Origin: Mucilaginibacter sp. dw_454
Lineage (GTDB): Bacteria > Bacteroidota > Bacteroidia > Sphingobacteriales > Sphingobacteriaceae
Direction of reading: 5' to 3'
DNA length: 64,000 bases
Assembly: GCF_018449775.1 (NCBI RefSeq)
Contig: NZ_JAAVVB010000007.1
Location: 1-64,000 of the forward strand
Part shown: in pieces, positions 1 through 64,000 of the stretch
Numbering within the stretch: position 1 is the stretch's first letter
How the letters are laid out: each line of letters begins with the position of its first letter
Notes under the pieces: model-generated
The model's input: only the letters and a program-made list of their open reading frames with translations
Told to the model about the DNA's origin: nothing
Database searches by the model: none
Program-made: the position numbers and the translations under genes

Positions 1-20
1 CACGCTACGCTCAGGATGAC
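1..20. repeat. End of an intergenic palindromic repeat (partial)
   Basis: The window opens with CACGCTACGCTCAGGATGAC, the arm of a GTCATCCTGAGCG-type interspersed palindrome. The other arm lies outside the window, so the pairing cannot be checked. It sits 3' of the creD-like gene. Confidence 0.35.
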
Positions 21-64
21 GTGGTGGTAGATTGTAAACCGTAATTTGTTTTGCCAACTGCAGA

Positions 65-1450
65 TTAAACAACCTCCTCCTCATAATTTGCATTATCCCA
101 ATTGATCTTCCTCGAAAAATACATTAGTGCAGCTACAATGATGAACAGGGCTATACTGCCGGCCATCAAGGCAAAATCTTCCAGCTGGATGATGATGTAA
201 ATAAAGCCGTAAAACACAGATAGTATCCCCGCGAAAGAAAAAGCGGATACCCTGTTTTTAATGAGCGATGCGATGAACGCGGTTATTAACCCGATAGTTG
301 CAACAGATGCCACCAGGTAAGCCCAGTTAAAGCCTATCTGTTCTGAAAAAGATAAGAGCAGCGTATAGAAAATGATCATAGCTGCGCCGACTAATACATA
401 GTTAAACGAGTGAATACGCTGCTTGCAGATGAGCTCGGTTAAAAACAAGGAAACGAATGCCAGCAGGATGATGAGGATAGCATATTTATTAGTGCGGGTG
501 GTTTCCTGGTAATCGTCAACCGGCAGGCGCAGGTTTACGCCGAAAGTGGCGTTCTGCTGTTTATTGGCATTGTTGAGTACACTGGCGCTATCAGTCCATT
601 GCTGTGGGAAAGGACTATTGTAGTACAAGACGTGCCAGCGCGCGCTAAAGTCTTTGTTATTTACCTGGCGGGTGTCGGGCAAATAACGGCCGTCAAAATT
701 TGGCGTCCCCCAGTTGCCGCTAAGTTCTACGTCGGTAGTTTTGCCTAATTGCAAAAAGCTCAGGCCGTCGGTGCCGTTCAGATCGAGCGTACAGCTAAAT
801 GGTAAAGCATTATTGGCGATGTCGCCAGCATTAGTGGCGGCGGCCTGCAGGCCATTGGTAAAAGCCGATTCATTACCCGCCGACGGTGCGGCCGCAAATG
901 TTTGGTTGCCCAGCGTTAAACTTGGGTTGGTTTTTAAGCCCTTTAAATCGGACACACTAAACGTGATAAAAGCTTTTTCGGGTATGAGCTGATCGCTACG
1001 AATCCCCAAAGCGCTCAAATCTGCCTTGGCGAAATTTCCTGACAAACGCACCTGCGTTTTATACACTACAGCAGAGAACATGCCTTTATGAATAACATCT
1101 GTTTTCAGTCCCGCTTTGATGGATAATTGTTCAGGCAGTAGGAAAAGCTTTCTTTCTACCTGCTGTGGCCTGCTTTTGCCCGTACCATCGGGTACTTCAA
1201 TCTGATCTCTGTACGGGATGACCAATACCGGCCCTTTAATAAGCTGTTTACCGGCGAAGTTATAGGAGATGTTAGAGATCACCTCGTCGCGGCGCTGGGC
1301 GCGCTCATTAATGAGGTTACTGATCATTACCGAAGGTATCAGCAGCACCAAACTGAGCATCCCGATAAATACTAATTTAACCGTTACTGATTCCCTGAAC
1401 CATTTGGTTAGTTGCGTTGTGTTGTTTTGTTGTTCCATTTTATTATTCAT
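65..1450 (-). CDS. creD: CreD-family inner-membrane protein
   Basis: A 461-residue protein matching the CreD family (cell-envelope integrity / inner-membrane protein). One N-terminal membrane helix lies near residues 24-46. It is followed by a long periplasmic segment with the family's conserved start (GPVLVIPYRD), and about five membrane helices fill residues 320-445. In enterobacteria CreD belongs to the CreBC regulon and affects envelope stress tolerance; the biochemical role is unknown. There is no creBC here. It is the last gene of a leftward cluster after a membrane protein and a winged-helix regulator, and a palindromic operator lies 4-26 bp upstream of the start. An ATG four codons downstream (1438) is an alternative start that would leave more room for a leader. 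Confidence 0.85.
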   Translation of the reverse strand: MNNKMEQQNNTTQLTKWFRESVTVKLVFIGMLSLVLLIPSVMISNLINERAQRRDEVISNISYNFAGKQLIKGPVLVIPYRDQIEVPDGTGKSRPQQVERKLFLLPEQLSIKAGLKTDVIHKGMFSAVVYKTQVRLSGNFAKADLSALGIRSDQLIPEKAFITFSVSDLKGLKTNPSLTLGNQTFAAAPSAGNESAFTNGLQAAATNAGDIANNALPFSCTLDLNGTDGLSFLQLGKTTDVELSGNWGTPNFDGRYLPDTRQVNNKDFSARWHVLYYNSPFPQQWTDSASVLNNANKQQNATFGVNLRLPVDDYQETTRTNKYAILIILLAFVSLFLTELICKQRIHSFNYVLVGAAMIIFYTLLLSFSEQIGFNWAYLVASVATIGLITAFIASLIKNRVSAFSFAGILSVFYGFIYIIIQLEDFALMAGSIALFIIVAALMYFSRKINWDNANYEEEVV

Positions 1451-1456
1451 TTAAAA

Positions 1457-1476
1457 GTACTTTGAATTTCAAAGTA
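1457..1476. promoter_or_regulatory. Palindromic operator A upstream of creD
   Basis: The core CTTTGAATTTCAAAG (1460-1474) is a palindrome apart from its central base and is flanked by GTA and TA. It matches operator B (2435-2454) at 23 of 25 positions when the flanks are included. Reading leftward it contains TTACTTTG (7 of 8 matches to the Bacteroidetes -7 box), but no TTTG lies 20 bp upstream. The probable ligand is the winged-helix protein encoded next to it (inference). Confidence 0.6.
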
Positions 1477-1494
1477 AAAAGTCAAAAAAAAGAG

Positions 1495-1794
1495 CTACCC
1501 CTTTTGTTGTTTTATTAAATTTTCCAAAGCTTCCAGGTGTTTTTTAAAGGCCGCGATGCCTTTGATAGTTGCCTTGTAACGGGTATTAGGTTTACGCCCT
1601 AAAAACGATTTGATCACCGAGATATATTCCTCTTTCTCCAAAGCTTTGAGGTGCGAGGCCAGGTTGCCGTCGGTAGTAGCCAACAGTTCCTTTAGCGAGT
1701 TAAAATCATAACTCTCATTAGCAACCAGCACACTCATTACCTGCAGGCGTATGCGGTTCTCAAATGCTTTATCAAAATTATTAAGCGTTAACAC
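1495..1794 (-). CDS. Winged-helix transcriptional regulator (ArsR/MarR-like, HTH_34 type)
   Basis: A 99-residue protein made almost entirely of one winged helix-turn-helix domain. The recognition region is near residues 38-55 (TDGNLASHLKALEKEEYISV), followed by a wing with FLGRKPNTRYKAT. I see no ligand or metal-binding motif. The start is GTG at 1794, overlapping the end of the upstream membrane-protein gene by 14 bp, so the two are probably translationally coupled. No ATG fits a full-length domain. The gene lies between two copies of a palindromic operator. This suggests an autoregulated operon that responds to an envelope signal sensed by its membrane partner (inference). Confidence 0.8.
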   Translation of the reverse strand: MLTLNNFDKAFENRIRLQVMSVLVANESYDFNSLKELLATTDGNLASHLKALEKEEYISVIKSFLGRKPNTRYKATIKGIAAFKKHLEALENLIKQQKG

Positions 1795-2428
1795 GATCGT
1801 ATTTAAAGTACATTATTGCGCCGTACAAAACATGCAGCACGCCAAAACCCAGCGCCCAAAAATACAAGCCATAGCCCGGCTGCATCAGGGCCAGTAAACC
1901 CAATATAATTTCTAATATGCCCAGCCATTTTACATCGCCATAAGTGAACTGCGATGCCGATACCAGCGCCAACCCGTAAAACACCAGGCAGGTGGGCGCA
2001 ATAGCACCATAATGATGGCCGATATACAAAATAAAGGCAAAACAGCCCCCGGTAACCAACGGGAATAAACCGGCGTTTAATAAAGCACGGCTGCTTTGAT
2101 TCCAGACAGCTTGGTTATTGCGTTTGGCTTTTTGCGCGCTCAACAGTATTCCCGTTCCTATTGATACGAGCAATACGCCTATCGCGATAGCAAATAAAAC
2201 CAGATCCAAACCTTTAGGATAGCTATAAAATACAGCTGTTTGGGCGCTTTGATAATCTGTGATGACGTTGTTGTAGGGTGGCAATACTGTATAAGCAATG
2301 CCTGCACCAATAAGCGCATAAACACCAGCCAGCACGCCCGATAGCCCGCTTAGCGATATAAACTTGCTAGACCGCTCCATGATAGTTTTGATGGAACTGA
2401 TGTCGTCGTAAATGTCTTTATTTTTCAT
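1781..2428 (-). CDS. Multi-pass membrane protein of unknown function, first gene of the creD cluster
   Basis: A 215-residue protein with a short charged cytoplasmic N-terminus (residues 1-20) and five or six hydrophobic segments: roughly 22-49, 72-97, 112-138, 143-163 and 168-207. I recognise no catalytic motif. It is translationally coupled to the winged-helix regulator (14 bp overlap). Proteins of this kind next to HTH_34 regulators are commonly annotated as hypothetical. It may act as a membrane sensor or modulator for the regulator, but nothing in the sequence proves it. The promoter and operator B lie immediately upstream. Confidence 0.7.
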   Translation of the reverse strand: MKNKDIYDDISSIKTIMERSSKFISLSGLSGVLAGVYALIGAGIAYTVLPPYNNVITDYQSAQTAVFYSYPKGLDLVLFAIAIGVLLVSIGTGILLSAQKAKRNNQAVWNQSSRALLNAGLFPLVTGGCFAFILYIGHHYGAIAPTCLVFYGLALVSASQFTYGDVKWLGILEIILGLLALMQPGYGLYFWALGFGVLHVLYGAIMYFKYDRVNA

Positions 2429-2434
2429 TATAAA

Positions 2435-2479
2435 GTACTTTGTGTTTCAAAGTAAACCAATAAATTATTCATATGCAAA
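2435..2479 (-). promoter_or_regulatory. Promoter with overlapping palindromic operator B
   Basis: On the minus strand TTTG (2476-2479) is followed by 20 bp and TTACTTTG (2448-2455), close to the Bacteroidetes TTTG-N20-TAnnTTTG pattern. The palindrome CTTTGTGTTTCAAAG (2438-2452), within 2435-2454, overlaps the -7 box and the expected start of transcription. Protein bound there should block the promoter. The same motif recurs at 1457-1476. Confidence 0.6.
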
Positions 2480-2557
2480 TAGTTTGTGCAAAAATTTATT
2501 TTTAACAATCGCTAAGTTTTTCTAATTCCCGGCGACTAATTGTACAAATAGCATTCA

Positions 2558-3043
2558 TTGAAAGAGCAGTTCACTTTATTAATCACCAATAACCAGGGCC
2601 TGATCTTGAAGGTTTGCAATATGTATTGCAATAGCCGCGAAGATAAAGAGGATCTTTTTCAGGACATTGTGTTACAGCTTTGGCGGGCCTTTGCTTCGTT
2701 TAACGGCGACGCCAAAGTATCGACCTGGATGTACCGGGTGGCGTTAAATACTGCCATAACCCGGCTTAGAAAAGAAACCAAACGCGAAAAATTTGCGGGC
2801 TTTGATGATGATGCTGTTTTTGAGATAGCCGCTACCGACAATAAAGAAGAGAACGAACAGGTGATGCAGATGTACGAGGCTATCAAAAAACTATCAGAGG
2901 TTGAGCGGGCCATTACCATGCTATATATGGACGATTATAGCTACCGTGAGATTGGTGAGGTGATGGGTCTTTCTGAATCGAACGTCGGCTTTAACCTCAA
3001 TAAAATACGTACCAAAATAAAAACAATTGTAAACCAAGGATAA
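2558..3043 (+). CDS. ECF-type RNA polymerase sigma factor
   Basis: A 161-residue sigma-70 family protein of extracytoplasmic-function size. Region 2 spans about residues 25-75 (EDLFQDIVLQLW, then STWMYRVALNTAI). Region 4 is near residues 108-155 with a clear helix-turn-helix (YREIGEVMGLSESNVGFNLN). The start is TTG at 2558; no in-frame ATG precedes region 2. The next gene begins 1 bp after the stop and encodes a membrane protein, a usual place for an anti-sigma factor. There is no FecR-type partner, and neither SusC in the window has an N-terminal signalling (STN) domain, so this does not look like a nutrient-receptor sigma system. Confidence 0.9.
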   Translation: MKEQFTLLITNNQGLILKVCNMYCNSREDKEDLFQDIVLQLWRAFASFNGDAKVSTWMYRVALNTAITRLRKETKREKFAGFDDDAVFEIAATDNKEENEQVMQMYEAIKKLSEVERAITMLYMDDYSYREIGEVMGLSESNVGFNLNKIRTKIKTIVNQG

Positions 3044-3044
3044 T

Positions 3045-3680
3045 ATGGAACTGGACGATTTTAAAGCGCACTGGAACATTATCCAGGATAAAGAATTTCA
3101 ACAACAGAAAATTTCACCCGAAAAAATGGAACAAATTATTATGAACACAACAGAGACATTGAGCCAATTGCAATCAAGAACTATTTTTTGGAAACAAATT
3201 AACAAAACCACCACCACGATAGTTATTACTTTACTGGTAGTAGTTTTATTATTACGATCAATTGATGACCTAATTCTGCATAAGTTACTGGCCGATATCC
3301 CTGCAGCTATTGCTTACGCCGCTATTATAGCACTTTACTGCAAGTATACTGTTTGGGTGTTTAAACGGCAAGAACAGGTTTTTATCTTGTACAATAGTGC
3401 TAATGTAAAGCAAACGCTTAAACAAACCATCACAGCCTTCAAAGCTTTTTATTGGGGATTCAATTTTGTTTGCATGTTTTTATGCCCGTTGTATTACTAT
3501 GCTGTTATCAAGTTGCTTATACCTTATTGGCACGCTTCTCAACAAACTATCCTTATCACTTGTGTGGTGGCTACTGTGATTTCACTTATTGGTAGCCACT
3601 GGTATTATAGCGTGAAGTTTTTCAAGAAGCTAAGATCGCTTGATGAAAATTTAAAAGAATTAGAGAGCCAGGAAGGTTAA
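3045..3680 (+). CDS. Four-helix membrane protein, possible anti-sigma factor
   Basis: A 211-residue protein with about 45 cytoplasmic residues, then four hydrophobic segments (near 48-70, 80-103, 130-157, 163-185) and a charged C-terminal tail. The gene starts 1 bp after the sigma-factor stop, so co-translation is almost certain. The N-terminal segment begins ELDDFKAHWNIIQ and contains MEQIIMNT, a helical stretch that could hold the sigma factor. No zinc-binding anti-sigma (HxxxCxxC) motif is present. The anti-sigma role is inferred from position and topology only. Confidence 0.6.
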   Translation: MELDDFKAHWNIIQDKEFQQQKISPEKMEQIIMNTTETLSQLQSRTIFWKQINKTTTTIVITLLVVVLLLRSIDDLILHKLLADIPAAIAYAAIIALYCKYTVWVFKRQEQVFILYNSANVKQTLKQTITAFKAFYWGFNFVCMFLCPLYYYAVIKLLIPYWHASQQTILITCVVATVISLIGSHWYYSVKFFKKLRSLDENLKELESQEG

Positions 3681-3711
3681 TTTCAGCCTAAACATTACCA
3701 TCAAACAAAAA

Positions 3712-3731
3712 AGCCCCGACATGTCGGGGCT
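3712..3731. terminator. Bidirectional rho-independent terminator
   Basis: A perfect 10-bp inverted repeat, AGCCCCGACATGTCGGGGCT, with A-rich sequence on the left and TCTTTT on the right. It lies between the converging sigma operon and susD, so it can serve both. Confidence 0.85.
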
Positions 3732-3779
3732 CTTTTGTTACTAAGGCACTAAGCCCATTTTTGGAATCAAATCAATCTA

Positions 3780-5318
3780 TTAATTATAACCAGGGTTTTG
3801 GTACATTTTAACCGGGTCAAGCTTGTACTCATTAAACGGGATAGGATAATATCTATCTTTTGTTGAGAAGTTTGACAATTGTACTGCACCGAAATCAGCC
3901 GGGCTTTTAGCTTTAAAATATGCTACCAACTCATCGGTAGTAAAAGTACGCAGCAAATCAAACCAACGGTGATGCTCGAATGCTAACTCTACACGGCGCT
4001 CGTGCAAAATAGCCAGCTTTAGCGTTGGGAACTTGGTAGCGTAAGTAGCGTTGGTCATAGACACTGCATAAGTTGGCATGCCTGCACGGGTACGTACCAT
4101 ATCCAGGTATTGTGTGGCGCCTGCTGTATCGCCCAGGTAATTGCTTACTTCGGCCAGCATCAAAATCACGTCGGCATAACGCATCAGGATGCAGTCATTA
4201 CCGCCATAACCCAGGTTACTTGCAGCAGCGCTTGCATCGCGATATTTGGTGATGAACCAGTCTTTCACAATCGGGTCGTTAGCAAACTTAACCGAAAATG
4301 CCATACGCGGATCGTTAGCTTCATACTCATTGATCAAATCGTGCTGTACGTTACCGCCAACACCAGAGTTAGGTTTAAGCGAGTTAATGGTTTCGCCTTT
4401 AGCCTGGTTGTTGTACGCAATGTCAGAACTGTAGTTGATATCGCCTTGCTTGTTGGCAATTTGCCAGATCAGCTCCGGGCAGGTAGTTTTCTTGTTCACG
4501 TCAAACACATCAGTATAAGGTATTGAGCTTAATGTGGTGAACGTTTTCAAGTTGTAAGCAGCTAACAGTGCGGTCTTAGCATTAGTCAGATTGGTTTGAC
4601 GATTAGCCTGATCTTGCGTAGTTGCCATAGTCAGGTAAACCTGGCCCAGCAAAGTGTAAGCTGCAGCTTTTGACACGCGGCCGGTAGTGCTTGGCGTTTG
4701 CTGTGCAGGTAGCGGCGCGTTAGTAGCGTCGGTCAAATCGGCTACTATTTGTGTGTAAACAGCTGCTTGTTTTACCCTGAAAGTGCTGGCGGCAACATCG
4801 CCGGCAGTAGTTAGCTGTTTGGTAACCAAAGGCACATCTCCCCACAAACGTACTAAGTGAAAATACATCAGCGCTCTTAAAAATTTAGCTTCGGCAGCGT
4901 ACTCCAGTTTCTGGTTTGGATCGGTAAACGGCACTTTATCAATGTACGTTAATACCACGTTAGCACGGCTAACGGTACCATATAATGACGTCCAATGGCT
5001 AAATAAATAAGTATTACTTGGAATAAGCGAAAAGTTGTTGAACTGGAAAGGTTCGCCGGCGTTCGACTGGTTGTCGTTACGGCCGGTATCGTCCGAGCGC
5101 TCATCAGTCCATAGTCCGCTATCCTCGCCTATATTGTTGCTGCTGCGCAGCGATTGGTATATACCGTTTATGGCCAGCAAAATATCATTAGGCGATTTAA
5201 AGTCATTATCCAATGAGATAGCATTTGGATCACTTTTCTCCAAAAAGCTTTTTTTACATGATGATGCAACAACCAGCCCTATACTCAGGCATACAGTTAT
5301 TATAGTTTTATTTTTCAT
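3780..5318 (-). CDS. SusD/RagB-family nutrient-binding lipoprotein
   Basis: A 512-residue outer-membrane surface lipoprotein. It has a signal peptide with a lipobox ending ASSC at about residue 21 and then the SusD helical TPR-like fold. Family motifs include AEAKFLRALMYFHLVRLWGDVPLV near residue 140 in the middle and HERRVELAFEHHRWFDLLR near the C-terminus. It follows its susC partner by 25 bp. SusD captures ligand above the SusC channel. No glycoside hydrolase, sulfatase or protease gene lies next to it, so the substrate cannot be guessed. Confidence 0.95.
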   Translation of the reverse strand: MKNKTIITVCLSIGLVVASSCKKSFLEKSDPNAISLDNDFKSPNDILLAINGIYQSLRSSNNIGEDSGLWTDERSDDTGRNDNQSNAGEPFQFNNFSLIPSNTYLFSHWTSLYGTVSRANVVLTYIDKVPFTDPNQKLEYAAEAKFLRALMYFHLVRLWGDVPLVTKQLTTAGDVAASTFRVKQAAVYTQIVADLTDATNAPLPAQQTPSTTGRVSKAAAYTLLGQVYLTMATTQDQANRQTNLTNAKTALLAAYNLKTFTTLSSIPYTDVFDVNKKTTCPELIWQIANKQGDINYSSDIAYNNQAKGETINSLKPNSGVGGNVQHDLINEYEANDPRMAFSVKFANDPIVKDWFITKYRDASAAASNLGYGGNDCILMRYADVILMLAEVSNYLGDTAGATQYLDMVRTRAGMPTYAVSMTNATYATKFPTLKLAILHERRVELAFEHHRWFDLLRTFTTDELVAYFKAKSPADFGAVQLSNFSTKDRYYPIPFNEYKLDPVKMYQNPGYN

Positions 5319-5343
5319 CTCCGTATCTTTTAAATTCTTTGTT

Positions 5344-8300
5344 TTAGAAAGTAATGTTTACACCCAGGTTGTATGATCTAACCAGTGGATATACACCATA
5401 GTCAATGCCCGGGGCAAGGTTTGCCGGTTGGGTACTGTTTGATGCACCGCTTGAGTAATTGTAATCAACCTCTGGGTTATAGCCTTTGTATTTGGTGATG
5501 GTGAACGCGTTAACTACACTGGTAAATATGCGCGCCTTGGCAACACCCAGGGTGGTAGCCACAGCAGATGGTAGTGAATAACCCAGGCTGATGTTATCGC
5601 ATCTTAAGAAAGAGCCATCTTGCAGGTACACGGTAGATAAACGGGTACTGTTACTTTGGGTACCGCCACGCGAAGCACGATAGAAAGAACCATCGCCGGG
5701 ATTGGCAGCATTGCGGTAACGGTCGGCAACGTTTTCATATTGGTTACCAGAACCCTCGCCGTTGTACAGGTAATAATCCTGTCCGTCAAGCACCTGGTTT
5801 CCGTACGATCCGTTGAATGATGCATTAATATCAAAATGCATATAGCTTGAATTAACCGCGAAACCGTAAGTAAATTTAGGATAAGGTGTACCAATAACTG
5901 TTTTATCAGCATCGGTAATCACACCGTCGCCATTGGTATCCACAAAATACAGGTCGCCTGGTTTAACCGGGTTGGTTGATGATGATGATGGCGCTACTTT
6001 GCTGATGTTTTGAGGAGTTACCATACCGCCTACTTTAAAGCCGTAGAACATACCTACAGGTTGGCCCTGCTCTGTAATGTTGGTTAAGTATGAACGCTCA
6101 GCACCATTGATGATAATGGTGTTATTACCACTTAGTTTAGTAACCAGGTTACGGTTGATAGATATGTTACCGCTTGCGCCCAATTTAAATGCGCTGTTAT
6201 CTATGATCTTACCATCCAACTGGAAGTCAAACCCTTTGTTTCTGATTTGCGAATTACGCAGGTTTGTTAAAATAGTTGTACTGCCTGATATAGCCGAGAT
6301 TGGCTGGTTATACAGGATGTTGTAAGAGTAGCTTAAATAGTAGTTAGCGATAACGAATAAGCGATTATGCAGCAAGCCTAAATCTGCACCAAAGTTATAC
6401 TGCGAAGTCGACTCCCAGCTTAAACCTGCATCTTTAATACCACCGGGTACAATGGCCGTAGCAATAGTATTACCGAATACCACGCCGGTAGGATTACCTA
6501 AAGTTTGCTGAACATTGTAGTTACCAATGTTGTAGTTACCACTTAAGCCCCAGCTTGCGCGTAATTTAATGGTTGATTGTTTACCCAACCAATCATGATA
6601 AAATGGTTCTTCAGACAGCGTCCAGCCGCCGCCAACTGATGGGAAATAACCCCATTTGTTTAACGGCCCGAAACGTGATGAACCGTCGGCACGCATGGAG
6701 GCGGTAGCGTAATATTTGCTATCAAAATTCCAGCTTGCACGACCAAAGTATGACAGCAAAGTAACCGATGATTTACCACTACCTGAGTTTAAGGCAAAGT
6801 TGGCCGGGTCTGCACCTTTAGCCGTAATTTCCTCTATATTATCATTCTGGAAACCATGAGCAGTTACGCTTACCAAATCGTTATCGGTTTGTTGGGCAGA
6901 ATAACCTCCTAATAAATTGATGTGGTGTTTACCAAAGGTTTTATCATAGTTTAAGGTAAACTCGCCTAATCTATCATTCTGTATCAGGTCTGATGCGGTA
7001 GCGGTAGCCGCTGCAATAGATTGCGGTGAGCCGGGAGGGTTTGCACCGTTACTTAAATCAGTTGGCAAATAGTAGTCGTACTTCTCGGTATACGTTGACA
7101 TACCCAGGTTGGCTTTAAAAGTAAAGCCCGGTAAAATGGTATAAGTAGCAGATCCATTGTAATTACCACGGTAACCTTTGCGGGTAATTACAGTACGCTC
7201 GGCCAAAGCAACCGGGTTTTCAATTGATTGCCAGCCGTAAGCAGCAGACTCTGAAGCAGCACGGTTGGTTGCCAATGTTCCATCAGCATTATAAGCCGGG
7301 AAGAAAGGCATATAGATCAAAGCGCCCAGAATAGGGCCATGGTCAAAACGGCCTTCCTGCACCTCATGGTTGGTGTTTTGGGTGTAAGATACATTTGCCG
7401 CAACGCGCAGGCGCTTGCTCACGTTACCCTCTACGTTGGTTCTGAAGTTATAGCGTTCCTGGCCTGTAGAATGGATAATACCATCCTGGTTTTGGTAGCC
7501 CCCGCTAACATAGTAGCTCATGCCGTTGCTGCCGCCAGAGAATGACAGGTTATGCTTTTGGAAAAGTGCGTTGTGGTACAATTCATCCTGCCAATCGGTA
7601 TTGGTGGTTTGGTGAATTTCTTGCTGGGTAGCAAAATTGTAAATGTAAGTCGGAATTTGAACGCTGGCTGCGTTACCTACGTTGGCAACACGGGTAGCAT
7701 TGTTGTCAGAATACATTTGATCGTTCCAGGTATGGCCCGAGTTTACCCAAAGATCCTGGTAAGTATTGTTGCGGCCGTCAATTACCAATTGCGCAAACTG
7801 GTCTGCATCAAGCAATTTCACTTTATGCGCCAGTTGGTCCTGGCCCACCTGTACATCATACTCAAATTTACCTTTACCGTCTTTACCATGTTTGGTGGTG
7901 ATGATAACCACACCGCCAGAGGCTCTCGAACCGTAAATAGCGGCTGATGCAGCATCTTTCAAAATGTCAACCGACTCAATATCCTCAGGGTTAATATTGA
8001 TATCGTTACCTGCGGGATAACCATCAACCACATAGAGAGGATCTGAGCTGGCGCTGAACGAACCGATACCGCGTACACGAATCTTGGTGCTTTGGTATGG
8101 CGCACCATCGGTTTGTGAAATAGTTACACCGGCAACTTTACCAACCAAAGCTTGTCCTAAGGTTGGAGCCGATTTGTTTAGCTCTTCGGCTTTAACACTT
8201 GAGATAGCGCCGGTAACGTCTGTTTTACGTACAGACTGGTAACCAATAGCCACTACCTCGTTAAGCAGGTTTGTTTGTGGTTTTAGCTGTATGCTTATCA

Positions 8301-8634
8301 AATCACGATCAACAACTACCTCCTGGTTAATATAGCCAATGAATGAAAATACAAGGGTTGATTCTTGCTCGACACTGATGGTGTATTTACCATTAACATC
8401 GGTAGTTACACCTGCGTCAGTACCTTTAACACGTACAGATACGCCGGGTAATGGCTGATTTGTTTCATCAACTACCGTACCTGATACTTTTATGGAAGAC
8501 TTTGCGTTATTTGCTCCGTGAGAGCGAAGTGGGGCTGCCTTTAGCGACAGCGTTAGGGCCATTATAAAAACGACCGTAAGATTGAACAACACATAAAACT
8601 TTCTGAAAGATTTATGAGTAATCTTTTTATTCAT
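5344..8634 (-). CDS. SusC/RagA-family TonB-linked outer-membrane transporter
   Basis: A 1096-residue protein. A signal peptide is followed by a carboxypeptidase-D-like beta-sandwich (about residues 48-125, SGTVVDETNQPLPGVSVRVK), a plug with the SusC signature (YVVDGYPAG, SVDILKDAASAAIYGSRA) and a large beta-barrel ending in an aromatic-rich strand. No STN domain precedes it, so signalling to an anti-sigma factor is not expected. It forms a transport complex with the SusD encoded downstream. Transcription probably starts near 8834, giving a leader of about 200 nt with a stable hairpin. Confidence 0.95.
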   Translation of the reverse strand: MNKKITHKSFRKFYVLFNLTVVFIMALTLSLKAAPLRSHGANNAKSSIKVSGTVVDETNQPLPGVSVRVKGTDAGVTTDVNGKYTISVEQESTLVFSFIGYINQEVVVDRDLISIQLKPQTNLLNEVVAIGYQSVRKTDVTGAISSVKAEELNKSAPTLGQALVGKVAGVTISQTDGAPYQSTKIRVRGIGSFSASSDPLYVVDGYPAGNDININPEDIESVDILKDAASAAIYGSRASGGVVIITTKHGKDGKGKFEYDVQVGQDQLAHKVKLLDADQFAQLVIDGRNNTYQDLWVNSGHTWNDQMYSDNNATRVANVGNAASVQIPTYIYNFATQQEIHQTTNTDWQDELYHNALFQKHNLSFSGGSNGMSYYVSGGYQNQDGIIHSTGQERYNFRTNVEGNVSKRLRVAANVSYTQNTNHEVQEGRFDHGPILGALIYMPFFPAYNADGTLATNRAASESAAYGWQSIENPVALAERTVITRKGYRGNYNGSATYTILPGFTFKANLGMSTYTEKYDYYLPTDLSNGANPPGSPQSIAAATATASDLIQNDRLGEFTLNYDKTFGKHHINLLGGYSAQQTDNDLVSVTAHGFQNDNIEEITAKGADPANFALNSGSGKSSVTLLSYFGRASWNFDSKYYATASMRADGSSRFGPLNKWGYFPSVGGGWTLSEEPFYHDWLGKQSTIKLRASWGLSGNYNIGNYNVQQTLGNPTGVVFGNTIATAIVPGGIKDAGLSWESTSQYNFGADLGLLHNRLFVIANYYLSYSYNILYNQPISAISGSTTILTNLRNSQIRNKGFDFQLDGKIIDNSAFKLGASGNISINRNLVTKLSGNNTIIINGAERSYLTNITEQGQPVGMFYGFKVGGMVTPQNISKVAPSSSSTNPVKPGDLYFVDTNGDGVITDADKTVIGTPYPKFTYGFAVNSSYMHFDINASFNGSYGNQVLDGQDYYLYNGEGSGNQYENVADRYRNAANPGDGSFYRASRGGTQSNSTRLSTVYLQDGSFLRCDNISLGYSLPSAVATTLGVAKARIFTSVVNAFTITKYKGYNPEVDYNYSSGASNSTQPANLAPGIDYGVYPLVRSYNLGVNITF

Positions 8635-8944
8635 ATTTTTAAATATTGATTGTTAGAAAAACGACATTGAAGCTTGCGAGTGCTTACATTGAGTTATTTG
8701 ACAATTAGCCGGACCGGTTGAATGTTAGCGCATTCACCGGTTCTTTTTTTTATCGCCGGGGCCGATGTGAAAGGGGATTGATTTTTTACATAGGCAAATG
8801 CTTTTTTAAGGGGGTTAGTTTGCTTTTTTAATTGCTGCAAAAATACCCGAACTGTCTTAAGCGCTTGCTATTTAAAAGTTAACTTTGTATTAAGGTACCG
8901 GCTTGAGGTTTCCTAAAGATTAAGAAGAGATCGTATTACTTCGA
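8635..8944. other. Long susC leader region without a gene
   Basis: I see no credible coding sequence in these 310 bp. They hold a leftward -7 box TATTTTTG (8838-8845 on the minus strand), which would give susC a 5' leader of about 200 nt, and a hairpin at 8713-8741 inside that leader. The -33 box is not evident. The gene upstream ends at 8945 on the same strand, so this could also be an operon junction with an internal promoter. Confidence 0.5.
8713..8751 (+). terminator. Rightward terminator-like hairpin inside the susC leader
   Basis: An 11-bp stem pairs ACCGG + TGAATG with CATTCA + CCGGT (one bulged T, loop TTAGCG) and is followed on the plus strand by TC and then eight T. The U-run is only on the plus strand, yet no plus-strand gene lies upstream; the genes on both sides read leftward. 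It may end an antisense RNA to the susC 5' region or act simply as a leader hairpin. Confidence 0.5.
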
Positions 8945-9820
8945 TTACCAATTGGTGGTGGTAAAGTTTACATTGTTTTTGCGCGATGAGGTTACCGCCA
9001 AACCTTTTTGATCGTTACCAATAAAGGAGAAGCCTTCCAGCTCGTCGCCACGGTTAATACGGTCAACCTGGCTCAATATTACCTGCTTGCCAGCATCTAT
9101 TGATTTTTCAAGATCCAGATAAGTAAAGCGCCATTGGCGGCCCTCAATTTTATTCTGGATCAGTACCAGGATACCTTTATCAGCAATAAATTTCATGTTT
9201 TGCACCCAGGGTGTGCAGGTAAATTTCTTGTAGAGCACACCGGCTTCGCTGCTTTTTTTACAGGTCTTTAATTTCTGCGGATCATACAAACGCACCTCGT
9301 TACCATGGTTGCCATAGTCTGCACTGGCTACATACCATTTGCCGTGATATTTTACATACTCCGGGCGGGCGCCCTGGATGCAGGCATCGTCATCAATGGT
9401 ATTGATCAGGTTACCATCGAGCGTTCCGGTCTTTAATAACCCATTCCTGTCCACACAATAAATGGTGGTTTTCCAAAGCGTTCCTTCGGGATTCATTTTT
9501 ACCGAGTTACCAATAAACGTAGGATCAACGCCATTGTAGGCTATACCGGTTGGGTGGCTAATTACGTCATGCCCATCCAATGTCAATTTTGATTCTTTAT
9601 GCAGATACACCAGGCTGTCGCCATCCATTTTAAACTCGCGGATCATCCCTACTTCCCTATCGCCATATAAAAATATCCGGCCACTTTGATAAGATACACC
9701 CTGGCAGGCGCCTAACGAGTCGATAGTGATAGAGCGATCTAAACTCATATCAATATTTGCTGCTTTAAATGCGCTTATTGCAATGGCTATCAAACCAGCG
9801 GCTATTAATATTTTTTTCAT
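8945..9820 (-). CDS. Secreted protein of unknown function, beta-propeller-like
   Basis: A 291-residue protein with an N-terminal signal peptide (about residues 1-20). The rest is beta-rich, with repeated GxxYxxGRIFLYGD-like and WYVASADYGNHGNEVRLYDP stretches suggesting propeller blades. It contains several cysteines (in GACQG, YCVD, DDACIQG, TCKK and FTCTP) that could form disulfides. I recognise no catalytic motif and no family name. The gene follows the YdcF-family gene by 33 bp on the same strand, and the two are probably co-transcribed. A periplasmic or extracellular location is inferred from the leader. Confidence 0.6.
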   Translation of the reverse strand: MKKILIAAGLIAIAISAFKAANIDMSLDRSITIDSLGACQGVSYQSGRIFLYGDREVGMIREFKMDGDSLVYLHKESKLTLDGHDVISHPTGIAYNGVDPTFIGNSVKMNPEGTLWKTTIYCVDRNGLLKTGTLDGNLINTIDDDACIQGARPEYVKYHGKWYVASADYGNHGNEVRLYDPQKLKTCKKSSEAGVLYKKFTCTPWVQNMKFIADKGILVLIQNKIEGRQWRFTYLDLEKSIDAGKQVILSQVDRINRGDELEGFSFIGNDQKGLAVTSSRKNNVNFTTTNW

Positions 9821-9853
9821 GATGATGGGGAAAATAACGGGGGTTATTTATTG

Positions 9854-11104
9854 CTATGGATCAAGTGGCTCGTACGGATTGATCTGCATCGCCTCCGGCA
9901 CCGCGAAATATTCAACTTCGGTATCAGACAAATGCTTGCCTAGTTTATACGGCACATATTTTAACTCTTTTTCGCAACGGCTGTCCATTTTCAAAATGGC
10001 GTCGGTTTGCGATTTATCGGTCACCACCAAACCAGGTTTGGCCGTTGGTATGCCGTATTTATACATTAGCCTTACCGCGTTACGCATGTTGGTGGTGGTG
10101 TGGCGGGCATGTGGCTCCATGATAATGGCATATTCTGGCACATGTAATACTTTGATCATGTAAGCCTTCATTTCTTCAGCCTCGCAGTATTTGGTTTTGT
10201 AAGGGTGAACTTTCCCGCCCGATGGCATGATGTAAGGCGCTTTTCCGTCATGATAGTCCTGCACTGCCAGGCGGCAACGCAGCATTCCTTCGGCACTCAG
10301 TGGTGTCCCCGGCTCATCTGGGCCTGCACCGGGAATCATGATTACGGTATACGGGTATTTGCTGAAATCAGTGATTTTAATATGGTCTACGGCTGCCTTG
10401 TTTACAGTTTGTGCCATCGGCTCATAATTAGCCGGGTCCTGGCGCTCATTGATCTGCAGGTATAATAATGCAGCGTGCATGGCGGGCTCAAAAAACAGTT
10501 TGGTGTTTTTAACATCGCCCACCAGCGTGGTATTTACATCATACAACAAGATGCGGTACGCCCTAGCTTTGGTATTAAAGCCAATAGAATCTATCTGCGG
10601 ATAGTTTGGCTTTTGGCCGCCCGCGTATACATCAATGGTATAGTTAATTCCTGCGGCGTCCTGCTCCCAGGCTTTCACCAATAGTTCGGCCGGGGCGGTG
10701 GTTTTATAAAGACTATAGGTGTAAGATGGAATGAGCTTTGTTTTAACTAACTGCTCCAAAGCGCTGCCCGGTTTACAAAGCACGGCTAATTCTTTACTTA
10801 CGATATTAATTTCATCATCGGTAAACTTTACGGCATCAACAAAACAGGCGCCATCTTTACAATCATGAACAGAACTATTTAAGCTGTTTAGTTTCTTTTG
10901 GGTGAGTGATGCCAGTATGGCATCGCTTTTAAGCCCGGCATTAACAGCTTTATCTTGCTCAAATAAAGTAAGCAGGTAATAGTTTTTGCCCTGCACCCAA
11001 TCGGCAGCTTGAATAAACTGGCCAACGGCTCCGGTTTTAATGCTTTGAGCATGGCTCAAACAAAAACCTAGTAATAAGGTAAGCGTAAGTAGTTGTTTTT
11101 TCAT
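9854..11104 (-). CDS. Periplasmic YdcF/SanA-family (DUF218) protein
   Basis: A 416-residue protein with a signal peptide (cleavage after about residue 20, SHAQS). A helical N-terminal half is followed by a DUF218/YdcF domain at about residues 245-400. The domain shows the family's nucleotide-fold start (VIMIPGAGP), the middle motif MPSGGKVHP, the EAEEMKAYMI helix and the E-x-x-A-R-H-T-T-T-N-M motif. Family members (SanA, ElyC, YdcF) are linked to envelope maturation, and YdcF binds S-adenosylmethionine. This one carries a large extra N-terminal region and is exported. The gene lies upstream of, and probably in an operon with, the unknown secreted protein. Confidence 0.8.
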   Translation of the reverse strand: MKKQLLTLTLLLGFCLSHAQSIKTGAVGQFIQAADWVQGKNYYLLTLFEQDKAVNAGLKSDAILASLTQKKLNSLNSSVHDCKDGACFVDAVKFTDDEINIVSKELAVLCKPGSALEQLVKTKLIPSYTYSLYKTTAPAELLVKAWEQDAAGINYTIDVYAGGQKPNYPQIDSIGFNTKARAYRILLYDVNTTLVGDVKNTKLFFEPAMHAALLYLQINERQDPANYEPMAQTVNKAAVDHIKITDFSKYPYTVIMIPGAGPDEPGTPLSAEGMLRCRLAVQDYHDGKAPYIMPSGGKVHPYKTKYCEAEEMKAYMIKVLHVPEYAIIMEPHARHTTTNMRNAVRLMYKYGIPTAKPGLVVTDKSQTDAILKMDSRCEKELKYVPYKLGKHLSDTEVEYFAVPEAMQINPYEPLDP

Positions 11105-11262
11105 GATGATTTGCGATGTAAAGAGAATGTCTTTATATGAATTAGATATTAAGCGATTATAAAATAGACAATTAATCCGTCAACCAAAAAACGAACAAAA
11201 AGGTCAGTAGCTCTTTGAATTTATATCGGCATATTTGCGCCACCTATATCTTATACACGCCG

Positions 11263-11610
11263 ATGATAAAATCAAAATTCATAGCAGATGTTGTGGGCCT
11301 GCTGCTTGACAGCCAGAACAACAGCATTGACATCCGACTACAAAAAGAATTTATAACAGATACCGTTTGCGGTTACATGTCCAAGGGCTTGTTCGTGACT
11401 TTTTCTCATACTGAAGACATTATAGCCCACAAAAGCGCAAATGAAAACCTCATCATCAACGGCGTTAAAATCACATCAACAGCCTTTAATTTCGAGGCAG
11501 AAGCCACTTTGTTTTTCAGAAAAGGAATAGTTGATTGTTTGGAGATCTCGGCCACTAAAGGTAAGTATCCACAGCAGGAGTTGACCGAATATACGCTCAA
11601 TCAAATTTAA
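11263..11610 (+). CDS. Hypothetical 115-residue protein
   Basis: A small soluble protein that I do not recognise. It has no signal peptide, membrane segment or cysteine cluster of note. The predicted pattern is mixed alpha/beta, with a helix at the start (IADVVGLLLDSQ) and alternating strands later (VKITSTAFNFEAEATLFF). The start at ATG 11263 is preferred over TTG 11215. It stands alone between a leftward operon and the next rightward gene, which begins 91 bp downstream. Confidence 0.55.
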   Translation: MIKSKFIADVVGLLLDSQNNSIDIRLQKEFITDTVCGYMSKGLFVTFSHTEDIIAHKSANENLIINGVKITSTAFNFEAEATLFFRKGIVDCLEISATKGKYPQQELTEYTLNQI

Positions 11611-11701
11611 ATGTCATACCTAGCCTAATATTAGATCGTGATTATAATACTATAATTAATTTATAGCTTTACGTATCAACAATAAACCTGTTTATCCGTC
11701 A

Positions 11702-12442
11702 ATGACAACCGATACCATTACTACTTTTAAATTTGATAATAAACTCATCAGTTTTTATAAAAAGCGCAACGCAATTACCGTTGTTGCAATAGGGGTATAT
11801 TGGGTTATTTTGAGCGTCATTTTTCCGGGCTGGGTAGTAAATGGCCATGCTGCCTCCCCTTTACAAAATTTTACTATGGCTTGCACCCAAACAGTGGTTT
11901 ATGCTGGTATTATTCTTATAATCATGCTAAGTAGAACGGAGAAAGCATTAAATGGATTAACCATAACTGTAAACAATGCTGCTATTACGCTAACAAATTC
12001 GGCCGGTGTAAACAAGGGCTTTAAATTCATCAACCTTAAATATGCTGTGAAGACCTATAACGGCGATTTAAATGTTTATTATGGCGAAGACAAAGCACTA
12101 GCTATCCCCCATTCAATAAATGGATTTAATGAACTGGAAGAAATCATAAAAGAAAAAGCGCCGTTTTTTCTTGCAGGCCCGTATAGCATTATTCAAAAAA
12201 ATGCCCGGTGGATAAATACCGTGTTTTTTGCACTTTTTTTAACCATTTTAACGCAAACCAACCTAATTGCTATGTTGGTACTAGGCGCGATAGTAATGTT
12301 TGCTCCCTGGTTTGCCTATATCAAATCCTATCAAAAAATCACCGGTCAGGGTGTAAGTTTAAGCAGTCGCTTTTTTAACGCCCCGATCATTTGGAGCATC
12401 CTGGTAATCCTTGCAGTGTTATTTAAGCTGTTTATTAAATAA
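11702..12442 (+). CDS. Membrane protein of unknown function, YcxB-like layout
   Basis: A 246-residue protein with two membrane segments near residues 24-45 and 58-80, a beta-rich soluble middle (about 85-155) and two further membrane segments near 170-205 and 225-245. The soluble segment between helix pairs resembles the small beta-domain of YcxB-like or PH-like membrane proteins, but the match is by layout only. I see no catalytic motif. It is probably monocistronic, with a terminator-like hairpin just downstream. Confidence 0.55.
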   Translation: MTTDTITTFKFDNKLISFYKKRNAITVVAIGVYWVILSVIFPGWVVNGHAASPLQNFTMACTQTVVYAGIILIIMLSRTEKALNGLTITVNNAAITLTNSAGVNKGFKFINLKYAVKTYNGDLNVYYGEDKALAIPHSINGFNELEEIIKEKAPFFLAGPYSIIQKNARWINTVFFALFLTILTQTNLIAMLVLGAIVMFAPWFAYIKSYQKITGQGVSLSSRFFNAPIIWSILVILAVLFKLFIK

Positions 12443-12443
12443 A

Positions 12444-12474
12444 AAAGCCACAAGCCTTTCGGCTTGAGACTTCT
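12444..12474 (-). terminator. Terminator of the transglutaminase-like gene
   Basis: On the minus strand CAAGCC-GAAA-GGCTTG (12451-12466) is extended by further partial pairing and followed by TGGCTTTTTT. It lies between converging genes, but the U-run is only on the minus strand. Confidence 0.6.
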
Positions 12475-12502
12475 CAACCATTAACAACTGATAAAAAAAT
12501 CT

Positions 12503-13378
12503 TTACGGTTTCTTCCAAAACAGGTCGGCGTTACTGGTATGGTAACAAACTATTTTTTGTTTGGCCGATTGCTGCGTTTCAATAAAAGTAAACGGCGGTT
12601 CTACGCTGCCGTAAGGTAACAGCTCCACATACTCTATTTTGCGGCCGTCGCGGGTTTGCGAGTTGTATTCGCTGTTCAACGGGCATATCATCCGGTACAA
12701 ATGCTCGCCCATAAATTTATCCAGGTATTCTTCTTTTTTTGTCGGGATGTCGTGATAGTTCGCTGTAGGGTTCAAAATGATTGGCTGGCGTTTAACCAGT
12801 CGCTCGCGCACTTCGGCAATACTAAGCAGGTTACCTTTTTCATCTTTCAGATAAGCGTTCTCCTGCGGGTCTATATAGACCCATTTGTTTAACGATGGGA
12901 TGAAAACCGTATTAATTACATGCCCGCCCTGCGGTTCGGGATATTTGTTAGAAAAGCAGATCACCACGCGCGACGAATAGCCCATACTTAGCATGATCTC
13001 ATTAGTGGCTATAGCTAACCCGTAACAACCCTGCGCATAATGTTTAGCGCGATAGGTGTCAATAATATTTTCGGCATTCAACTCCGGCAACGGGCCCACA
13101 TCGTTATGCGGTACTTGTTTGTGGAACCAGGCCAGCAAACGGATCACTCTTTCAACATCGCTGCCGTTGCCGGCTACAGAGTCTAAATGATATTTTTCGC
13201 GCAGATGCGTTAAGGGTAAATCATCCGCTTTTTGATAGGTAAAATTAGGGAAATTCTGTGTCCCGTCGGCGCGGTAAGGCAAGGTGTGCTGCAATGCAGT
13301 TAACGTATCGGTAACGGTTTTAGCCTGAGTGCTAAGGCTTATTGATACAGCCATCAGCATAAATAATGTCTTTTTCAT
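12503..13378 (-). CDS. Secreted transglutaminase-like (cysteine-protease-fold) protein
   Basis: A 291-residue protein with a clear signal peptide when started at ATG 13378 (MKKTLFMLMAVSISLSTQA). An upstream extension open to 13591 has no leader-like features and overlaps the divergent kinase gene, so I do not use it. The transglutaminase-like triad is visible: Cys in QGCYGLA (about residue 116), His in GGHVINTVF (about 152) and Asp in YIDPQ (about 169). Such domains act as peptidases or cross-linking enzymes on envelope or extracellular proteins. No neighbour indicates a substrate. Confidence 0.75.
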   Translation of the reverse strand: MKKTLFMLMAVSISLSTQAKTVTDTLTALQHTLPYRADGTQNFPNFTYQKADDLPLTHLREKYHLDSVAGNGSDVERVIRLLAWFHKQVPHNDVGPLPELNAENIIDTYRAKHYAQGCYGLAIATNEIMLSMGYSSRVVICFSNKYPEPQGGHVINTVFIPSLNKWVYIDPQENAYLKDEKGNLLSIAEVRERLVKRQPIILNPTANYHDIPTKKEEYLDKFMGEHLYRMICPLNSEYNSQTRDGRKIEYVELLPYGSVEPPFTFIETQQSAKQKIVCYHTSNADLFWKKP

Positions 13379-13562
13379 AAACTCTTTTTCTTCAAAAGAG
13401 CAATTTAAAAACATACACGTTTTGCTTTTTAGACTAACGCTCCATCCATCGGTTTGAATAGCCAATTTGCTGCCTCGAGTACGGCAGGGGCTTTTCGCGG
13501 TTGCAAAATGCCTGTTCACGGCGGTTGCCCATATTTGTGCCCGAAATTGATCAAATTTGTAT

Positions 13563-14615
13563 ATGCAAAGCCGCCGCCCGTTTCCGCTCAAAACCGTGTT
13601 AGGGCATACCCTGTTCTGGCTGGCCTATATCTATTACCAGGGCATCATTTACAGTTGGGAGGACACCGACCAAATGAAGTTTAGGCTTACTTTTCATGTG
13701 GGCGGCCTGCCTATTCTCATCACAGTCCTGTTTACCTATTTTAACCTGTATGTGCTGCTGCCGGCATTTTACTATCGCCAAAAATATTATAGTTATACGT
13801 TATCAATAATAGCAGCGCTTTTAGCCGGAGCTTTGCTTACCCGGCTCATCACTCATCTTTTCATCTTACCCTGGGAACAGCTTCATGATCGGGCTCGCTA
13901 CGCCTTAGAAGCAAAACAGTTCTGGATCCCCGGCCGCATTGTGCGGGTGGCTATTCAATACTATCCGGCAATAGCAATTATGACGGTATTTGAGCTAATG
14001 AAAAAGCTCATTGCGCACGAGCGACAGCTGCGGGCCGTTGAAACCGAGAAACTCACTGCCGAAATGAGTTTCCTGAAAGCCCAGATCAACCCGCATTTCT
14101 TTTTTAATACCATGAACAGTTTATACAGCCTCACGCTAACGCAGCCGCAAAAAGCTAATAAGCTGGTATTACAACTATCGCAAATGATGCGTTACCTGCT
14201 GGACAAAACCAACACCAACCAAACCGATTTAAGCACTGAAATTGCCGAGCTGGAAAACTACCTGCAGATAGAACAAACCCGTTTTGCCGACAGGCTTGAT
14301 TTGTCTTTCCAATGTTCGGGCGATGTGGCCGGTAAAAAGATTATGCCGTTAACGCTCTTGCCCTTTGCCGAAAATGCTTTCAAACATGGCATAGAAGGTG
14401 GTCAGTCCTGGGTTTCTATCAATATTAAGTTTGCGGGGGATACGCTCTTTTACAATGTGCAAAATGGCAAACCCATTAATGGGCAAAGTGATGGGCATGG
14501 CATAGGGCTTAGTAATCTGCGCCGGCGTTTGGAGCTTACCTACCCCGGCAAGTTCGAATTAAATATCAAAGATGATACCGACGTTTTTGAGGCCGCATTA
14601 AAAATAGAGCTATGA
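13563..14615 (+). CDS. LytS-type sensor histidine kinase
   Basis: A protein of about 350 residues. Four hydrophobic segments in the first 150 residues form a membrane sensor with no obvious periplasmic domain. A short coiled helix leads to the His_kinase (PF06580) domain, whose phospho-acceptor is His in QINPHFFFNTMNSL (about residue 178). The HATPase part ends with GIGLSNLRRRLELTYP, the usual G-box of this family. ATG 13563 is preferred over TTG 13557. The stop overlaps the start of the LytTR regulator (ATGA), so the two form a two-component pair. TTTG lies just 4 bp before the ATG (TCAAATTTGTAT), so the leader may be very short. Confidence 0.9.
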   Translation: MQSRRPFPLKTVLGHTLFWLAYIYYQGIIYSWEDTDQMKFRLTFHVGGLPILITVLFTYFNLYVLLPAFYYRQKYYSYTLSIIAALLAGALLTRLITHLFILPWEQLHDRARYALEAKQFWIPGRIVRVAIQYYPAIAIMTVFELMKKLIAHERQLRAVETEKLTAEMSFLKAQINPHFFFNTMNSLYSLTLTQPQKANKLVLQLSQMMRYLLDKTNTNQTDLSTEIAELENYLQIEQTRFADRLDLSFQCSGDVAGKKIMPLTLLPFAENAFKHGIEGGQSWVSINIKFAGDTLFYNVQNGKPINGQSDGHGIGLSNLRRRLELTYPGKFELNIKDDTDVFEAALKIEL

Positions 14616-15328
14616 AAAAAATCAATTGCCTGATAGTTGACGACGAAAAACTGGCGCGCGATATCCTCGAAGAATACATTTCGCGGGTTGAACAGTTGCA
14701 TTTAATTGCTACATGTACGGATGGTGCCGAAGCGTTTAACGTGTTACAAAAGCAAAGTATAGATCTGGTTTTTCTCGATATTAAAATGCCTAAGCTCGGC
14801 GGCATGGATCTGCTTAAAACAGTGCCCAATATGCCGCCGGTTATTCTTACTACTGCCTATAATGATTTCGCATTAGATAGTTATCAGTTTAATGTGGTTG
14901 ATTACTTGTTGAAACCTATTCCGTTCGACAGGTTTTTAAAGGCGATAGGTAAGTTTAATAACCTGTTTATGCCTGCTGCTGCAATTGCGCAAGAACAACA
15001 ACACAGCTGGCAAACTGCTCCGTTTATTTATGTCCGATCAGAAAAGAAAATGGTTAAGGTGCCCTTGAAGGACCTGCTATTTATCGAAGGATTGAAAGAT
15101 TATGTACAGATTAATCTGCGCGATAGAACCATCATCACCCATCAATCGCTTAATTCATTTGAAGAAAAACTGCCTGATGTTTTGTTCATGCGCGTTCATC
15201 GCTCATTCATAGTTGGCTTGCAGCATATCAATGCGTTTACCATGCGTAGTATCGAGTTAGATAAGCGCGAAATTCCCATTGGCGAGTCTTACGCAGTTAA
15301 TGTTCAGCGCAGGTTGCAGCAAACATAA
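14612..15328 (+). CDS. LytTR-family response regulator
   Basis: A 238-residue protein. The receiver domain spans residues 1-115 with the acidic pocket at D10/D11, phospho-acceptor D56 (VFLDIKMP), a conserved TTAYN segment and Lys in LLKPIPF. The LytTR DNA-binding domain is near residues 138-236 (FIYVRSEKKMVKV, FIEGLKDYVQI, FMRVHRSFIV). It overlaps the kinase gene by 4 bp. Targets are not evident here. LytTR regulators bind paired imperfect direct repeats, and I did not find a convincing pair in the window. Confidence 0.93.
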   Translation: MKKINCLIVDDEKLARDILEEYISRVEQLHLIATCTDGAEAFNVLQKQSIDLVFLDIKMPKLGGMDLLKTVPNMPPVILTTAYNDFALDSYQFNVVDYLLKPIPFDRFLKAIGKFNNLFMPAAAIAQEQQHSWQTAPFIYVRSEKKMVKVPLKDLLFIEGLKDYVQINLRDRTIITHQSLNSFEEKLPDVLFMRVHRSFIVGLQHINAFTMRSIELDKREIPIGESYAVNVQRRLQQT

Positions 15329-15337
15329 GCCCAACAA

Positions 15338-15370
15338 AAACCCGGCGTGCTTTTCAGTCGCGCCGGGTTT
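15338..15370. terminator. Bidirectional rho-independent terminator
   Basis: AAACCCGGCG (15338-15347) pairs with CGCCGGGTTT (15361-15370) around a 13-nt loop, followed by T-rich sequence. It separates the converging LytTR regulator and metG. Confidence 0.85.
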
Positions 15371-15390
15371 TTTATTTTGTTAGACGATTC

Positions 15391-17457
15391 CTATCGCACG
15401 GTCGATCCGTTTGGCATCCAGTTTAGCGGCGCTGTAAACGTTAGCTTGCCTTCGGCGTTCTCGGCCATCAAAATCATGCCTTGCGACAGGATACCTTTGA
15501 TCTCGCGCGGCTCCAGGTTTACCAGTATGCTCACTTGCTGACCAATGATGCCCTCGGGTTCAAAGTGCTCGGCAATGCCTGACACTACGGTGCGTTGGTC
15601 AATGCCGGTATCTATCGTCAACTTTAATAATTTTTTAGTCTTCGCCACCTTCTCTGCCGTAAGGATGGTTCCTATACGGATATCCATAGCGGCAAACTGG
15701 TCGAAGTTGATGTTTTCCTTTGCAGGCGCTGCAGGCGTATCGTCGCCTTTGGGCGGACCTTCAATGGCTGCTTTTTTGTCAATCAGCTTTTGAATTTGTT
15801 GCTCAATCAGCTCATCTTCTATTTTTTCAAATAATAACGCAGACGGATTTAGCTGATGGCCGTTAGCAAATACAATTTCCTCGTCAAAAGCAACCACCTC
15901 GTTAGGTACATTCAGCATGTAAAAGATCTTTTTGGCAGTGCCCGGTAAGAAAGGCTGCAGGCATTTCGCCAAATGGCCAATCAATATCAGACAGTTGTGC
16001 AGGGCATCTTTAGCTGCTTCCGGATCAGTCTTAATAGTTTTCCAAGGCTCTTTCTCCGTCAAATACCGGTTACCTAAACGGGCTATTTCCATCATGGTTT
16101 GCTGCGCCTGTCTGAATTTGTAACCTTCAAAGCTGGCTTTCAACTCTTCATAAAGCCGGCTTACCTCGCTGCTTAGGTTTTGATCGGTAAAGCCAATCGT
16201 TTCAGTCAATGCGTCAACTTTTCCATCATAAAACTTATGCATCAGTATCATCACCCGGTTAACAAAGTTACCCAATATAGCTACCAGCTCATTGTTTACA
16301 CGGTCGCGGTAATCTTTCCAGGTAAACTCGCTGTCGCTGGTTTCAGGGGCTATGGCGGTCAGGTAATAACGCAGTTCGTCCACTTTGCCCGGCAAATCTT
16401 CCAGGTATTCATGCATCTCTACACTCCAGCCACGGCTGGTGCTCATTTTGTCGCCTTCCAGGTTCATAAACTCGTTAGCGGGTACATTTTCGGGCAATAT
16501 AAAATCGCCGTGCACCTTCAACATCACCGGGAACACAATGCAATGGAAAACAATATTATCCTTACCAATAAAATGAACCAACTTGGTGTCTTGATCTTTC
16601 CAGTAAAGCTCCCAGTCTTTGCCATTATCAATGGCCCATTGTTTGGTGGCCGATATATAGCCTATCGGTGCATCGAACCAAACATAAAGTACTTTGCCAT
16701 CAGCCCCTTGTACGGGTACTTTTATGCCCCAGTCTAAATCGCGGGTTACCGCACGCGGGTGCAGTCCGCCGTCAATCCAGCTTTTGCACTGCCCGTAAAC
16801 AGTAGCGCGCCAGTCTTTGGCATGTCCTTTTAGTATCCATTCTTTCAACCAATCTTCGTATTTATCTAAAGGCAAATACCAGTGTTTGGTGGGTTTTAAA
16901 ACGGGTTTGTTGCCGCTCAGCGTAGAGCGCGGATTAATCAGCTCTGACGGACTTAAAGAGGTACCGCATTTTTCACACTGATCGCCATAGGCATTTTCAT
17001 TGCCGCAGTTTGGGCAGGTGCCTATAATGTAACGGTCGGCCAGGAATGCTTTGGCATGCTCGTCATAATACTGCTCGTCTTCCTTCTCAACAAAAATATG
17101 TTTGTCGTTCAAATTAGTGAAAAAATCCTGCGCGGTTTCATGATGCAGCGGATCGCTGGTACGATGGTAAATATCAAATGATATCCCCATCTGTGCAAAC
17201 GAGTTTTTGTTGATTTCGTGGTATTTGTCAATAATTTCGCGCGGCGTGGTATGCTCCTTCATGGCTTGATTGGCAATGGCGGTACCATGCTCATCGCTGC
17301 CGCAAACAAAAACAACATCGCGTTTTTGCAGGCGCAGGTAACGCGCGTAAAGGTCTGCAGGTATGTACGCGCCGGCTAAATGGCCCAGGTGTTTGGGGCC
17401 GTTGGCATAAGGCAGCGCAGCAGTAATGGTATATCTTTTATAGTTTTTCGGTTCCAA
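15391..17457 (-). CDS. metG: Methionyl-tRNA synthetase
   Basis: A 688-residue class I aminoacyl-tRNA synthetase charging tRNA-Met. The HIGH motif is HLGH (residues 23-26). A zinc knuckle with four cysteines (CPNCG ... CEKCG) is near residues 148-165. The KMSKS loop is KMSTS near residue 336. A helical anticodon-binding domain follows to about residue 550. After a linker, the C-terminal 100 residues form an EMAP/Trbp111-like tRNA-binding OB fold (MDIRIGTILTAEKV) that also dimerises the enzyme. The full-length two-domain form is the usual one in Bacteroidetes. A -7 box TATCTTTG lies 28-35 bp upstream. Confidence 0.97.
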   Translation of the reverse strand: MEPKNYKRYTITAALPYANGPKHLGHLAGAYIPADLYARYLRLQKRDVVFVCGSDEHGTAIANQAMKEHTTPREIIDKYHEINKNSFAQMGISFDIYHRTSDPLHHETAQDFFTNLNDKHIFVEKEDEQYYDEHAKAFLADRYIIGTCPNCGNENAYGDQCEKCGTSLSPSELINPRSTLSGNKPVLKPTKHWYLPLDKYEDWLKEWILKGHAKDWRATVYGQCKSWIDGGLHPRAVTRDLDWGIKVPVQGADGKVLYVWFDAPIGYISATKQWAIDNGKDWELYWKDQDTKLVHFIGKDNIVFHCIVFPVMLKVHGDFILPENVPANEFMNLEGDKMSTSRGWSVEMHEYLEDLPGKVDELRYYLTAIAPETSDSEFTWKDYRDRVNNELVAILGNFVNRVMILMHKFYDGKVDALTETIGFTDQNLSSEVSRLYEELKASFEGYKFRQAQQTMMEIARLGNRYLTEKEPWKTIKTDPEAAKDALHNCLILIGHLAKCLQPFLPGTAKKIFYMLNVPNEVVAFDEEIVFANGHQLNPSALLFEKIEDELIEQQIQKLIDKKAAIEGPPKGDDTPAAPAKENINFDQFAAMDIRIGTILTAEKVAKTKKLLKLTIDTGIDQRTVVSGIAEHFEPEGIIGQQVSILVNLEPREIKGILSQGMILMAENAEGKLTFTAPLNWMPNGSTVR

Positions 17458-17484
17458 TTATTTAACTGTATTTTTATAGTTCGG

Positions 17485-17492
17485 CAAAGATA
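17485..17492 (-). promoter_or_regulatory. metG -7 promoter box
   Basis: On the minus strand TATCTTTG matches TAnnTTTG exactly, 28 bp upstream of the metG start. A TTG lies 24 bp further upstream, slightly more than the usual spacing. Confidence 0.55.
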
Positions 17493-17568
17493 AATTATTT
17501 TGTCGAGGATGTTTGGCAACAAAACCTCCTTAGTAACGGTTTAAAACTAACCAATCCTGAATTTTGAC

Positions 17569-18468
17569 ATGAGTATAACGCCTCCCTGGTTAAAAAAGGG
17601 TGACAAGATCGCCATTACCTGCCCCGCTAAGAAATTGCCCAAACCCATGACGGATGCCATTGCGCTATTACAATCATGGGGATTGGAAGTTATTTTGGGC
17701 GATACAGTTGATGCCAGTTTTCATCAATTTGCCGGCGACGACAATTTACGTGCGGCAGATATGCAGCGTTTTATTGATGACGATAGCATTAAAGCTATTA
17801 TAGCAGCCCGGGGTGGTTACGGCACCATCCGGATGATTGACCAGGTAAAATTCGATCGTTTAAAAGAAAACCCCAAATGGATCATTGGTTTTAGTGATAT
17901 CACTTTATTACATGCCCATTTATATGCCAATTACGGCCTGCAAAGTATCCATGGGCAAATGCCGGTGAACATACCAGATGCGTCTGTAAAATCGCTCCAA
18001 ACGCTTAAAAGCGCTTTATTTGGCGAGGACGTAACTTACCATTATAAAAACCATACAGCATATCAAACTGGCGAAGCCGGCGGGATACTCATCGGCGGTA
18101 ACTTAAGTCTTTTAATAGCGTCTTTAGGGTCAGTATCCGATTTTAATTATAACGGCAAGATCCTGTTTATAGAAGACGTAGGCGAATATCTGTACGCGAT
18201 AGACCGCATGATCAGAACGCTTGACCGCGCCGGAAAACTAAAAAATCTGGCGGGATTGATTGTTGGAGGGTTTAGCGAGATTAAAGATAACGAAATCCCC
18301 TTTGGCCAAACTGTGGTGGAAATTGTGTTGGATGTAGTTAAAGATTACGGCTACCCCGTTTGTTTTGATTTCCCCGCAGGTCATGTGCCGGATAATAGGG
18401 CGCTGATTTTGGGCCGGAGAGTGAATTTGAACATAACTGCCGATATCGTAGCTATCAGCTACGCCTAG
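17569..18468 (+). CDS. LD-carboxypeptidase (peptidase family S66)
   Basis: A 299-residue cytoplasmic protein of the S66/LdcA family, which cleaves the L-Lys(or Dpm)-D-Ala bond of tetrapeptides in murein recycling. The nucleophile is Ser in GFSD (about residue 108), following the family's ARGGYGTIRM segment. The other triad residues are Glu in EDVGEYLYAIDRM and His in GHVPDNRALILG near the end. The length is normal. It stands alone, divergent from metG; the stop is followed by a strong terminator. Confidence 0.93.
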   Translation: MSITPPWLKKGDKIAITCPAKKLPKPMTDAIALLQSWGLEVILGDTVDASFHQFAGDDNLRAADMQRFIDDDSIKAIIAARGGYGTIRMIDQVKFDRLKENPKWIIGFSDITLLHAHLYANYGLQSIHGQMPVNIPDASVKSLQTLKSALFGEDVTYHYKNHTAYQTGEAGGILIGGNLSLLIASLGSVSDFNYNGKILFIEDVGEYLYAIDRMIRTLDRAGKLKNLAGLIVGGFSEIKDNEIPFGQTVVEIVLDVVKDYGYPVCFDFPAGHVPDNRALILGRRVNLNITADIVAISYA

Positions 18469-18490
18469 TTTTACTTTTTTGTTTAAACAA

Positions 18491-18524
18491 AAAAAGGGTG
18501 GAACAAATTGTTCCACCCTTTTTT
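18491..18524. terminator. Bidirectional terminator between LD-carboxypeptidase and the susCD operon
   Basis: AAAAAGGGTGGAACAA pairs with TTGTTCCACCCTTTTT around a very small loop, with runs of A and T on either side. Confidence 0.88.
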
Positions 18525-18543
18525 ATTTAAAATCTTATTCAGA

Positions 18544-19476
18544 TTACAAATTTGTTTTCAGAATAAGGATGAAGTTTCCGTATGAGCCAGCACTTACAGT
18601 GATGTTAAGATTAACACCAACGGTAAGGTCGCATGGTTTTACAACGTTTGCCGAACCCGGAACACTTGCAGCAAAATAATCAGGATATGGAGCACCTGTA
18701 TAGGTACCAAAATCTGTTTTATCTACGCTGGTGCTATTATCAGCAGGATTAATTGCTATAACAATATCCTTTGGATTTTTATCAGTTCCATAACGGAATG
18801 ACAGGTGGGTAGCGTCAATGATCTTCACCGGTATCACACTTCCCGGGGCGTAATCTTCCCAATCATCCTGAACCACAGTGAAATCCTGTGAAGTACCCAC
18901 AACGCCATAGGCAGCCATATCAAACTTACAAATAGCGGTATAGTTGATCTGCGGTGTAGCCGGTCCATAAGGACCGTCATTTATTGCACCGGTAACACCT
19001 TGTGAGGTAACACCCGGGCCATAGCTTGCAGCGCCGCTATAGGCAGAGAACGCCGGAACAACGGTGCCGCTTTTTGTCGTAATGGTAACACCAATATCGT
19101 AGCTGTCGCCCAATACCGTTTCGATACCAAACAAAGTTTTTAAGTCAGCGCCGGTTAAGGTTAACGTAGTTGGGAAACTGGTTATTCCTGCTTTAAAAAC
19201 TTTCTGATTAGTGCGATCATTGTTTTTAATGATTACAACATCCATGCTTTTAGGCGGGGTTTCGCTAGGGAAATAATCTCCTACAGTAAACTTAGCGTTG
19301 AATGCTTCCGGGTCCTGAACAGCAATAACCTGGTCTGTGGTAACATCCTTGGTTAACTGAGGCTCAGGCACCTGTTCGGTCAGGCCCTTTAATTTCGGAT
19401 TATCGCTTTTGCGGCAGGCTACCACTACACACAGCGCCGTCAAAATGATAAAAGTGTAACTAATTAATTTTTTCAT
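18544..19476 (-). CDS. Lipoprotein of unknown function, third gene of a susCD operon
   Basis: A 310-residue protein with a lipoprotein signal peptide (Cys in VVVACRKSDN at about residue 21). The rest is beta-rich, with Gly/Pro/Tyr-rich stretches and no catalytic motif I recognise. It follows susD by 33 bp and precedes a terminator, so it is the last gene of the operon. SusE/SusF-type surface lipoproteins often occupy this place and bind ligand, but there is no clear sequence match. A binding role is inferred from position. Confidence 0.6.
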   Translation of the reverse strand: MKKLISYTFIILTALCVVVACRKSDNPKLKGLTEQVPEPQLTKDVTTDQVIAVQDPEAFNAKFTVGDYFPSETPPKSMDVVIIKNNDRTNQKVFKAGITSFPTTLTLTGADLKTLFGIETVLGDSYDIGVTITTKSGTVVPAFSAYSGAASYGPGVTSQGVTGAINDGPYGPATPQINYTAICKFDMAAYGVVGTSQDFTVVQDDWEDYAPGSVIPVKIIDATHLSFRYGTDKNPKDIVIAINPADNSTSVDKTDFGTYTGAPYPDYFAASVPGSANVVKPCDLTVGVNLNITVSAGSYGNFILILKTNL

Positions 19477-19509
19477 AATATTTTCTTTTAAATCTTTATT
19501 TACTAACTA

Positions 19510-21294
19510 TTACTTCCAAAAAGGTAGATAAGTAGACGGATCGGATTTTTGCGCAGGCGCATTTGCGTTCCGTGTAATCTCGGCCGAAGCCCAAGGTAAA
19601 GTTTGCGGATAATTTTTACCTACTGTAACCGGAACGGCAACTTCAGGATTATTATTTTCTGGTTTTGAAACTGTATTACCATTGGCTGGCGGTTGTACTT
19701 TACCTCCCGGAGCCATAGTGGTATTTTTAGGATCAAATAATACCGGGTAACCTGTCCTGCGGTAATCTGTATAAGCATCAACTGCACTACCAAAGCTAGA
19801 GATCCATTTTTGGGTCATGATGATTTGCAATCGTTTGTCACCACCAACCACATCGTAACCAGGGGCAGAAGTTGGGCTAGCATACTCAGCCATAACGTTA
19901 TTAATATAAGTAGTTGACGCTGCCAAAGTTGACAAGGTAGGCACTGTCTGCGTTGGCTTAACATAAGTAGTTATTACATAATCCACCTGTTTGAAAGCTT
20001 CAGTAATAGCGGCTTTTAAAGTTGTTGTTGCGCTATTTGGTGCAGCTACTTCTTGCATTTCTGCTTCAAGGAATAACACGTCAGCATAAGTGATCATTCT
20101 GTATGGTGCAGCGCCTGTACCGCTTGTTGCAGTTACAGAACCACCTTTACCATCATCGTATCTACCACCTACAGGGTAGATACCCACTACGGTCATATCG
20201 TCTTGCTGAATTTGTGCAGCATTAGGACCCTGTGAACCAAAATATATCGACAAGAAACCATTCGCGTCTCTGTATTCAATAGGGTGGCCCGGTACTGTAG
20301 CAGCAGTTTCTTGCTTAAAGTAGTAATATGGTCTGCGCGGATCTGGGTTACCAAAGAAAATTGCAGGGTTAACACCCTTCAAGATCTCGTAAAACCAAGG
20401 GCTGATATAGTTACCTCTTTGTGAAGCAAAATAATCACCAAAACCAGGGTTACGATCGTCATATGCGCCGTTTGGACCAAAAGGAACCAGGAAGCTTTCT
20501 GCTGTAGCGCCAATTAGCTTACCGCCGGCAACTAAAGCATTCACTTGTGCAGTTACGTCTGTTTTTAAACGTTGTTGTACCAGTAGTTTTAATTTGATAG
20601 AGTTAGCTGCTAATTCCCATTTAGAGACACTACCAGGAGTAGAGATGTCGCCCCCACGTCTTGAGCCTGCATCAGCAACACCACCATATATAACATCATC
20701 TGCTCCGGGATCTAAAAGGTTAAGCGTAGGATTTGTAGATGAGTTAACCGCAGTATTAACGTCTGTAATACCTTTGTCTAACAACGTAGTTATGCTGGCG
20801 TAAATATCTGCGCCTTTATCAAACTTAGGCGAAAGATTGCCTAATTTATCTGCTTGGGTGTAAGGTACATCGCCATAAACATCTACTAATTGTGAGTATG
20901 CGTAAGCCTTTAATATCTCTGCTATACCTACGTAGTGCATATTATTGTCTTTGGTACCTTGCGTAATAATAGCATCAAGGTTAGGTATTGTACTTACGTA
21001 CAAACCAGACCAGTTAGTACCAATGTCAAAGTCATCGCCGGTTGCACCATATTGGTCAGGATCTTCGCGAACTACCAATCGGTGAGTATAAACTTCTAAT
21101 ACTTGCGAAATACCACCTGCGGAGGCTCCTGTAGTCAAGGCTATTCCAAGATTCTCTTCTGCCTTTGGTAACAGCTTGTTAATTGGAGCCGTTGTAGGCG
21201 AATATGGGTCTGTGTTAATGTCAAGCGCTTTCTTACATGATACCGAAGTAGCCATTAAGCCTGCCAACATTATATATTTAAATTTCTGTGTCAT
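19510..21294 (-). CDS. SusD-like (SusD_2 type) nutrient-binding lipoprotein
   Basis: A 594-residue protein. The lipoprotein leader ends at Cys in TSVSCKKALDINTDP. It shows the SusD-like_2 layout, including LPKAEENLG, an AYSQLVDVYGDVPYTQ segment and EAEMQEVA, and is longer than the first SusD here. It follows its susC by 14 bp. It captures ligand at the cell surface for the SusC channel. No degradative enzyme is encoded beside it. SusD_2-type pairs are often associated with non-glycan substrates, so a peptide substrate is possible but unproven. Confidence 0.92.
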   Translation of the reverse strand: MTQKFKYIMLAGLMATSVSCKKALDINTDPYSPTTAPINKLLPKAEENLGIALTTGASAGGISQVLEVYTHRLVVREDPDQYGATGDDFDIGTNWSGLYVSTIPNLDAIITQGTKDNNMHYVGIAEILKAYAYSQLVDVYGDVPYTQADKLGNLSPKFDKGADIYASITTLLDKGITDVNTAVNSSTNPTLNLLDPGADDVIYGGVADAGSRRGGDISTPGSVSKWELAANSIKLKLLVQQRLKTDVTAQVNALVAGGKLIGATAESFLVPFGPNGAYDDRNPGFGDYFASQRGNYISPWFYEILKGVNPAIFFGNPDPRRPYYYFKQETAATVPGHPIEYRDANGFLSIYFGSQGPNAAQIQQDDMTVVGIYPVGGRYDDGKGGSVTATSGTGAAPYRMITYADVLFLEAEMQEVAAPNSATTTLKAAITEAFKQVDYVITTYVKPTQTVPTLSTLAASTTYINNVMAEYASPTSAPGYDVVGGDKRLQIIMTQKWISSFGSAVDAYTDYRRTGYPVLFDPKNTTMAPGGKVQPPANGNTVSKPENNNPEVAVPVTVGKNYPQTLPWASAEITRNANAPAQKSDPSTYLPFWK

Positions 21295-21308
21295 GATTAA
21301 TTTTTTTA

Positions 21309-24300
21309 TTAGAATGTAACCAAAAGATTAATACCGTAACGTTTGGTAGTTGGCGCAGCAGACAAGTCAATACCTTGTGTAGTACCGGCACCTATACTGT
21401 TAACCTCTGGGTCAAAATTTGAGTATTTAGGCATGCCCGGAGCGTAGAACCATAAGTTTCTGCCGGTTACACTAAGAGACAATGAACCAATAGGTAATTT
21501 TTGAATCCATTTTTTAGGCAGGTTATAACCTAAAGTAACTTCTCTTAAACGATAAACAGTAGCGTCATATACACTCCATTCAGAAGCTGCATTGATAGCA
21601 AAGGTTTCTGAGTTACCACCTGATGCAAAGTATAAATCGTTGGTAGTTACACGGGTAGTGTTTGGTACTTCTGCACCGTTAATTAAAATTGGCTGGCCAG
21701 TGTTTGGATCTCCATAAACACCAGGGATGATCCAGGTGTGCTGACGGTCCTGGGTATCTTTAGTTACACCACGACCCAACAATGAGTTGACGGTTTCTGA
21801 ATAAAGATCGCCGCCGAAGGTTGCGTCAATTTGAGCCTCTAATGTAAAGCCTTTATATTTGAATACGTTGGTAATAGCACCTTTACCTTTAGGGTTAGGG
21901 TTACCAATCATCTGTTGTGTTGGAGCCTCTATCAGGTTACCATTGGTTGGGTTAATAACCAGGTTACCTTTAGAATCTCTGTAGTTAACAGTGCCATATA
22001 AAAAACCGTATGGTTTGCCTGCTTCACCGTAGGTGCCAATAGTAGTTAATACACCGGTACCTAAACCTAACAATTTAACCGCATCGGTGATTGCCACAAC
22101 AGTATTTTGATTGTGTGAGAAGTTACCTGAGATAGCCCAGCTAAAATCTTTGGTTTTAATTGGCTTAAATGTTGCCTCAACCTCAAAACCTTTATTGCTT
22201 ACTACACCTGCGTTTGTAACAAATGATCCAAAACCAGAAGCTGGAGCTGCAGGTACGGGAACAATCAGGTTAGTTGATTTTTTATCATAAATGGCAAGAT
22301 CTAAATTAACACGGTCATTAAAGAAACTTAACTCTGTACCAACTTCAAACTCACGCGTAAACTCTGGCTGCAAGTTTAGGTTGGCATTTTGCGATGGAGT
22401 GCTTGCTGTTGGCTGACCCAAAAACGGATTGCCTAAACCAAAATAGTTACTGGTTTGATAAGGGCCGGTATCATTACCTACCCTTGCGTAACTGCCTCTT
22501 AATTTACCATAGTCAAACCAATCGTTTTTCAGATTGAATGCATCAGAGAATATAAATGAAAGCGATGCTGATGGATAGAAATAACTGCGGTTTTCAACCG
22601 GCAGTGTAGACGACCAGTCATTACGGCCGGTAGCGGTTAAGAATAAGTAGTCTTTATAACCAACGGTTAAATCACCTAACACACCCATAATTCTTTTTCT
22701 GTCGTAACCGTCAGCAAGAAATTGCTGTTGAACAGTATTGGTTAAGGTGTGTAAACCTTTGATGTTATAAATGTTACCATTTTCAACATTTTCGGTTTCT
22801 GTACGTTGGTTAAAGTTGAAACCTACGAAACCGTCAAAAGTAAAGTCAGCCGCTTTTTGTTGCTTCAAGCTGAACAAAGTAGTTGACTCGATTTCCGAAT
22901 GGCGGTAAGCATCAAGTTTTAAACTTCCCAGGCCTTGAGCAGCTCTTGAACCAACTTCAATTACTTCTCTTCTGGCTAATTGGTCAATGTTAGTACCAAT
23001 CTGGAATGATAAGTTGAACAATTTGGTTATATCATGATCCAATTTAATGTTGGCAATGAAACGCTCTTCGGCAGAATTGATGGTGTTATATTTTTCTGAC
23101 CATCTTGGGTTATCAAACTGGCCACCACCGTTTGGTGTTAAGCTGTTACCAGCTGCGTCCTCAAATGGCAAACCTGCGATATCCCAGTTACGGGCAAGGT
23201 ACAATGTACGTGCAAACTCTGAAGGGACGCCGTCTACCTGGTTTTCACCAAAGTAACCACCTGATTGAGTTGAACGGGTATAGCTTAAGTTTGAATGGAT
23301 ATTTAAGCCATTATCTAATTTAGCAGCGCCACCCAAGCCAATGCTTGAACGGTCAAAGCTTGAATTAGGAATATAGCCGTTGTTGTTTAACTGAGAAGCG
23401 GTTGCGTTTATTGACGCTTTTTCGTCGCCTGCAGAAATGTTAACCGAGTTTTCATAAACGTTACCTGTTCTGAACAAGTCTTTAACGTTGTTTGGAACGG
23501 CTTTGTAAGGAATAGTTGCGGCATTATTAAAATACGGCAAATAATCAGCCCAGGTAGGGATAGTGGCAATGTCGCCAAATTTAGGACCCCAAGAACCGTT
23601 TGAGTTTGAGTAACCAAACTGAGAACCGGCACCGTAAAGGTTTTGGTAATCTGGCAGGTTACTAACTGTCTCTGCAGAGTAAGAGGTTTTATAAGTTACC
23701 TCAAAGCCTTTGTGGCTACGTGAAGAGCTACCAGATTTTGTAGTAATAATAACCACACCGTTTGATGCACGAGAACCGTATAACGCAGCAGCACTGGCGC
23801 CTTTTTCAACGTTTATTGTTGCAATGTCGTTAGGGTCGATATTTGAGATACCGCTTGAGTAAGCGCCACCGCCACTAACCATGCTGGTTGTAGTAACCAC
23901 ATCATTTGAGTATGGCACACCGTCCACAACAATCAAAGGCTCATTTGAACCAACGAATGAAGTATTACCACGGATCTGAATACGTGTTGCAGCGCCCGGC
24001 GTACCGTTTGATGTGCGGATATCCACACCGGCAACTTTACCTTCCAACGCTTTCAACACATCAGGCTCAGATTTTTGAGTGATTTGCTCGTTAGTTACTT
24101 TGGATATGTTGTAAGCAAGTGATTTTGCCTGTCTTACAACACCAAATGTAGTTACAACCACCTCATTTAATTGCTTTGTGTCTTCTGATAAAGAAACGTT
24201 AATAACGCTTCTTTCACCCACAGGCACTTCCTGTGTTAAATAAGAAATAAATGAGAACACAAGTGTTGAGCCAGCCGGGACAGGAATGGAATACTTACCA

Positions 24301-24473
24301 TTCACGTCCGTAGGCACACCGCCTGCATGTCCTTTGATTTTTACTGTTACTCCCGGAATGGGTAGGCCATCGTCTTTGGCTGTAACCGTACCAGTAACCG
24401 TACGGTTTTGTGCAAATACCTGTGTTACGCATAACACCAAGAAACACAAACTTACTAGTAGAAGTTTTTTCAT
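21309..24473 (-). CDS. SusC/RagA-family TonB-linked outer-membrane transporter
   Basis: A 1054-residue protein with a signal peptide ending near VFAQ (residue 22), a carboxypeptidase-D-like domain (about 25-100) and a plug with IVVDGVPYSNDV and INVEKGASAAALYGSRASNGVV. The beta-barrel ends GINLLVTF. No STN domain is present. It heads a three-gene operon with susD and a lipoprotein. A good promoter lies 40-71 bp upstream. The sequence differs widely from the first SusC, so the two pairs are not recent duplicates. Confidence 0.95.
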   Translation of the reverse strand: MKKLLLVSLCFLVLCVTQVFAQNRTVTGTVTAKDDGLPIPGVTVKIKGHAGGVPTDVNGKYSIPVPAGSTLVFSFISYLTQEVPVGERSVINVSLSEDTKQLNEVVVTTFGVVRQAKSLAYNISKVTNEQITQKSEPDVLKALEGKVAGVDIRTSNGTPGAATRIQIRGNTSFVGSNEPLIVVDGVPYSNDVVTTTSMVSGGGAYSSGISNIDPNDIATINVEKGASAAALYGSRASNGVVIITTKSGSSSRSHKGFEVTYKTSYSAETVSNLPDYQNLYGAGSQFGYSNSNGSWGPKFGDIATIPTWADYLPYFNNAATIPYKAVPNNVKDLFRTGNVYENSVNISAGDEKASINATASQLNNNGYIPNSSFDRSSIGLGGAAKLDNGLNIHSNLSYTRSTQSGGYFGENQVDGVPSEFARTLYLARNWDIAGLPFEDAAGNSLTPNGGGQFDNPRWSEKYNTINSAEERFIANIKLDHDITKLFNLSFQIGTNIDQLARREVIEVGSRAAQGLGSLKLDAYRHSEIESTTLFSLKQQKAADFTFDGFVGFNFNQRTETENVENGNIYNIKGLHTLTNTVQQQFLADGYDRKRIMGVLGDLTVGYKDYLFLTATGRNDWSSTLPVENRSYFYPSASLSFIFSDAFNLKNDWFDYGKLRGSYARVGNDTGPYQTSNYFGLGNPFLGQPTASTPSQNANLNLQPEFTREFEVGTELSFFNDRVNLDLAIYDKKSTNLIVPVPAAPASGFGSFVTNAGVVSNKGFEVEATFKPIKTKDFSWAISGNFSHNQNTVVAITDAVKLLGLGTGVLTTIGTYGEAGKPYGFLYGTVNYRDSKGNLVINPTNGNLIEAPTQQMIGNPNPKGKGAITNVFKYKGFTLEAQIDATFGGDLYSETVNSLLGRGVTKDTQDRQHTWIIPGVYGDPNTGQPILINGAEVPNTTRVTTNDLYFASGGNSETFAINAASEWSVYDATVYRLREVTLGYNLPKKWIQKLPIGSLSLSVTGRNLWFYAPGMPKYSNFDPEVNSIGAGTTQGIDLSAAPTTKRYGINLLVTF

Positions 24474-24512
24474 GTTTGTTAATAATAAGATCAGTTAATA
24501 GTTAATTAATTA

Positions 24513-24544
24513 TAAAAGTAGTGTAACGCCATTAAAATCGCAAA
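24513..24544 (-). promoter_or_regulatory. Promoter of the second susC operon
   Basis: On the minus strand TTTG (24541-24544) is separated by exactly 20 bp from TACTTTTA (24513-24520), which matches TAnnTTTG at 7 of 8 positions. The predicted leader is about 35 nt. Confidence 0.55.
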
Positions 24545-24623
24545 TTATTTCATTAAAAAACCAAACTTTTTTTTTAGAAAAATGTAGCCTGAACATTTTT
24601 TTTTACTTTTTTAGTACTATGTA

Positions 24624-24655
24624 TTGCATAATACAATCTTTTACATATATCTTTG
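24624..24655 (+). promoter_or_regulatory. padR promoter, abutting the start codon
   Basis: TTG (24624-24626) is followed by 21 bp and TATCTTTG (24648-24655), an exact match to TAnnTTTG. The ATG of padR is at 24660, so transcription should begin within a few bases of the start codon. Confidence 0.65.
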
Positions 24656-24659
24656 TCAT

Positions 24660-24992
24660 ATGATAGCAGAAAACACACAAACACAAATGCGTAAGGGTAT
24701 ATTGGAGTACTGTATACTCTCTATCATCTCTCGCGATGAAACCTACGCCTCTGATATAATTGCCGAGCTTAAGAAGGCCCAACTACTTGTGGTTGAGGGC
24801 ACTTTGTATCCTTTATTAACCCGTTTAAAAAACAACGGATTGCTTACTTATAATTGGGTTGAGTCAACCTCAGGGCCGCCACGCAAGTACTACGCCCTGT
24901 CTGACGAAGGCTTTAAAGTGCTTGAACAATTGGATAAAACATGGCATGAATTGGCTTTTGCCGTACAAACCGCCACTACAAAAAAGAAATAA
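24660..24992 (+). CDS. PadR-family transcriptional regulator
   Basis: A 110-residue winged-helix protein of the short PadR type (MRKGILEYCILSII at residues 10-23, VVEGTLYPLLTRLKNNGLL in the recognition region and wing, STSGPPRKYYALSDEG). The start is ATG 24660. An in-frame TTG at 24624 is part of the promoter and is not used. The PspC-domain gene begins 28 bp downstream, a frequent pairing in Bacteroidetes. The regulator probably represses its own operon and responds to envelope stress or small hydrophobic compounds (family knowledge and inference). Confidence 0.9.
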   Translation: MIAENTQTQMRKGILEYCILSIISRDETYASDIIAELKKAQLLVVEGTLYPLLTRLKNNGLLTYNWVESTSGPPRKYYALSDEGFKVLEQLDKTWHELAFAVQTATTKKK

Positions 24993-25020
24993 ACCAATCC
25001 CTCTAAAAAATCACATCATG

Positions 25021-26685
25021 AACAAAACAATCATTATAAACATAAATGGCACAGTCTTTCATATCGAAGAGGATGCCTACGAGATACTTAAAAGCTATAT
25101 GACGGATGTAAAACGTCATTTTATGAACTCGGCCGACAGTCACGAGATTACCACCGATATCGAAAATCGAATTGCCGAAATGTTCTCTGAAATCTTAGCT
25201 GCCGAAGAAAAGCAGGTAATTGTTGAGCAGGATGTAAAAACTGTTGTAGAACAAATGGGCACCGTACAGGATTTTGAAAACGCCGAAAACGATGCGGAAG
25301 GCGCGCAAAGTAACTATACCTATAATAATAGCGGCACCCGCACTTTGTTTCGCGACCCTGACGATCATTTACTGGGTGGGGTTTGCGCGGGCCTGGCCAA
25401 TTACTTTGGCACACAAACCATCTGGCTGCGTCTGGCATTTGCGTTTAGTGTTTTGTTTTTCGGGACTGGCCTGTTTCTATATATTATATTATGGATAGTT
25501 ATACCTAAGGCAGTTACCCGTGCCGACCGTATGGCCATGAAGGGCGAAAAACTAAACCTGCAAGGGTTTAAAAATAACCTAGAAGAAGAATTAAGCGCCG
25601 TGCGCGATCATTTGACCAACCTGCACGCCGAGGCGCGGCCGATGATCTACAAATTCAGGGACTTTGTGACCGAGTTTGTTTACCTGCTTGGTAAGTTAAT
25701 TAAAGGAGCCGGACATATCCTCATCAAACTAATAGGCATTGTTATATTAATTGCCTGCCTTGCCGGTACTATTGCATTGGTAGCCATGTTGGTAACGCTT
25801 GCTATCTGGACAGATCCGCACTCGCATTTGTTTCCGTACAGCGTCATGACCTACCAATATGCTAACCGTTTATACTACGCAGGCTTCTTTGCGGCCTTTA
25901 TCCCGGTGCTATTTATTTTCCTGTTGACGTTGAAAGCGGTATTCAATACCCGAGGTATTGACAAGAGCGTAGGCTCAGTATTATTTGTGGCCTGGTTGTT
26001 TGCAGTAGGCGTAGTGGTATTCTATGGAACGCGCATTGCCGCCGGTTTCCGCTCTTCTGCCAGCTTTAACCAAACCGTTAGTTTGGCTACCCCATCTAAA
26101 AACATTTACTACCTAAAAATCAACGATGTAAAATATTTCACACACGATGACAGTACGCGTCTAAACATGAAGTCGACCTTTAAAGGGGTAGTAATTACTA
26201 ACGAAAATACTTATGACGACTTCAGGGAGAACAACATGTCGCTCCACATTGAGAAAAGCGATGTAGCGCAACCAATATTGGTTGAGACTTTCCGCGCCAG
26301 GGGCAATGAATATGAAGATGCACTACTTAATGCACGAAACACCAAATACATTTTTACACAAACAGATACACTGCTAACATTTGATCGCTACTTACAACGA
26401 TTAGAAGGCACACCATGGCGCGACCAGGAAATTGAATTAACATTAAAAGTACCGGTGAATGCCGTAGTAATGATTGACAGTAAAATGGGCGACTTTCTAC
26501 GCGACGGCATAGATATCAATCAATGCCGCGATAAAAATAAAACACCCGATGCGCCAAATGCACCGTTTATTATGATGAACGAAGGGCTGACATGCAAGGT
26601 AGATACTTTGGTAGCGCCAGTGGCCAAAGTCGTGACTACTACAACGGTTACAGTAGATACTATAAAAGCTCCAAAGAAAAAATAG
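25021..26685 (+). CDS. PspC-domain membrane protein
   Basis: A 554-residue protein. Residues 1-90 form a helical cytoplasmic domain rich in acidic residues. A PspC domain follows at about 107-163 (RDPDDHLLGGVCAGLANYFG, then a membrane helix). Three more membrane segments lie near 230-270, 285-310 and 320-340, and an extracytoplasmic beta-rich C-terminal half of about 200 residues completes it. PspC proteins monitor envelope stress in the phage-shock response. The start is ATG 25021; the reading frame is open further upstream but overlaps padR. It is co-transcribed with padR. Confidence 0.85.
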   Translation, partial: NKTIIININGTVFHIEEDAYEILKSYMTDVKRHFMNSADSHEITTDIENRIAEMFSEILAAEEKQVIVEQDVKTVVEQMGTVQDFENAENDAEGAQSNYTYNNSGTRTLFRDPDDHLLGGVCAGLANYFGTQTIWLRLAFAFSVLFFGTGLFLYIILWIVIPKAVTRADRMAMKGEKLNLQGFKNNLEEELSAVRDHLTNLHAEARPMIYKFRDFVTEFVYLLGKLIKGAGHILIKLIGIVILIACLAGTIALVAMLVTLAIWTDPHSHLFPYSVMTYQYANRLYYAGFFAAFIPVLFIFLLTLKAVFNTRGIDKSVGSVLFVAWLFAVGVVVFYGTRIAAGFRSSASFNQTVSLATPSKNIYYLKINDVKYFTHDDSTRLNMKSTFKGVVITNENTYDDFRENNMSLHIEKSDVAQPILVETFRARGNEYEDALLNARNTKYIFTQTDTLLTFDRYLQRLEGTPWRDQEIELTLKVPVNAVVMIDSKMGDFLRDGIDINQCRDKNKTPDAPNAPFIMMNEGLTCKVDTLVAPVAKVVTTTTVTVDTIKAPKKK

Positions 26686-26708
26686 TAAAGGCGTTTGCTA
26701 TTATAGGA

Positions 26709-26758
26709 AGGTGTATAAGTCTGCCGCTTTGCGGCGGGCTTATACCTGCCTTTTATTT
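26709..26758 (+). terminator. Terminator after padR-pspC
   Basis: GGTGTATAAGTCTGCCGC pairs with GCGGCGGGCTTATAC (with G-U pairs and mismatches) around a TTT loop. CTGCCTTTTATTT follows. Confidence 0.75.
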
Positions 26759-26801
26759 AGATAATCTTCAAATAAAAGATTTAACTCAATCACCTAAGAT
26801 C

Positions 26802-28136
26802 ATGAAAAAAATATTTACTGTTTGCCTGCTAATTTTAGCAGCCGGGCATGCCATTGCTCAGGATTCTGCCAATTATAAAAAAATTGACCAGCTTATTTTA
26901 GTCTATAAAAATATAGGATGGTTTAATGGTTCGGCCCTGGTTACCAGGCAGGGGCAATTTATTTTAGACAAAGGCTACGGCTATCAGGATGTTGACAAAA
27001 GGATTGAAAACACACCGGCATCTGTTTATCAGATAGCTTCTATAACAAAAACCTTTACGTCGGCAGTGGTTTTAAAACTGGTGCAGCAGCATAAATTATC
27101 GCTCGAGGATAAATTGAGTAAATGGTATCCCGATTTCCCCAAAGCCGATCAGATCAAAATAAAGAATTTGTTGAGCCACACCTCTGGCATTTTTGACTAT
27201 ACCCATGGCGATGAAGGGCTTAAATTAAACACCGAACAAAAAATGATGGCGTTCTTAGCCAGACATCCGCTTGACTTTGAACCGGGGACCAACTGGAGCT
27301 ATAGCAATTCGGGGTATTCTATTTTAGGATTTATTATAGCCAGGGTTACGCATACCCCTTATGAACAAGTGGTTAGAAAATACATTTTCAAGCCCGCTGG
27401 CATGACGCATAGTGGTTTTGACTTTGAGGGACTTCGGTTGCCACAAAAAGCCGTTGGGTATTCAATGCTAAGTGATACTTCACACGAGGTAGCCACACTT
27501 GCCGATTCGTCGATTGTATTTGCTGCAGGCGCCATTTATTCTACCACGCACGATTTGTATCAATGGCACAAAGCATTGCAGAACTACCAGGTTATCTCAA
27601 AAGCCTCAACAGAGCAGGCTACTACCCGTTTTAAAAAGAACTATGGCTTTGGGTGGATCATAGATTCGGTTTACAATAAAAAGATGGTTTACCATAGTGG
27701 TGGCATCTCCGGTTTTAGCAGCGTGTTTGTTCGAATTCCGGAGGATGATATTTGCATCGTCTTGTTAAATAATAAACCGGGTACTGAGTTAGAGGACCTG
27801 GCCCGGCAAATTCTGGCTATCATTTATAAGCAGCCTTATACCATCCCGCAGCAAAAAGTTGCCATTACGTTGCCCGACGCTATTCTGCAAAGCTATACCG
27901 GCAGGTACCAGATACCAGAGATACCTTTAACACTTGATGTCTCTGTGGAAAACGGTCAAATAAAAGCCCAATCTGTACCGGGACCAGGCTATTGGCTTAC
28001 ACCCGAAACAAACAACCGTTTCTTCTTACCGGACAGCACGGTAGAAGTTGAATTTAACGTTGACGGAGCAGGGAACGCCTCGATTGCTATAATTAAAGGC
28101 GATCAACGCAAGGTTGGTAAACGGATTTCTAAGTAA
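26802..28136 (+). CDS. Secreted serine hydrolase, beta-lactamase/DD-peptidase fold
   Basis: A 444-residue protein with a signal peptide (cleavage near GHAIAQ, residue 20) when started at ATG 26802. An open frame upstream to 26592 overlaps pspC and is not used. The class C beta-lactamase-like motifs are SITK (about residue 80), YSNS (about 165) and HSGG (about 297). The C-terminal 90 residues form the extra beta domain seen in many of these proteins. Substrates vary across the family (esters, D-peptides), so I assign no specific reaction. The gene lies between two terminator or leader regions and appears monocistronic. Confidence 0.85.
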   Translation: MKKIFTVCLLILAAGHAIAQDSANYKKIDQLILVYKNIGWFNGSALVTRQGQFILDKGYGYQDVDKRIENTPASVYQIASITKTFTSAVVLKLVQQHKLSLEDKLSKWYPDFPKADQIKIKNLLSHTSGIFDYTHGDEGLKLNTEQKMMAFLARHPLDFEPGTNWSYSNSGYSILGFIIARVTHTPYEQVVRKYIFKPAGMTHSGFDFEGLRLPQKAVGYSMLSDTSHEVATLADSSIVFAAGAIYSTTHDLYQWHKALQNYQVISKASTEQATTRFKKNYGFGWIIDSVYNKKMVYHSGGISGFSSVFVRIPEDDICIVLLNNKPGTELEDLARQILAIIYKQPYTIPQQKVAITLPDAILQSYTGRYQIPEIPLTLDVSVENGQIKAQSVPGPGYWLTPETNNRFFLPDSTVEVEFNVDGAGNASIAIIKGDQRKVGKRISK

Positions 28137-28379
28137 ATAAATCAGCTGTGTTTTGGCTTCGCGATTCGAATAATTCAAAAAAATAAAAATAATCTGTAAC
28201 CTATTTGCAGTTTCCTGCATCTTAATAACAAATAATTTGCCACGGCTTTAAACTATTGCTCTGACAAATAACCGGCAGGTCCGGTAATTAACAACAGTAC
28301 ATTTTAATTGATTATTTAAAAAAGAACGAAAAATCTTTTAGGGGAATACTATTGCCTTAAAAAAAACCGAAACACAACA

Positions 28380-30815
28380 ATGAAAACAATCTCTACATAT
28401 ATATATTATACCCTGCTGCTTATGGCAGCAGGCTTTACTACCGCATTTGCTCAAGTAACCCAGCCGGGAACACACATTAGTGGTAAGCTGATAAACGAGA
28501 AAGGCGCAGCTGTTGACTATGCTACTGTAAGCTTACTTAAAAGCACCGACTCCACCGTTGTAAAAGGCACCTTAACCAACGACGCAGGTGCCTATGCTTT
28601 CGATAATATTAAGCCGGGCAGCTATATCATTAAAGCTACCAATGTGGGTTATGATAAAGCTTTCATAGCGCCTTTTATTATTACTGATAATAATGTGTTT
28701 GCAGCGCCCGATTTGAAAATGAACACCAGCGTTAAAGCGCTAAGCGCCGTTACCGTAACTGCCATTAAGCCGCTCATCGAGCGTAAGATAGACCGTACGG
28801 TAATGAATGTAGATGGTAGTATCCTGTCTACTGGTAATAACGCCATGGAAATTTTGGAGCGTGCGCCGGGAGTTACGGTTGATAAAGACGACAATATCAG
28901 CCTGAAAGGCAAACAGGGCGTTACCGTAATGATTAATGATAAATTGACTTACCTCTCATCGTCACAGCTGGCTACGCTGTTACGGTCTACCGATGGCTCA
29001 ACTATTCAATCTATCGAGATCATTACTAATCCATCGGCTAAATATGATGCTGCAGGTAACTCGGGCATCATCAACATCAAAATCAAAAAAAACAAACAAA
29101 ATGGTACTAATGGTAGCTTAACAGCGGCGGTATCGCATGCCAGCAGCTTCAGAAACAGCCAGAACCTAAACATCAACCATAAAGAAGGGAATTTAAATGT
29201 GTTTGGGTCTTTAAGCCATGGCGACTATCCAAGCAGCCGGGTTATAGATATCAATCGAAAAATAACTGAAGGGGATACTTATACCTACTTTACGCAGGAA
29301 ACGCGCATGCCGCAAAAATTTCATTATAACGATTTTAGATTAGGCGCTGATTTAGATCTTAGTGAGAAAAACACCATTGGCTTTGTGGTAAGCGGCACCG
29401 CTAACAGCGAACATGATTTAAATTACAACCGCACTAATATCGGCTCAACGCCAAATACCGTCGATTCGGCCTTAAATACCAATTCTGATATACACCAAAC
29501 TTTCAGAAATTTTGCGGCAAATTTGAATGATCGCTGGAAATTGGATACACTTGGCCAAACATTAAGCGTCGATCTGGATTATTCAAGATTTACCAACAAT
29601 AGCGATGCCAGCTATGCTACCGATTATTTCTTGCCCGATGGAAGCATCCAGCATGCCCCTGAACTGTTGCGTAACCAAACACCGTCTGTTATTGATATTC
29701 GCTCTGCCAAAATTGATTATGCCAAACCTATAAGTAAGTCTGTGAAGTTTGAGGCCGGCGCAAAATTTTCGGATGTAAAAACAGATAACGATCTGCGTGC
29801 CCAAATATATAATGGTGCCGGTTTTGTCAATGATACTACCCGTTCAAATCGTTTTATTTATACCGAAAAAATAACAGCAGGTTATTTGAACCTGAATAAG
29901 CAATACAAAAGCGGTTCTGTACAACTGGGTTTACGTGCCGAGTATACACAATCAAACGGTAACCTAATTGGCAGCACACCGGTTGACAGGAGTTACTTAA
30001 ACTTTTTCCCAAGTGTTTTTGTGAACCAGACTTTGGATAGCAAGAATGAGATGACATTTTCTTACAGCCGCCGCATTGACCGCCCTAATTACAGCCAATT
30101 AAATCCGTTTGTGTATTACCTGGATCCATATACTTTTTCAGAGGGCAACTCGTTTTTGAAACCGCAATACACCAATAATTTTGAATTGGGTTATGTATAC
30201 AATAAAACCATTGATGTTAGCCTGGGCTATAGCCACACTACCGATGTTAATATGGAGATCATACTGACACAAGGTAACAAAAGCTTCCAGACCAACCTTA
30301 ACCTGGCCAATCAAACAAATTATAACATAAACATATTTGCACCCTATACTATTGCCAAATGGTGGACCGGCAGCGCCAACTTCAATGGCTTTCACGGAAC
30401 ATTAAAAGCCGATAACATTAATGGGGGTAACATAGATAACCAAAGCACTGCTTTTGTGTTCAAGACCACGCAAACCTTTATATTTGGTACTGTTAAGGGC
30501 GAAACCTCATTAAACTATGAGTCGCCGGTTACTTATGGTATTTATGATATACATGCGCGTAAAGGCATTGACGCGGCCGTAAGCAAAACTTTTGACGACA
30601 AAAAATTCAATGTTAAGTTTGGTGTGGATGACGTATTTAACATGCGCCGCAATGATATAGATAGTTATGAGCTTGGTAATAACTTCAATATCCGCCAAAA
30701 AGGAGATAGCCGGGTATACAGGATAACCGCCACTTACAATTTTGGCAACAGCAAGATCAAGCACCATGATCACCGCACCGGGGCCGAGGAGGAAAGTGGA
30801 AGAGCCGGGCATTAG
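28380..30815 (+). CDS. Outer-membrane beta-barrel receptor (TonB-dependent, OMP_b-brl_3 type)
   Basis: An 811-residue protein with a signal peptide ending near FAQ (residue 25), a carboxypeptidase-D-like domain (about 30-115) and a plug region with LKGKQGVTVMINDKLTYLSS. The large barrel belongs to the outer-membrane protein beta-barrel family common in Bacteroidetes. A SusD partner is absent. The last residues (HHDHRTGAEEESGRAGH) are His- and Glu-rich and lie beyond the final barrel strand, an unusual tail that could bind metal. The ligand is unknown. Upstream, the 243-bp gap (28137-28379) shows no feature I can name. Confidence 0.85.
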   Translation: MKTISTYIYYTLLLMAAGFTTAFAQVTQPGTHISGKLINEKGAAVDYATVSLLKSTDSTVVKGTLTNDAGAYAFDNIKPGSYIIKATNVGYDKAFIAPFIITDNNVFAAPDLKMNTSVKALSAVTVTAIKPLIERKIDRTVMNVDGSILSTGNNAMEILERAPGVTVDKDDNISLKGKQGVTVMINDKLTYLSSSQLATLLRSTDGSTIQSIEIITNPSAKYDAAGNSGIINIKIKKNKQNGTNGSLTAAVSHASSFRNSQNLNINHKEGNLNVFGSLSHGDYPSSRVIDINRKITEGDTYTYFTQETRMPQKFHYNDFRLGADLDLSEKNTIGFVVSGTANSEHDLNYNRTNIGSTPNTVDSALNTNSDIHQTFRNFAANLNDRWKLDTLGQTLSVDLDYSRFTNNSDASYATDYFLPDGSIQHAPELLRNQTPSVIDIRSAKIDYAKPISKSVKFEAGAKFSDVKTDNDLRAQIYNGAGFVNDTTRSNRFIYTEKITAGYLNLNKQYKSGSVQLGLRAEYTQSNGNLIGSTPVDRSYLNFFPSVFVNQTLDSKNEMTFSYSRRIDRPNYSQLNPFVYYLDPYTFSEGNSFLKPQYTNNFELGYVYNKTIDVSLGYSHTTDVNMEIILTQGNKSFQTNLNLANQTNYNINIFAPYTIAKWWTGSANFNGFHGTLKADNINGGNIDNQSTAFVFKTTQTFIFGTVKGETSLNYESPVTYGIYDIHARKGIDAAVSKTFDDKKFNVKFGVDDVFNMRRNDIDSYELGNNFNIRQKGDSRVYRITATYNFGNSKIKHHDHRTGAEEESGRAGH

Positions 30816-30816
30816 G

Positions 30817-30922
30817 CAGCCCCTCCCAAACCCTCCCCGGTAGGGAGGGCTTTTTATTTTACTAGTCTTAAATCATAATTAAAGTTTCCCCTACCGGGGG
30901 AGATTTAGAGGGGGCTGGGGCC
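30817..30922. repeat. Interspersed C-rich/G-rich palindrome (family F6)
   Basis: CAGCCCCTCCCAAACCCTCC on the left is matched in inverted form by CCGGGGGAGATTTAGAGGGG and GCTGGGG on the right, over about 105 bp between converging genes. There is one copy in the window. The type resembles palindromes I would expect to be dispersed in related genomes (inference). Confidence 0.5.
30831..30856 (+). terminator. Terminator of the beta-barrel receptor gene
   Basis: CCCTCCC (30831-30837) pairs with GGGAGGG (30843-30849) around CGGTA and is followed by CTTTTTA. It lies inside the F6 repeat. Confidence 0.7.
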
Positions 30923-30932
30923 AGGTGGCGAG

Positions 30933-33473
30933 CTATTGCGTCACCATAAACACTGCATTAGCAAACAGCAGCTTGCCATTCTCCCAAAAATTACGGAACA
31001 GCGGATCGTCCACCATATATACTACCGAGCCTCGGCCCATGGGTTGTACGCCCAAAAGCAGGCCTTCTTTAACCCGGTTCAAACTCTTTTCGCCAACAAA
31101 ACCAGATACATAGCCGTCCTTTTTAACGGTGCCCACGTTCCAGTCGCCATCATCCATCAGCTTATAAATGTCGTCGCTTAACTTCAGGGTATAGTAATAG
31201 TTAGGGAAACCAAAGCCCAGCGGATGTGTATTGTCTAAATTGATTTTATAAATAGCGCCCGGTATGGTACTTTCAATTGCACTGCGGTTGCGGTCGGCAT
31301 ATAGTTTTGCTGATGGTTTGATCTTAGTTGAATCAATATCTTTTTTCTTGATGTCGAACCCTTTCTTGCCGTCCAGTTGGGCAACTGCGCCCTGCAGGGC
31401 TATTAGCTTACCGCCATCATTGATCCAGGTTTGCAGTTTGTCTGAAGGGAAATTATCATAGTTACCATCAGGGAAAATAATAACGTCAAAATCGCCAAGT
31501 TTAGCCCGGCCCATATCCTGGTAATTAACCAGCGTAACCGGGTATTTGATCTGCTGCTCAAAAAATTGCCAGATCTCGCCCAGGTTTGCCGACGAAGTAC
31601 TCTCGCCGCTAACCAGCATTACCTTTGGTGCTTTCAAATAATGCACCGACCCCGAACCCAGATCAACCCCTTTATCTACAAAACCGGTAGAGAGTGCTGT
31701 TAACTGTCTGTCAACCTCAGCGGCAGCACTGCTTACATCAGTATCAAAGGTTTTATCATCGTCGTTACCGGCACGGGCTACAATGAGTGACCCTGCGCCG
31801 AATGGCTTTCCGGCTGCTTCAAACGGTGTTTCGGCATAGCGTACCTTGATATCTTTTTTTAATAGCGATGCCATATAGCGCACATCGCTAATAGATTGCC
31901 ACGCGGACACATAAGCATATGGGTGCTCAATTGCCGGGCTTTGCGCCGGAGGCGGCGTTAAGGTAACATCGGTAATCGTTGTCTTCTGATCTGCCTTAAG
32001 CGATTCTTTTACGCCATAGGTTTTCAATCCGTATACATAAGGTAATGACCAGGCAGTAATATCGTAAGTGTTTGAGTCGGCTATGAAAGTTTTAGGCTCC
32101 ATGAGCACATGCATCAATACCGATTTAGGTTGATAGGCGCTGACCACCAGGTCAGCAGGCTCAACATCAAAAGCTTCATTCTTTTTGGTGATGTAGTTAT
32201 AGCCTGTGGCGTGCGCCTTTATGCCATACCGGGCCTGGATGCTGTTGCGGCTAAACAAGTCGGTAAGCGCGGTTAGTTTATCCTGATTATCATTTTTAAT
32301 GACATAGGTTTTATATTCGCCGGTTGGGTTGCTGCGGCTATTGTCGTAATACTTTTTAAACTCTTCGATAGCCCGGCTTGCATTGGCCGATGCTGTTTCG
32401 ATAGTACTTAAGCTATTACTGTGATGATGTGCGATACGTTCTTTTAATGTCAGTACATCGCCGGTATTTGTAGTAACGGCCAGGCCTGCACCTATGCCGC
32501 CCTGCTCATAGGTCATGCCGATAGAGCCGTTGTAAATGGGGTAAGTATCGCCATAGGATGGATACAGCAAATCGAATTCCTCTTTAGTAAAATACAGCCA
32601 GCCATTCTTATCAAAGTATTTAGCGTTGTTTTTACCGATGGTGGTTTGAAACTCTTTTTGCCAGCCGGTAATATCTTTATGAAAAGGTTCGGCAGCGGGC
32701 GCAAAATAGTAAGGAGAGTTATAGCCCTGCTCATGAAAATCTACATGCACCTGTGGCAGCCACATATTGTAATAACCTACCCTGGCTTGCGATTCTTTTT
32801 GCGTTTGCCAGGCCCAGTCGCGGTTTAAATCAAAGTAGTAGTGATTAACACGTCCGCCCGGCCATGGTTCCGAATGTTCGCGCGAGGCGGGGTTAGGGTC
32901 GGCATCGGCGCCCTTCATCGATTTATAGAAGTTAACATAACGCTCGCGGCCGTCAGGGTTCAGGCATGGGTCTATAGCTACTACCGTGTTTTTAAGCCAG
33001 GCTTTGGTGGCGCTATTGGCAGGGTTTACCAGATCATACAATGTTTGCATAGCGGCTTCGCTGGATGCCGGTTCATTACCATGCACATTATAACTTAGCC
33101 AGACAATAACGGGGGCATTGGCTGTACTGCCTTGCGTTGCCGGCTGTGTAGATGGAGCAAATGAACCGCTTTGGTTGATACCAGCCAGCGCCAGGTTGTT
33201 TTTGCGGATGTCTTCAAGGCGGCCAATATTTTCGTCGGAAGCAATAAAAGCTACCATCAGCGGGCGATCTTCATTGGTAGAGCCGTAGTTTACCAGCTTT
33301 ACGTTTTTTGACGCAGCGGCTATGTATTTAAAATATTCGACAATACGATAGTGAGCGGTATACTGCGAACCCAGCTCGTACCCCAAAAACTCGGCAGGCG
33401 ATTGAATTTTTTGAGCGATAGCGGACGCCGCACAAACACAGCCAATAAATAAGATCAGTAATTTTTTATGCAT
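30933..33473 (-). CDS. Secreted M14-family zinc carboxypeptidase
   Basis: An 846-residue protein with a signal peptide (cleavage near AIAQ, about residue 20) and an M14 peptidase domain at about 50-400. The zinc site begins HGNEPASSEAAM, and PDGRERYVNF, DLNRDWAW and VHVDFHEQG follow in the expected order. The C-terminal part contains a glutamine-amidotransferase-like fold (KVMLVSGESTSS, FDVIIFPDGNYDN, LIALQGAV), common in large Bacteroidetes members. It probably trims peptides in the periplasm or outside the cell. The gene converges on the beta-barrel receptor gene, with a repeat between them. Confidence 0.9.
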   Translation of the reverse strand: MHKKLLILFIGCVCAASAIAQKIQSPAEFLGYELGSQYTAHYRIVEYFKYIAAASKNVKLVNYGSTNEDRPLMVAFIASDENIGRLEDIRKNNLALAGINQSGSFAPSTQPATQGSTANAPVIVWLSYNVHGNEPASSEAAMQTLYDLVNPANSATKAWLKNTVVAIDPCLNPDGRERYVNFYKSMKGADADPNPASREHSEPWPGGRVNHYYFDLNRDWAWQTQKESQARVGYYNMWLPQVHVDFHEQGYNSPYYFAPAAEPFHKDITGWQKEFQTTIGKNNAKYFDKNGWLYFTKEEFDLLYPSYGDTYPIYNGSIGMTYEQGGIGAGLAVTTNTGDVLTLKERIAHHHSNSLSTIETASANASRAIEEFKKYYDNSRSNPTGEYKTYVIKNDNQDKLTALTDLFSRNSIQARYGIKAHATGYNYITKKNEAFDVEPADLVVSAYQPKSVLMHVLMEPKTFIADSNTYDITAWSLPYVYGLKTYGVKESLKADQKTTITDVTLTPPPAQSPAIEHPYAYVSAWQSISDVRYMASLLKKDIKVRYAETPFEAAGKPFGAGSLIVARAGNDDDKTFDTDVSSAAAEVDRQLTALSTGFVDKGVDLGSGSVHYLKAPKVMLVSGESTSSANLGEIWQFFEQQIKYPVTLVNYQDMGRAKLGDFDVIIFPDGNYDNFPSDKLQTWINDGGKLIALQGAVAQLDGKKGFDIKKKDIDSTKIKPSAKLYADRNRSAIESTIPGAIYKINLDNTHPLGFGFPNYYYTLKLSDDIYKLMDDGDWNVGTVKKDGYVSGFVGEKSLNRVKEGLLLGVQPMGRGSVVYMVDDPLFRNFWENGKLLFANAVFMVTQ

Positions 33474-33507
33474 ACAATTGTGAAGATAATAATTTTATGA
33501 ACGAAAC

Positions 33508-33572
33508 CGTAGAGACGCAATATTTTGCGTCTTAAATATGCAGGCGAAGACGCAAAATATTGCGTCTCTACG
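33508..33572. repeat. Palindromic repeat GTAGAGACGCAATATT (family F3, copy 1)
   Basis: A 65-bp inverted repeat. CGTAGAGACGCAATATTTTG and CAAAATATTGCGTCTCTACG are perfect complements continuing through CGTCTT/AAGACG, with about 15 nt between the arms. A diverged second copy lies at 47736-47803 inside the TPP riboswitch. The copy here separates the divergent M14 peptidase and recQ genes. Confidence 0.85.
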
Positions 33573-33599
33573 AATCAAATCTGAACATCATTCAAAAAA

Positions 33600-33629
33600 T
33601 CTGCACATTTGCATATCTGCACATTTGCA
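33600..33629. repeat. Tandem direct repeat upstream of recQ
   Basis: TCTGCACATTTGCA occurs twice (33600-33613 and 33616-33629) with a 2-bp spacer, ending 7 bp before the recQ ATG. Each unit contains CACATTTG, a poor version of the -7 box. Confidence 0.6.
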
Positions 33630-33636
33630 CATTAAT

Positions 33637-35796
33637 ATGACTCCAACCCAGGCCCTGCAAAAATATTTTGGATACAGCGAGTTCCGCCACGAGCAGGAAG
33701 CCATTATCAATACCGTGCTTAACGGCTGCGATGTTATGGCGCTGATGCCTACCGGCGGTGGTAAATCTTTGTGTTATCAATTGCCGGCGGTGCTGATGAA
33801 TGGGTTGACCATTGTTATCTCTCCACTAATTGCACTGATGAAGGACCAGGTGGATGCCTTGAACGTCGCCGGAATTCCCGCGGCATTCTTAAATTCGTCG
33901 CAAAGCGCCGGCGAGCAGAACGAGGTTATCGCGCAGCTAAACCGAAATCACATTAAACTACTTTATCTCGCTCCTGAGCGCTTATTCGGCTCGGGCAATA
34001 AGTTAGTCGGCTTTCTGCGCTCGCTGCCCGTACCGGTAGCGCAAATAGCCATAGACGAGGCGCATTGTATCTCGCACTGGGGCCATGATTTTCGCCCGGA
34101 GTATTTAATGCTGGCAGGATTGAAAGATCATTTCCCCAACATCCCGGTGATAGCCTTAACCGCTACAGCTGATAAGCTGACCCGCAAGGATATCCTCGAA
34201 AAATTAAACTTGAAGAAGCCGGCGATATTTGTATCGTCATTTAACCGGGCAAACATCACTTATAGGGTTAATTCAAAGCGTAACAGCTTTGACCAATTAC
34301 TTGATTTTTTAGGCGAGCGACGGGATGAATCGGGCATTATATACTGCCTGTCGCGTAAATCAACAGAAACACTGGCCGAAAACCTGCGTGCGCAAGGTTA
34401 TGCTGCCGATGCTTATCATGCAGGCCTTGATCATGCCACCAAAGCCAAAAACCAGGAGGCTTTTCTGCGCGATGATGTAAAGATCATTGTAGCAACCATC
34501 GCGTTTGGCATGGGCATCAATAAATCAAACGTGCGCTGGGTGGTGCATATGGATCTGCCTAAAAACATTGAGGGTTATTACCAGGAAACCGGGCGCGCGG
34601 GGCGCGACGGGCTGGCATCATCTGCCCTGCTGTTCTACTCGCCCGGCGATGTGATTAAGCTCAAAGGCTTTGTAGCCATTGATGGCGACCAGGAACAAAC
34701 GCAGGTCATGCTCGCCAAGCTGGACGATATGGCCAGATATTGCCAGTTACCTACCTGCCGCCGCAAGTATTTGTTGAATTATTTTGATGAAGCAGCGCCC
34801 GACCATTGTGGATCATGCGATGTTTGTTTGAGCGAGATCACCAAGTTTGACGGGACATTGATTGCCCAAAAAGCGCTGTCGGCAGTATTTCGTCTAAAAG
34901 AGCGTTTTGGAACCGGTTATGTGATTGACTTTTTACGCGGATCGAAAAATGAAAAGATCCGCGAAGAGCATAAAGAATTAAAGACCTACGGCGTAGGTAA
35001 AGATATCAGTAAACCCGACTGGCAGCGTTATTTGCGTGAGCTGGTGGCGCTGGGCCTCCTGCAATTTTCGGAAGGCGAATACCCGGTGCTTAAACTCACC
35101 GGCAAAAGCGAAGCCGTATTGAAAGGGCTGGAAAAGGTGGAGCTTATTGCTACCCAAACTATGGAAAGCCAGGCTGTGGAAGAATTGCCGTTTGAAAACG
35201 ATCTGCTCAGCATCCTCAAAACCATCCGCCGCGATATTGCTGTGCTGGAAAATGTGCCGGCTTACGTGATCCTTTCGGATGCTACTTTAGTGGAGATGGC
35301 AACCTATCTGCCGCAAAACCTGAATGAACTGCGACTGATCTCGGGCTTTGGCGATGTTAAACTGGCGCGCTATGGCCGCGAGTTTTTACTGCCGATAAGT
35401 ACTTTTGCTGCCGAGCGTGGCTTAACATCAAAGATCGTTTTAAAAAGCAGGAAACGTGAACGTAAACCAAGAGCAGAAAGAGCACCTTCTGCCCCGAGAA
35501 GCAATGATACCCGTCGGGAAAGTTTAACGCTCTATCAGCGCGATAAAAGTATTGCAGAAATAGCACATGAGCGTGGTTTGACCGTGTCGACGGTAGAAAG
35601 TCATTTAAGCTATTTTGTGGGTAGCGGCGAGCTGGATGTATTTGAAATGGTAACCGGAGATAAGATGGACACCATTAAAGAAGCCATTGAAAACTACGGA
35701 GCAGAGCGGTTAGCGCCGCTAAAAGAAGTGCTTGGCCCTGATTTTACTTACGGCGAAATTAAAGCCGTAATAGCCTGGATGAACAGAAATGAATAA
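33637..35796 (+). CDS. recQ: ATP-dependent DNA helicase RecQ
   Basis: A 719-residue superfamily 2 helicase for recombination and fork repair. Motifs: Walker A PTGGGKS (about residue 42), DEAH (about 140), the aromatic loop CISHWGHDFRPEY, then GRAGRDG. The zinc-binding RecQ-C segment contains CQLPTC and CGSCDVC (about 368-398), followed by a winged helix. An HRDC domain lies near 518-588, and an extra C-terminal HTH_40 domain lies near 625-717 (SIAEIAHERGLTVSTVESHL), common in Bacteroidetes RecQ. The start is ATG 33637; the frame is open upstream to 33538 through repeat sequence, which I reject as coding. Confidence 0.97.
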   Translation: MTPTQALQKYFGYSEFRHEQEAIINTVLNGCDVMALMPTGGGKSLCYQLPAVLMNGLTIVISPLIALMKDQVDALNVAGIPAAFLNSSQSAGEQNEVIAQLNRNHIKLLYLAPERLFGSGNKLVGFLRSLPVPVAQIAIDEAHCISHWGHDFRPEYLMLAGLKDHFPNIPVIALTATADKLTRKDILEKLNLKKPAIFVSSFNRANITYRVNSKRNSFDQLLDFLGERRDESGIIYCLSRKSTETLAENLRAQGYAADAYHAGLDHATKAKNQEAFLRDDVKIIVATIAFGMGINKSNVRWVVHMDLPKNIEGYYQETGRAGRDGLASSALLFYSPGDVIKLKGFVAIDGDQEQTQVMLAKLDDMARYCQLPTCRRKYLLNYFDEAAPDHCGSCDVCLSEITKFDGTLIAQKALSAVFRLKERFGTGYVIDFLRGSKNEKIREEHKELKTYGVGKDISKPDWQRYLRELVALGLLQFSEGEYPVLKLTGKSEAVLKGLEKVELIATQTMESQAVEELPFENDLLSILKTIRRDIAVLENVPAYVILSDATLVEMATYLPQNLNELRLISGFGDVKLARYGREFLLPISTFAAERGLTSKIVLKSRKRERKPRAERAPSAPRSNDTRRESLTLYQRDKSIAEIAHERGLTVSTVESHLSYFVGSGELDVFEMVTGDKMDTIKEAIENYGAERLAPLKEVLGPDFTYGEIKAVIAWMNRNE

Positions 35797-35820
35797 TTTT
35801 GGTTAATAGACGAAAATAAC

Positions 35821-35896
35821 TGTCATTGCGAGCGTAGCGTGGCAATCGCGAATATTGCATCCTTGCGATTGCTTCGTCATTCTTCCTCGCAATGAC
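35821..35896. repeat. REP-like palindrome TGTCATTGCGAG (family F1, copy 1)
   Basis: TGTCATTGCGAGCGTAGCG... with an inverted partner ending CTCGCAATGACA; inner arms GCAATCGCGA and TGCGATTGC also pair. Two further copies are at 54042-54128 and 56128-56206. It lies between recQ and murF, ending 14 bp before the murF ATG. Confidence 0.85.
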
Positions 35897-35910
35897 AAAA
35901 AGGGAAAACA

Positions 35911-37230
35911 ATGACCACAACCAAACAACTTTACCAACTTTACCTGCAACAGCAGATCATCACTACCGACACCCGGAAGATAGCGCCCGGCAGCATATTT
36001 TTTGCGCTTAAAGGCGACAAGTTCGACGCCAATACTTTCGCGCAGCAAGCGCTGGAAGCCGGTGCTGCTTACGCCGTGATTGATAACCCGCAATACCAGG
36101 TTAATGATCAATGCTTATTGGTTGCTGATGTGCTGACTACCCTGCAGGACCTTGCCCGCCATCATCGCAGGCAACTCACTATACCGGTTGTTGGGCTTAC
36201 GGGTACTAATGGTAAGACTACTACTAAAGAGCTGATTAATGCCGTGCTCTCACAACATTTCTGCACGGTGGCTACACAGGGCAATTTGAATAATCATATC
36301 GGCGTGCCTTTGACTGTTCTCGGTATTACCAAAGCGCATGAAGTTGCAGTTATTGAAATGGGCGCTAATCACGTAAAAGAGATTGAACTACTTTGCAGCA
36401 TTTCGCAACCGACACATGGGCTTATCACCAATGTTGGCAAAGCACATCTGGAAGGTTTTGGTAGTATTGAAGGCGTTAAAATTGCCAAAGGCGAGTTGTA
36501 TGATTTTCTAAGCGCGCATAATGGCGTAGCTTTCATCAATAGCAATAATCCTATCCTGATGTCTATGCAAGGTTCGCGGAAGTTCAGTACCCGTCCCGTT
36601 TTTTATGGCGATCAGTTAGACGACCTGGTAAGCGGCGAGATCACCGAGAACGCACCATTGCTTTCACTCAGCTGGACCAACAACACAATCGGCGATACCT
36701 ATGCAGTTAAAACACAATTAACCGGCGCTTATAACCTCGACAATATTTTAGCAGCTATCAGCATCGGCTTATACTTTAAAATGCCTGCTACCGAAATCAA
36801 TGCCGGTATAGCAGGTTATCAACCAAAAAACAACCGTTCGCAGGTGGTACAAACGGCAACGAATACGCTCATCTGCGATTACTACAATGCCAACCCCAGC
36901 AGCATGGCTGTGGCTATAGAGAACATTGGCAAAATAACAGCCACGCGCAAGGTTTTAATTTTAGGCGATATGTTTGAAATGGGCGCCGAAGCCGCTGCCG
37001 AACATAAAGGCATCATTGAAAAAGCATTAGCAACCCCGGTGGATGAACGCATTTTTATTGGTAAAGAGTTTGCCGCCCAAAAAGCCATCGCAGAAGGCAA
37101 AACCGCTGCATTTTATGGGACAGCTGAGGATGCTATTGCCGCTTTAAAAGCTAATCCTATTAAAAACTCGACGATACTGATCAAAGGGTCGCGCGGTATG
37201 GCCCTGGAGCGATTGGTGGAATTGTTTTAG
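35911..37230 (+). CDS. murF: UDP-MurNAc-tripeptide--D-Ala-D-Ala ligase
   Basis: A 439-residue Mur ligase that adds D-Ala-D-Ala to the UDP-MurNAc tripeptide, the last cytoplasmic step of the peptidoglycan precursor. The N-terminal uridine-binding domain has TDTRKIAPGSIFFALKG. The ATP loop is GTNGKTTTKE (about residue 97), followed by NLNNHIGVPLT, a DYYNANPSSM motif and a C-terminal ligase domain with ILGDMFEMG. The rest of the mur/dcw cluster is not next to it. A palindromic repeat fills the space to recQ, so its promoter must lie in or before that repeat. Confidence 0.95.
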   Translation: MTTTKQLYQLYLQQQIITTDTRKIAPGSIFFALKGDKFDANTFAQQALEAGAAYAVIDNPQYQVNDQCLLVADVLTTLQDLARHHRRQLTIPVVGLTGTNGKTTTKELINAVLSQHFCTVATQGNLNNHIGVPLTVLGITKAHEVAVIEMGANHVKEIELLCSISQPTHGLITNVGKAHLEGFGSIEGVKIAKGELYDFLSAHNGVAFINSNNPILMSMQGSRKFSTRPVFYGDQLDDLVSGEITENAPLLSLSWTNNTIGDTYAVKTQLTGAYNLDNILAAISIGLYFKMPATEINAGIAGYQPKNNRSQVVQTATNTLICDYYNANPSSMAVAIENIGKITATRKVLILGDMFEMGAEAAAEHKGIIEKALATPVDERIFIGKEFAAQKAIAEGKTAAFYGTAEDAIAALKANPIKNSTILIKGSRGMALERLVELF

Positions 37231-37249
37231 GGCTGCGATAATAGCGCGC

Positions 37250-37320
37250 TGTCATGCTGAGCCTGTCGAAGCATAAGCGGCAAAGGCCTGCGCTCGCCCT
37301 TCGACGTGCCCAGAGTGACA
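37250..37320. repeat. Intergenic palindrome TGTCATGCTGAGCC (family F5)
   Basis: TGTCATGCTGAGCCTGTCGA at the left end is partly complementary to CCTTCGACGTGCCCAGAGTG at the right. This is a known type of interspersed element in many bacterial genomes, as I recall. It lies 20 bp after murF. Confidence 0.6.
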
Positions 37321-37353
37321 CCCATTTTGTTATTATAATTTCTTCTAAACGAA

Positions 37354-37384
37354 AAAGAGCCGCTACATCCTGTAGCGGCTCTTT
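37354..37384. terminator. Bidirectional terminator between murF and rng
   Basis: AAAGAGCCGCTACA (37354-37367) pairs perfectly with TGTAGCGGCTCTTT (37371-37384) around a 3-nt loop, for converging genes. Confidence 0.9.
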
Positions 37385-37405
37385 CCGTTCATCGTATTTC
37401 TACTA

Positions 37406-38956
37406 TTACAATTTAATCTCTTCGTCTTTTGATGAGAAAAAGCGGAACTCGGTTATTTGATAGGCCGGGTTGCTTTTTACTTTGATCCATTGTCCGTATT
37501 TAAAGAACCATTTCATCTGGCGGGTAATAAAACCCTGGCGGATGTAGGCCTCAATATACGGATGCACACAAAGGGTAATGCCTTTTTCGTTTTGCTCGGT
37601 AATTACATAGTTAAAGTTATTCTCGATATCGTCCAGTAATAAAATACTTGGGCGAATGGTGCCGGTGCCGTGGCAGGCCGGGCAAACCTCGGTAGTAACT
37701 ATGTTCATTTCGGGCCTTACACGCTGGCGGGTAATTTGTACCAGCCCAAATTTGCTTGGAGGCAAAATGGTGTGTTTAGCACGGTCGAGCGCCATTTCGG
37801 CACGCAGGTAATCAAACAGCTCTTTACGATTAGTTGGCTTGTGCATATCGATAAAATCGATCACCACAATACCGCCCATATCGCGTAAACGCAGCTGGCG
37901 GGCAATTTCTTTTGCCGCTTCGCGATTTACCTGGTAAGCGTTTTCTTCCTGGTTTTCTTTATTGGCAGTACGGTTACCGCTGTTAACGTCGACAACGTGC
38001 AGGGCCTCGGTATGCTCAATTACCAGGTAGGCACCGCCTGCCAGGTTAACTGTTTTACCAAAAGCGCCTTTGATTTGTTTGTCAACACCAAAGTGTTCAA
38101 ACAGCGGCTCCTTGTGTTTGTGCAAACGCACAATGCTCTCCAAATCCGGAGAAATGTCTCTTACATATTGTTTAACCTCTTCATACAGTGTATTATCGTT
38201 TAGATAAATACTCTGAAAATCAGGGTTCAATATGTCACGAAGAATGGTTGAAGTGCGTCCAATCTCACCTAAAACTTTCTTACCCGGCTCTACCGATGGC
38301 AGGCGGGTCATAAAGGCTTCCCATTTTGATATCAGGTCAAGCAGGTCTTTTTGCATTTCTGCAACACCCTTGCCTTCTGACACCGTACGAATGATAACAC
38401 CAAAGTTTTTGGGCTTAATGCTTTCTACAATTTTGCGCAGGCGGGTACGCTCTGTATTACTCTTTATCTTTTTAGATATCGATATAACATCAGAGAATGG
38501 TACCAGAACAACGTACCTTCCGGCTATAGACAGGTCTGAACTTAAGCGGGGGCCTTTTGTTGATATTGGCTCCTTAGCTATTTGTACAGGTATAAGCTGA
38601 TTCTTGGTTAATATCTCAGAGATCTTTCCTCCCTTGCTAATATCTTCCTCGAGCTTAAAGTTATCTAAAAGCTTAGATTGGTAACTTCCACCACGCACTT
38701 GCTTGGCCAGTTTAAGCATGGTTTGCACCTGCGGACCAAGATCAAGATAATGCAAAAACGCATCCTTCTCATAACCTACATCAACAAAAGCTGCATTTAA
38801 CCCGGGCATGATCTTTTTGATACGGCCCAGGTAAATATCACCAACAGTATAATTGTTGCTGATTTGCTCTTTATGTAGCTCTACAAGTTGTTTATCCTGT
38901 AATAATGCAATAGTAGCCCCGTTGGGGGATGAATCGATAATTAATTCTTTTATCAA
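37406..38956 (-). CDS. rng: Ribonuclease G/E family endoribonuclease
   Basis: A 516-residue endoribonuclease acting in rRNA maturation and mRNA decay. An S1-like RNA-binding segment comes first (about residues 35-125: VGDIYLGRIKKIMPGLNAAFVDVG). The catalytic core has Asp residues in VVDVNSGNR and VVIDFIDM (about 362), and a zinc-link CPACHGTG lies near 422. It is RNase-G-sized, without the long RNase E scaffold tail. The start is TTG 38956 with GGAG 9 nt upstream; the ATG just before it is followed by an in-frame TAG. The leader (38969-39000) holds a short hairpin with CCCGG/CCGGG arms. Confidence 0.93.
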   Translation of the reverse strand: MIKELIIDSSPNGATIALLQDKQLVELHKEQISNNYTVGDIYLGRIKKIMPGLNAAFVDVGYEKDAFLHYLDLGPQVQTMLKLAKQVRGGSYQSKLLDNFKLEEDISKGGKISEILTKNQLIPVQIAKEPISTKGPRLSSDLSIAGRYVVLVPFSDVISISKKIKSNTERTRLRKIVESIKPKNFGVIIRTVSEGKGVAEMQKDLLDLISKWEAFMTRLPSVEPGKKVLGEIGRTSTILRDILNPDFQSIYLNDNTLYEEVKQYVRDISPDLESIVRLHKHKEPLFEHFGVDKQIKGAFGKTVNLAGGAYLVIEHTEALHVVDVNSGNRTANKENQEENAYQVNREAAKEIARQLRLRDMGGIVVIDFIDMHKPTNRKELFDYLRAEMALDRAKHTILPPSKFGLVQITRQRVRPEMNIVTTEVCPACHGTGTIRPSILLLDDIENNFNYVITEQNEKGITLCVHPYIEAYIRQGFITRQMKWFFKYGQWIKVKSNPAYQITEFRFFSSKDEEIKL

Positions 38957-39084
38957 CTGCTACTCCATTTCTTTAACGGTAGCCCGGCATATAACCGGGA
39001 CCGAATTTCTTACTATAGGGGTAAAAAACAATACTGTACTCGCCCTATAATGGCGAAAGAAAATAAGGTGCTAAAAAGCAGAGC

Positions 39085-39174
39085 TTATTTCTTTTTGTGT
39101 CTGTTTTTTCTCAAACGCTTTTTACGTTTGTGGGTAGCCATTTTGTGTCTTTTACGTTTTTTACCGCTCGGCAT
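39085..39174 (-). CDS. 29-residue very basic protein, AURKAIP1/COX24 (bS22/mS38)-like
   Basis: An intact ATG-to-TAA reading frame of 29 codons encodes MPSGKKRKRHKMATHK followed by RKKRLRKNRHKKK. About two thirds of the residues are Lys, Arg or His. The spacing of the second half (KRHKMATHKRKKRLRKNRHKKK-like) resembles the AURKAIP1/COX24 domain of mitochondrial mS38 and actinobacterial bS22, which sit on the small ribosomal subunit. Its place between rng and a TPR/HU pair fits a translation-related role. The length, composition and conserved-looking start make it very likely real. The family call is from memory of the pattern. Confidence 0.7.
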   Translation of the reverse strand: MPSGKKRKRHKMATHKRKKRLRKNRHKKK

Positions 39175-39194
39175 AATGATAATTTTTTAAATGA

Positions 39195-40052
39195 TTAATT
39201 TTTTAATTCCTTGATATATTGGTCGATACGCTGCCCGAAAACCGGGTTAGGCATCATTTGCTTGCATTTTTCGTAAGCTGCAATAGCTTCTGGTTTCTGG
39301 CCCAGCTGTTTATACGTCTCTGCCAGATAAAAGTAAGACTCAAAGTCAGGTTTCTTTGCAATTACTGTTTTGAAACGCTGTATCGCTTTGTCAAACTGAC
39401 CAGATTTCATCGAGAACAAACCCAAATTAAGGTTTGCGTTAACGTTATCCGGATCTTTTGCAACCACCTCTCGCAACAAAGCAATACCCTGCATAGGGCT
39501 TGCTCCGCCATTTACATAAGCCACGCCTAAACCTGTTTTTGCATCAAGGTTTTCTGGTTTAAGCTTGGTTGCATTTGTAAATGCCTCAACCGCGCCTGTA
39601 ATAAAGGCCGGCGTCAGCGCGGTGTCCTGCGTTATTTTAAATGCATCATTAAAACGGTTGCCCGCCATTAACCAGGCATCAAAGCTGTTGTTACTTTTAG
39701 CAACAGCCGTATAATAAAAAGCTGCCGGCGCAGGCTGATCTACATCATCCCAGGCAGCAGCTAATTGTTTGTTAAGCGATAGCTTTTCAACGTCGCCCGA
39801 TGCTTTGTTTAACTGATTCTCTAAACCTTCAATCTTAACTGTTAATGAAGCGCCTATGGCGGTCTTGGCAGGTGCAGATACGGTTTCGACAGTTACGTTA
39901 CTTGTAGAAGCCGCTTTGGCTGCTGCTTGCGGAGCAGCCTGAGCGGTATCATGTGTTTGGCTCGGCTTTACGATGCCTTTTAACGGCAATGAATACAAAT
40001 AGCCCATAACGGCCACTACGGCCACTGCTACGACTATTTGTTTTTTATTCAT
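39195..40052 (-). CDS. Membrane-anchored TPR protein
   Basis: A 285-residue protein with one N-terminal membrane helix (about residues 5-23), an Ala/Thr-rich linker (about 30-70) and three to four tetratricopeptide repeats between about 155 and 280 (NANLNLGLFSMKSGQFDKAIQRFK, SYFYLAETYKQLGQKPEAI). TPR units are protein-binding scaffolds and the partner is unknown. The gene begins 6 bp after the HU gene on the same strand, so the two are co-transcribed. Confidence 0.85.
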   Translation of the reverse strand: MNKKQIVVAVAVVAVMGYLYSLPLKGIVKPSQTHDTAQAAPQAAAKAASTSNVTVETVSAPAKTAIGASLTVKIEGLENQLNKASGDVEKLSLNKQLAAAWDDVDQPAPAAFYYTAVAKSNNSFDAWLMAGNRFNDAFKITQDTALTPAFITGAVEAFTNATKLKPENLDAKTGLGVAYVNGGASPMQGIALLREVVAKDPDNVNANLNLGLFSMKSGQFDKAIQRFKTVIAKKPDFESYFYLAETYKQLGQKPEAIAAYEKCKQMMPNPVFGQRIDQYIKELKN

Positions 40053-40058
40053 GACTGC

Positions 40059-40358
40059 TTATTTAACTTTAGCTGTTTTGTTACCAGTTTTTACTTTCTC
40101 AACAAAAGTTTTAGCCGGCTTAAAGCTTGGCACAAAGTGCTCAGGTATAATTATTGCAGTGTTTTTTGAAATGTTACGGGCAGTTTTTTTAGCTCTCTTT
40201 TTAACAACAAAACTTCCAAAACCTCTTACGTATACATTCTCGCCACCAACCATTGAGTTTTTAATAACCTTAAAAAACGCCTCAACTGTTTCCTGTACAT
40301 CTACCTTCTCAATTCCAGTTTTAGATGAGATTTCAGTTATAATTTCTGCTTTAGTCAT
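40059..40358 (-). CDS. HU/IHF-family DNA-binding protein
   Basis: A 99-residue histone-like protein that bends and compacts DNA as a dimer. It begins MTKAEIITEISSKTG with the dimer helices. The DNA-contacting arm region contains VYVRGFGSFVVKKRAKKTARN and reaches the Pro-tipped ribbon near IIIPEHFVPSFKPAK. A short Lys-rich tail follows. It is the first gene of a leftward operon with the TPR protein and has a good promoter 50-81 bp upstream. Confidence 0.95.
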   Translation of the reverse strand: MTKAEIITEISSKTGIEKVDVQETVEAFFKVIKNSMVGGENVYVRGFGSFVVKKRAKKTARNISKNTAIIIPEHFVPSFKPAKTFVEKVKTGNKTAKVK

Positions 40359-40407
40359 ATCTGATTTTCCTTAATTTATTTGTAATTACTTAACTTATTT
40401 GGGGTTG

Positions 40408-40439
40408 CAAAAGTATTGCTTTATTACGAAAGATTGAAA
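40408..40439 (-). promoter_or_regulatory. Promoter of the HU operon
   Basis: On the minus strand TTTC (40436-40439) is followed by exactly 20 bp and TACTTTTG (40408-40415), a perfect TAnnTTTG box. Confidence 0.65.
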
Positions 40440-40534
40440 TAATCGGTGGTTTTTTTTTCGCCAGAGCAAAAACTACTACATAAACCTTACAATTGCCATT
40501 CAATTAACCACTTAATACGCTAATATTGTATGTT

Positions 40535-41578
40535 ATGAATTTTTCTGATGAGCTTGTAAATTGGTACGCCCAAAACAAGCGCGACCTGCCCTGGCGACAC
40601 ACTACCGACGCGTATATTATATGGCTATCTGAAATCATTTTGCAGCAAACCCGCGTAGAACAAGGCCTGCCTTATTTTTATCGCTTTGCCGAAAAATATC
40701 CTACCGTTTCTGATTTTGCCGCCGCGGATGAAAACGAGATCCTGAAACTGTGGCAGGGACTGGGTTATTATTCGCGTGGGCGCAATATGTTAAAGACAGC
40801 CCTGATGGTGAAGGAACTGTATGGCGGCAAGTTTCCCAATAAGTATGATGACCTGATCAAACTAAAAGGCGTTGGCGAATATACCGCCGCCGCCATTGCT
40901 TCTTTTTCTTCAAACGAGGCCAAGGCTGTGGTTGATGGAAATGTATACCGCGTGCTGGCCAGATATCTTGGAATCTTTGAACCCATCAACAGCACATCGG
41001 GCAAAAAACTATTCCAAACTGCGGCAAACGATTTTCTTAATAAGAAAATTCCAGCCTTACATAACCAGGCCATGATGGAATTTGGTGCCATGCTCTGTAA
41101 ACCCAAAAATCCGGCCTGCGGCATATGCCCTGTACGTACCGGATGTTATGCTTTTACACACAATGCAACCACTTCGCTACCGGTTAAACTCAAGACAATC
41201 AAGGTAAAACAGCGTTTCTTCAATTATTTCCTTTTCGTTGACAACAACCGCATCCTGATGAACAAGCGCGACGAACGAGATATTTGGGCAAACATGTATG
41301 ATTTGCCCATGATCGAGACCGAATCATTACTGCCGATAAATGATTTACTTACTCATCCTGAACCAGTTAACTTGTTTGGTAACGACCTGCAAATTGCAGC
41401 AGTATCCAACGTAAAAAAACACGTACTCACTCACCAGCAGCTTTTTATCAGGTTTATCACCATAGTTAAACAACCTATAAGAATAAAGCCAAACTGGGTT
41501 TTCATAAAAGTAGAAAATCTGCAATCCCTTCCACTCCCGAAAGTAATTTTTATATTTTTAGATAATTTTTTAAATTAG
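40535..41578 (+). CDS. mutY: A/G-specific adenine glycosylase MutY
   Basis: A 347-residue repair enzyme that removes adenine mispaired with 8-oxoguanine. The catalytic Glu is in WLSEIILQQTRV, the helix-hairpin-helix reads LKGVGEYTAAAIASF, and the catalytic Asp is in VDGNVYRVLARY. The iron-sulfur cluster has four Cys in the C-x6-C-x2-C-x5-C spacing (CKPKNPACGICPVRTGC). The C-terminal third is the NUDIX-like domain that reads 8-oxoG. The start is ATG 40535; TTG 40526 is in frame. ssb follows by 35 bp, an arrangement typical of Bacteroidetes. Confidence 0.96.
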   Translation: MNFSDELVNWYAQNKRDLPWRHTTDAYIIWLSEIILQQTRVEQGLPYFYRFAEKYPTVSDFAAADENEILKLWQGLGYYSRGRNMLKTALMVKELYGGKFPNKYDDLIKLKGVGEYTAAAIASFSSNEAKAVVDGNVYRVLARYLGIFEPINSTSGKKLFQTAANDFLNKKIPALHNQAMMEFGAMLCKPKNPACGICPVRTGCYAFTHNATTSLPVKLKTIKVKQRFFNYFLFVDNNRILMNKRDERDIWANMYDLPMIETESLLPINDLLTHPEPVNLFGNDLQIAAVSNVKKHVLTHQQLFIRFITIVKQPIRIKPNWVFIKVENLQSLPLPKVIFIFLDNFLN

Positions 41579-41613
41579 AAATAAACATGTAATTTAGCGG
41601 GACAATTTGAACT

Positions 41614-42021
41614 ATGTCTGGAATTAACAAAGTAATACTGGTTGGTCATTTAGGAAAAGACCCCGAAGTTCGCCAGTTAGAGGGTGGTATATCTGTCGCT
41701 AGTTTTCCCCTGGCTACGTCAGAAACCTTTAACAAAGACGGCAAAAAGGTGGAGCAAACCGAGTGGCATAACATTGTACTATGGCGTAGCCTGGCAGATG
41801 TAGCTGCTAAATTTCTTCAAAAAGGCAAGCTGGTTTACATTGAGGGTAAATTGCGTACCCGGTCGTTCGAGGACAAAGAGGGTGTTAAAAAATATACTAC
41901 TGAGGTTGTGGCCGAAAACTTTACCATGCTGGGCCGAAAAACCGATTTTGAATCTGATTCATTCCAGCGAACAAAAGGAGCTGACGAAATGACTTCGGAT
42001 CTGGACGATATTAATTTTTGA
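41614..42021 (+). CDS. ssb: Single-stranded DNA-binding protein
   Basis: A 135-residue protein with an OB fold over residues 1-110 (NKVILVGHLGKDPEVR, TEWHNIVLWRSLADVA, KGKLVYIEGKLRTRSF). A short tail ends in acidic residues and Phe (SDLDDINF), the contact for partner repair proteins. It coats single-stranded DNA during replication and repair. It lies directly after mutY and is followed by a terminator. The gliding genes gldD/gldE found here in many gliding Bacteroidetes are absent. Confidence 0.96.
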   Translation: MSGINKVILVGHLGKDPEVRQLEGGISVASFPLATSETFNKDGKKVEQTEWHNIVLWRSLADVAAKFLQKGKLVYIEGKLRTRSFEDKEGVKKYTTEVVAENFTMLGRKTDFESDSFQRTKGADEMTSDLDDINF

Positions 42022-42061
42022 TTTTCCCCAATTATATAAACCATAATTAAATTAAACCCGA

Positions 42062-42093
42062 AGCCGTCCGCCATCCAGGCGGATGGCTTTTTT
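42062..42093 (+). terminator. Terminator after mutY-ssb
   Basis: AGCCGTCCGCC pairs with GGCGGATGGCT (one G-U pair) around a 5-nt loop, followed by a T run. Confidence 0.88.
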
Positions 42094-42177
42094 ATTTGCT
42101 TAAAACACACAATGCACCGCTTCAATTTTACGTTAAAGTAGTACTTTAGCCTACCTGTTAGCTTAATTTAAATCCGG

Positions 42178-43710
42178 ATGAAAAAATTTCTTATTTATAC
42201 ACTGTTCAGTTTCTTGTTGATTAATGTTACCCGCGCCCAGACTGTCGATAGAACATCGTTTATCAGAGACAGTATGGATGTGTACGTTAATCGCGCGTTA
42301 ACCAATTGGCGTATCCCGGGCGTAGCAGTTTGTATTATTAAGGATAACAATATAGTGCTGATGAAAGGCTATGGCATCAAAGAGCTGGGCCTGCCCGAGA
42401 AAGTGGACGAGAATACACTTTTTATGATTGGCAGTAATACCAAAGCTTTCACTGCTACCGCCATGGCCATGCTGCAGGAGCAAAAAAAACTATCGCTTGA
42501 TGATAATGTAAGCAAATACCTGCCTTGGTTTAAGCTGGAGAACAAAGAAGCCGGCGACCAGGTGATCATCCGCGACCTGCTTAGCCACAGACTGGGTTTT
42601 AAGACCTTCCAGGGCGACTTTACTTTTTATAACAGCGACTTATCGCGCCAGCAAGTTATGGAGAAACTGGGGCAGATGAAGGCCACCTATCCGTTCAGGA
42701 CCAAGTGGGGTTATACCAACTCTGCTTTTTTAACTGCTGGCGAGATCATACCGAAAGTAAGCGGCAAAAGCTGGGAGGCTTATTTGAAGGACAACATTTT
42801 TGCGCCGCTGGGCATGACCAATACCCTGGCGCTTACCGCAGACATGCCGCATTCGTTTGATCGTACGGTGCCGCATACTTTGATTGACGAACGCCTGAGC
42901 GCCGTGCCTTATGGCCAGCTGGATAACATGGCTCCGGCCATGAGTATATGCTCATCTGTAAGTGATATGGCTAAGTGGGTGTTTGCACAATTGAATAACG
43001 GCAAAGTTGGTTCAAGGCAGGTAATCCCCGAAGCGGCTATCCTGGCTACGCGCCAACCACAAGACTACGTAGGCAGCGTGCACCATGTTAATGGCGAAAC
43101 CAATTATGAGTTATACGGCATGGGTTGGTTTTTGCAGGATTATGCAGGGCATCGTATTGTTATGCATGATGGCGGCGTAACCGGCTACGTTTCGTCGGTA
43201 ACACTGGTGCCGCAGGACCACCTTGGCATTATTATCCTGACTAACACCGACGAAAATTCATTTTATGAAGCCCTGCGTTGGGAAATTATGGATGCTTACT
43301 TTAAACTGCCTTATCAAAACTACAGCGATAAATATTTAAGCGCTTATAAAAGCAATGCGGCTGCCGAGCAAAAAGTGATTAAAAAATTACGAGACTCGGT
43401 ATTGCTTAACCTACAACCGGCCCAGCCTGCAGCAGCTTATATAGGCCGGTATCATAATGACCTATATGGTGATATGACCATTACCCAGGGCGAGGGCAAT
43501 AACCTGGAGGCGCGCTTTGAGCATCATCCTAAAATGTATGTGAAAATGCAGCCCTTGGGCGGTAATCGTTTCTTTGCCGCATTCTCAGACCCCATTTATG
43601 GCAGAACGGTGTTTCCGTTCACCTTCCAAAACGGGCGGATAACAAGCGCTAAAATAAAAGTGGCCGACTTCGTTGAAGCCGACCCCTATGATTTTAAAAA
43701 AGTTAATTAA
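42178..43710 (+). CDS. Secreted serine hydrolase, beta-lactamase/DD-peptidase fold
   Basis: A 510-residue protein with a signal peptide (cleavage near TRAQ, residue 21). The nucleophile is Ser in SNTK (about residue 85), the second motif is YTNS (about 179) and the third HDGG (about 326). A C-terminal DUF3471-like beta domain (about 415-505) is likely. It resembles the penicillin-binding-protein 4*/AmpH group. Its substrate is unknown. It differs strongly from the serine hydrolase at 26802 in the linker and C-terminal parts. It converges with the next gene, 5 bp away, with no terminator between. Confidence 0.88.
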   Translation: MKKFLIYTLFSFLLINVTRAQTVDRTSFIRDSMDVYVNRALTNWRIPGVAVCIIKDNNIVLMKGYGIKELGLPEKVDENTLFMIGSNTKAFTATAMAMLQEQKKLSLDDNVSKYLPWFKLENKEAGDQVIIRDLLSHRLGFKTFQGDFTFYNSDLSRQQVMEKLGQMKATYPFRTKWGYTNSAFLTAGEIIPKVSGKSWEAYLKDNIFAPLGMTNTLALTADMPHSFDRTVPHTLIDERLSAVPYGQLDNMAPAMSICSSVSDMAKWVFAQLNNGKVGSRQVIPEAAILATRQPQDYVGSVHHVNGETNYELYGMGWFLQDYAGHRIVMHDGGVTGYVSSVTLVPQDHLGIIILTNTDENSFYEALRWEIMDAYFKLPYQNYSDKYLSAYKSNAAAEQKVIKKLRDSVLLNLQPAQPAAAYIGRYHNDLYGDMTITQGEGNNLEARFEHHPKMYVKMQPLGGNRFFAAFSDPIYGRTVFPFTFQNGRITSAKIKVADFVEADPYDFKKVN

Positions 43711-43715
43711 TAAAT

Positions 43716-44306
43716 TTATTGGATGGTGTTAAAGTGAGAGCTTCTCACGGGTCCACCTGTGCCAGTACTTACAGAGCCAAGCGCATAATTAGGGTTACTT
43801 GGCGTACCCGCATATTTAACCAGGTTACCGTCGTTTTGTAAAATCCAAAAATAAGTATTAGGAGAACAAGGACAAGAACCGGGAATATTTGCATCCCAGT
43901 ATTTAGTAACGCCGCCGATGCCTTTCCATTCATTTATATCTCCAGTTAATGCAAACACAACCCAAAAAGCATCGGTCGCTTGCGGACCGCTGGCCCAATA
44001 AGCCGTTCCGGTGTTGTTGCACAATACCAAATTACCGTCAGTTTGGTAATTCAAATTAAATTCTCCGTTAGTTGATCGTAAAACAGTGGTTCCTGGCGTA
44101 TATGTACTATATCCTGACAATGCATTACCAGGCGCGAAAAATGGAATACCTAAATTAATCTGTTCTTTTAAGCCGGCTTCATGCTCCATTTTTGCTCTGG
44201 CGACAAGATTTCTCTTACCAACAACAGGACTTAAATTAGAGAATGAGTTTTTGCTGAATGCTACGATGGCCAATACAGCGGCCAACACAATTAGACGTGT
44301 TTTCAT
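43716..44306 (-). CDS. Secreted bulb-type (mannose-binding) lectin-like protein
   Basis: A 196-residue protein with an N-terminal signal-like segment (residues 1-20). The mature part contains two QxDGNLV motifs, YQTDGNLVLCN and LQNDGNLVKY, about 60 residues apart. These match the QxDxNxVxY motif of bulb-type (GNA-like) lectin domains, in which Gln, Asp, Asn and Tyr contact mannose. The first copy has Cys where Tyr is expected; the second has the full motif. Two CPC cysteines (PGSCPCSPN) may form a disulfide. It may bind glycans at the surface or in the medium. The neighbours do not suggest a target. Confidence 0.65.
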   Translation of the reverse strand: MKTRLIVLAAVLAIVAFSKNSFSNLSPVVGKRNLVARAKMEHEAGLKEQINLGIPFFAPGNALSGYSTYTPGTTVLRSTNGEFNLNYQTDGNLVLCNNTGTAYWASGPQATDAFWVVFALTGDINEWKGIGGVTKYWDANIPGSCPCSPNTYFWILQNDGNLVKYAGTPSNPNYALGSVSTGTGGPVRSSHFNTIQ

Positions 44307-44454
44307 GTGATAAAGATTTTGGTTAAAATTCGATGCGAATGTAACAAAATCTTTATTAACTATAAATTAAATCTATTTTTTTAAAATTGAACCATCTAAA
44401 TTAATTCATTATGATGATCAACTTAATTAATAGAATGAAAGAGAAGTCGTCTAA

Positions 44455-44943
44455 TTAATTTGTAAAGCCTAGCAAGGTTACGTGATAAATTAAGCAACTG
44501 TTAGGTGCAATACTGCCGGTAGAGGAACCTGTCGGGCCAAAAGCCAAAGCAGAAGGAACATACATGGTGATGGTTCCGCCTTTGCCAATAAATGGCAAGC
44601 CGATTACAAACGCTTTAAGATCAATTAACGGCAATGAAAAGTAATAACTGGTTTGCGTTTCAACAACCACGTCGTCTAAAGAATAAGCCTTATAACTAAC
44701 TACAACATTTGATGATGCCGTTGGGTGCGGCGTTGTACCGGCAGTATCAATATGGTAATAAAGACCCGATGGATCTTTGGTTACATTGGTAATTGAATTC
44801 AGCGTAAAATAACTCTGTATCGCCTGATCGTCTAGTTTTGCTTGTGCAGTTGCATCAAACGGGGCCTGTACTGTTTTTCTGCATGATGAGAAAACGGCCA
44901 CCATAGCTCCTACACAAAGTATTAGTAATAAATATTTTTTCAT
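44455..44943 (-). CDS. FKBP-like lipoprotein (copy 2 of a tandem pair)
   Basis: A 162-residue protein with a lipoprotein leader (Cys in FSSCRKT) and a C-terminal FKBP-type domain at about 70-160 (VVVSYKAYSLDDVVVE, IGLPFIGKGGTITMYVPSALAFGP, CLIYHVTLLGF). The FD motif of active prolyl isomerases is replaced, so activity is doubtful. It follows the similar gene at 44979 by 35 bp, giving a tandem duplication. It probably acts as a periplasmic or surface chaperone. Confidence 0.75.
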   Translation of the reverse strand: MKKYLLLILCVGAMVAVFSSCRKTVQAPFDATAQAKLDDQAIQSYFTLNSITNVTKDPSGLYYHIDTAGTTPHPTASSNVVVSYKAYSLDDVVVETQTSYYFSLPLIDLKAFVIGLPFIGKGGTITMYVPSALAFGPTGSSTGSIAPNSCLIYHVTLLGFTN

Positions 44944-44978
44944 TTTTATATTTTTCTTTAACTCACCAGAATTGCTGC

Positions 44979-45449
44979 TTAATTAGCAGTAACCCCTTCC
45001 AAATCAACCGTATAAACCAGCACCGAATTACCCGGAATGCCATTTTGTGTTGCAAAACCATAAGCTTGGGCAGACGGCAAGATCAACATGATACGGCCAC
45101 CTGTACCAATTTTAGGGATTCCGAATTGCAGTCCGGCTATAAATCCATTTAATTTAGATTGTACATCAATCACGTCGCCGATAACTACCCCATTCAAATA
45201 CTCATAATGATAAGTAAGTTTTACGGTAGACAAAGCTGTGGGATTAGGCGCAGTGCCCTGGGTAACAATTTTATAATATACGCCTGTATTTGCATCCTTG
45301 GTATAAGATAGCTTATTGGCGTTTATATAGTCCTGAATTTTCTGGTCATCAATAATAGCCTGGTTCTTGGCCTGGGTAGTTGATATAATTTTTTGGCAAG
45401 ACGATAAACCGGCAACCAACAGGGCAAATAGGAATAGATATTTTTTCAT
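44979..45449 (-). CDS. FKBP-like lipoprotein (copy 1 of a tandem pair)
   Basis: A 156-residue protein with a lipoprotein leader (Cys in GLSSCQKI) and an FKBP-type C-terminal domain (VKLTYHYEYLNGVV, IAGLQFGIPKIGTGGRIMLILPSAQAYGF, SVLVYTVDLEGV). It retains the IPxxxAYG-like flap seen in FKBPs, but the FD pair of the active site reads IDVQSK. It shares the same layout as the next gene and is its likely duplicate. Confidence 0.8.
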   Translation of the reverse strand: MKKYLFLFALLVAGLSSCQKIISTTQAKNQAIIDDQKIQDYINANKLSYTKDANTGVYYKIVTQGTAPNPTALSTVKLTYHYEYLNGVVIGDVIDVQSKLNGFIAGLQFGIPKIGTGGRIMLILPSAQAYGFATQNGIPGNSVLVYTVDLEGVTAN

Positions 45450-45530
45450 GCGTTTTTCTATGCAACTATACTTAAAAAAATAAGATGCTTTTAAATTTTA
45501 ACATTTTTTAGCAATTACACAAACCTACAA

Positions 45531-45580
45531 ATAATAGTCGGCTGTGTGTAGCGTTAACGGCAAACCGTGTAAACTATTAT
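45531..45580. other. Inverted repeat after aspS
   Basis: ATAATAGT (45531-45538) and ACTATTAT (45573-45580) pair, with a smaller ACGG/CCGT pairing inside. There is no T run directly after it, so a terminator role for aspS is uncertain. Confidence 0.35.
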
Positions 45581-45590
45581 CTGTAGCCCG

Positions 45591-47336
45591 TTAAAGGGCT
45601 GTTTTTATCTTTAATTCATTCAATTGTGCATCGGCAATGGTTGACGGCGAATCAATCATTACATCGCGGCCCGAGTTGTTTTTAGGGAACGCAATCACGT
45701 CGCGGATAGAATCCAGCTCGGCAAATATCGAACACAACCTGTCAAACCCAAAGGCAATACCACCATGCGGCGGCGCGCCATACTCGAATGCATCCATCAA
45801 AAAGCCAAATTGTTTCTGAGCTTCTTCTTTAGTAAAGCCCAGGTGTTTAAACATCAGCGCCTGTAAATCGCGGTCATGAATCCGGATAGAGCCCCCACCA
45901 ATTTCAGTACCGTTGATCACCAGGTCATAGGCGTTAGCACGAACATCGCCAGGGTTAGTATCCAGCAGCGCAATATCCTCAGGCTTTGGCGAGGTGAACG
46001 GATGGTGCATAGCGTGATAGCGCTCGGTATCCTCATCCCACTCTAACAACGGGAAATCAAGCACCCAAAGCGGCGCATAGGTTTTTTTATCACGTAAGCC
46101 TAAGCGAGAACCCATTTCCAGGCGCAGCTCATTCAATTGCTTACGTACTTTATCTGTTGTACCTGCCAATATCAGCATCAAATCTCCCTGCTCGGCTTCA
46201 AATGCAGCAGCCCAGTTGGTCAGGTCGTCTTCGCTATAAAATTTATCTACTGATGATTTTAAAGTACCGTCTGTATTATAACGGCAATAAATCATGCCGG
46301 TAGCACCAATTTGTGGACGTTTTAACCATTCGGTCAGTTCATCAATTTGTTTACGGGTATACTCGGCAGCGCCTTTGGCGTTGATACCAACAACCAGCTC
46401 GGCATTATCAAAAATGCCCAGGCCCTTACCCTTTACAATATCATTCAGCTCAACAAACTGCATCCCGAAACGGATATCCGGTTTGTCTGAGCCATATAAA
46501 CGCATAGCATCGGCATATTGCATGCGCGGGAAATCATTAAACTCAATCCCTTTAACGTGTTTGAACAAGTGACGGGTTAAGCCTTCAAAAATATTCAGGA
46601 TATCCTCCTGGGTTATGAAAGCCATCTCGCAGTCAATCTGGGTAAACTCAGGCTGACGGTCGGCACGTAAGTCTTCGTCGCGGAAACATTTAACGATCTG
46701 AAAATAGCGGTCGAAACCGCTCACCATCAGCAATTGCTTAAACGTTTGCGGCGATTGTGGCAGGGCATAAAACTCGCCCGGGTTCATGCGGCTTGGCACC
46801 ACGAAATCGCGGGCACCCTCAGGGGTTGATTTGATCAGTACCGGCGTCTCTACTTCAATGAAGTTCAAAGCATCCAAATACTTGCGGATCTCTTGCGCCA
46901 TTTTATGACGCAGCACCAGGTTATTACGGATAGGGTTACGACGCAAATCCAGGTAACGGTATTTAGCGCGCAATTCCTCGCCGCCATCTGTCTCATCCTC
47001 AATTAAAAACGGCGGAATTTTGGCCGCATTCAATATCTCAATATCAGCAACCACGATCTCAATCTCGCCGGTTGAAATTTTCAGGTTTTTATTCGTACGC
47101 TCTATTACAGTACCGGTTACTTTGATCACAAATTCACGGCCGAGTGAACGGCTTGTTTCGCGCAGGGCGTCGTCACTGTCGGTATTCAATACCAGCTGGG
47201 TTAAGCCGTAACGGTCGCGTACATCAATAAAAGTTGTGCCGCCCAAATCGCGCGATTTTTGTACCCATCCGCATAAAGTTACGGTTTGGCCTAAATTATC
47301 GATATTTAGTTCGCCGCAAGTATGTGTTCTTAACAT
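45591..47336 (-). CDS. aspS: Aspartyl-tRNA synthetase
   Basis: A 581-residue class II synthetase of the bacterial type. The N-terminal OB fold binds the anticodon (about residues 1-105). Class II motif 2 reads [18 protein letters not shown], and a GAD insertion domain occupies the middle (about 285-400). Motif 3 is GIAFGFDRL near the C-terminus. Whether it charges only tRNA-Asp or also tRNA-Asn cannot be decided from the window. A perfect -7 box lies 23-30 bp upstream. The gene diverges from the thiamine locus. Confidence 0.96.
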
Positions 47337-47358
47337 AGTAAGTTTTTGTTAAAGTTCG

Positions 47359-47366
47359 CAAAAGTA
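47359..47366 (-). promoter_or_regulatory. aspS -7 promoter box
   Basis: On the minus strand TACTTTTG fits TAnnTTTG exactly, 23 bp before the aspS start. Just upstream the sequence GATTTCGAAATT occurs twice (47374-47385 and 47395-47406), perhaps a protein-binding site or simple repeat. No clear -33 box is seen. Confidence 0.55.
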
Positions 47367-47425
47367 CGTTTTTGATTTCGAAATTCGGATTTTGGATTTC
47401 GAAATTAGTTGCGCGGTATAGCTTC

Positions 47426-47568
47426 GGGGACTCACCCCGCGGCTCTTCGAGCGCGACCCTCTCATCGCCTTTGGCGGAAAGAGGGTAAATACAAATCCTA
47501 TAAACCCTCTTTCCCGCTTGCGGAAGAGAGGGTGACCAAGCGAAGCGATGGTCGGGTGAGTTTTCCCC
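47426..47568. repeat. Large nested palindrome GACTCACCC (family F2, copy 1)
   Basis: The outer arms GGGGACTCACCC and GGGTGAGTTTTCCCC enclose two internal hairpins, each with CCCTCT/AGAGGG stems and loops around GCCTTTGGC or CCGCTTGCGG. The whole can fold as a four-arm structure of 143 bp. A second copy lies at 55137-55272. Confidence 0.85.
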
Positions 47569-47614
47569 AAACAACAAATCCGACATCAAACCTCCGATAT
47601 CCGAAATAAAAAAA

Positions 47615-47622
47615 TACCTTTG
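47615..47622 (+). promoter_or_regulatory. -7 box of the thiamine operon
   Basis: TACCTTTG is an exact TAnnTTTG box, 9 bp before the P1 helix of the TPP riboswitch. Transcription should begin around 47626-47630, at the foot of the aptamer. The -33 element is not obvious. Confidence 0.6.
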
Positions 47623-47630
47623 CCCTATAA

Positions 47631-47850
47631 TTCTCAAGGGGTGCCTTGTTTTGGGATGAAAAATATTGCTGCAGCATATTTAACCAAACTGAAAGACAGG
47701 CTGAGATCAAACCCATTGTTTTGGATTAATTTCAATGTAGAGACGCAATATTTTGCGTCTTAAACATCCGAAAAAATGAGACACAAGATATTGTGTCTCT
47801 ACAGAATCCAAAACATGCACCTGATCCGGGTAATGCCGGCGTAGGGAGAG
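47631..47850 (+). ncRNA. TPP riboswitch (THI element) with a long hairpin inserted between P2 and P4
   Basis: All conserved aptamer parts are present in order. P1 is TTCTC/GAGAG (47631-47635 and 47846-47850). P2 is GGGT/ACCC (47639-47642 and 47711-47714). The pyrimidine-binding CTGAGA is at 47701-47706. The pyrophosphate arm is CCTGATCCGGGTAATGCCGG followed by CGTAGGGA (47820-47847). P5 reads CCGG/CCGG where the consensus has CTGG/CCAG, a compensatory change. P3 is long, with an inner palindrome around TGCTGCAGCA. The junction between P2 and P4, normally a few nucleotides, is about 104 nt here and can fold into one long hairpin. It precedes a receptor and a PnuT-like transporter, the classic Bacteroidetes thiamine-uptake targets. 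Confidence 0.93.
47736..47803. repeat. Palindromic repeat GTAGAGACGCAATATT (family F3, copy 2, inside the riboswitch)
   Basis: TGTAGAGACGCAATATTTTG pairs with CAAGATATTGTGTCTCTACA, allowing G-U pairs. The left arm is identical to the copy at 33508; the right arm has several changes that mostly keep pairing. It is nested within the outer helix 47714-47727 / 47805-47817 of the riboswitch insert. Confidence 0.85.
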
Positions 47851-47873
47851 GTAATAAGTTAAGTGTACTGCGT

Positions 47874-47910
47874 GTTCTACCCTGGCATGGAGATGGTTTA
47901 ACATTTTTTT
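47874..47910 (+). terminator. Possible riboswitch expression platform (weak terminator)
   Basis: GTTCTACC (47874-47881) pairs with GGTTTAAC (47895-47902) except for a 2x2 internal loop, followed by A and seven T (47904-47910), 12 bp before the TTG start. The stem is weak, so the switch might instead act on translation. Confidence 0.45.
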
Positions 47911-47921
47911 ATTTACAAACT

Positions 47922-50312
47922 TTGAAAAAATTATTTACGGCATTATTTGCCCTGCTATTGCCTGTCCTGGCATCGGCCCAATTCTCGTTATCCGGGAAAA
48001 TTACGGACCAAAAAACCGGCGAATCATTGCCCGGCGCAAGCGTCACCATTCAAAATTTAGCCATTAGCACTATTAGTAATGCAAGCGGCAAATACACTTT
48101 TAAAAATTTAAAAAATGGCAGCTACACCGTGGTTGTTAGTTACCTGGGCTATCAAACAGCTCAACAAACAACCGAAGTATCCGCTAACAGCACGCTCGAT
48201 TTTTCATTAGTACACAGCACCACCGTAACCGAAGAGGTTACCGTAAGCGCCACCCGCGCGTCGGCCAACTCGCCCACAGCTTTTACTAATTTAAGCAAAA
48301 AGGATATCGACAAAAACAACTCGGGCCGCGGCTTTGAGTATTTGCTGGAGCAAACTCCGTCAACCGTTGTTACTTCAAATGCAGGTGCAGGCGTTGGTTA
48401 TACCAGTATCCGCATTCGCGGCTCAGACCCAACGCGTATCAACGTAACCCTAAACGGCATCCCGATGAATGATGCGGAGGACCAGGGCGTATACTTTGTC
48501 GATCTGCCGGATTTGGCTTCGTCGGTAGATAATATCCAGATCCAGCGTGGCGTTGGTACCTCAACCAACGGTGCCGGTGCTTTCGGCGCCAGCATCAATA
48601 TTCAAACCACCACCCGTCGCGATAGCGCTTATACCGAGTACAATGGCTCGGCCGGCTCGTACGGAACATTGAAAAATACGATAAACCTGGGCACCGGTTT
48701 ATTGGGTGGTCATTTTTCGTTTGATGGCCGGTTATCTGATATGCATTCTGATGGTTATATAGACCGCTCGGCCTCTACCCTGCGCTCCTACTTTTTGAGC
48801 GGCGCTTACTATGGCAAAACCAGTGTGCTGCGTTTAAATGTTTTTGGCGGATATGAGCAAACCCACCAGGCCTGGGACGGCGTGCCCGAAGATAGCGTGA
48901 AGTTTGGTAACCGTAAATACAACGAGTTGGGCTATATCAATGCCACCGGGCAGAATTATCCAAACCAAACAGATAATTATAATCAGAACTATTACCAGTT
49001 GTTGTATAACCAGCAGATTAGTCCGCTGCTTTCTTTTAGCGGAGCTTTGCATTATACACACGGCTACGGTTATTACGAGGAGTATGTAAACGATGACGCT
49101 TTGAGCAATTATGGCGTTACGCCTGTAACCATCGGCGGCACTACCATCAGCTCAACAGATTTAGTGCGCCGCCTTTGGTTAAATAATGATTTTTATGGGG
49201 CAACCTATAATTTCAACTACAAGCCATCTACCAAATTAGACCTGACACTAGGCGGCGCTTATAATGAGTACAAAGGCCGTCACTACAACAACATCGAGTG
49301 GACACAGCAAAGTACCGACATACAGCCTGATTACGAATATTCGCGCAATACGGCTAAGAAAACCGATTTCAACCTGTTTACCCGTGCAGAATATCATATA
49401 GGTGATGTTTTATTGTATGGCGATATTCAGTATCGCCATATTGGGTACTCATTTTTGGGGTTTGATGAGAACCTGAATAATGTGCAGCAGCAGGTTAGTC
49501 TTGACTTTTTTAACCCCAAGGCCGGTATTACCTACCAGGTTACAGACAATAGCAATGTATATGCCTCCATCGCGGTAGGAAACCACGAACCTAACCGTAG
49601 CGATTATGTTAACTCGTCGCCATCAAGCCGACCTAAGGCCGAAAATTTGAAAGATTTGGAACTGGGCTACCGTGTGGCTCAATCAAACTTCACCGCAGGC
49701 ATTAATGGCTTTTACATGCTGTATAAAAACCAACTGGTATTAACCGGCGCCCTGGATGATGTTGGCGAGGCCATTCGCACTAATATTGCCGATAGCTATC
49801 GTGCGGGTATTGAGTTGAATGGCAAAGTGCGCATTGCACAACAGCTAAGCTGGGCAGCTACTGCCACCTTAAGCACCAACAAAGTCAAAAACTTTAACCA
49901 GGTGTTGTTTGACGAAGGCGGCAACCCCGTTAATTTCAATTACGCTAAAACCGATATTGCCTACTCGCCAAACTTTGTGGGGTCGAGCACCATCAGCTAT
50001 CAGCCTTGCCACAATACCGAGATCGCTTTTATCAGTAAATATGTAAGTCAGCAGTATTTGGACAATACCTCATCGACAGACCGCGACTTGCCGCGTTATT
50101 TTGTAAATGATGTGAGGCTAGACTATAACTTCAGCATTAAAAGCGTGAAGAACATTGGTATAGGTTTGTTGATCAACAACGTGTTCAGCACCAACTATCA
50201 ATCGGACGGTGCAACTTATCCGGATGTTGAAGGCGGCAAAGTAGCTAACTACAACTATTGGTTTGCCCAGGCACCGATCAACTTCCTGGCGACATTGAGT
50301 TTAAAATTCTAA
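47922..50312 (+). CDS. TonB-dependent outer-membrane receptor, probable thiamine receptor (OMR1-like)
   Basis: A protein of about 796 residues started at TTG 47922, which places a signal peptide at the N-terminus (KKLFTALFALLLPVLASAQ). The frame is open further upstream only through the riboswitch. A carboxypeptidase-D-like domain spans about 22-100, the plug contains YTSIRIRGSDPTRINVTLNG and DNIQIQRGVGTSTNG, and the barrel ends NFLATLSLKF. In Bacteroidetes, receptors directly behind a THI element and before pnuT were predicted by comparative genomics to import thiamine or its precursors (OMR1). The TPP riboswitch here supports the same role. TonB energises transport. Confidence 0.85.
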   Translation: MKKLFTALFALLLPVLASAQFSLSGKITDQKTGESLPGASVTIQNLAISTISNASGKYTFKNLKNGSYTVVVSYLGYQTAQQTTEVSANSTLDFSLVHSTTVTEEVTVSATRASANSPTAFTNLSKKDIDKNNSGRGFEYLLEQTPSTVVTSNAGAGVGYTSIRIRGSDPTRINVTLNGIPMNDAEDQGVYFVDLPDLASSVDNIQIQRGVGTSTNGAGAFGASINIQTTTRRDSAYTEYNGSAGSYGTLKNTINLGTGLLGGHFSFDGRLSDMHSDGYIDRSASTLRSYFLSGAYYGKTSVLRLNVFGGYEQTHQAWDGVPEDSVKFGNRKYNELGYINATGQNYPNQTDNYNQNYYQLLYNQQISPLLSFSGALHYTHGYGYYEEYVNDDALSNYGVTPVTIGGTTISSTDLVRRLWLNNDFYGATYNFNYKPSTKLDLTLGGAYNEYKGRHYNNIEWTQQSTDIQPDYEYSRNTAKKTDFNLFTRAEYHIGDVLLYGDIQYRHIGYSFLGFDENLNNVQQQVSLDFFNPKAGITYQVTDNSNVYASIAVGNHEPNRSDYVNSSPSSRPKAENLKDLELGYRVAQSNFTAGINGFYMLYKNQLVLTGALDDVGEAIRTNIADSYRAGIELNGKVRIAQQLSWAATATLSTNKVKNFNQVLFDEGGNPVNFNYAKTDIAYSPNFVGSSTISYQPCHNTEIAFISKYVSQQYLDNTSSTDRDLPRYFVNDVRLDYNFSIKSVKNIGIGLLINNVFSTNYQSDGATYPDVEGGKVANYNYWFAQAPINFLATLSLKF

Positions 50313-50320
50313 CCATATCA

Positions 50321-50354
50321 CAATAGCCCCGCATGTGCGGGACTATTGTCTTTT
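50321..50354 (+). terminator. Strong hairpin terminator between receptor and transporter
   Basis: CAATAG + CCCGCA pairs with TGCGGG + CTATTG (50321-50348) with one C/A mismatch and a 2-nt loop, followed by TCTTTT. It lies inside the thiamine operon, 9 bp after the receptor stop and 15 bp before the transporter ATG. Confidence 0.8.
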
Positions 50355-50368
50355 AAAGATTTTGAAAG

Positions 50369-51004
50369 ATGACAACATTACATCAATGGCTGCACTTATT
50401 TGCCGTACAGGTAAGTGAGACTACCTTTTGGGAATGGGCAGCGGTAATACTGGGTATTGCCGAAGTGCTGCTGGCCAAGATCAATAACATATGGCTTTAC
50501 CCTGCAGGGGTTGCCGGCACCATCATCAGCATTTACATTTTAATGATTGCCGGTTTGTATGCCGAGTCGGTTTTGAGCGTTTACTATATCGTGATGAGCG
50601 TTTACGGCTGGATCCACTGGATCACCCGCCGCAATGCGCCGCCGGTAAAAATAAGCTGGGCCACGCCGAAAGAGTGGGTAATTACTGTATTGATTGTAGT
50701 AATAGGCTGGGTGATATTTTATGTATTGCTCAAAAAATTCACCACATCTAATGTACCGGTCTGGGATGCCTGGGTAACCTCGACCGCGTGGGCTGGTATG
50801 TGGTTATTGGCACGGCGCAAAATGGAGAACTGGGTTTTATTGAACATCTCCAACCTGTTTGCTATCCCGCTGCTATGTTATAAACACTTGATCCTGTTTG
50901 CTGCGCTGACGCTGTTTCTGTTCATCGTCGCCATTTTTGGCTATTTTGATTGGCGGGCGATATGGAAAAAAGAGAATGACGCCGATTTAACCTTAACGCA
51001 CTAA
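50369..51004 (+). CDS. pnuT: PnuC/PnuT-family transporter, probable thiamine permease
   Basis: A 211-residue integral membrane protein of the PnuC fold, with six or seven helices. Family residues include WAAVILGIAEVLLAKINNIWLYPAGV near the start and the YGWIHWITRR motif near residue 88. PnuC proteins import NMN or nicotinamide riboside by facilitated diffusion, while PnuT members carry thiamine. The TPP riboswitch and OMR1-like receptor upstream favour thiamine. A cytoplasmic kinase such as thiamine pyrophosphokinase (Tnr3), which would trap the substrate, is not encoded next to it. The gene is separated from the receptor by a hairpin terminator. Confidence 0.85.
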   Translation: MTTLHQWLHLFAVQVSETTFWEWAAVILGIAEVLLAKINNIWLYPAGVAGTIISIYILMIAGLYAESVLSVYYIVMSVYGWIHWITRRNAPPVKISWATPKEWVITVLIVVIGWVIFYVLLKKFTTSNVPVWDAWVTSTAWAGMWLLARRKMENWVLLNISNLFAIPLLCYKHLILFAALTLFLFIVAIFGYFDWRAIWKKENDADLTLTH

Positions 51005-51008
51005 AGCT

Positions 51009-52121
51009 ATGGAAAATCAAATACCACATCCATCAGCTTTTATTAGTGCGGATGATGTAAATATCATTAGGAAAAACGCTGCTGAAGCCGAGCGGCTGGG
51101 CATGCTGCACCCCGAACAATTAAAGATCGTTTATCGCGAAGCCTGGTTTAAATTATTGGTACCGCAAGTTTACAGCGGCAAGCAAATTACGTTATCAAAT
51201 TTAGTACGCTTGCAGGAAGCCATCAGCTGGGCAGACGGCAGCACCGGCTGGGTAGTTACGCTTTGTAGCGGCGCAGGTTGGTTTGGTGGGTTTATCAATG
51301 CAGAGCTATCGCAACAAATATTTAATAACACTTGCGTTTGCCTTGCAGGCAGCGGCGCCGTGAGCGGCACAGCAGAAAAAACAGACAACGGTTATATTAT
51401 TTACGGCTTCTGGAAATACGCCAGTGGCGTACATCATGCCACACATATTACCGCCAATTGCGCTATCACGCAAAACGGGCAACCTGTTTTAAGTGACGAC
51501 GGCGGGCAGTTGGTGTTACCTTTCATTTTCGACAAGAAAGATGTCTCGCCTGTGCCTGCCTGGAAATATATCGGCATGATTGCTACCGGTAGCGATGCTT
51601 TCGAGATCAAAGACTTGCAAGTTGGAAAAGATCGTGCGTTTAAAATTGATCCGTCGGCCGTGGTAGTGGATGCGCCTTTATACCGTTACCCGTTTCTGCA
51701 ATTAGCCGAGGCCACTTTAGCCGTAAACTTATCAGGCATTGCCGTGCATTTTATTGATTTATGTGCCGATATTTTTAATGACCGGATGAATCACCCGCGA
51801 TTAACCCCATCGCAAAAAATTATATTGATTGATTCGCTGGCATTGGCTAACCGAGAGATGAGTGATTTGCGTAAGCTGTTTTTTGCGGCGGTAGATTTGT
51901 CATGGAAGGATATCGTAAAAAATAATTCGGTAAGTGATTCAAATTTAAATGAGGTAAGTATACATAGTCGCAAATTGGCTATATCTGCAAGAGAAATTGT
52001 CGACCGCCTTTATCCACTCTGCGGATTAGTCGCCGCCGGTTCTGATACAGAGATCAACCGTGCATGGCGGGATTTGCATACAGCTAGTCAGCATAGTTTG
52101 TTAACATTTGCGATGGCGTAG
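51009..52121 (+). CDS. Acyl-CoA-dehydrogenase-fold flavoprotein, class D monooxygenase-like
   Basis: A 370-residue protein of the acyl-CoA dehydrogenase fold. It lacks the usual catalytic Glu context of fatty-acid dehydrogenases. Its end, INRAWRDLHTASQHSLLTFA, is the pattern of the Acyl-CoA_dh_2 domain in two-component flavin monooxygenases such as HsaA and DszC. The middle beta-domain segment includes SGTAEKTDNGYIIYGFWKYASGV, the usual FMN or FAD contact region. It starts 4 bp after pnuT, so it is co-translated and under TPP control. No flavin reductase is encoded nearby. A role in modifying an imported thiamine compound is possible (inference). Confidence 0.75.
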   Translation: MENQIPHPSAFISADDVNIIRKNAAEAERLGMLHPEQLKIVYREAWFKLLVPQVYSGKQITLSNLVRLQEAISWADGSTGWVVTLCSGAGWFGGFINAELSQQIFNNTCVCLAGSGAVSGTAEKTDNGYIIYGFWKYASGVHHATHITANCAITQNGQPVLSDDGGQLVLPFIFDKKDVSPVPAWKYIGMIATGSDAFEIKDLQVGKDRAFKIDPSAVVVDAPLYRYPFLQLAEATLAVNLSGIAVHFIDLCADIFNDRMNHPRLTPSQKIILIDSLALANREMSDLRKLFFAAVDLSWKDIVKNNSVSDSNLNEVSIHSRKLAISAREIVDRLYPLCGLVAAGSDTEINRAWRDLHTASQHSLLTFAMA

Positions 52122-52135
52122 TCACCGTTTTTTCT

Positions 52136-52229
52136 AATTTGTCATCTCGACCGTAGGGAGATATCTATACACATGCTTAGAATTGCGCGTGTATAGATCT
52201 CTCCTCGTTCCTCGTCGAGATGACAAATT
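52136..52229. repeat. Intergenic palindrome TTTGTCATCTCGAC (family F4)
   Basis: The outer arms AATTTGTCATCTCGAC and GTCGAGATGACAAATT are perfect complements. Inside, GATATCTATACACATGC is matched by GCGTGTATAGATCTC. It starts 15 bp after the thiamine operon and probably forms its 3' end. One copy is present in the window. Confidence 0.85.
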
Positions 52230-52341
52230 TTTGTGTAGGAAGATTGGTTTTACGACAAAGACACCTCCTTTTAACTTAACATTAACTTCACATGCAGTTA
52301 TAATGCTATACTGATATTTGGTATCTTAATGTTTAAGCTAT

Positions 52342-54036
52342 ATGAAAACTAAATATCTGTTATTATTGGTTGGTGTGTGCACCATTATCAATGTTAACGC
52401 ACAAACCAAAGCTAAAAAAACAGCAAACTTAATAACAGAGTCTGCTACCTCAACAGACCTTCCCCGCCCTAAACTGGTTGTGGGTATTGTGGTAGACCAA
52501 ATGCGTTGGGATTATCTTTACCGCTATTATTCGCGCTATGGCAATACTGGTTTTAAACGCCTGCTTAACGAAGGCTTTAGCTGCGAAAACACCAATGTAG
52601 ATTATATACCGACCGTAACTGCAGCGGGCCATACAGCTATCTATACAGGCTCTGTGCCTGCCATCCATGGTATTGCCGGTAATGATTTCATTATCCAGGC
52701 TACCGGCAAATCTATGTATTGTACAGACGATACAACGGTACAAAGCGTTGGCGTAGATGGCAGCAAAACGGGGCAGATGTCGCCGCGTAACCTGATGACT
52801 ACTACCGTTACCGACGAATTAAGACTAGCCACCAATTTTAAATCGAAAGTAATTGGCATCGCATTAAAGGACCGTGGTGGAATTTTACCTGCCGGCCACA
52901 CCGCAAACGCGGCTTATTGGTTTGATGATAAAAGCGGCAACTGGATTACCAGTACCTATTACATGAAAGAATTACCTAAATGGGTAAAAGATTTCAACGA
53001 CCAAAAACTACCGGAAACTTATTTGAAATTAGATTGGACCACCCTTTACCCCATTGATACCTATACCCAAAGCACAGCCGATAACAATGCCTATGAAGGT
53101 GCATTTAAAGGAGCCGACAGCCCGACTTTCCCGGTTAAAACATCAGGCATGTATAAGGGTAATTTAGGGTTAATCCGCAGTGTGCCGTTTGGCAATACGT
53201 TTACTTTAGATCTGGCTATTGCGGCCATTAACGCCGAGCAATTGGGCACCCGTGATGCTACCGACTTTTTAGCGATGAGCCTTTCGTCTACCGATTATGT
53301 GGGCCATCAGTTTGGTATTAACGCCGTTGAGATTGAAGATACCTACCTGCGTTTAGACCGCGACCTGGGTGCTTTTTTAACTTACCTTGATGCTAAAGTA
53401 GGCAGAGGCAAATACACGGTATTTTTAACTGCCGATCATGGCGCCGCGCATAATCCGGCCTTTTTGAAAGATCAAAATATACCCGCAGGTGTATGGGATG
53501 ATGCAATATCTTTAAAGGATATCAATGCTTATTTGCTGGCTAAATACAAAGTAGATGGCATGGTACTAAGCTTTAACAATTACCAGGTTAACCTGAATAA
53601 CTACGCAATTAAATATCTAAGACTAGACGAGCAACAGGTAAAAAACGACTGTATCGCGTATTTACAAAAGTTGCCTTATGTTGCGTTTGCAGTTGATATG
53701 CAGAACATACAAAGCGCCAATATCCCGGAGGAATTACGTAGCCGCATCATCAACGGTTACAACGTTGAGCACAGTGGCGTTATCCAGATCATTTTAAAAC
53801 CGGGTTGGTTTACCGGCCATGGCACCAATGATAAAGGCCCAACCGGTACCACCCATGGCACCTGGAACCCATATGATGCACACATCCCGCTGGTATTTAT
53901 GGGCTGGGGCATTAATCACGGCTCGACCGCGCGTGAGGTACACATGACAGATATTACGCCGACGCTGTCTGCTTTACTTCATATTCAGGTACCCAATGGC
54001 TCTATCGGGCAGCCGGTGATCGAGGTGTTGAAGTAA
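52342..54036 (+). CDS. PafA-like secreted alkaline phosphatase
   Basis: A 564-residue member of the alkaline phosphatase superfamily with a signal peptide ending near NVNAQ (residue 21). The metal-site start is VVGIVVDQMRWDYL, and the Thr nucleophile is in PTVTAAGHTAIYTG (about residue 92). Later ligands lie in SSTDYVGHQFG, the LTADHG pair and GTTHGTWNPYDAHIP. This matches the Ca/Zn-dependent PafA type of Bacteroidetes, which releases phosphate from many organic monoesters and is exported. It stands alone between repeats. I see no phosphate-regulon site I could name. Confidence 0.9.
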   Translation: MKTKYLLLLVGVCTIINVNAQTKAKKTANLITESATSTDLPRPKLVVGIVVDQMRWDYLYRYYSRYGNTGFKRLLNEGFSCENTNVDYIPTVTAAGHTAIYTGSVPAIHGIAGNDFIIQATGKSMYCTDDTTVQSVGVDGSKTGQMSPRNLMTTTVTDELRLATNFKSKVIGIALKDRGGILPAGHTANAAYWFDDKSGNWITSTYYMKELPKWVKDFNDQKLPETYLKLDWTTLYPIDTYTQSTADNNAYEGAFKGADSPTFPVKTSGMYKGNLGLIRSVPFGNTFTLDLAIAAINAEQLGTRDATDFLAMSLSSTDYVGHQFGINAVEIEDTYLRLDRDLGAFLTYLDAKVGRGKYTVFLTADHGAAHNPAFLKDQNIPAGVWDDAISLKDINAYLLAKYKVDGMVLSFNNYQVNLNNYAIKYLRLDEQQVKNDCIAYLQKLPYVAFAVDMQNIQSANIPEELRSRIINGYNVEHSGVIQIILKPGWFTGHGTNDKGPTGTTHGTWNPYDAHIPLVFMGWGINHGSTAREVHMTDITPTLSALLHIQVPNGSIGQPVIEVLK

Positions 54037-54041
54037 AAATA

Positions 54042-54128
54042 TTGTCATTGCGAGGAGGAACGACGAAGCAATCGCACGCGTTAACGCCGTCCTCCTTGCG
54101 ATTGTCATGCTACGCTCGCAATGACAAT
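54042..54128. repeat. REP-like palindrome TGTCATTGCGAG (family F1, copy 2)
   Basis: ATTGTCATTGCGAGGAGGAA and the inverted end CTCGCAATGACAAT flank inner arms GCAATCGCACG and TGCGATTGTCATGC. It begins 6 bp after the phosphatase stop. Confidence 0.87.
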
Positions 54129-54197
54129 TTCCATTTGATGAGCCGCACAACAAAACAACTTGAGCTTTACAACAAAGCGCTGCCGCTCATACTGCCA

Positions 54198-54205
54198 TAC
54201 CTTTG
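54198..54205 (+). promoter_or_regulatory. -7 promoter box of the SDR gene
   Basis: TACCTTTG is an exact TAnnTTTG box 23 bp before the ATG. A -33 TTTG at the usual spacing is not present. Confidence 0.5.
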
Positions 54206-54228
54206 TCTTAAACAAAATCAAAAAGACA

Positions 54229-55107
54229 ATGGCAAAAATATGGTTTATAACAGGTGCCTCCCGCGGATTGGGACGCAGCCTGACCGAGGCGGTACTGGCA
54301 GCTGGCGATAAAATAGCAGCTACAGCACGCAATACCGACGCGCTTAACGACTTGGTTGAAAAACACCCGGATCAAATCCACCCGATACAATTAGACGTTA
54401 CCGATTACCAACAAGTCGATAAAGCTGTTGCTGACGCGATCTCTACTTATGGCCGCATCGACATATTGGTAAACAATGCTGGCTTTGGCATCATTGGCGC
54501 AGCAGAAGCATATACAAATGAGCAGGTACGTAGTCAGTTGGAAACTAATTTATATGCCCCTATACAAATAACCCGTGCTGTGTTGCCGCACATGCGTAAG
54601 CAGCGCTCTGGTCGTATTTTACAGATCAGCTCGATAGGCGGCCGGGTTGGCAATGCAGGTGTAACTATGTATCAAGCCGCCAAATTTGGATTAAGTGGTT
54701 TTAGCGAGGCGCTAGCTAAAGAAGTTGAGTCATTGGGTATTTATGTTACCAGTGTCGAGCCGGGTGGATTCCGTACTGATTGGGCGGGTGCATCGATGAG
54801 CTACGCTCCGTCAGTTGAAGGCTATGAAGATACCGTCGACAAACGCGCCGAATATTTTCAGGCCGGCAGCTTTGTGCCTGTTGGCGATCCGGATAAAGCA
54901 GCAAAAGTAATGGTTGAGTTGGTTGATAGCCCCGAGCCACCGATACATTTGGTGTTGGGCAGCGAGGCCATCGGCTTTTTAAATCACGCCAACCAGGTTC
55001 GACAAGAAGAACAGGACAAATGGTTGCCGGTAAGTTTATCGACAGACCATGCAGATTCTGAAGATTTTGCAAATACGGATTTTGCTAAGAGTTTTTTGAA
55101 GAAGTAA
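54229..55107 (+). CDS. Short-chain dehydrogenase/reductase
   Basis: A 292-residue classical SDR started at ATG 54229 (MAKIWFITGASRGLG). The cofactor motif is TGASRGLG, with ATARN after the second strand suggesting NADP. NNAGFGIIG is present, and the catalytic Ser-Tyr-Lys are in QISSIGG and TMYQAAKFG. The C-terminal region is slightly extended. The substrate is unknown. An AraC-type regulator follows about 200 bp downstream on the same strand, beyond a large palindrome, so the two are not clearly one operon. Confidence 0.9.
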   Translation: MAKIWFITGASRGLGRSLTEAVLAAGDKIAATARNTDALNDLVEKHPDQIHPIQLDVTDYQQVDKAVADAISTYGRIDILVNNAGFGIIGAAEAYTNEQVRSQLETNLYAPIQITRAVLPHMRKQRSGRILQISSIGGRVGNAGVTMYQAAKFGLSGFSEALAKEVESLGIYVTSVEPGGFRTDWAGASMSYAPSVEGYEDTVDKRAEYFQAGSFVPVGDPDKAAKVMVELVDSPEPPIHLVLGSEAIGFLNHANQVRQEEQDKWLPVSLSTDHADSEDFANTDFAKSFLKK

Positions 55108-55136
55108 AAGCATAAGCACATCCTTATATAGCGTCA

Positions 55137-55272
55137 GACTCACCCGGTCTTCACTTCGTTTGACCACCCTCTCTTCGCCTTCGGCGGAAAGAGGGTATTT
55201 TATTTATTAAATAACCCTCTTTACCGCTTGCGGAAGAGAGGGTCGACGAGCAACGCGAAGTCGGGGTGAGTC
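55137..55272. repeat. Large nested palindrome GACTCACCC (family F2, copy 2)
   Basis: The outer arms GACTCACCC and GGGTGAGTC enclose two hairpins with CCCTCT/AGAGGG stems and GCCTTCGGC or CCGCTTGCGG loops, as in copy 1 at 47426-47568. It lies between the SDR and AraC genes. Confidence 0.87.
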
Positions 55273-55314
55273 CTCGGCGGAAATCATTATTAATTGTTTT
55301 ATACCTTAGTACCA

Positions 55315-56118
55315 ATGCCACCAACCAATAGCATCATCCCAACTCAAATACTCTATTCCTGCTACGCTCATGCCAGCAGCGAGGGCGAGCAATTTATAGC
55401 CGAGCATATTTTCAGCTTTATCTTTTCGGGTAACCAAATGATGCGTGTTGGCGATAGGACGTTTGAGTTTCAACCCGGCGACTTCCGGTTTTTCCGGAAG
55501 AACCAATTATGTAAATTCAGGAAACAACCTGTTCCCGGCGGCGAGTTTATATCGTTATCGATAAGGCTGGATAAAACAACATTGCAAGCCATGAGTCAGG
55601 AATTGAATCTGCATGCTGACCGACAATATATTGGCGACGAGATTTTGCAACTTGAGCCAAACGACCTGCTGCGAGGCTTCGTGGAATCCATGAAACCCTA
55701 TCTAAAAGCAGGTCAAGATATCGATCCTATGATAGCCGGGTTAAAGGTTAAAGAAGCGGTAATGCTATTGCTGCAAATCAATCCGCAGCTAAAAAATATT
55801 TTGTTTGATTTTGCCGAACCGGGCAAGATGGATCTCGAAGCTTTTATGACCAAAAACTATAAGTTCAATGTAGACATTAACCGCTTTGCCTATTTAACCG
55901 GCCGCAGCCTGGCCACGTTTAAAAGAGATTTCGAGCGAATTTTTCATACCTCCCCTAACAAATGGCTGCAGCAAAAGCGCCTGGATGACGCACATTACCT
56001 CATCAAAGAAAAAGGCTGGCGATCGTCGGATGTATATATGGAAGTTGGTTTTAAAGATCTTTCTCACTTCTCTTTTGCGTTTAAGAAAGCTTTTGGGGTG
56101 GCGCCGTCAAGGTTGTGA
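55315..56118 (+). CDS. AraC-family transcriptional regulator
   Basis: A 267-residue protein when started at ATG 55315. The N-terminal cupin-like ligand domain (about residues 20-100) contains GDRTFEFQPGDFRFF. The C-terminal pair of helix-turn-helix motifs spans about 170-267 (NRFAYLTGRSLATFKRDFERIF, then SSDVYMEVGFKDLSHFSFAFKKAFG). It may control the SDR gene upstream, but no operator is visible. A possible -7 box TACCTTAG ends 5 bp before the ATG, so the mRNA leader may be almost absent. Confidence 0.9.
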   Translation: MPPTNSIIPTQILYSCYAHASSEGEQFIAEHIFSFIFSGNQMMRVGDRTFEFQPGDFRFFRKNQLCKFRKQPVPGGEFISLSIRLDKTTLQAMSQELNLHADRQYIGDEILQLEPNDLLRGFVESMKPYLKAGQDIDPMIAGLKVKEAVMLLLQINPQLKNILFDFAEPGKMDLEAFMTKNYKFNVDINRFAYLTGRSLATFKRDFERIFHTSPNKWLQQKRLDDAHYLIKEKGWRSSDVYMEVGFKDLSHFSFAFKKAFGVAPSRL

Positions 56119-56127
56119 CAAATCACA

Positions 56128-56206
56128 TTGTCATTGCGAGGAGGAACGACGAAGCAATCGCACGTTGCAAAGTTCGCGATTGCCACGCTTCGCTCGCAAT
56201 GACAAA
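56128..56206. repeat. REP-like palindrome TGTCATTGCGAG (family F1, copy 3)
   Basis: TTGTCATTGCGAGGAGGAAC on the left and CTCGCAATGACAAA on the right. It fills the space between the converging AraC and LUD genes, a place where a bidirectional terminator is needed. Confidence 0.87.
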
Positions 56207-56210
56207 CTTT

Positions 56211-56849
56211 CTATCCCTCCAACAAAAACACCAATAGTTCTTTAGGGCCATGAGCGCCCAGCACCAGCGTTTTCTCAATGTCGGCGGTGCGGCTTGGGCC
56301 GGTAATGTTTGATATCATGGATGGGATATTGCCGTTGTATTTTTTCTTAATCAACGCGAAGCCATCTTTTAAATCAGGCACCAATTGCGAGGTATAAGCC
56401 AGCACAATATGCACTTCGGGATAAATGCTCAGCCTGCGGCCTGCAAGTTGCCCGCTTGACACCATTATGCTGCCATTACGCGCCACCAAAGCTTCGCAAA
56501 GGGTAATACCGACTTCGGCCTGGGTAAAGTCTTTATCAGTCTCAAAAAACGGGTATTCGTAACGGTTCAACACCTCCTGTAAAGCCGGCTCCCAGCAGTA
56601 AATTTTGCGCCAGCTGCGTTTTTCGGCCAGTTCAAGCAGTACCGCAATAAAGTCCACTTCATCCTCGCAGAAGGCGAACTGTCCTTGTACGGCGCTGAAC
56701 TCTTCGGCAAACATCAGGTCCAGATCCTCGGGTGCCGGCGGATACATCGGCAGGGTTTCCAGGTTTGGATAAGGATTATCTCTTTTCTCTAACAGGGCCT
56801 GTCGGATCTTCTTTAGCAGCTTTTCTTTGGATGTGGTAATATCTCGCAT
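56211..56849 (-). CDS. LUD-domain (LutC/YkgG-like) protein
   Basis: A 212-residue protein of the LUD family. It shows ITLCEALVARNGSIMVSS near residue 130 and the C-terminal SNITGPSRTADIEKTLVLGAHGP motif. LutC works with iron-sulfur LutA/LutB in lactate oxidation, but lutA and lutB are not next to it. In many Bacteroidetes a lone LUD gene follows ftsH as here. That suggests another, still unknown role (family context, inference). An ftsH terminator lies between the genes, so it may use its own promoter. Confidence 0.88.
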   Translation of the reverse strand: MRDITTSKEKLLKKIRQALLEKRDNPYPNLETLPMYPPAPEDLDLMFAEEFSAVQGQFAFCEDEVDFIAVLLELAEKRSWRKIYCWEPALQEVLNRYEYPFFETDKDFTQAEVGITLCEALVARNGSIMVSSGQLAGRRLSIYPEVHIVLAYTSQLVPDLKDGFALIKKKYNGNIPSMISNITGPSRTADIEKTLVLGAHGPKELLVFLLEG

Positions 56850-56897
56850 TAAATCGGTTTATTTTGACCTTAGATGTAAAAAATAGTATAAAATAAA

Positions 56898-56940
56898 AAA
56901 GTCCTTAGCGGTAAGTTTAAAACTTTAAGCTAAGGACTTT
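56898..56940 (-). terminator. ftsH terminator
   Basis: On the minus strand AAAGTCCTTAGC and GCTAAGGACTTT (56929-56940 and 56898-56909) pair perfectly, followed by a T run. Confidence 0.88.
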
Positions 56941-56953
56941 GAATGGCTTTTAT

Positions 56954-59071
56954 TTATTCGCCCTGATTGGCTTCTTTTTCCTCAGGATTTCTTTCAAATG
57001 TTCCGGAGTGGTCAACCACACCTTCATGCTGTAAACCTTGTGCAGCAGCTTCCTGGTTTGCGCCGGGATCGTCTACACCATTCACAAACTCATCATAAGT
57101 AGTGCGGTGCTCAAATGGGCGTTTACCTAAGATCTCTTCCAAATCAGATTGGAACAAAATCTCTTTCTCCAATAGTTTCTCTGCCAGTTTGATCAAACCT
57201 TCGCGTTTATCTAACAGCAACTGTTTGGTACGTGCATACACCGCGTTGATCTGGCCACGTACTTCGTTATCAATCAGCTCTGAAGTTTTTTCAGAGTATG
57301 GTTTGTTAAACTGGTATTCGCCCTGTGTATCATTGAAAGATACGTTACCTACTTTTTCATTCATACCATAGATAGTAACCATGGCGTATGATAATTTGGT
57401 AATGCGCTCTAAATCGTTTTGCGCGCCGGTAGAAATCTTACCGAAAGTAATATCCTCGGCAACACGGCCACCCATCGTCATACACATACCATCTTCTAAC
57501 TGCTCGATGGTATACAAGAACTGTTCTTTAGGCAAGTATTGCGCATAACCCAACGCAGCAACACCACGCGGCACGATAGATACCTTAACCAACGGATCAG
57601 CATGTTCCAGGAACCAGCCTGCAATAGCGTGGCCCGCTTCGTGATAAGCAACAATGCGTTTTTCTTCAGGAGATATAATTTTGTTCTTTTTCTCCAAACC
57701 CCCAATCACACGGTCAATAGCATCCTGGAAATCCTGCATATCTACCGCCTCTTTGTTACGGCGTGCCGCAATAAGGGCAGCCTCGTTACAAACGTTAGCA
57801 ATCTCGGCACCGGCAAAGCCAGGAGTTTGTGCCGATAGTTTTTTAGCGTCAACACCTTCGGCCAGTTTAACCGGTTTTAAGTGTACTTTAAATATCTGTT
57901 CGCGGCCAATCAAATCTGGCTTATCAATAGATACTTGTCTGTCAAAACGTCCGGGGCGTAATAAAGCCGAGTCTAATACGTCAGGACGGTTAGTAGCTGC
58001 CAGGATAATGATACCAGAGTCGGTACCAAAACCGTCCATCTCTACCAATAACTGGTTCAATGTATTCTCACGCTCGTCGTTACCACCTACAATATTGTTT
58101 TTACCACGGGCACGGCCAATAGCGTCAATCTCATCAATAAAAATAATACACGGCGCTTTGTCCTTAGCCTGGCGGAACAGATCACGAACACGTGACGCAC
58201 CCACGCCCACAAACATCTCCACAAAATCAGAACCTGACAGTGAGAAGAAAGGCACCTGCGCTTCGCCGGCAACAGCTTTAGCTAATAACGTTTTACCGGT
58301 ACCTGGCGAGCCTACTAAAAGCGCGCCTTTGGGTATTTTACCGCCCAGGTTGGTATATTTTTTAGGGTTTTTCAAGAAATCGACGATCTCCATTACCTCT
58401 TGCTTCGCTTCTTCTAAACCGGCAACATCATTGAAGGTAACCGATACTTGTGCCTCTTTATCAAACAAGGTAGCTTTTGATTTACCGATGTTGAAGATCT
58501 GACCACCGGGGCCGCCACCTGCACCACCACCCATACGGCGCATAATAAACATCAGCACCACCGCAAACAGCACAATCATGATAACGCTTTGTACCAAGCC
58601 GTTAGATAGCAGGCTATCATGCGGTACATATTTAACGCTGATGCGTTGTGCCTCGGGCACGTCTTTCTGTGCGTTGGCAATAGATTGTTTTAAGCTCTCA
58701 AACGATGCATCAGTAAAAGTAAACTGGGGGTCGCCGGGGCTTCTGCCAAAGGCGTTCTGCTGTTTAGCAACCTCGGCATATTGCGGCTTCTTTAAGCTGT
58801 CTTTTTTAATGTGAACGTCGGCTACCAGGTAGTCGCCATTTTTATAGGCCTCCACGTAATCCACGTCGCCGGGCTTAAGCATTTCGGTTTCGAAACGCTT
58901 AAAGTCAATTAAATTACTACTAGTATTGCCAGAAAAATAAACCACACCCAAAAACACAGCTATCGCAACTGCATATAGCCACATAAAACTAAATTTAGGT
59001 GGCTTAGGCGCTATTCTTTTATTCGGTATCTTTCTTATCGGTTTTGGTTTATCCAATTTCTTATCTTCCAT
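56954..59071 (-). CDS. ftsH: ATP-dependent zinc metalloprotease FtsH
   Basis: A 705-residue membrane protease that degrades misassembled membrane proteins and selected regulators. Two membrane helices lie near residues 27-45 and 160-178, with a periplasmic domain between. The AAA ATPase has Walker A GSPGTGKT (about 254) and Walker B IIFIDEID, followed by the second-region-of-homology arginines in [21 protein letters not shown]. The zinc site is HEAGH (about 479). The tail is acidic and rich in Glu and Asn. It is preceded by rsfS (45 bp) and probably transcribed with it. Confidence 0.97.
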
Positions 59072-59116
59072 TTGTCGTTTAAATCTCTCTTGTAATTAAA
59101 AATCAATGCTGTAAAA

Positions 59117-59491
59117 TTAAGCGCTCTTATAGCTCTTTATCTCAGCATCTCCCCACAGGTCCTCTACTCCGTAATATTCGCGTTTGTCTGTTCTGAAAAT
59201 GTGGACCACCACATCTATATAATCCAGCAGTATCCATTCTCCATATTCCAGGCCCTCTTTGCGCCAGGGGTCCTGTTTTAAGGCTTTGTAAATCTCTTCT
59301 TCAATGCTATTGGCTATGGCTTTGACTTGTGTGGATGAATCGGCATGACATATTACAAAATAATCTGTCACTGAACTGTGGAGATTACGAAGGTCTAGCC
59401 TTACTATGTCGTTCCCTTTCTTTTCCTGTATGCCGTGTATGGCTAATTCAGAAATATAACCTGATTCACTGGTCGCTTTATTTTTTGCCAT
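59117..59491 (-). CDS. rsfS: Ribosome silencing factor RsfS
   Basis: A 124-residue protein of the RsfS/Iojap family, which binds uL14 on the 50S subunit and blocks joining of the subunits in starvation. Typical motifs are DIVRLDLRNLHSSVTDYFVICHADSST and GEWILLDYIDVVVHIF. It is the first gene of the leftward rsfS-ftsH unit and is divergent from birA. The region between them is short, so their promoters must overlap. Confidence 0.95.
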   Translation of the reverse strand: MAKNKATSESGYISELAIHGIQEKKGNDIVRLDLRNLHSSVTDYFVICHADSSTQVKAIANSIEEEIYKALKQDPWRKEGLEYGEWILLDYIDVVVHIFRTDKREYYGVEDLWGDAEIKSYKSA

Positions 59492-59545
59492 TAAAAAGAA
59501 TTAGTTTTGAACGTTTTTGAGTTTAGCATTATTATAAATATAACA

Positions 59546-60322
59546 TTGCAAAATAACATATTTTCAGGATTATTTGTTGGACAAAATTTACTGACATTAA
59601 AAGAAGTAGACTCTACCAACACTTTCCTTAAAAACCTATTGTCAAATTCCAAGCCAGTACCGGAGGGAACGGTCATTATGGCAGAGACGCAATTTGCCGG
59701 CCGCGGTCAGCAGAACAATAAATGGCACGCCGAACCGGGCAAAAACCTGACCTTCAGCCTTCTTTTAAAACCACATTTTTTGGACATCGGCAACCAGTTT
59801 GACCTAAACCGGGCCATCAGTATGGGCGTTTATGATACACTGTGTCCGTTATTGGGCAATATGCTTAAAATCAAGTGGCCCAATGACATATACTATGGCG
59901 ATAAGAAACTGGGCGGCATGTTGATCGAAAATTTATTGCAGGGCAGCCAGATCAAAAACTCGGTAATTGGGATAGGGTTAAACATCAACCAGCAAAACTT
60001 TCCGGACGATGCCGCCAACGCCACATCTGTAAAACAGATATTACAGAGGGATTACGAACTTAAAGATATATTAGCTGACATTTGCAACAACATTGAAGCC
60101 TGGTATTTAAATTTAAAAGCCGGTAAAACAAGTGTTGTAAGGAATACATATTTATCGCGACTATACTGGTATAGCCAGGAAAAACATTTTAGAGCAGCCG
60201 GGCAAGAATTTACAGGTACCATTACCGGTGTTAAAGATAATGGCCTGCTGGTAGTAAAACACAACGATACTGAAACCACCTATAACCTTAAAGAGATAGA
60301 ATTTTTAAACAAACAACCATGA
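59546..60322 (+). CDS. birA: Biotin--[acetyl-CoA-carboxylase] ligase
   Basis: A protein of about 258 residues that attaches biotin to its carrier domain. The ligase motif is GRGQQNNKWH in place of the usual GRGRRG, and the active Lys region is KIKWPNDIYYGDKKLGGMLIE. A C-terminal SH3-like domain begins near LYWYSQEKHF. There is no N-terminal winged helix, so it is not a repressor. The start is uncertain: TTG 59546 gives the usual N-terminus for the family, while TTG 59507 would nearly abut rsfS. The stop overlaps the start of the next gene (ATGA). Confidence 0.9.
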   Translation: MQNNIFSGLFVGQNLLTLKEVDSTNTFLKNLLSNSKPVPEGTVIMAETQFAGRGQQNNKWHAEPGKNLTFSLLLKPHFLDIGNQFDLNRAISMGVYDTLCPLLGNMLKIKWPNDIYYGDKKLGGMLIENLLQGSQIKNSVIGIGLNINQQNFPDDAANATSVKQILQRDYELKDILADICNNIEAWYLNLKAGKTSVVRNTYLSRLYWYSQEKHFRAAGQEFTGTITGVKDNGLLVVKHNDTETTYNLKEIEFLNKQP

Positions 60323-60771
60323 AAAAAGCATTAGCTATAATTGCCGCCTTATTTTTAACCGTTGGCGCTTATGCCCAAATTGAAACACCTGTTAAATGGG
60401 CTTATGCTGCCAAGAGAACCAGCCCTACAGAGGTTACCGTTTTCTTAAAAGCAAGCATAGACCCGGGCTGGCATATTTACTCATTGAATGTAAAAGATGG
60501 CGGGCCTATCAAAACATCATTCACCTTTGCAAAGTCTAAAGACTATATATTGGGTGGCCCTGCTACCGAGCCAAAAGCAACCACCCGTTTTGAAAAGGCT
60601 TTTAATATGGATGTAAGCTTTTTTGAGAAAGAGGTGATCTTCCAGCAAAAAATAAAATTAAAATCAGCCAGGGTTACTGCCATAAAAGGGTCTTTAGAGT
60701 ACATGACCTGTAACGATTCAAAATGTCTGCCACCGGACGATGTTAATTTTTCTATCCCTTTAGGTAAATAA
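60319..60771 (+). CDS. DsbD N-terminal-domain-like periplasmic protein
   Basis: A 150-residue protein with a signal peptide (cleavage near AYAQ, residue 20) and one immunoglobulin-like domain of the DsbD-alpha type. The paired cysteines are in YMTCNDSKCLPP (C-x4-C), as expected for the domain that receives electrons from the DsbD membrane part. The gene overlaps birA by 4 bp and precedes the DsbD core gene by 9 bp. The domain that is N-terminal in proteobacterial DsbD is therefore encoded separately here. Confidence 0.85.
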   Translation: MKKALAIIAALFLTVGAYAQIETPVKWAYAAKRTSPTEVTVFLKASIDPGWHIYSLNVKDGGPIKTSFTFAKSKDYILGGPATEPKATTRFEKAFNMDVSFFEKEVIFQQKIKLKSARVTAIKGSLEYMTCNDSKCLPPDDVNFSIPLGK

Positions 60772-60780
60772 TTTATAGCG

Positions 60781-62532
60781 ATGACAGCAGCGCCCAAAAG
60801 TTTTTTTGTGACGAGGATAGTATTGATTAGCCTGGTAATTTTTGCCGGTTTGTTTGGCAATATAAAACCGGCGATGGCACAATCTGCCGATACCGGCGGA
60901 GTTACTTTTACCAGCATTCCTACCGCGGCAGATAGCATAGCTATGCATAAACAAATGCAAACTACGCTGCAAAAAACAAAAAGCGCGCTTAAGCAGGTAC
61001 AGGCTGCTGCAACCCAAGCAAGTACCGAAAGTGCGGGCAAGCCCAAATCCCTCTGGGAGATCTTTATTGCCGGTTTTTTGGGCGGCCTGGCCGCCGTAGT
61101 TATGCCTTGTATTTACCCGTTGCTGCCACTAACAGTGAGTTTCTTTACCAAAAAAGCCGGCTCGCGGGCTAAAGGTATCGGGCAGTCATTACTTTACGGC
61201 TTGTCTATTATCATCATTTATGTTGGATTAGGGCTGATCATCTCCGGGCTATTTGGTTCTGATGCTTTGAATGCTTTAGCAACCAACGGTATATTTAATA
61301 TTTTCTTTTTCCTGCTGCTGGTTGTATTTGGCATCTCGTTTCTGGGAGCTTTCGAGATCACCCTGCCAAGCTCATTAGGTAATAAACTGGATGCCAATGC
61401 CGATAAAGGCGGCATTGCCGGTATTTTCTTTATGGCTGCCACTTTAGTGGTGGTATCATTCTCCTGCACCGGCCCTATCATAGGCACTTTACTGGTAGAG
61501 GCTGCCTCAAAAGGCGACAGGCTTGGTCCGGCTATTGGCATGCTGGGTTTTTCTGCTGCTTTAGCTTTGCCATTTACCGCTTTTGCCTTGTTCCCATCGG
61601 CATTGAAATCATTGCCAAAATCTGGCGGATGGTTAAATACCGTAAAGGTTTGCCTGGGCTTTTTAGAGATTGCTTTTGCGTTGAAATTCTTGTCGAACGT
61701 AGACCTGGCTTATCATTGGAACTGGTTTAACCGCGATATTTTCTTGTCGATCTGGATTTCGCTGGGCGTTTTGCTTGGTTTATATCTTTTAGGAAAGATC
61801 AAGTTTGAGAATGACAGCGATACAGATCACGTATCTGTTCCGCGCTTTTTTATGGCCACCCTGGTTTTTGCCTTTGTGGTGTATATGATCCCCGGTTTAT
61901 GGGGCGCGCCGCTTAAACCATTGAGTGCATTCCTGCCGCCTATCGCAACGCAGGAGTTTGATTTATCACCCGTTCCGGGAAATGCGGCTTCAGGCGGTAC
62001 CCCAACCAAAACATCATCATTAATAAAAAAATACGCTGCCAATTATACCCGCATTGCTACCCGCGGACTGGATGCCTGGTACGATTATGATCAGGCGCTG
62101 CAGGTATCGAAAGAATTGCACAAACCCATTATGATTGACTTTACCGGCTTTAACTGCGTAAACTGTCGCCAAATGGAGGCTGATGTATGGACAGATTCGC
62201 GCGTATTCAATCATCTTCAAAACGATTACATTTTGTTGCAATTGGTGGTTGATGATAAAGCCGAACTCGATCCTTCAGAACAATTTACATCGACCTATAG
62301 CGGTAAAAAAATCACCACGCTAGGTGGCAAATGGAGCGATCTGGAAGCTTCGCGCTTTAATGCTAACTCGCAGCCTTTCTATGTCTTATTGGATAGCGAC
62401 GGCAATATGCTGACCGATAAAAACGGTGTAGCCATTCCCCCATCGCCGGCAAATTATAATGTAGAGGGCTACCTGAAATTTTTAGAAAGCGGAATTAGCG
62501 CTTATCAAAGTGCGCAACAAGCCAAAAAATAA
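60781..62532 (+). CDS. dsbD: Thiol:disulfide interchange protein DsbD (membrane and C-terminal domains)
   Basis: A 583-residue protein that moves electrons from cytoplasmic thioredoxin to the periplasm. After a signal anchor and a helical stretch (about 40-80), eight or so membrane helices cover about 85-380, including the redox Cys in VVMPCIYPLLPL and FSCTGPIIG. The C-terminal thioredoxin-like domain (about 420-583) has CVNC (in FTGFNCVNCRQ). The alpha domain is supplied by the preceding gene. Both belong to one operon with birA. Confidence 0.93.
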   Translation: MTAAPKSFFVTRIVLISLVIFAGLFGNIKPAMAQSADTGGVTFTSIPTAADSIAMHKQMQTTLQKTKSALKQVQAAATQASTESAGKPKSLWEIFIAGFLGGLAAVVMPCIYPLLPLTVSFFTKKAGSRAKGIGQSLLYGLSIIIIYVGLGLIISGLFGSDALNALATNGIFNIFFFLLLVVFGISFLGAFEITLPSSLGNKLDANADKGGIAGIFFMAATLVVVSFSCTGPIIGTLLVEAASKGDRLGPAIGMLGFSAALALPFTAFALFPSALKSLPKSGGWLNTVKVCLGFLEIAFALKFLSNVDLAYHWNWFNRDIFLSIWISLGVLLGLYLLGKIKFENDSDTDHVSVPRFFMATLVFAFVVYMIPGLWGAPLKPLSAFLPPIATQEFDLSPVPGNAASGGTPTKTSSLIKKYAANYTRIATRGLDAWYDYDQALQVSKELHKPIMIDFTGFNCVNCRQMEADVWTDSRVFNHLQNDYILLQLVVDDKAELDPSEQFTSTYSGKKITTLGGKWSDLEASRFNANSQPFYVLLDSDGNMLTDKNGVAIPPSPANYNVEGYLKFLESGISAYQSAQQAKK

Positions 62533-62534
62533 CT

Positions 62535-62542
62535 TAAATTTG
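62535..62542 (+). promoter_or_regulatory. -7 promoter box of pfkA
   Basis: TAAATTTG is an exact TAnnTTTG box 2 bp after the dsbD stop, giving a leader of about 70 nt. The leader holds a short AACGGCA/TGCCGTT hairpin. Confidence 0.5.
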
Positions 62543-62614
62543 CGCCGAAAACGGCAGGTTATGTAGTTGCTTGCCGTTAATCAGGTACAAATACAAATCT
62601 GCCATTTATAGCTA

Positions 62615-63595
62615 ATGACTCCGATAAAAAAAATAGGGATTTTTACGTCCGGTAGCGACTCTCCAGGAATGAATGCCGCCATCAGGGCGGTAGTACGAAC
62701 GTCCATTTTTTACAATATTGAAATTGCCGGTATCCGCCGTGGTTTTGAAGGGATGATTAATGGCGATATCTACGAGATGAATACCAAATCGGTATCAAAT
62801 ATTATTCAGCGCGGAGGTACTTTACTAAAAACAGGCCGCAGCGAATACTTTAAAACCGCCGAAGGTCGTCAAAAAGCTTACGAACAATTAAAAATAAACG
62901 GGATAGATGCACTGATTGCCCTGGGTGGCAATGGTACTTTGAAAGGCGTACGCGAGTTTGGCGATGAATATCAAGACATCAAGATCATTGGCATACCGTG
63001 TACAATCGATAATGACTTACGCGGTTCTGACTTTACCATTGGTTATGATACTGCCATTAATACGGTTATAGAAGCGGTTGATAAGATCCGCGAAACTGCC
63101 GAATCGCACGACCGTTTGTTTATTGTTGAAGTAATGGGCCGCGACTCGGGCATGATTGCCTTGCGCACAGGCATGGGTGTAGGTGCCGAAGCAGTGCTGG
63201 TACCAGAAACCAGATCAGACATCAACGCGTTATTTGAGCGCCTGGAAAAAGGCCGGAAAGACAAAACGTCTAAAATAGTAATGGTTGCCGAGGGCGATGA
63301 GCCGGGCAGCGCTTTCGAAATAGGTAAAGCCATCATGGAAAAGTTCCCGCATTATGATACCCGTGTATCTGTATTGGGTCACATTCAGCGTGGCGGTAAA
63401 CCAACCTGTATGGACCGTGTATTGGCCAGCCGCTTAGGTGTAGCAGCCGTAGAAGCACTAAAAGATGGCCACACCGGCGAAATGGTAGGCCTTATTCATA
63501 ACGATATAGAATTTACGCCATTCGGCCAATCTGTAAAACATCACCATGAGGTAAATGAAGAGTTTACCAGGATTGTGGAGATGCTGTCATTGTAA
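62615..63595 (+). CDS. pfkA: 6-phosphofructokinase
   Basis: A 326-residue phosphofructokinase of the PfkA family and length. The catalytic TIDND motif, MGRDSG and the C-terminal GHIQRGG are intact. Compared with the E. coli enzyme, three nucleotide-site residues differ: TSGSDSPG has Ser for Gly11, GGNGT has Asn for Asp103, and PCTIDND has Cys for Gly124. Gly104 is kept, as in ATP-using enzymes. PPi-using types carry Asp at 104 and Lys at 124, which this one does not. Phosphoryl donor and regulation cannot be assigned with confidence. A terminator follows. Confidence 0.9.
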   Translation: MTPIKKIGIFTSGSDSPGMNAAIRAVVRTSIFYNIEIAGIRRGFEGMINGDIYEMNTKSVSNIIQRGGTLLKTGRSEYFKTAEGRQKAYEQLKINGIDALIALGGNGTLKGVREFGDEYQDIKIIGIPCTIDNDLRGSDFTIGYDTAINTVIEAVDKIRETAESHDRLFIVEVMGRDSGMIALRTGMGVGAEAVLVPETRSDINALFERLEKGRKDKTSKIVMVAEGDEPGSAFEIGKAIMEKFPHYDTRVSVLGHIQRGGKPTCMDRVLASRLGVAAVEALKDGHTGEMVGLIHNDIEFTPFGQSVKHHHEVNEEFTRIVEMLSL

Positions 63596-63617
63596 GCTAA
63601 AAGTTTAAAGAATATTA

Positions 63618-63643
63618 AAAGGCCGGTTTTCCGGCCTTTCTGT
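63618..63643. terminator. Terminator after pfkA
   Basis: AAAGGCCGG (63618-63626) pairs perfectly with CCGGCCTTT (63631-63639) around TTTT, followed by CTGTT. It serves converging genes. Confidence 0.88.
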
Positions 63644-63662
63644 TATTTGACAGGTTGATTTA

Positions 63663-64000
63663 TTAAAGCAACTTCTCCGCAACTTCCTTCCAGGTATTTA
63701 CACGCTCGTATTCTGTAAGCAGCACATTATGTGGCGATGTAAACAACAACTTACGTCCGTTAAAGCGGGTAAAGTTTTTGGTACGATCATCTATCATTAT
63801 ATCCGTATTGACAATCTTATGTCCGCAAAAAACAATATTGGTCCAGCTGATGAAAGGGAAATAATCTGCCAGCCAGGCTTGCTTGTCTTCTAACGAAAGC
63901 GGGAACTCGGTAGCGGCCGATACGATAAATACATCGTACTTTTTATGCAGTTCGGCAAGCACCTCCTGGCTATCCGGTATCACTTTCAGATCGCGGAAAA
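63663..64000 (-). CDS. 5'(3')-deoxyribonucleotidase (HAD fold), partial
   Basis: The C-terminal 112 codons are present; the N-terminus with the DxDxT nucleophile motif lies beyond the window edge. Visible are the second HAD motif (VFIVSAAT, Ser/Thr for phosphate), the cap-loop sequence FPFISWTNIVFCGHK and motif III/IV DIMIDDRTKN. This fits the 5'-nucleotidase, deoxy (Pyp-1/NT5C) group that dephosphorylates dNMPs in the cytosol. No internal ATG start is needed; GTG 63983 is an internal Val. Confidence 0.85.
   Translation of the reverse strand, partial: FRDLKVIPDSQEVLAELHKKYDVFIVSAATEFPLSLEDKQAWLADYFPFISWTNIVFCGHKIVNTDIMIDDRTKNFTRFNGRKLLFTSPHNVLLTEYERVNTWKEVAEKLL

Follow-up and report, generated by a model that had tools for sequence, protein, structure and literature searches.

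The window analysed here is a stretch of 64 kb on contig C17 of a Mucilaginibacter genome of 4.7 Mb in 19 contigs (G000). In this window a TPP (THI element) aptamer with an enlarged J2-4 precedes a gene for a TonB-dependent receptor of the OMR/OMthi type and a gene for a PnuC/PnuT-type transporter (Table 1). The two genes probably form a thiamine-uptake operon, with thiamine as the likely substrate. Relatives of the receptor are found mainly within the genus: 74 of the 80 named loci belong to Mucilaginibacter, the best being M. corticis MAH-19 (88%), in a search of named loci that may omit records of the window's own genome. Just 5' of the aptamer, at 47615..47622 (+), the stretch TACCTTTG fits what we take to be the Bacteroidota -7 promoter motif, TAnnTTTG, and is a candidate promoter; stretches resembling it also occur upstream of the element in relatives. 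Further upstream, between aspS and the riboswitch, an inverted repeat (GGAAAGAGGGTAAATA / TATAAACCCTCTTTCC) lies at 47476-47514. The 16-mer GCGACCCTCTCATCGC near this repeat was found, among 344 fetched loci, only in four that hold the same place.

Table 1 Features of the riboswitch locus in the window
Feature	Coordinates	Strand	Sequence or basis
TPP (THI element) aptamer, P1 to P1, enlarged J2-4	47632..47851	+	core motifs read, fold, sub-threshold Rfam matches
P1 strands	47632-47635 / 47848-47851		TCTC / GAGG, by reading
P2-P3 arm with CUGAGA	47639..47714	+	reading, fold; core likewise parsed in 93 of 97 genus loci
P2 strands	47639-47642 / 47711-47714		GGGT / ACCC, by reading
P3 strands	47643-47646 / 47698-47701		GCCT / AGGC, by reading
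CTGAGA (CUGAGA)	47701-47706
J2-4 arm, 105 nt	47715..47819	+	reading; last base is the conserved A before CCTGATC
Basal helix, 5' strand	47717..47727	+	fold; 11 bp with 47805-47815
Inverted doublet of the dispersed REP palindrome (REPIN-like), arm apex	47736..47803	.	inverted-repeat, pattern and BLAST searches
Basal helix, 3' strand	47805..47815	+	fold
P4-P5 and 3' core, CCTGATCCGGGTAATGCCGGCGTAGGGA	47820..47847	+	reading, Rfam 3' half, fold
P4 strands	47820-47822 / 47843-47845		CCT / AGG, by reading
P5 strands	47826-47829 / 47836-47839		CCGG / CCGG, by reading
Conserved hairpin, candidate expression platform	47856..47902	+	motif AAGTTAA-GTGTA-stem-...CCCT...-stem-ATGG-TTTAAC
TonB-dependent receptor (OMR/OMthi type)	47922..50312	+	Pfam PF00593, PF07715, PF13715; probable TTG start
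PnuC/PnuT-type transporter	50369..51004	+	Pfam PF04973 (NMN_transporter), E 3e-48

The core motifs of RF00059 are present in the window element in the order CUGAGA, ACCC, CCUGAUC and GUAGGGA. P2 to P5 are all predicted by a minimum free energy (MFE) fold of positions 47634-47860, and P1 was assigned by reading. The fold consists of P2, P3, an 11-bp arm helix, an inner hairpin and P4-P5 and has a free energy of -74.1 kcal/mol (z -6.1), with none of 200 shuffles as stable as the native sequence. At the gathering threshold Rfam gave no match within the 64-kb window. Below this threshold RF00059 matches the 3' half only, with 36.7 bits vs a gathering score of 54.3, and a weak second match spans 47627-47760 (17.7 bits, E 1.3). 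Judged by its core and its gene context the element is a TPP riboswitch, though it falls below the curated Rfam threshold, and its RNA has probably kept the capacity to bind TPP. The available part of PMC5613172 describes TPP riboswitches of B. thetaiotaomicron that precede OMthi and pnuT, and the window element shares with them core motifs, predicted helices and gene context. In many relatives P3 (47643-47701 in the window) contains a further, small hairpin whose tip resembles CTGCAG (GCTGCAGC in the window) and which is present or absent by lineage.

The earlier note had placed a large insert between P2 and P4, in J2-4 and not in P3. Reading and fold agree on such an insert, and it belongs to J2-4 since it comes after ACCC, the 3' strand of P2. 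An outer helix is also predicted as had been proposed; it has 11 bp in place of 13 pairs with one bulge, two pairs of that count being extra and one of them using the last base of P2. Between this basal helix and the inner hairpin lies an asymmetric internal loop, with 8 nt on the 5' side and 1 nt on the 3' side. The arm might be taken for a long form of P3a, likewise a hairpin that the TPP aptamer may or may not have at one of its junctions; one survey (PMC2258182) counted 552 sequences with P3a and 355 without it. In the available text of that survey P3a joins the P2-P3 junction, which we read as lying between UGAGA and the P2 3' strand, and its building from dispersed repeats is not described there. 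UGAGA and ACCC are 4 nt apart in the window and the arm follows ACCC, a difference in position that makes this identity extremely improbable and by which we ruled it out. Rfam matches of the arm to psbA-4 and to microRNA families were rejected as hairpin look-alikes, all of them below their own gathering scores.

The inner part of the arm is an inverted repeat (47736-47760 / 47779-47803) whose 25-nt arms are 88% complementary. Its pattern TGTAGAGACGCAA, with at most 2 mismatches, is matched 140 times across the genome vs 75 for the reversed control pattern, and GTAGAGACGCAATATTTTGCGTC, with at most 3 mismatches, has 78 vs 0. A BLAST search of the arm against its own genome gave at least 70 matches, of which two are hits of the arm on itself; from a first look at 52 candidates, 40 were scored. 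These pattern matches and BLAST copies bear out the earlier reading of a dispersed palindrome built into the arm. By pattern, 17 of 20 stretches fetched from the window genome are inverted REP doublets with variable spacers, and single REP copies also occur; since the dispersed REP and GC stretches were picked for listed paired matches, they are uninformative on doublet frequency. The window repeat is thus an inverted REP doublet that forms a hairpin and has many dispersed copies, which is the criterion for a REPIN. The available text on REPINs (PMC3116915) describes elements of this build, in which two copies of a short palindrome stand in inverted order, and these too are dispersed and predicted to form a hairpin. 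The window doublet differs in lying inside a structured aptamer and in that no intact RAYT was found in its genome. The sole Y1_Tnp match in this genome (L223/L224, G000:C13:309017-309356) is split over two overlapping frames, and none of four exact REP 10-mers occurs in the 3.2-kb locus of this match. A RAYT route is possible for the REP, and its movement may have been in trans or in the past.

The motif of the conserved hairpin downstream of the aptamer was matched in 79 of 93 genus leaders, with a CCC[TG] loop in all 49 distinct inner segments. The hand-written hairpin rule follows the stem only while pairing continues, so that these matches are not a covariation test, and RNAalifold returned no structure for the hairpin. 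This hairpin may be an expression platform whose loop would compete for P2. A looser loop pattern fits 63 of the 94 leaders from the genus, 26 of the 30 from the family and, where the leader belongs to another TPP riboswitch, 2 of 17; the corresponding fractions in random windows are 0.31 (taken from the same genus loci), 0.23 and 0.34. In other genera of the family the loop often reads ACCCCU, which is complementary to AGGGGU of the P2 5' strand.

The J2-4 arm in the genus and beyond

RF00059 was searched against 100 Mucilaginibacter genomes, the window's own included. Matches were obtained in 96 genomes and exceeded the cut-off in 39; in most genomes the match scored about 34-46 bits, as in the window. 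We fetched 97 loci of the window type from 96 genomes, again with the window's own, and an arm is present in J2-4 of 95 of them (94 of the 100 genomes). L160 and L161, from genomes that are 87% and 83% complete, have no recognisable element and were dropped. Parsing succeeded for 93 of the 95 arms, L089 and L108 remaining unparsed though their arms are visible. The parsed arms measure 38-116 nt with a median of 91, 68 of the 93 falling between 80 and 100 nt, and the last base is A in every one of them. The search of related genomes that the earlier note had proposed thus places the arm of the orthologues in J2-4 as well. The same result does not support the idea that some 100 nt in this junction are an exception, the arm being regular in the genus and in the family (see below), and the armed orthologues rule out an insertion unique to the window genome. 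With the arm in J2-4 this riboswitch group escapes threshold-based annotation. Compared with RF00059 of Bacteroidota OMthi/pnuT operons, the genus has a J2-4 arm of 38-116 nt that is repeat-derived and often replaced, and the Rfam model calls mainly the 3' half.

A score below the Rfam gathering threshold is what might be expected of a dead or dying riboswitch whose aptamer was destroyed by the insertion. Most orthologues, however, score similarly low, the core is near-identical across species with every arm type, and both the leader and the downstream hairpin are conserved. We therefore regard a dead riboswitch as very improbable, in line with what the earlier note had concluded from the conserved core.

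Thirty over-cut-off elements of the genus were retrieved together with some 1.5 kb of flanking sequence in either direction. According to tblastn a receptor is encoded beside none of the 30 within this distance, and a PnuC relative beside one (L009). Ten of the 30 were read, counted as for arms, and J2-4 measures about 5-6 nt in these ten elements of other genes. L009 (G029:C80), a canonical TPP riboswitch that scores above the threshold, adjoins the PnuC relative and lies about 2 kb from the armed element of its genome, so that not all pnu-linked riboswitches are armed.

A family-wide sample gave Rfam matches in 193 of 201 genomes, over the cut-off in 118. Forty genomes of the family's other genera were tested for the receptor, and 39 have it. 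The 30 loci fetched, which represent 16 of these genera, without exception have a J2-4 arm of about 36-100 nt, as read by eye and not folded, many with lineage-specific repeats. Upstream of the receptor in L189 (genus g5), P3 holds a long repeat-like palindrome (AGTTAAAAGTTCTAAGT ... ACTTAAAACTCAAAACT) and J2-4 measures about 37 nt; P3 may therefore also take up repeats. Of the 60 genomes in a class-wide sample 41 have the receptor, and the element was recognised in 19 of 29 loci. By eye, J2-4 is about 5-6 nt long in 7 of these 19 and about 22-37 nt long in the other 12. Judged by these lengths, an optional hairpin of small size in J2-4 seems to be the older and more widely distributed form, and the long arm built from repeats looks like the family's own.

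The distribution bears on a neutral explanation, in which an outward-facing J2-4 merely tolerates a hairpin, and palindromes insert and decay there without function and are rarely deleted cleanly. The class-level elements with a J2-4 of only about 5-6 nt (7/19) speak in its favour. It accounts less well for an arm that 95 of the 97 loci of the genus and all 30 fetched from the family have despite tens of replacements of its content, for lengths concentrated at 80-100 nt, or for the short J2-4 of the ten strong-match TPP elements of other genes that were read among the 30 fetched.

Turnover of arm content and genomic repeats

Simple motif rules divide the 93 arms into 46 with an AGTN heptad, 22 GC-rich, 5 REP and 20 other arms. 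On a quick tree of the receptor protein, which is not a species tree, the four types need 37 changes over 91 rows (shuffled mean 39.7, as low in 28 of 200), a count made softer than the next one by the 20 'other' arms, some of which are heptad-like. Three states (REP, GC and the rest) need at least 29 changes over 116 rows; shuffled labels need 31.2 on average, and 25 of 200 shuffles give a count as low. These divide into 6 for REP and 23 for GC, of which 6 and 19 are forced by well-supported branches. L072 and L152, whose receptor is cut, were left out of the trees; for the 116-row set 9 of the 80 named loci were unparsed, and from the 71 others only arms new to the set were added. Both counts are near the shuffled means, and arm type thus holds little phylogenetic signal.

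On the 116-row tree seventeen sister pairs differ in arm type. A base-by-base comparison covered eight of them, namely the pair that includes the window and the seven with the closest receptors. In these eight pairs 29-74 nt are identical before the arm and 52-53 of the 53 nt compared are identical after it; the arms share 0-2 nt at the 5' end and 2-4 nt at the 3' end. The closest differing pair is L091 and M. flavidus (L234), with 97.4% receptor identity. M. corticis, the nearest relative of the window, has a GC arm vs the REP arm of the window. Over 57 pairs at a receptor identity of 0.85-0.90 the mean identity is 0.95 in P2-P3, 0.92 in the leader and 0.59 in the arm, vs 0.55 for random arms.

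Repeats were counted with simple patterns, the arm itself included, and among the 100 genomes REP matches occur in 67, GC matches in 92 and heptad matches in 73. The five REP-arm genomes have a median of 78 REP matches, though G077 among them has only 3, and the median of the remaining 88 genomes is 2 (one-sided Mann-Whitney p 0.0016). For GC the values are 54.5 in the 22 GC-arm genomes vs 24 in 71 (p 1.3e-5), and for the AGTN heptad 14 in 46 genomes vs 4 in 47 (p 0.048). With independent pairs, which control for relatedness, on average 8.8 GC pairs go in the expected direction vs 0.2 in the other (median p 0.004, range 0.002-0.07) and the heptad is not significant (median p 0.45); the REP had too few informative pairs for this test. 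When sisters are compared, the genome with the arm type in question has more copies of that repeat in 10 of 11 comparisons for GC and 4 of 4 for REP, together 14 of 15 over 12 distinct pairs, the GC comparison of L095 and L068 going in the opposite direction. The window species has 78 REP and 5 GC matches and a REP arm, and M. corticis 34 REP and 65 GC matches and a GC arm. Ten dispersed GC elements start with GCCCCCC (8) or ACCCCCC (2) and all end with GGGGGGC, and many GC arms have ends of this kind. Arm content thus tracks the repeats that are abundant in the genome, clearly for GC, with support for REP and weakly for the heptad. In L335-L341 several dispersed GC-rich palindromes flank apparent terminator hairpins (AAGCCCGATT...AATCGGGCTTT in L337, for example), as if the GC-rich repeat favoured gene ends.

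Arms could also have been exchanged between species, by horizontal copying among omr1 alleles with recombination confined to the junction, and similar GC arms do occur in several species (L137, L140, L152). We consider this unlikely. The flanks on both sides of the arm match the sister species, and in the 14 of 15 sister comparisons over 12 pairs given above an arm's content goes with the number of repeats in the genome that carries it; the arm-by-arm search against the own genome covers the window's arm only.

The earlier note had suggested that the outer helix may be an older part. We moderately favour an outer helix older than the REP, and to the same moderate degree disfavour one that belongs to the REP element. 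Of the BLAST matches listed for the arm at other places of the genome, none covers the two outer strands together. In addition, the base ATTGTTTTGAGTT of L227, a locus with a REP arm, recurs in two relatives whose arms are not REP (L229 and L231), suggesting that replacement can be partial, with the base kept and the rest differing. L227 has a weak stem, however, and stems as good occur in 15 of 27 dispersed REP pairs. In these 27 pairs the outer stem has a mean of -5.31 kcal/mol vs -4.95 for mismatched flanks (SD 2.76), and with longer flanks -7.14 vs -6.32 kcal/mol (SD 3.16); the dispersed pairs thus have no marked excess of an outer stem. The flanks are as complementary as the window's in 4 of the 27.

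Arms as hairpins and their possible role

A single hairpin that takes up at least 85% of the arm is predicted for as many as 91 of the 93, vs 21.4 expected from 200 dinucleotide shuffles of each. The median z of the arm folds is -4.1, with -9.1 for REP and -6.4 for GC arms; L068 and L071 fall short of a closed hairpin by this measure and nine arms have z >= -2. We also asked, with simple rules of our own and approximate folds, how often the predicted core stays intact. It is kept in 53% of the elements (49/93) with their own arm and in 54% with an arm of another type, vs 34% with a 5-nt joint and 1% with a dinucleotide-shuffled arm; the window's own P2 is absent from the MFE of the trimmed construct and present in the fold of 47634-47860. 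With 53% vs 54%, natural arms look interchangeable as far as the predicted core is concerned.

The reading we prefer is that the J2-4 arm is old, hairpin in character and repeatedly replaced, and we give it a probability of roughly 0.8. An old extra helical arm in J2-4 would then be a regular feature of the family's thiamine-uptake riboswitch. The arm would act as a hairpin module indifferent to sequence, folding on itself and joining the P2 and P4 strands with the core untouched, and its hairpin would keep the core strands from mispairing. As many self-complementary stretches would suffice for this, dispersed palindromes could replace the arm again and again, either whole or at its apex; the apex of the window arm would be a REP doublet set on the 11-bp basal helix. 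At the DNA level the old palindrome would be lost and a new one gained, which is the route we infer, or the template would be switched at a cruciform.

Whether the riboswitch needs the arm is evenly balanced. A long hairpin may be needed while the RNA is being transcribed, as a folding insulator or as a spacer that separates P2 from P4. In solved TPP riboswitches J2-4 is involved in tertiary contacts (PMC3764141, in its available text), and the available part of a cryo-EM study has it ordered upon TPP binding (PMC11751092), so that an arm there need not be silent. The constant presence of the arm could, on the other hand, reflect history and not selection. Neutral tolerance gains from a content that is indifferent and partly driven by supply, and from swapped arms that are as compatible as the own ones (54% vs 53%); it loses from the 91 of 93 closed hairpins, and on balance we hold it to be possible but rather doubtful. 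That the arm is a selected, exchangeable part, the genome's own palindromic repeats having been domesticated over and over as structural parts, we put forward tentatively, at somewhat short of an even chance.

Repeat insertions in cyanobacterial RNase P RNA and the Rickettsia palindromic elements are analogues of such a history. Closer to riboswitches, a BOX element lies between two T-box riboswitches of Streptococcus pneumoniae (PMC3049150), a repeat in a leader whose riboswitch seemingly still works. In the available text that is one case between two aptamers, whereas here the repeats lie inside the junction of one aptamer and were replaced many times across the genus. For a fungal group of TPP riboswitches the available part of PMC11683625 mentions variability of J2-4 and describes neither an arm nor a repeat insertion. 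A literature search over the listed titles and starts of abstracts, with subscription papers outside it, gave no report of repeats that build or rebuild a J2-4 arm inside an aptamer.

The preferred reading, of an old and repeatedly replaced arm, would make this riboswitch a natural replicated experiment in RNA evolution, in which one core in more than 90 species had its arm rebuilt many times from different repeats. It would give a view, at the level of sequence, of repetitive palindromes becoming parts of structured RNAs, and the clean swap pairs offer a means of testing which peripheral features an aptamer needs. The arm also explains the sub-threshold Rfam scores of these thiamine-uptake riboswitches. 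If the arm is indeed selected and exchangeable, selfish repeats would be interchangeable structural parts of a regulatory RNA.
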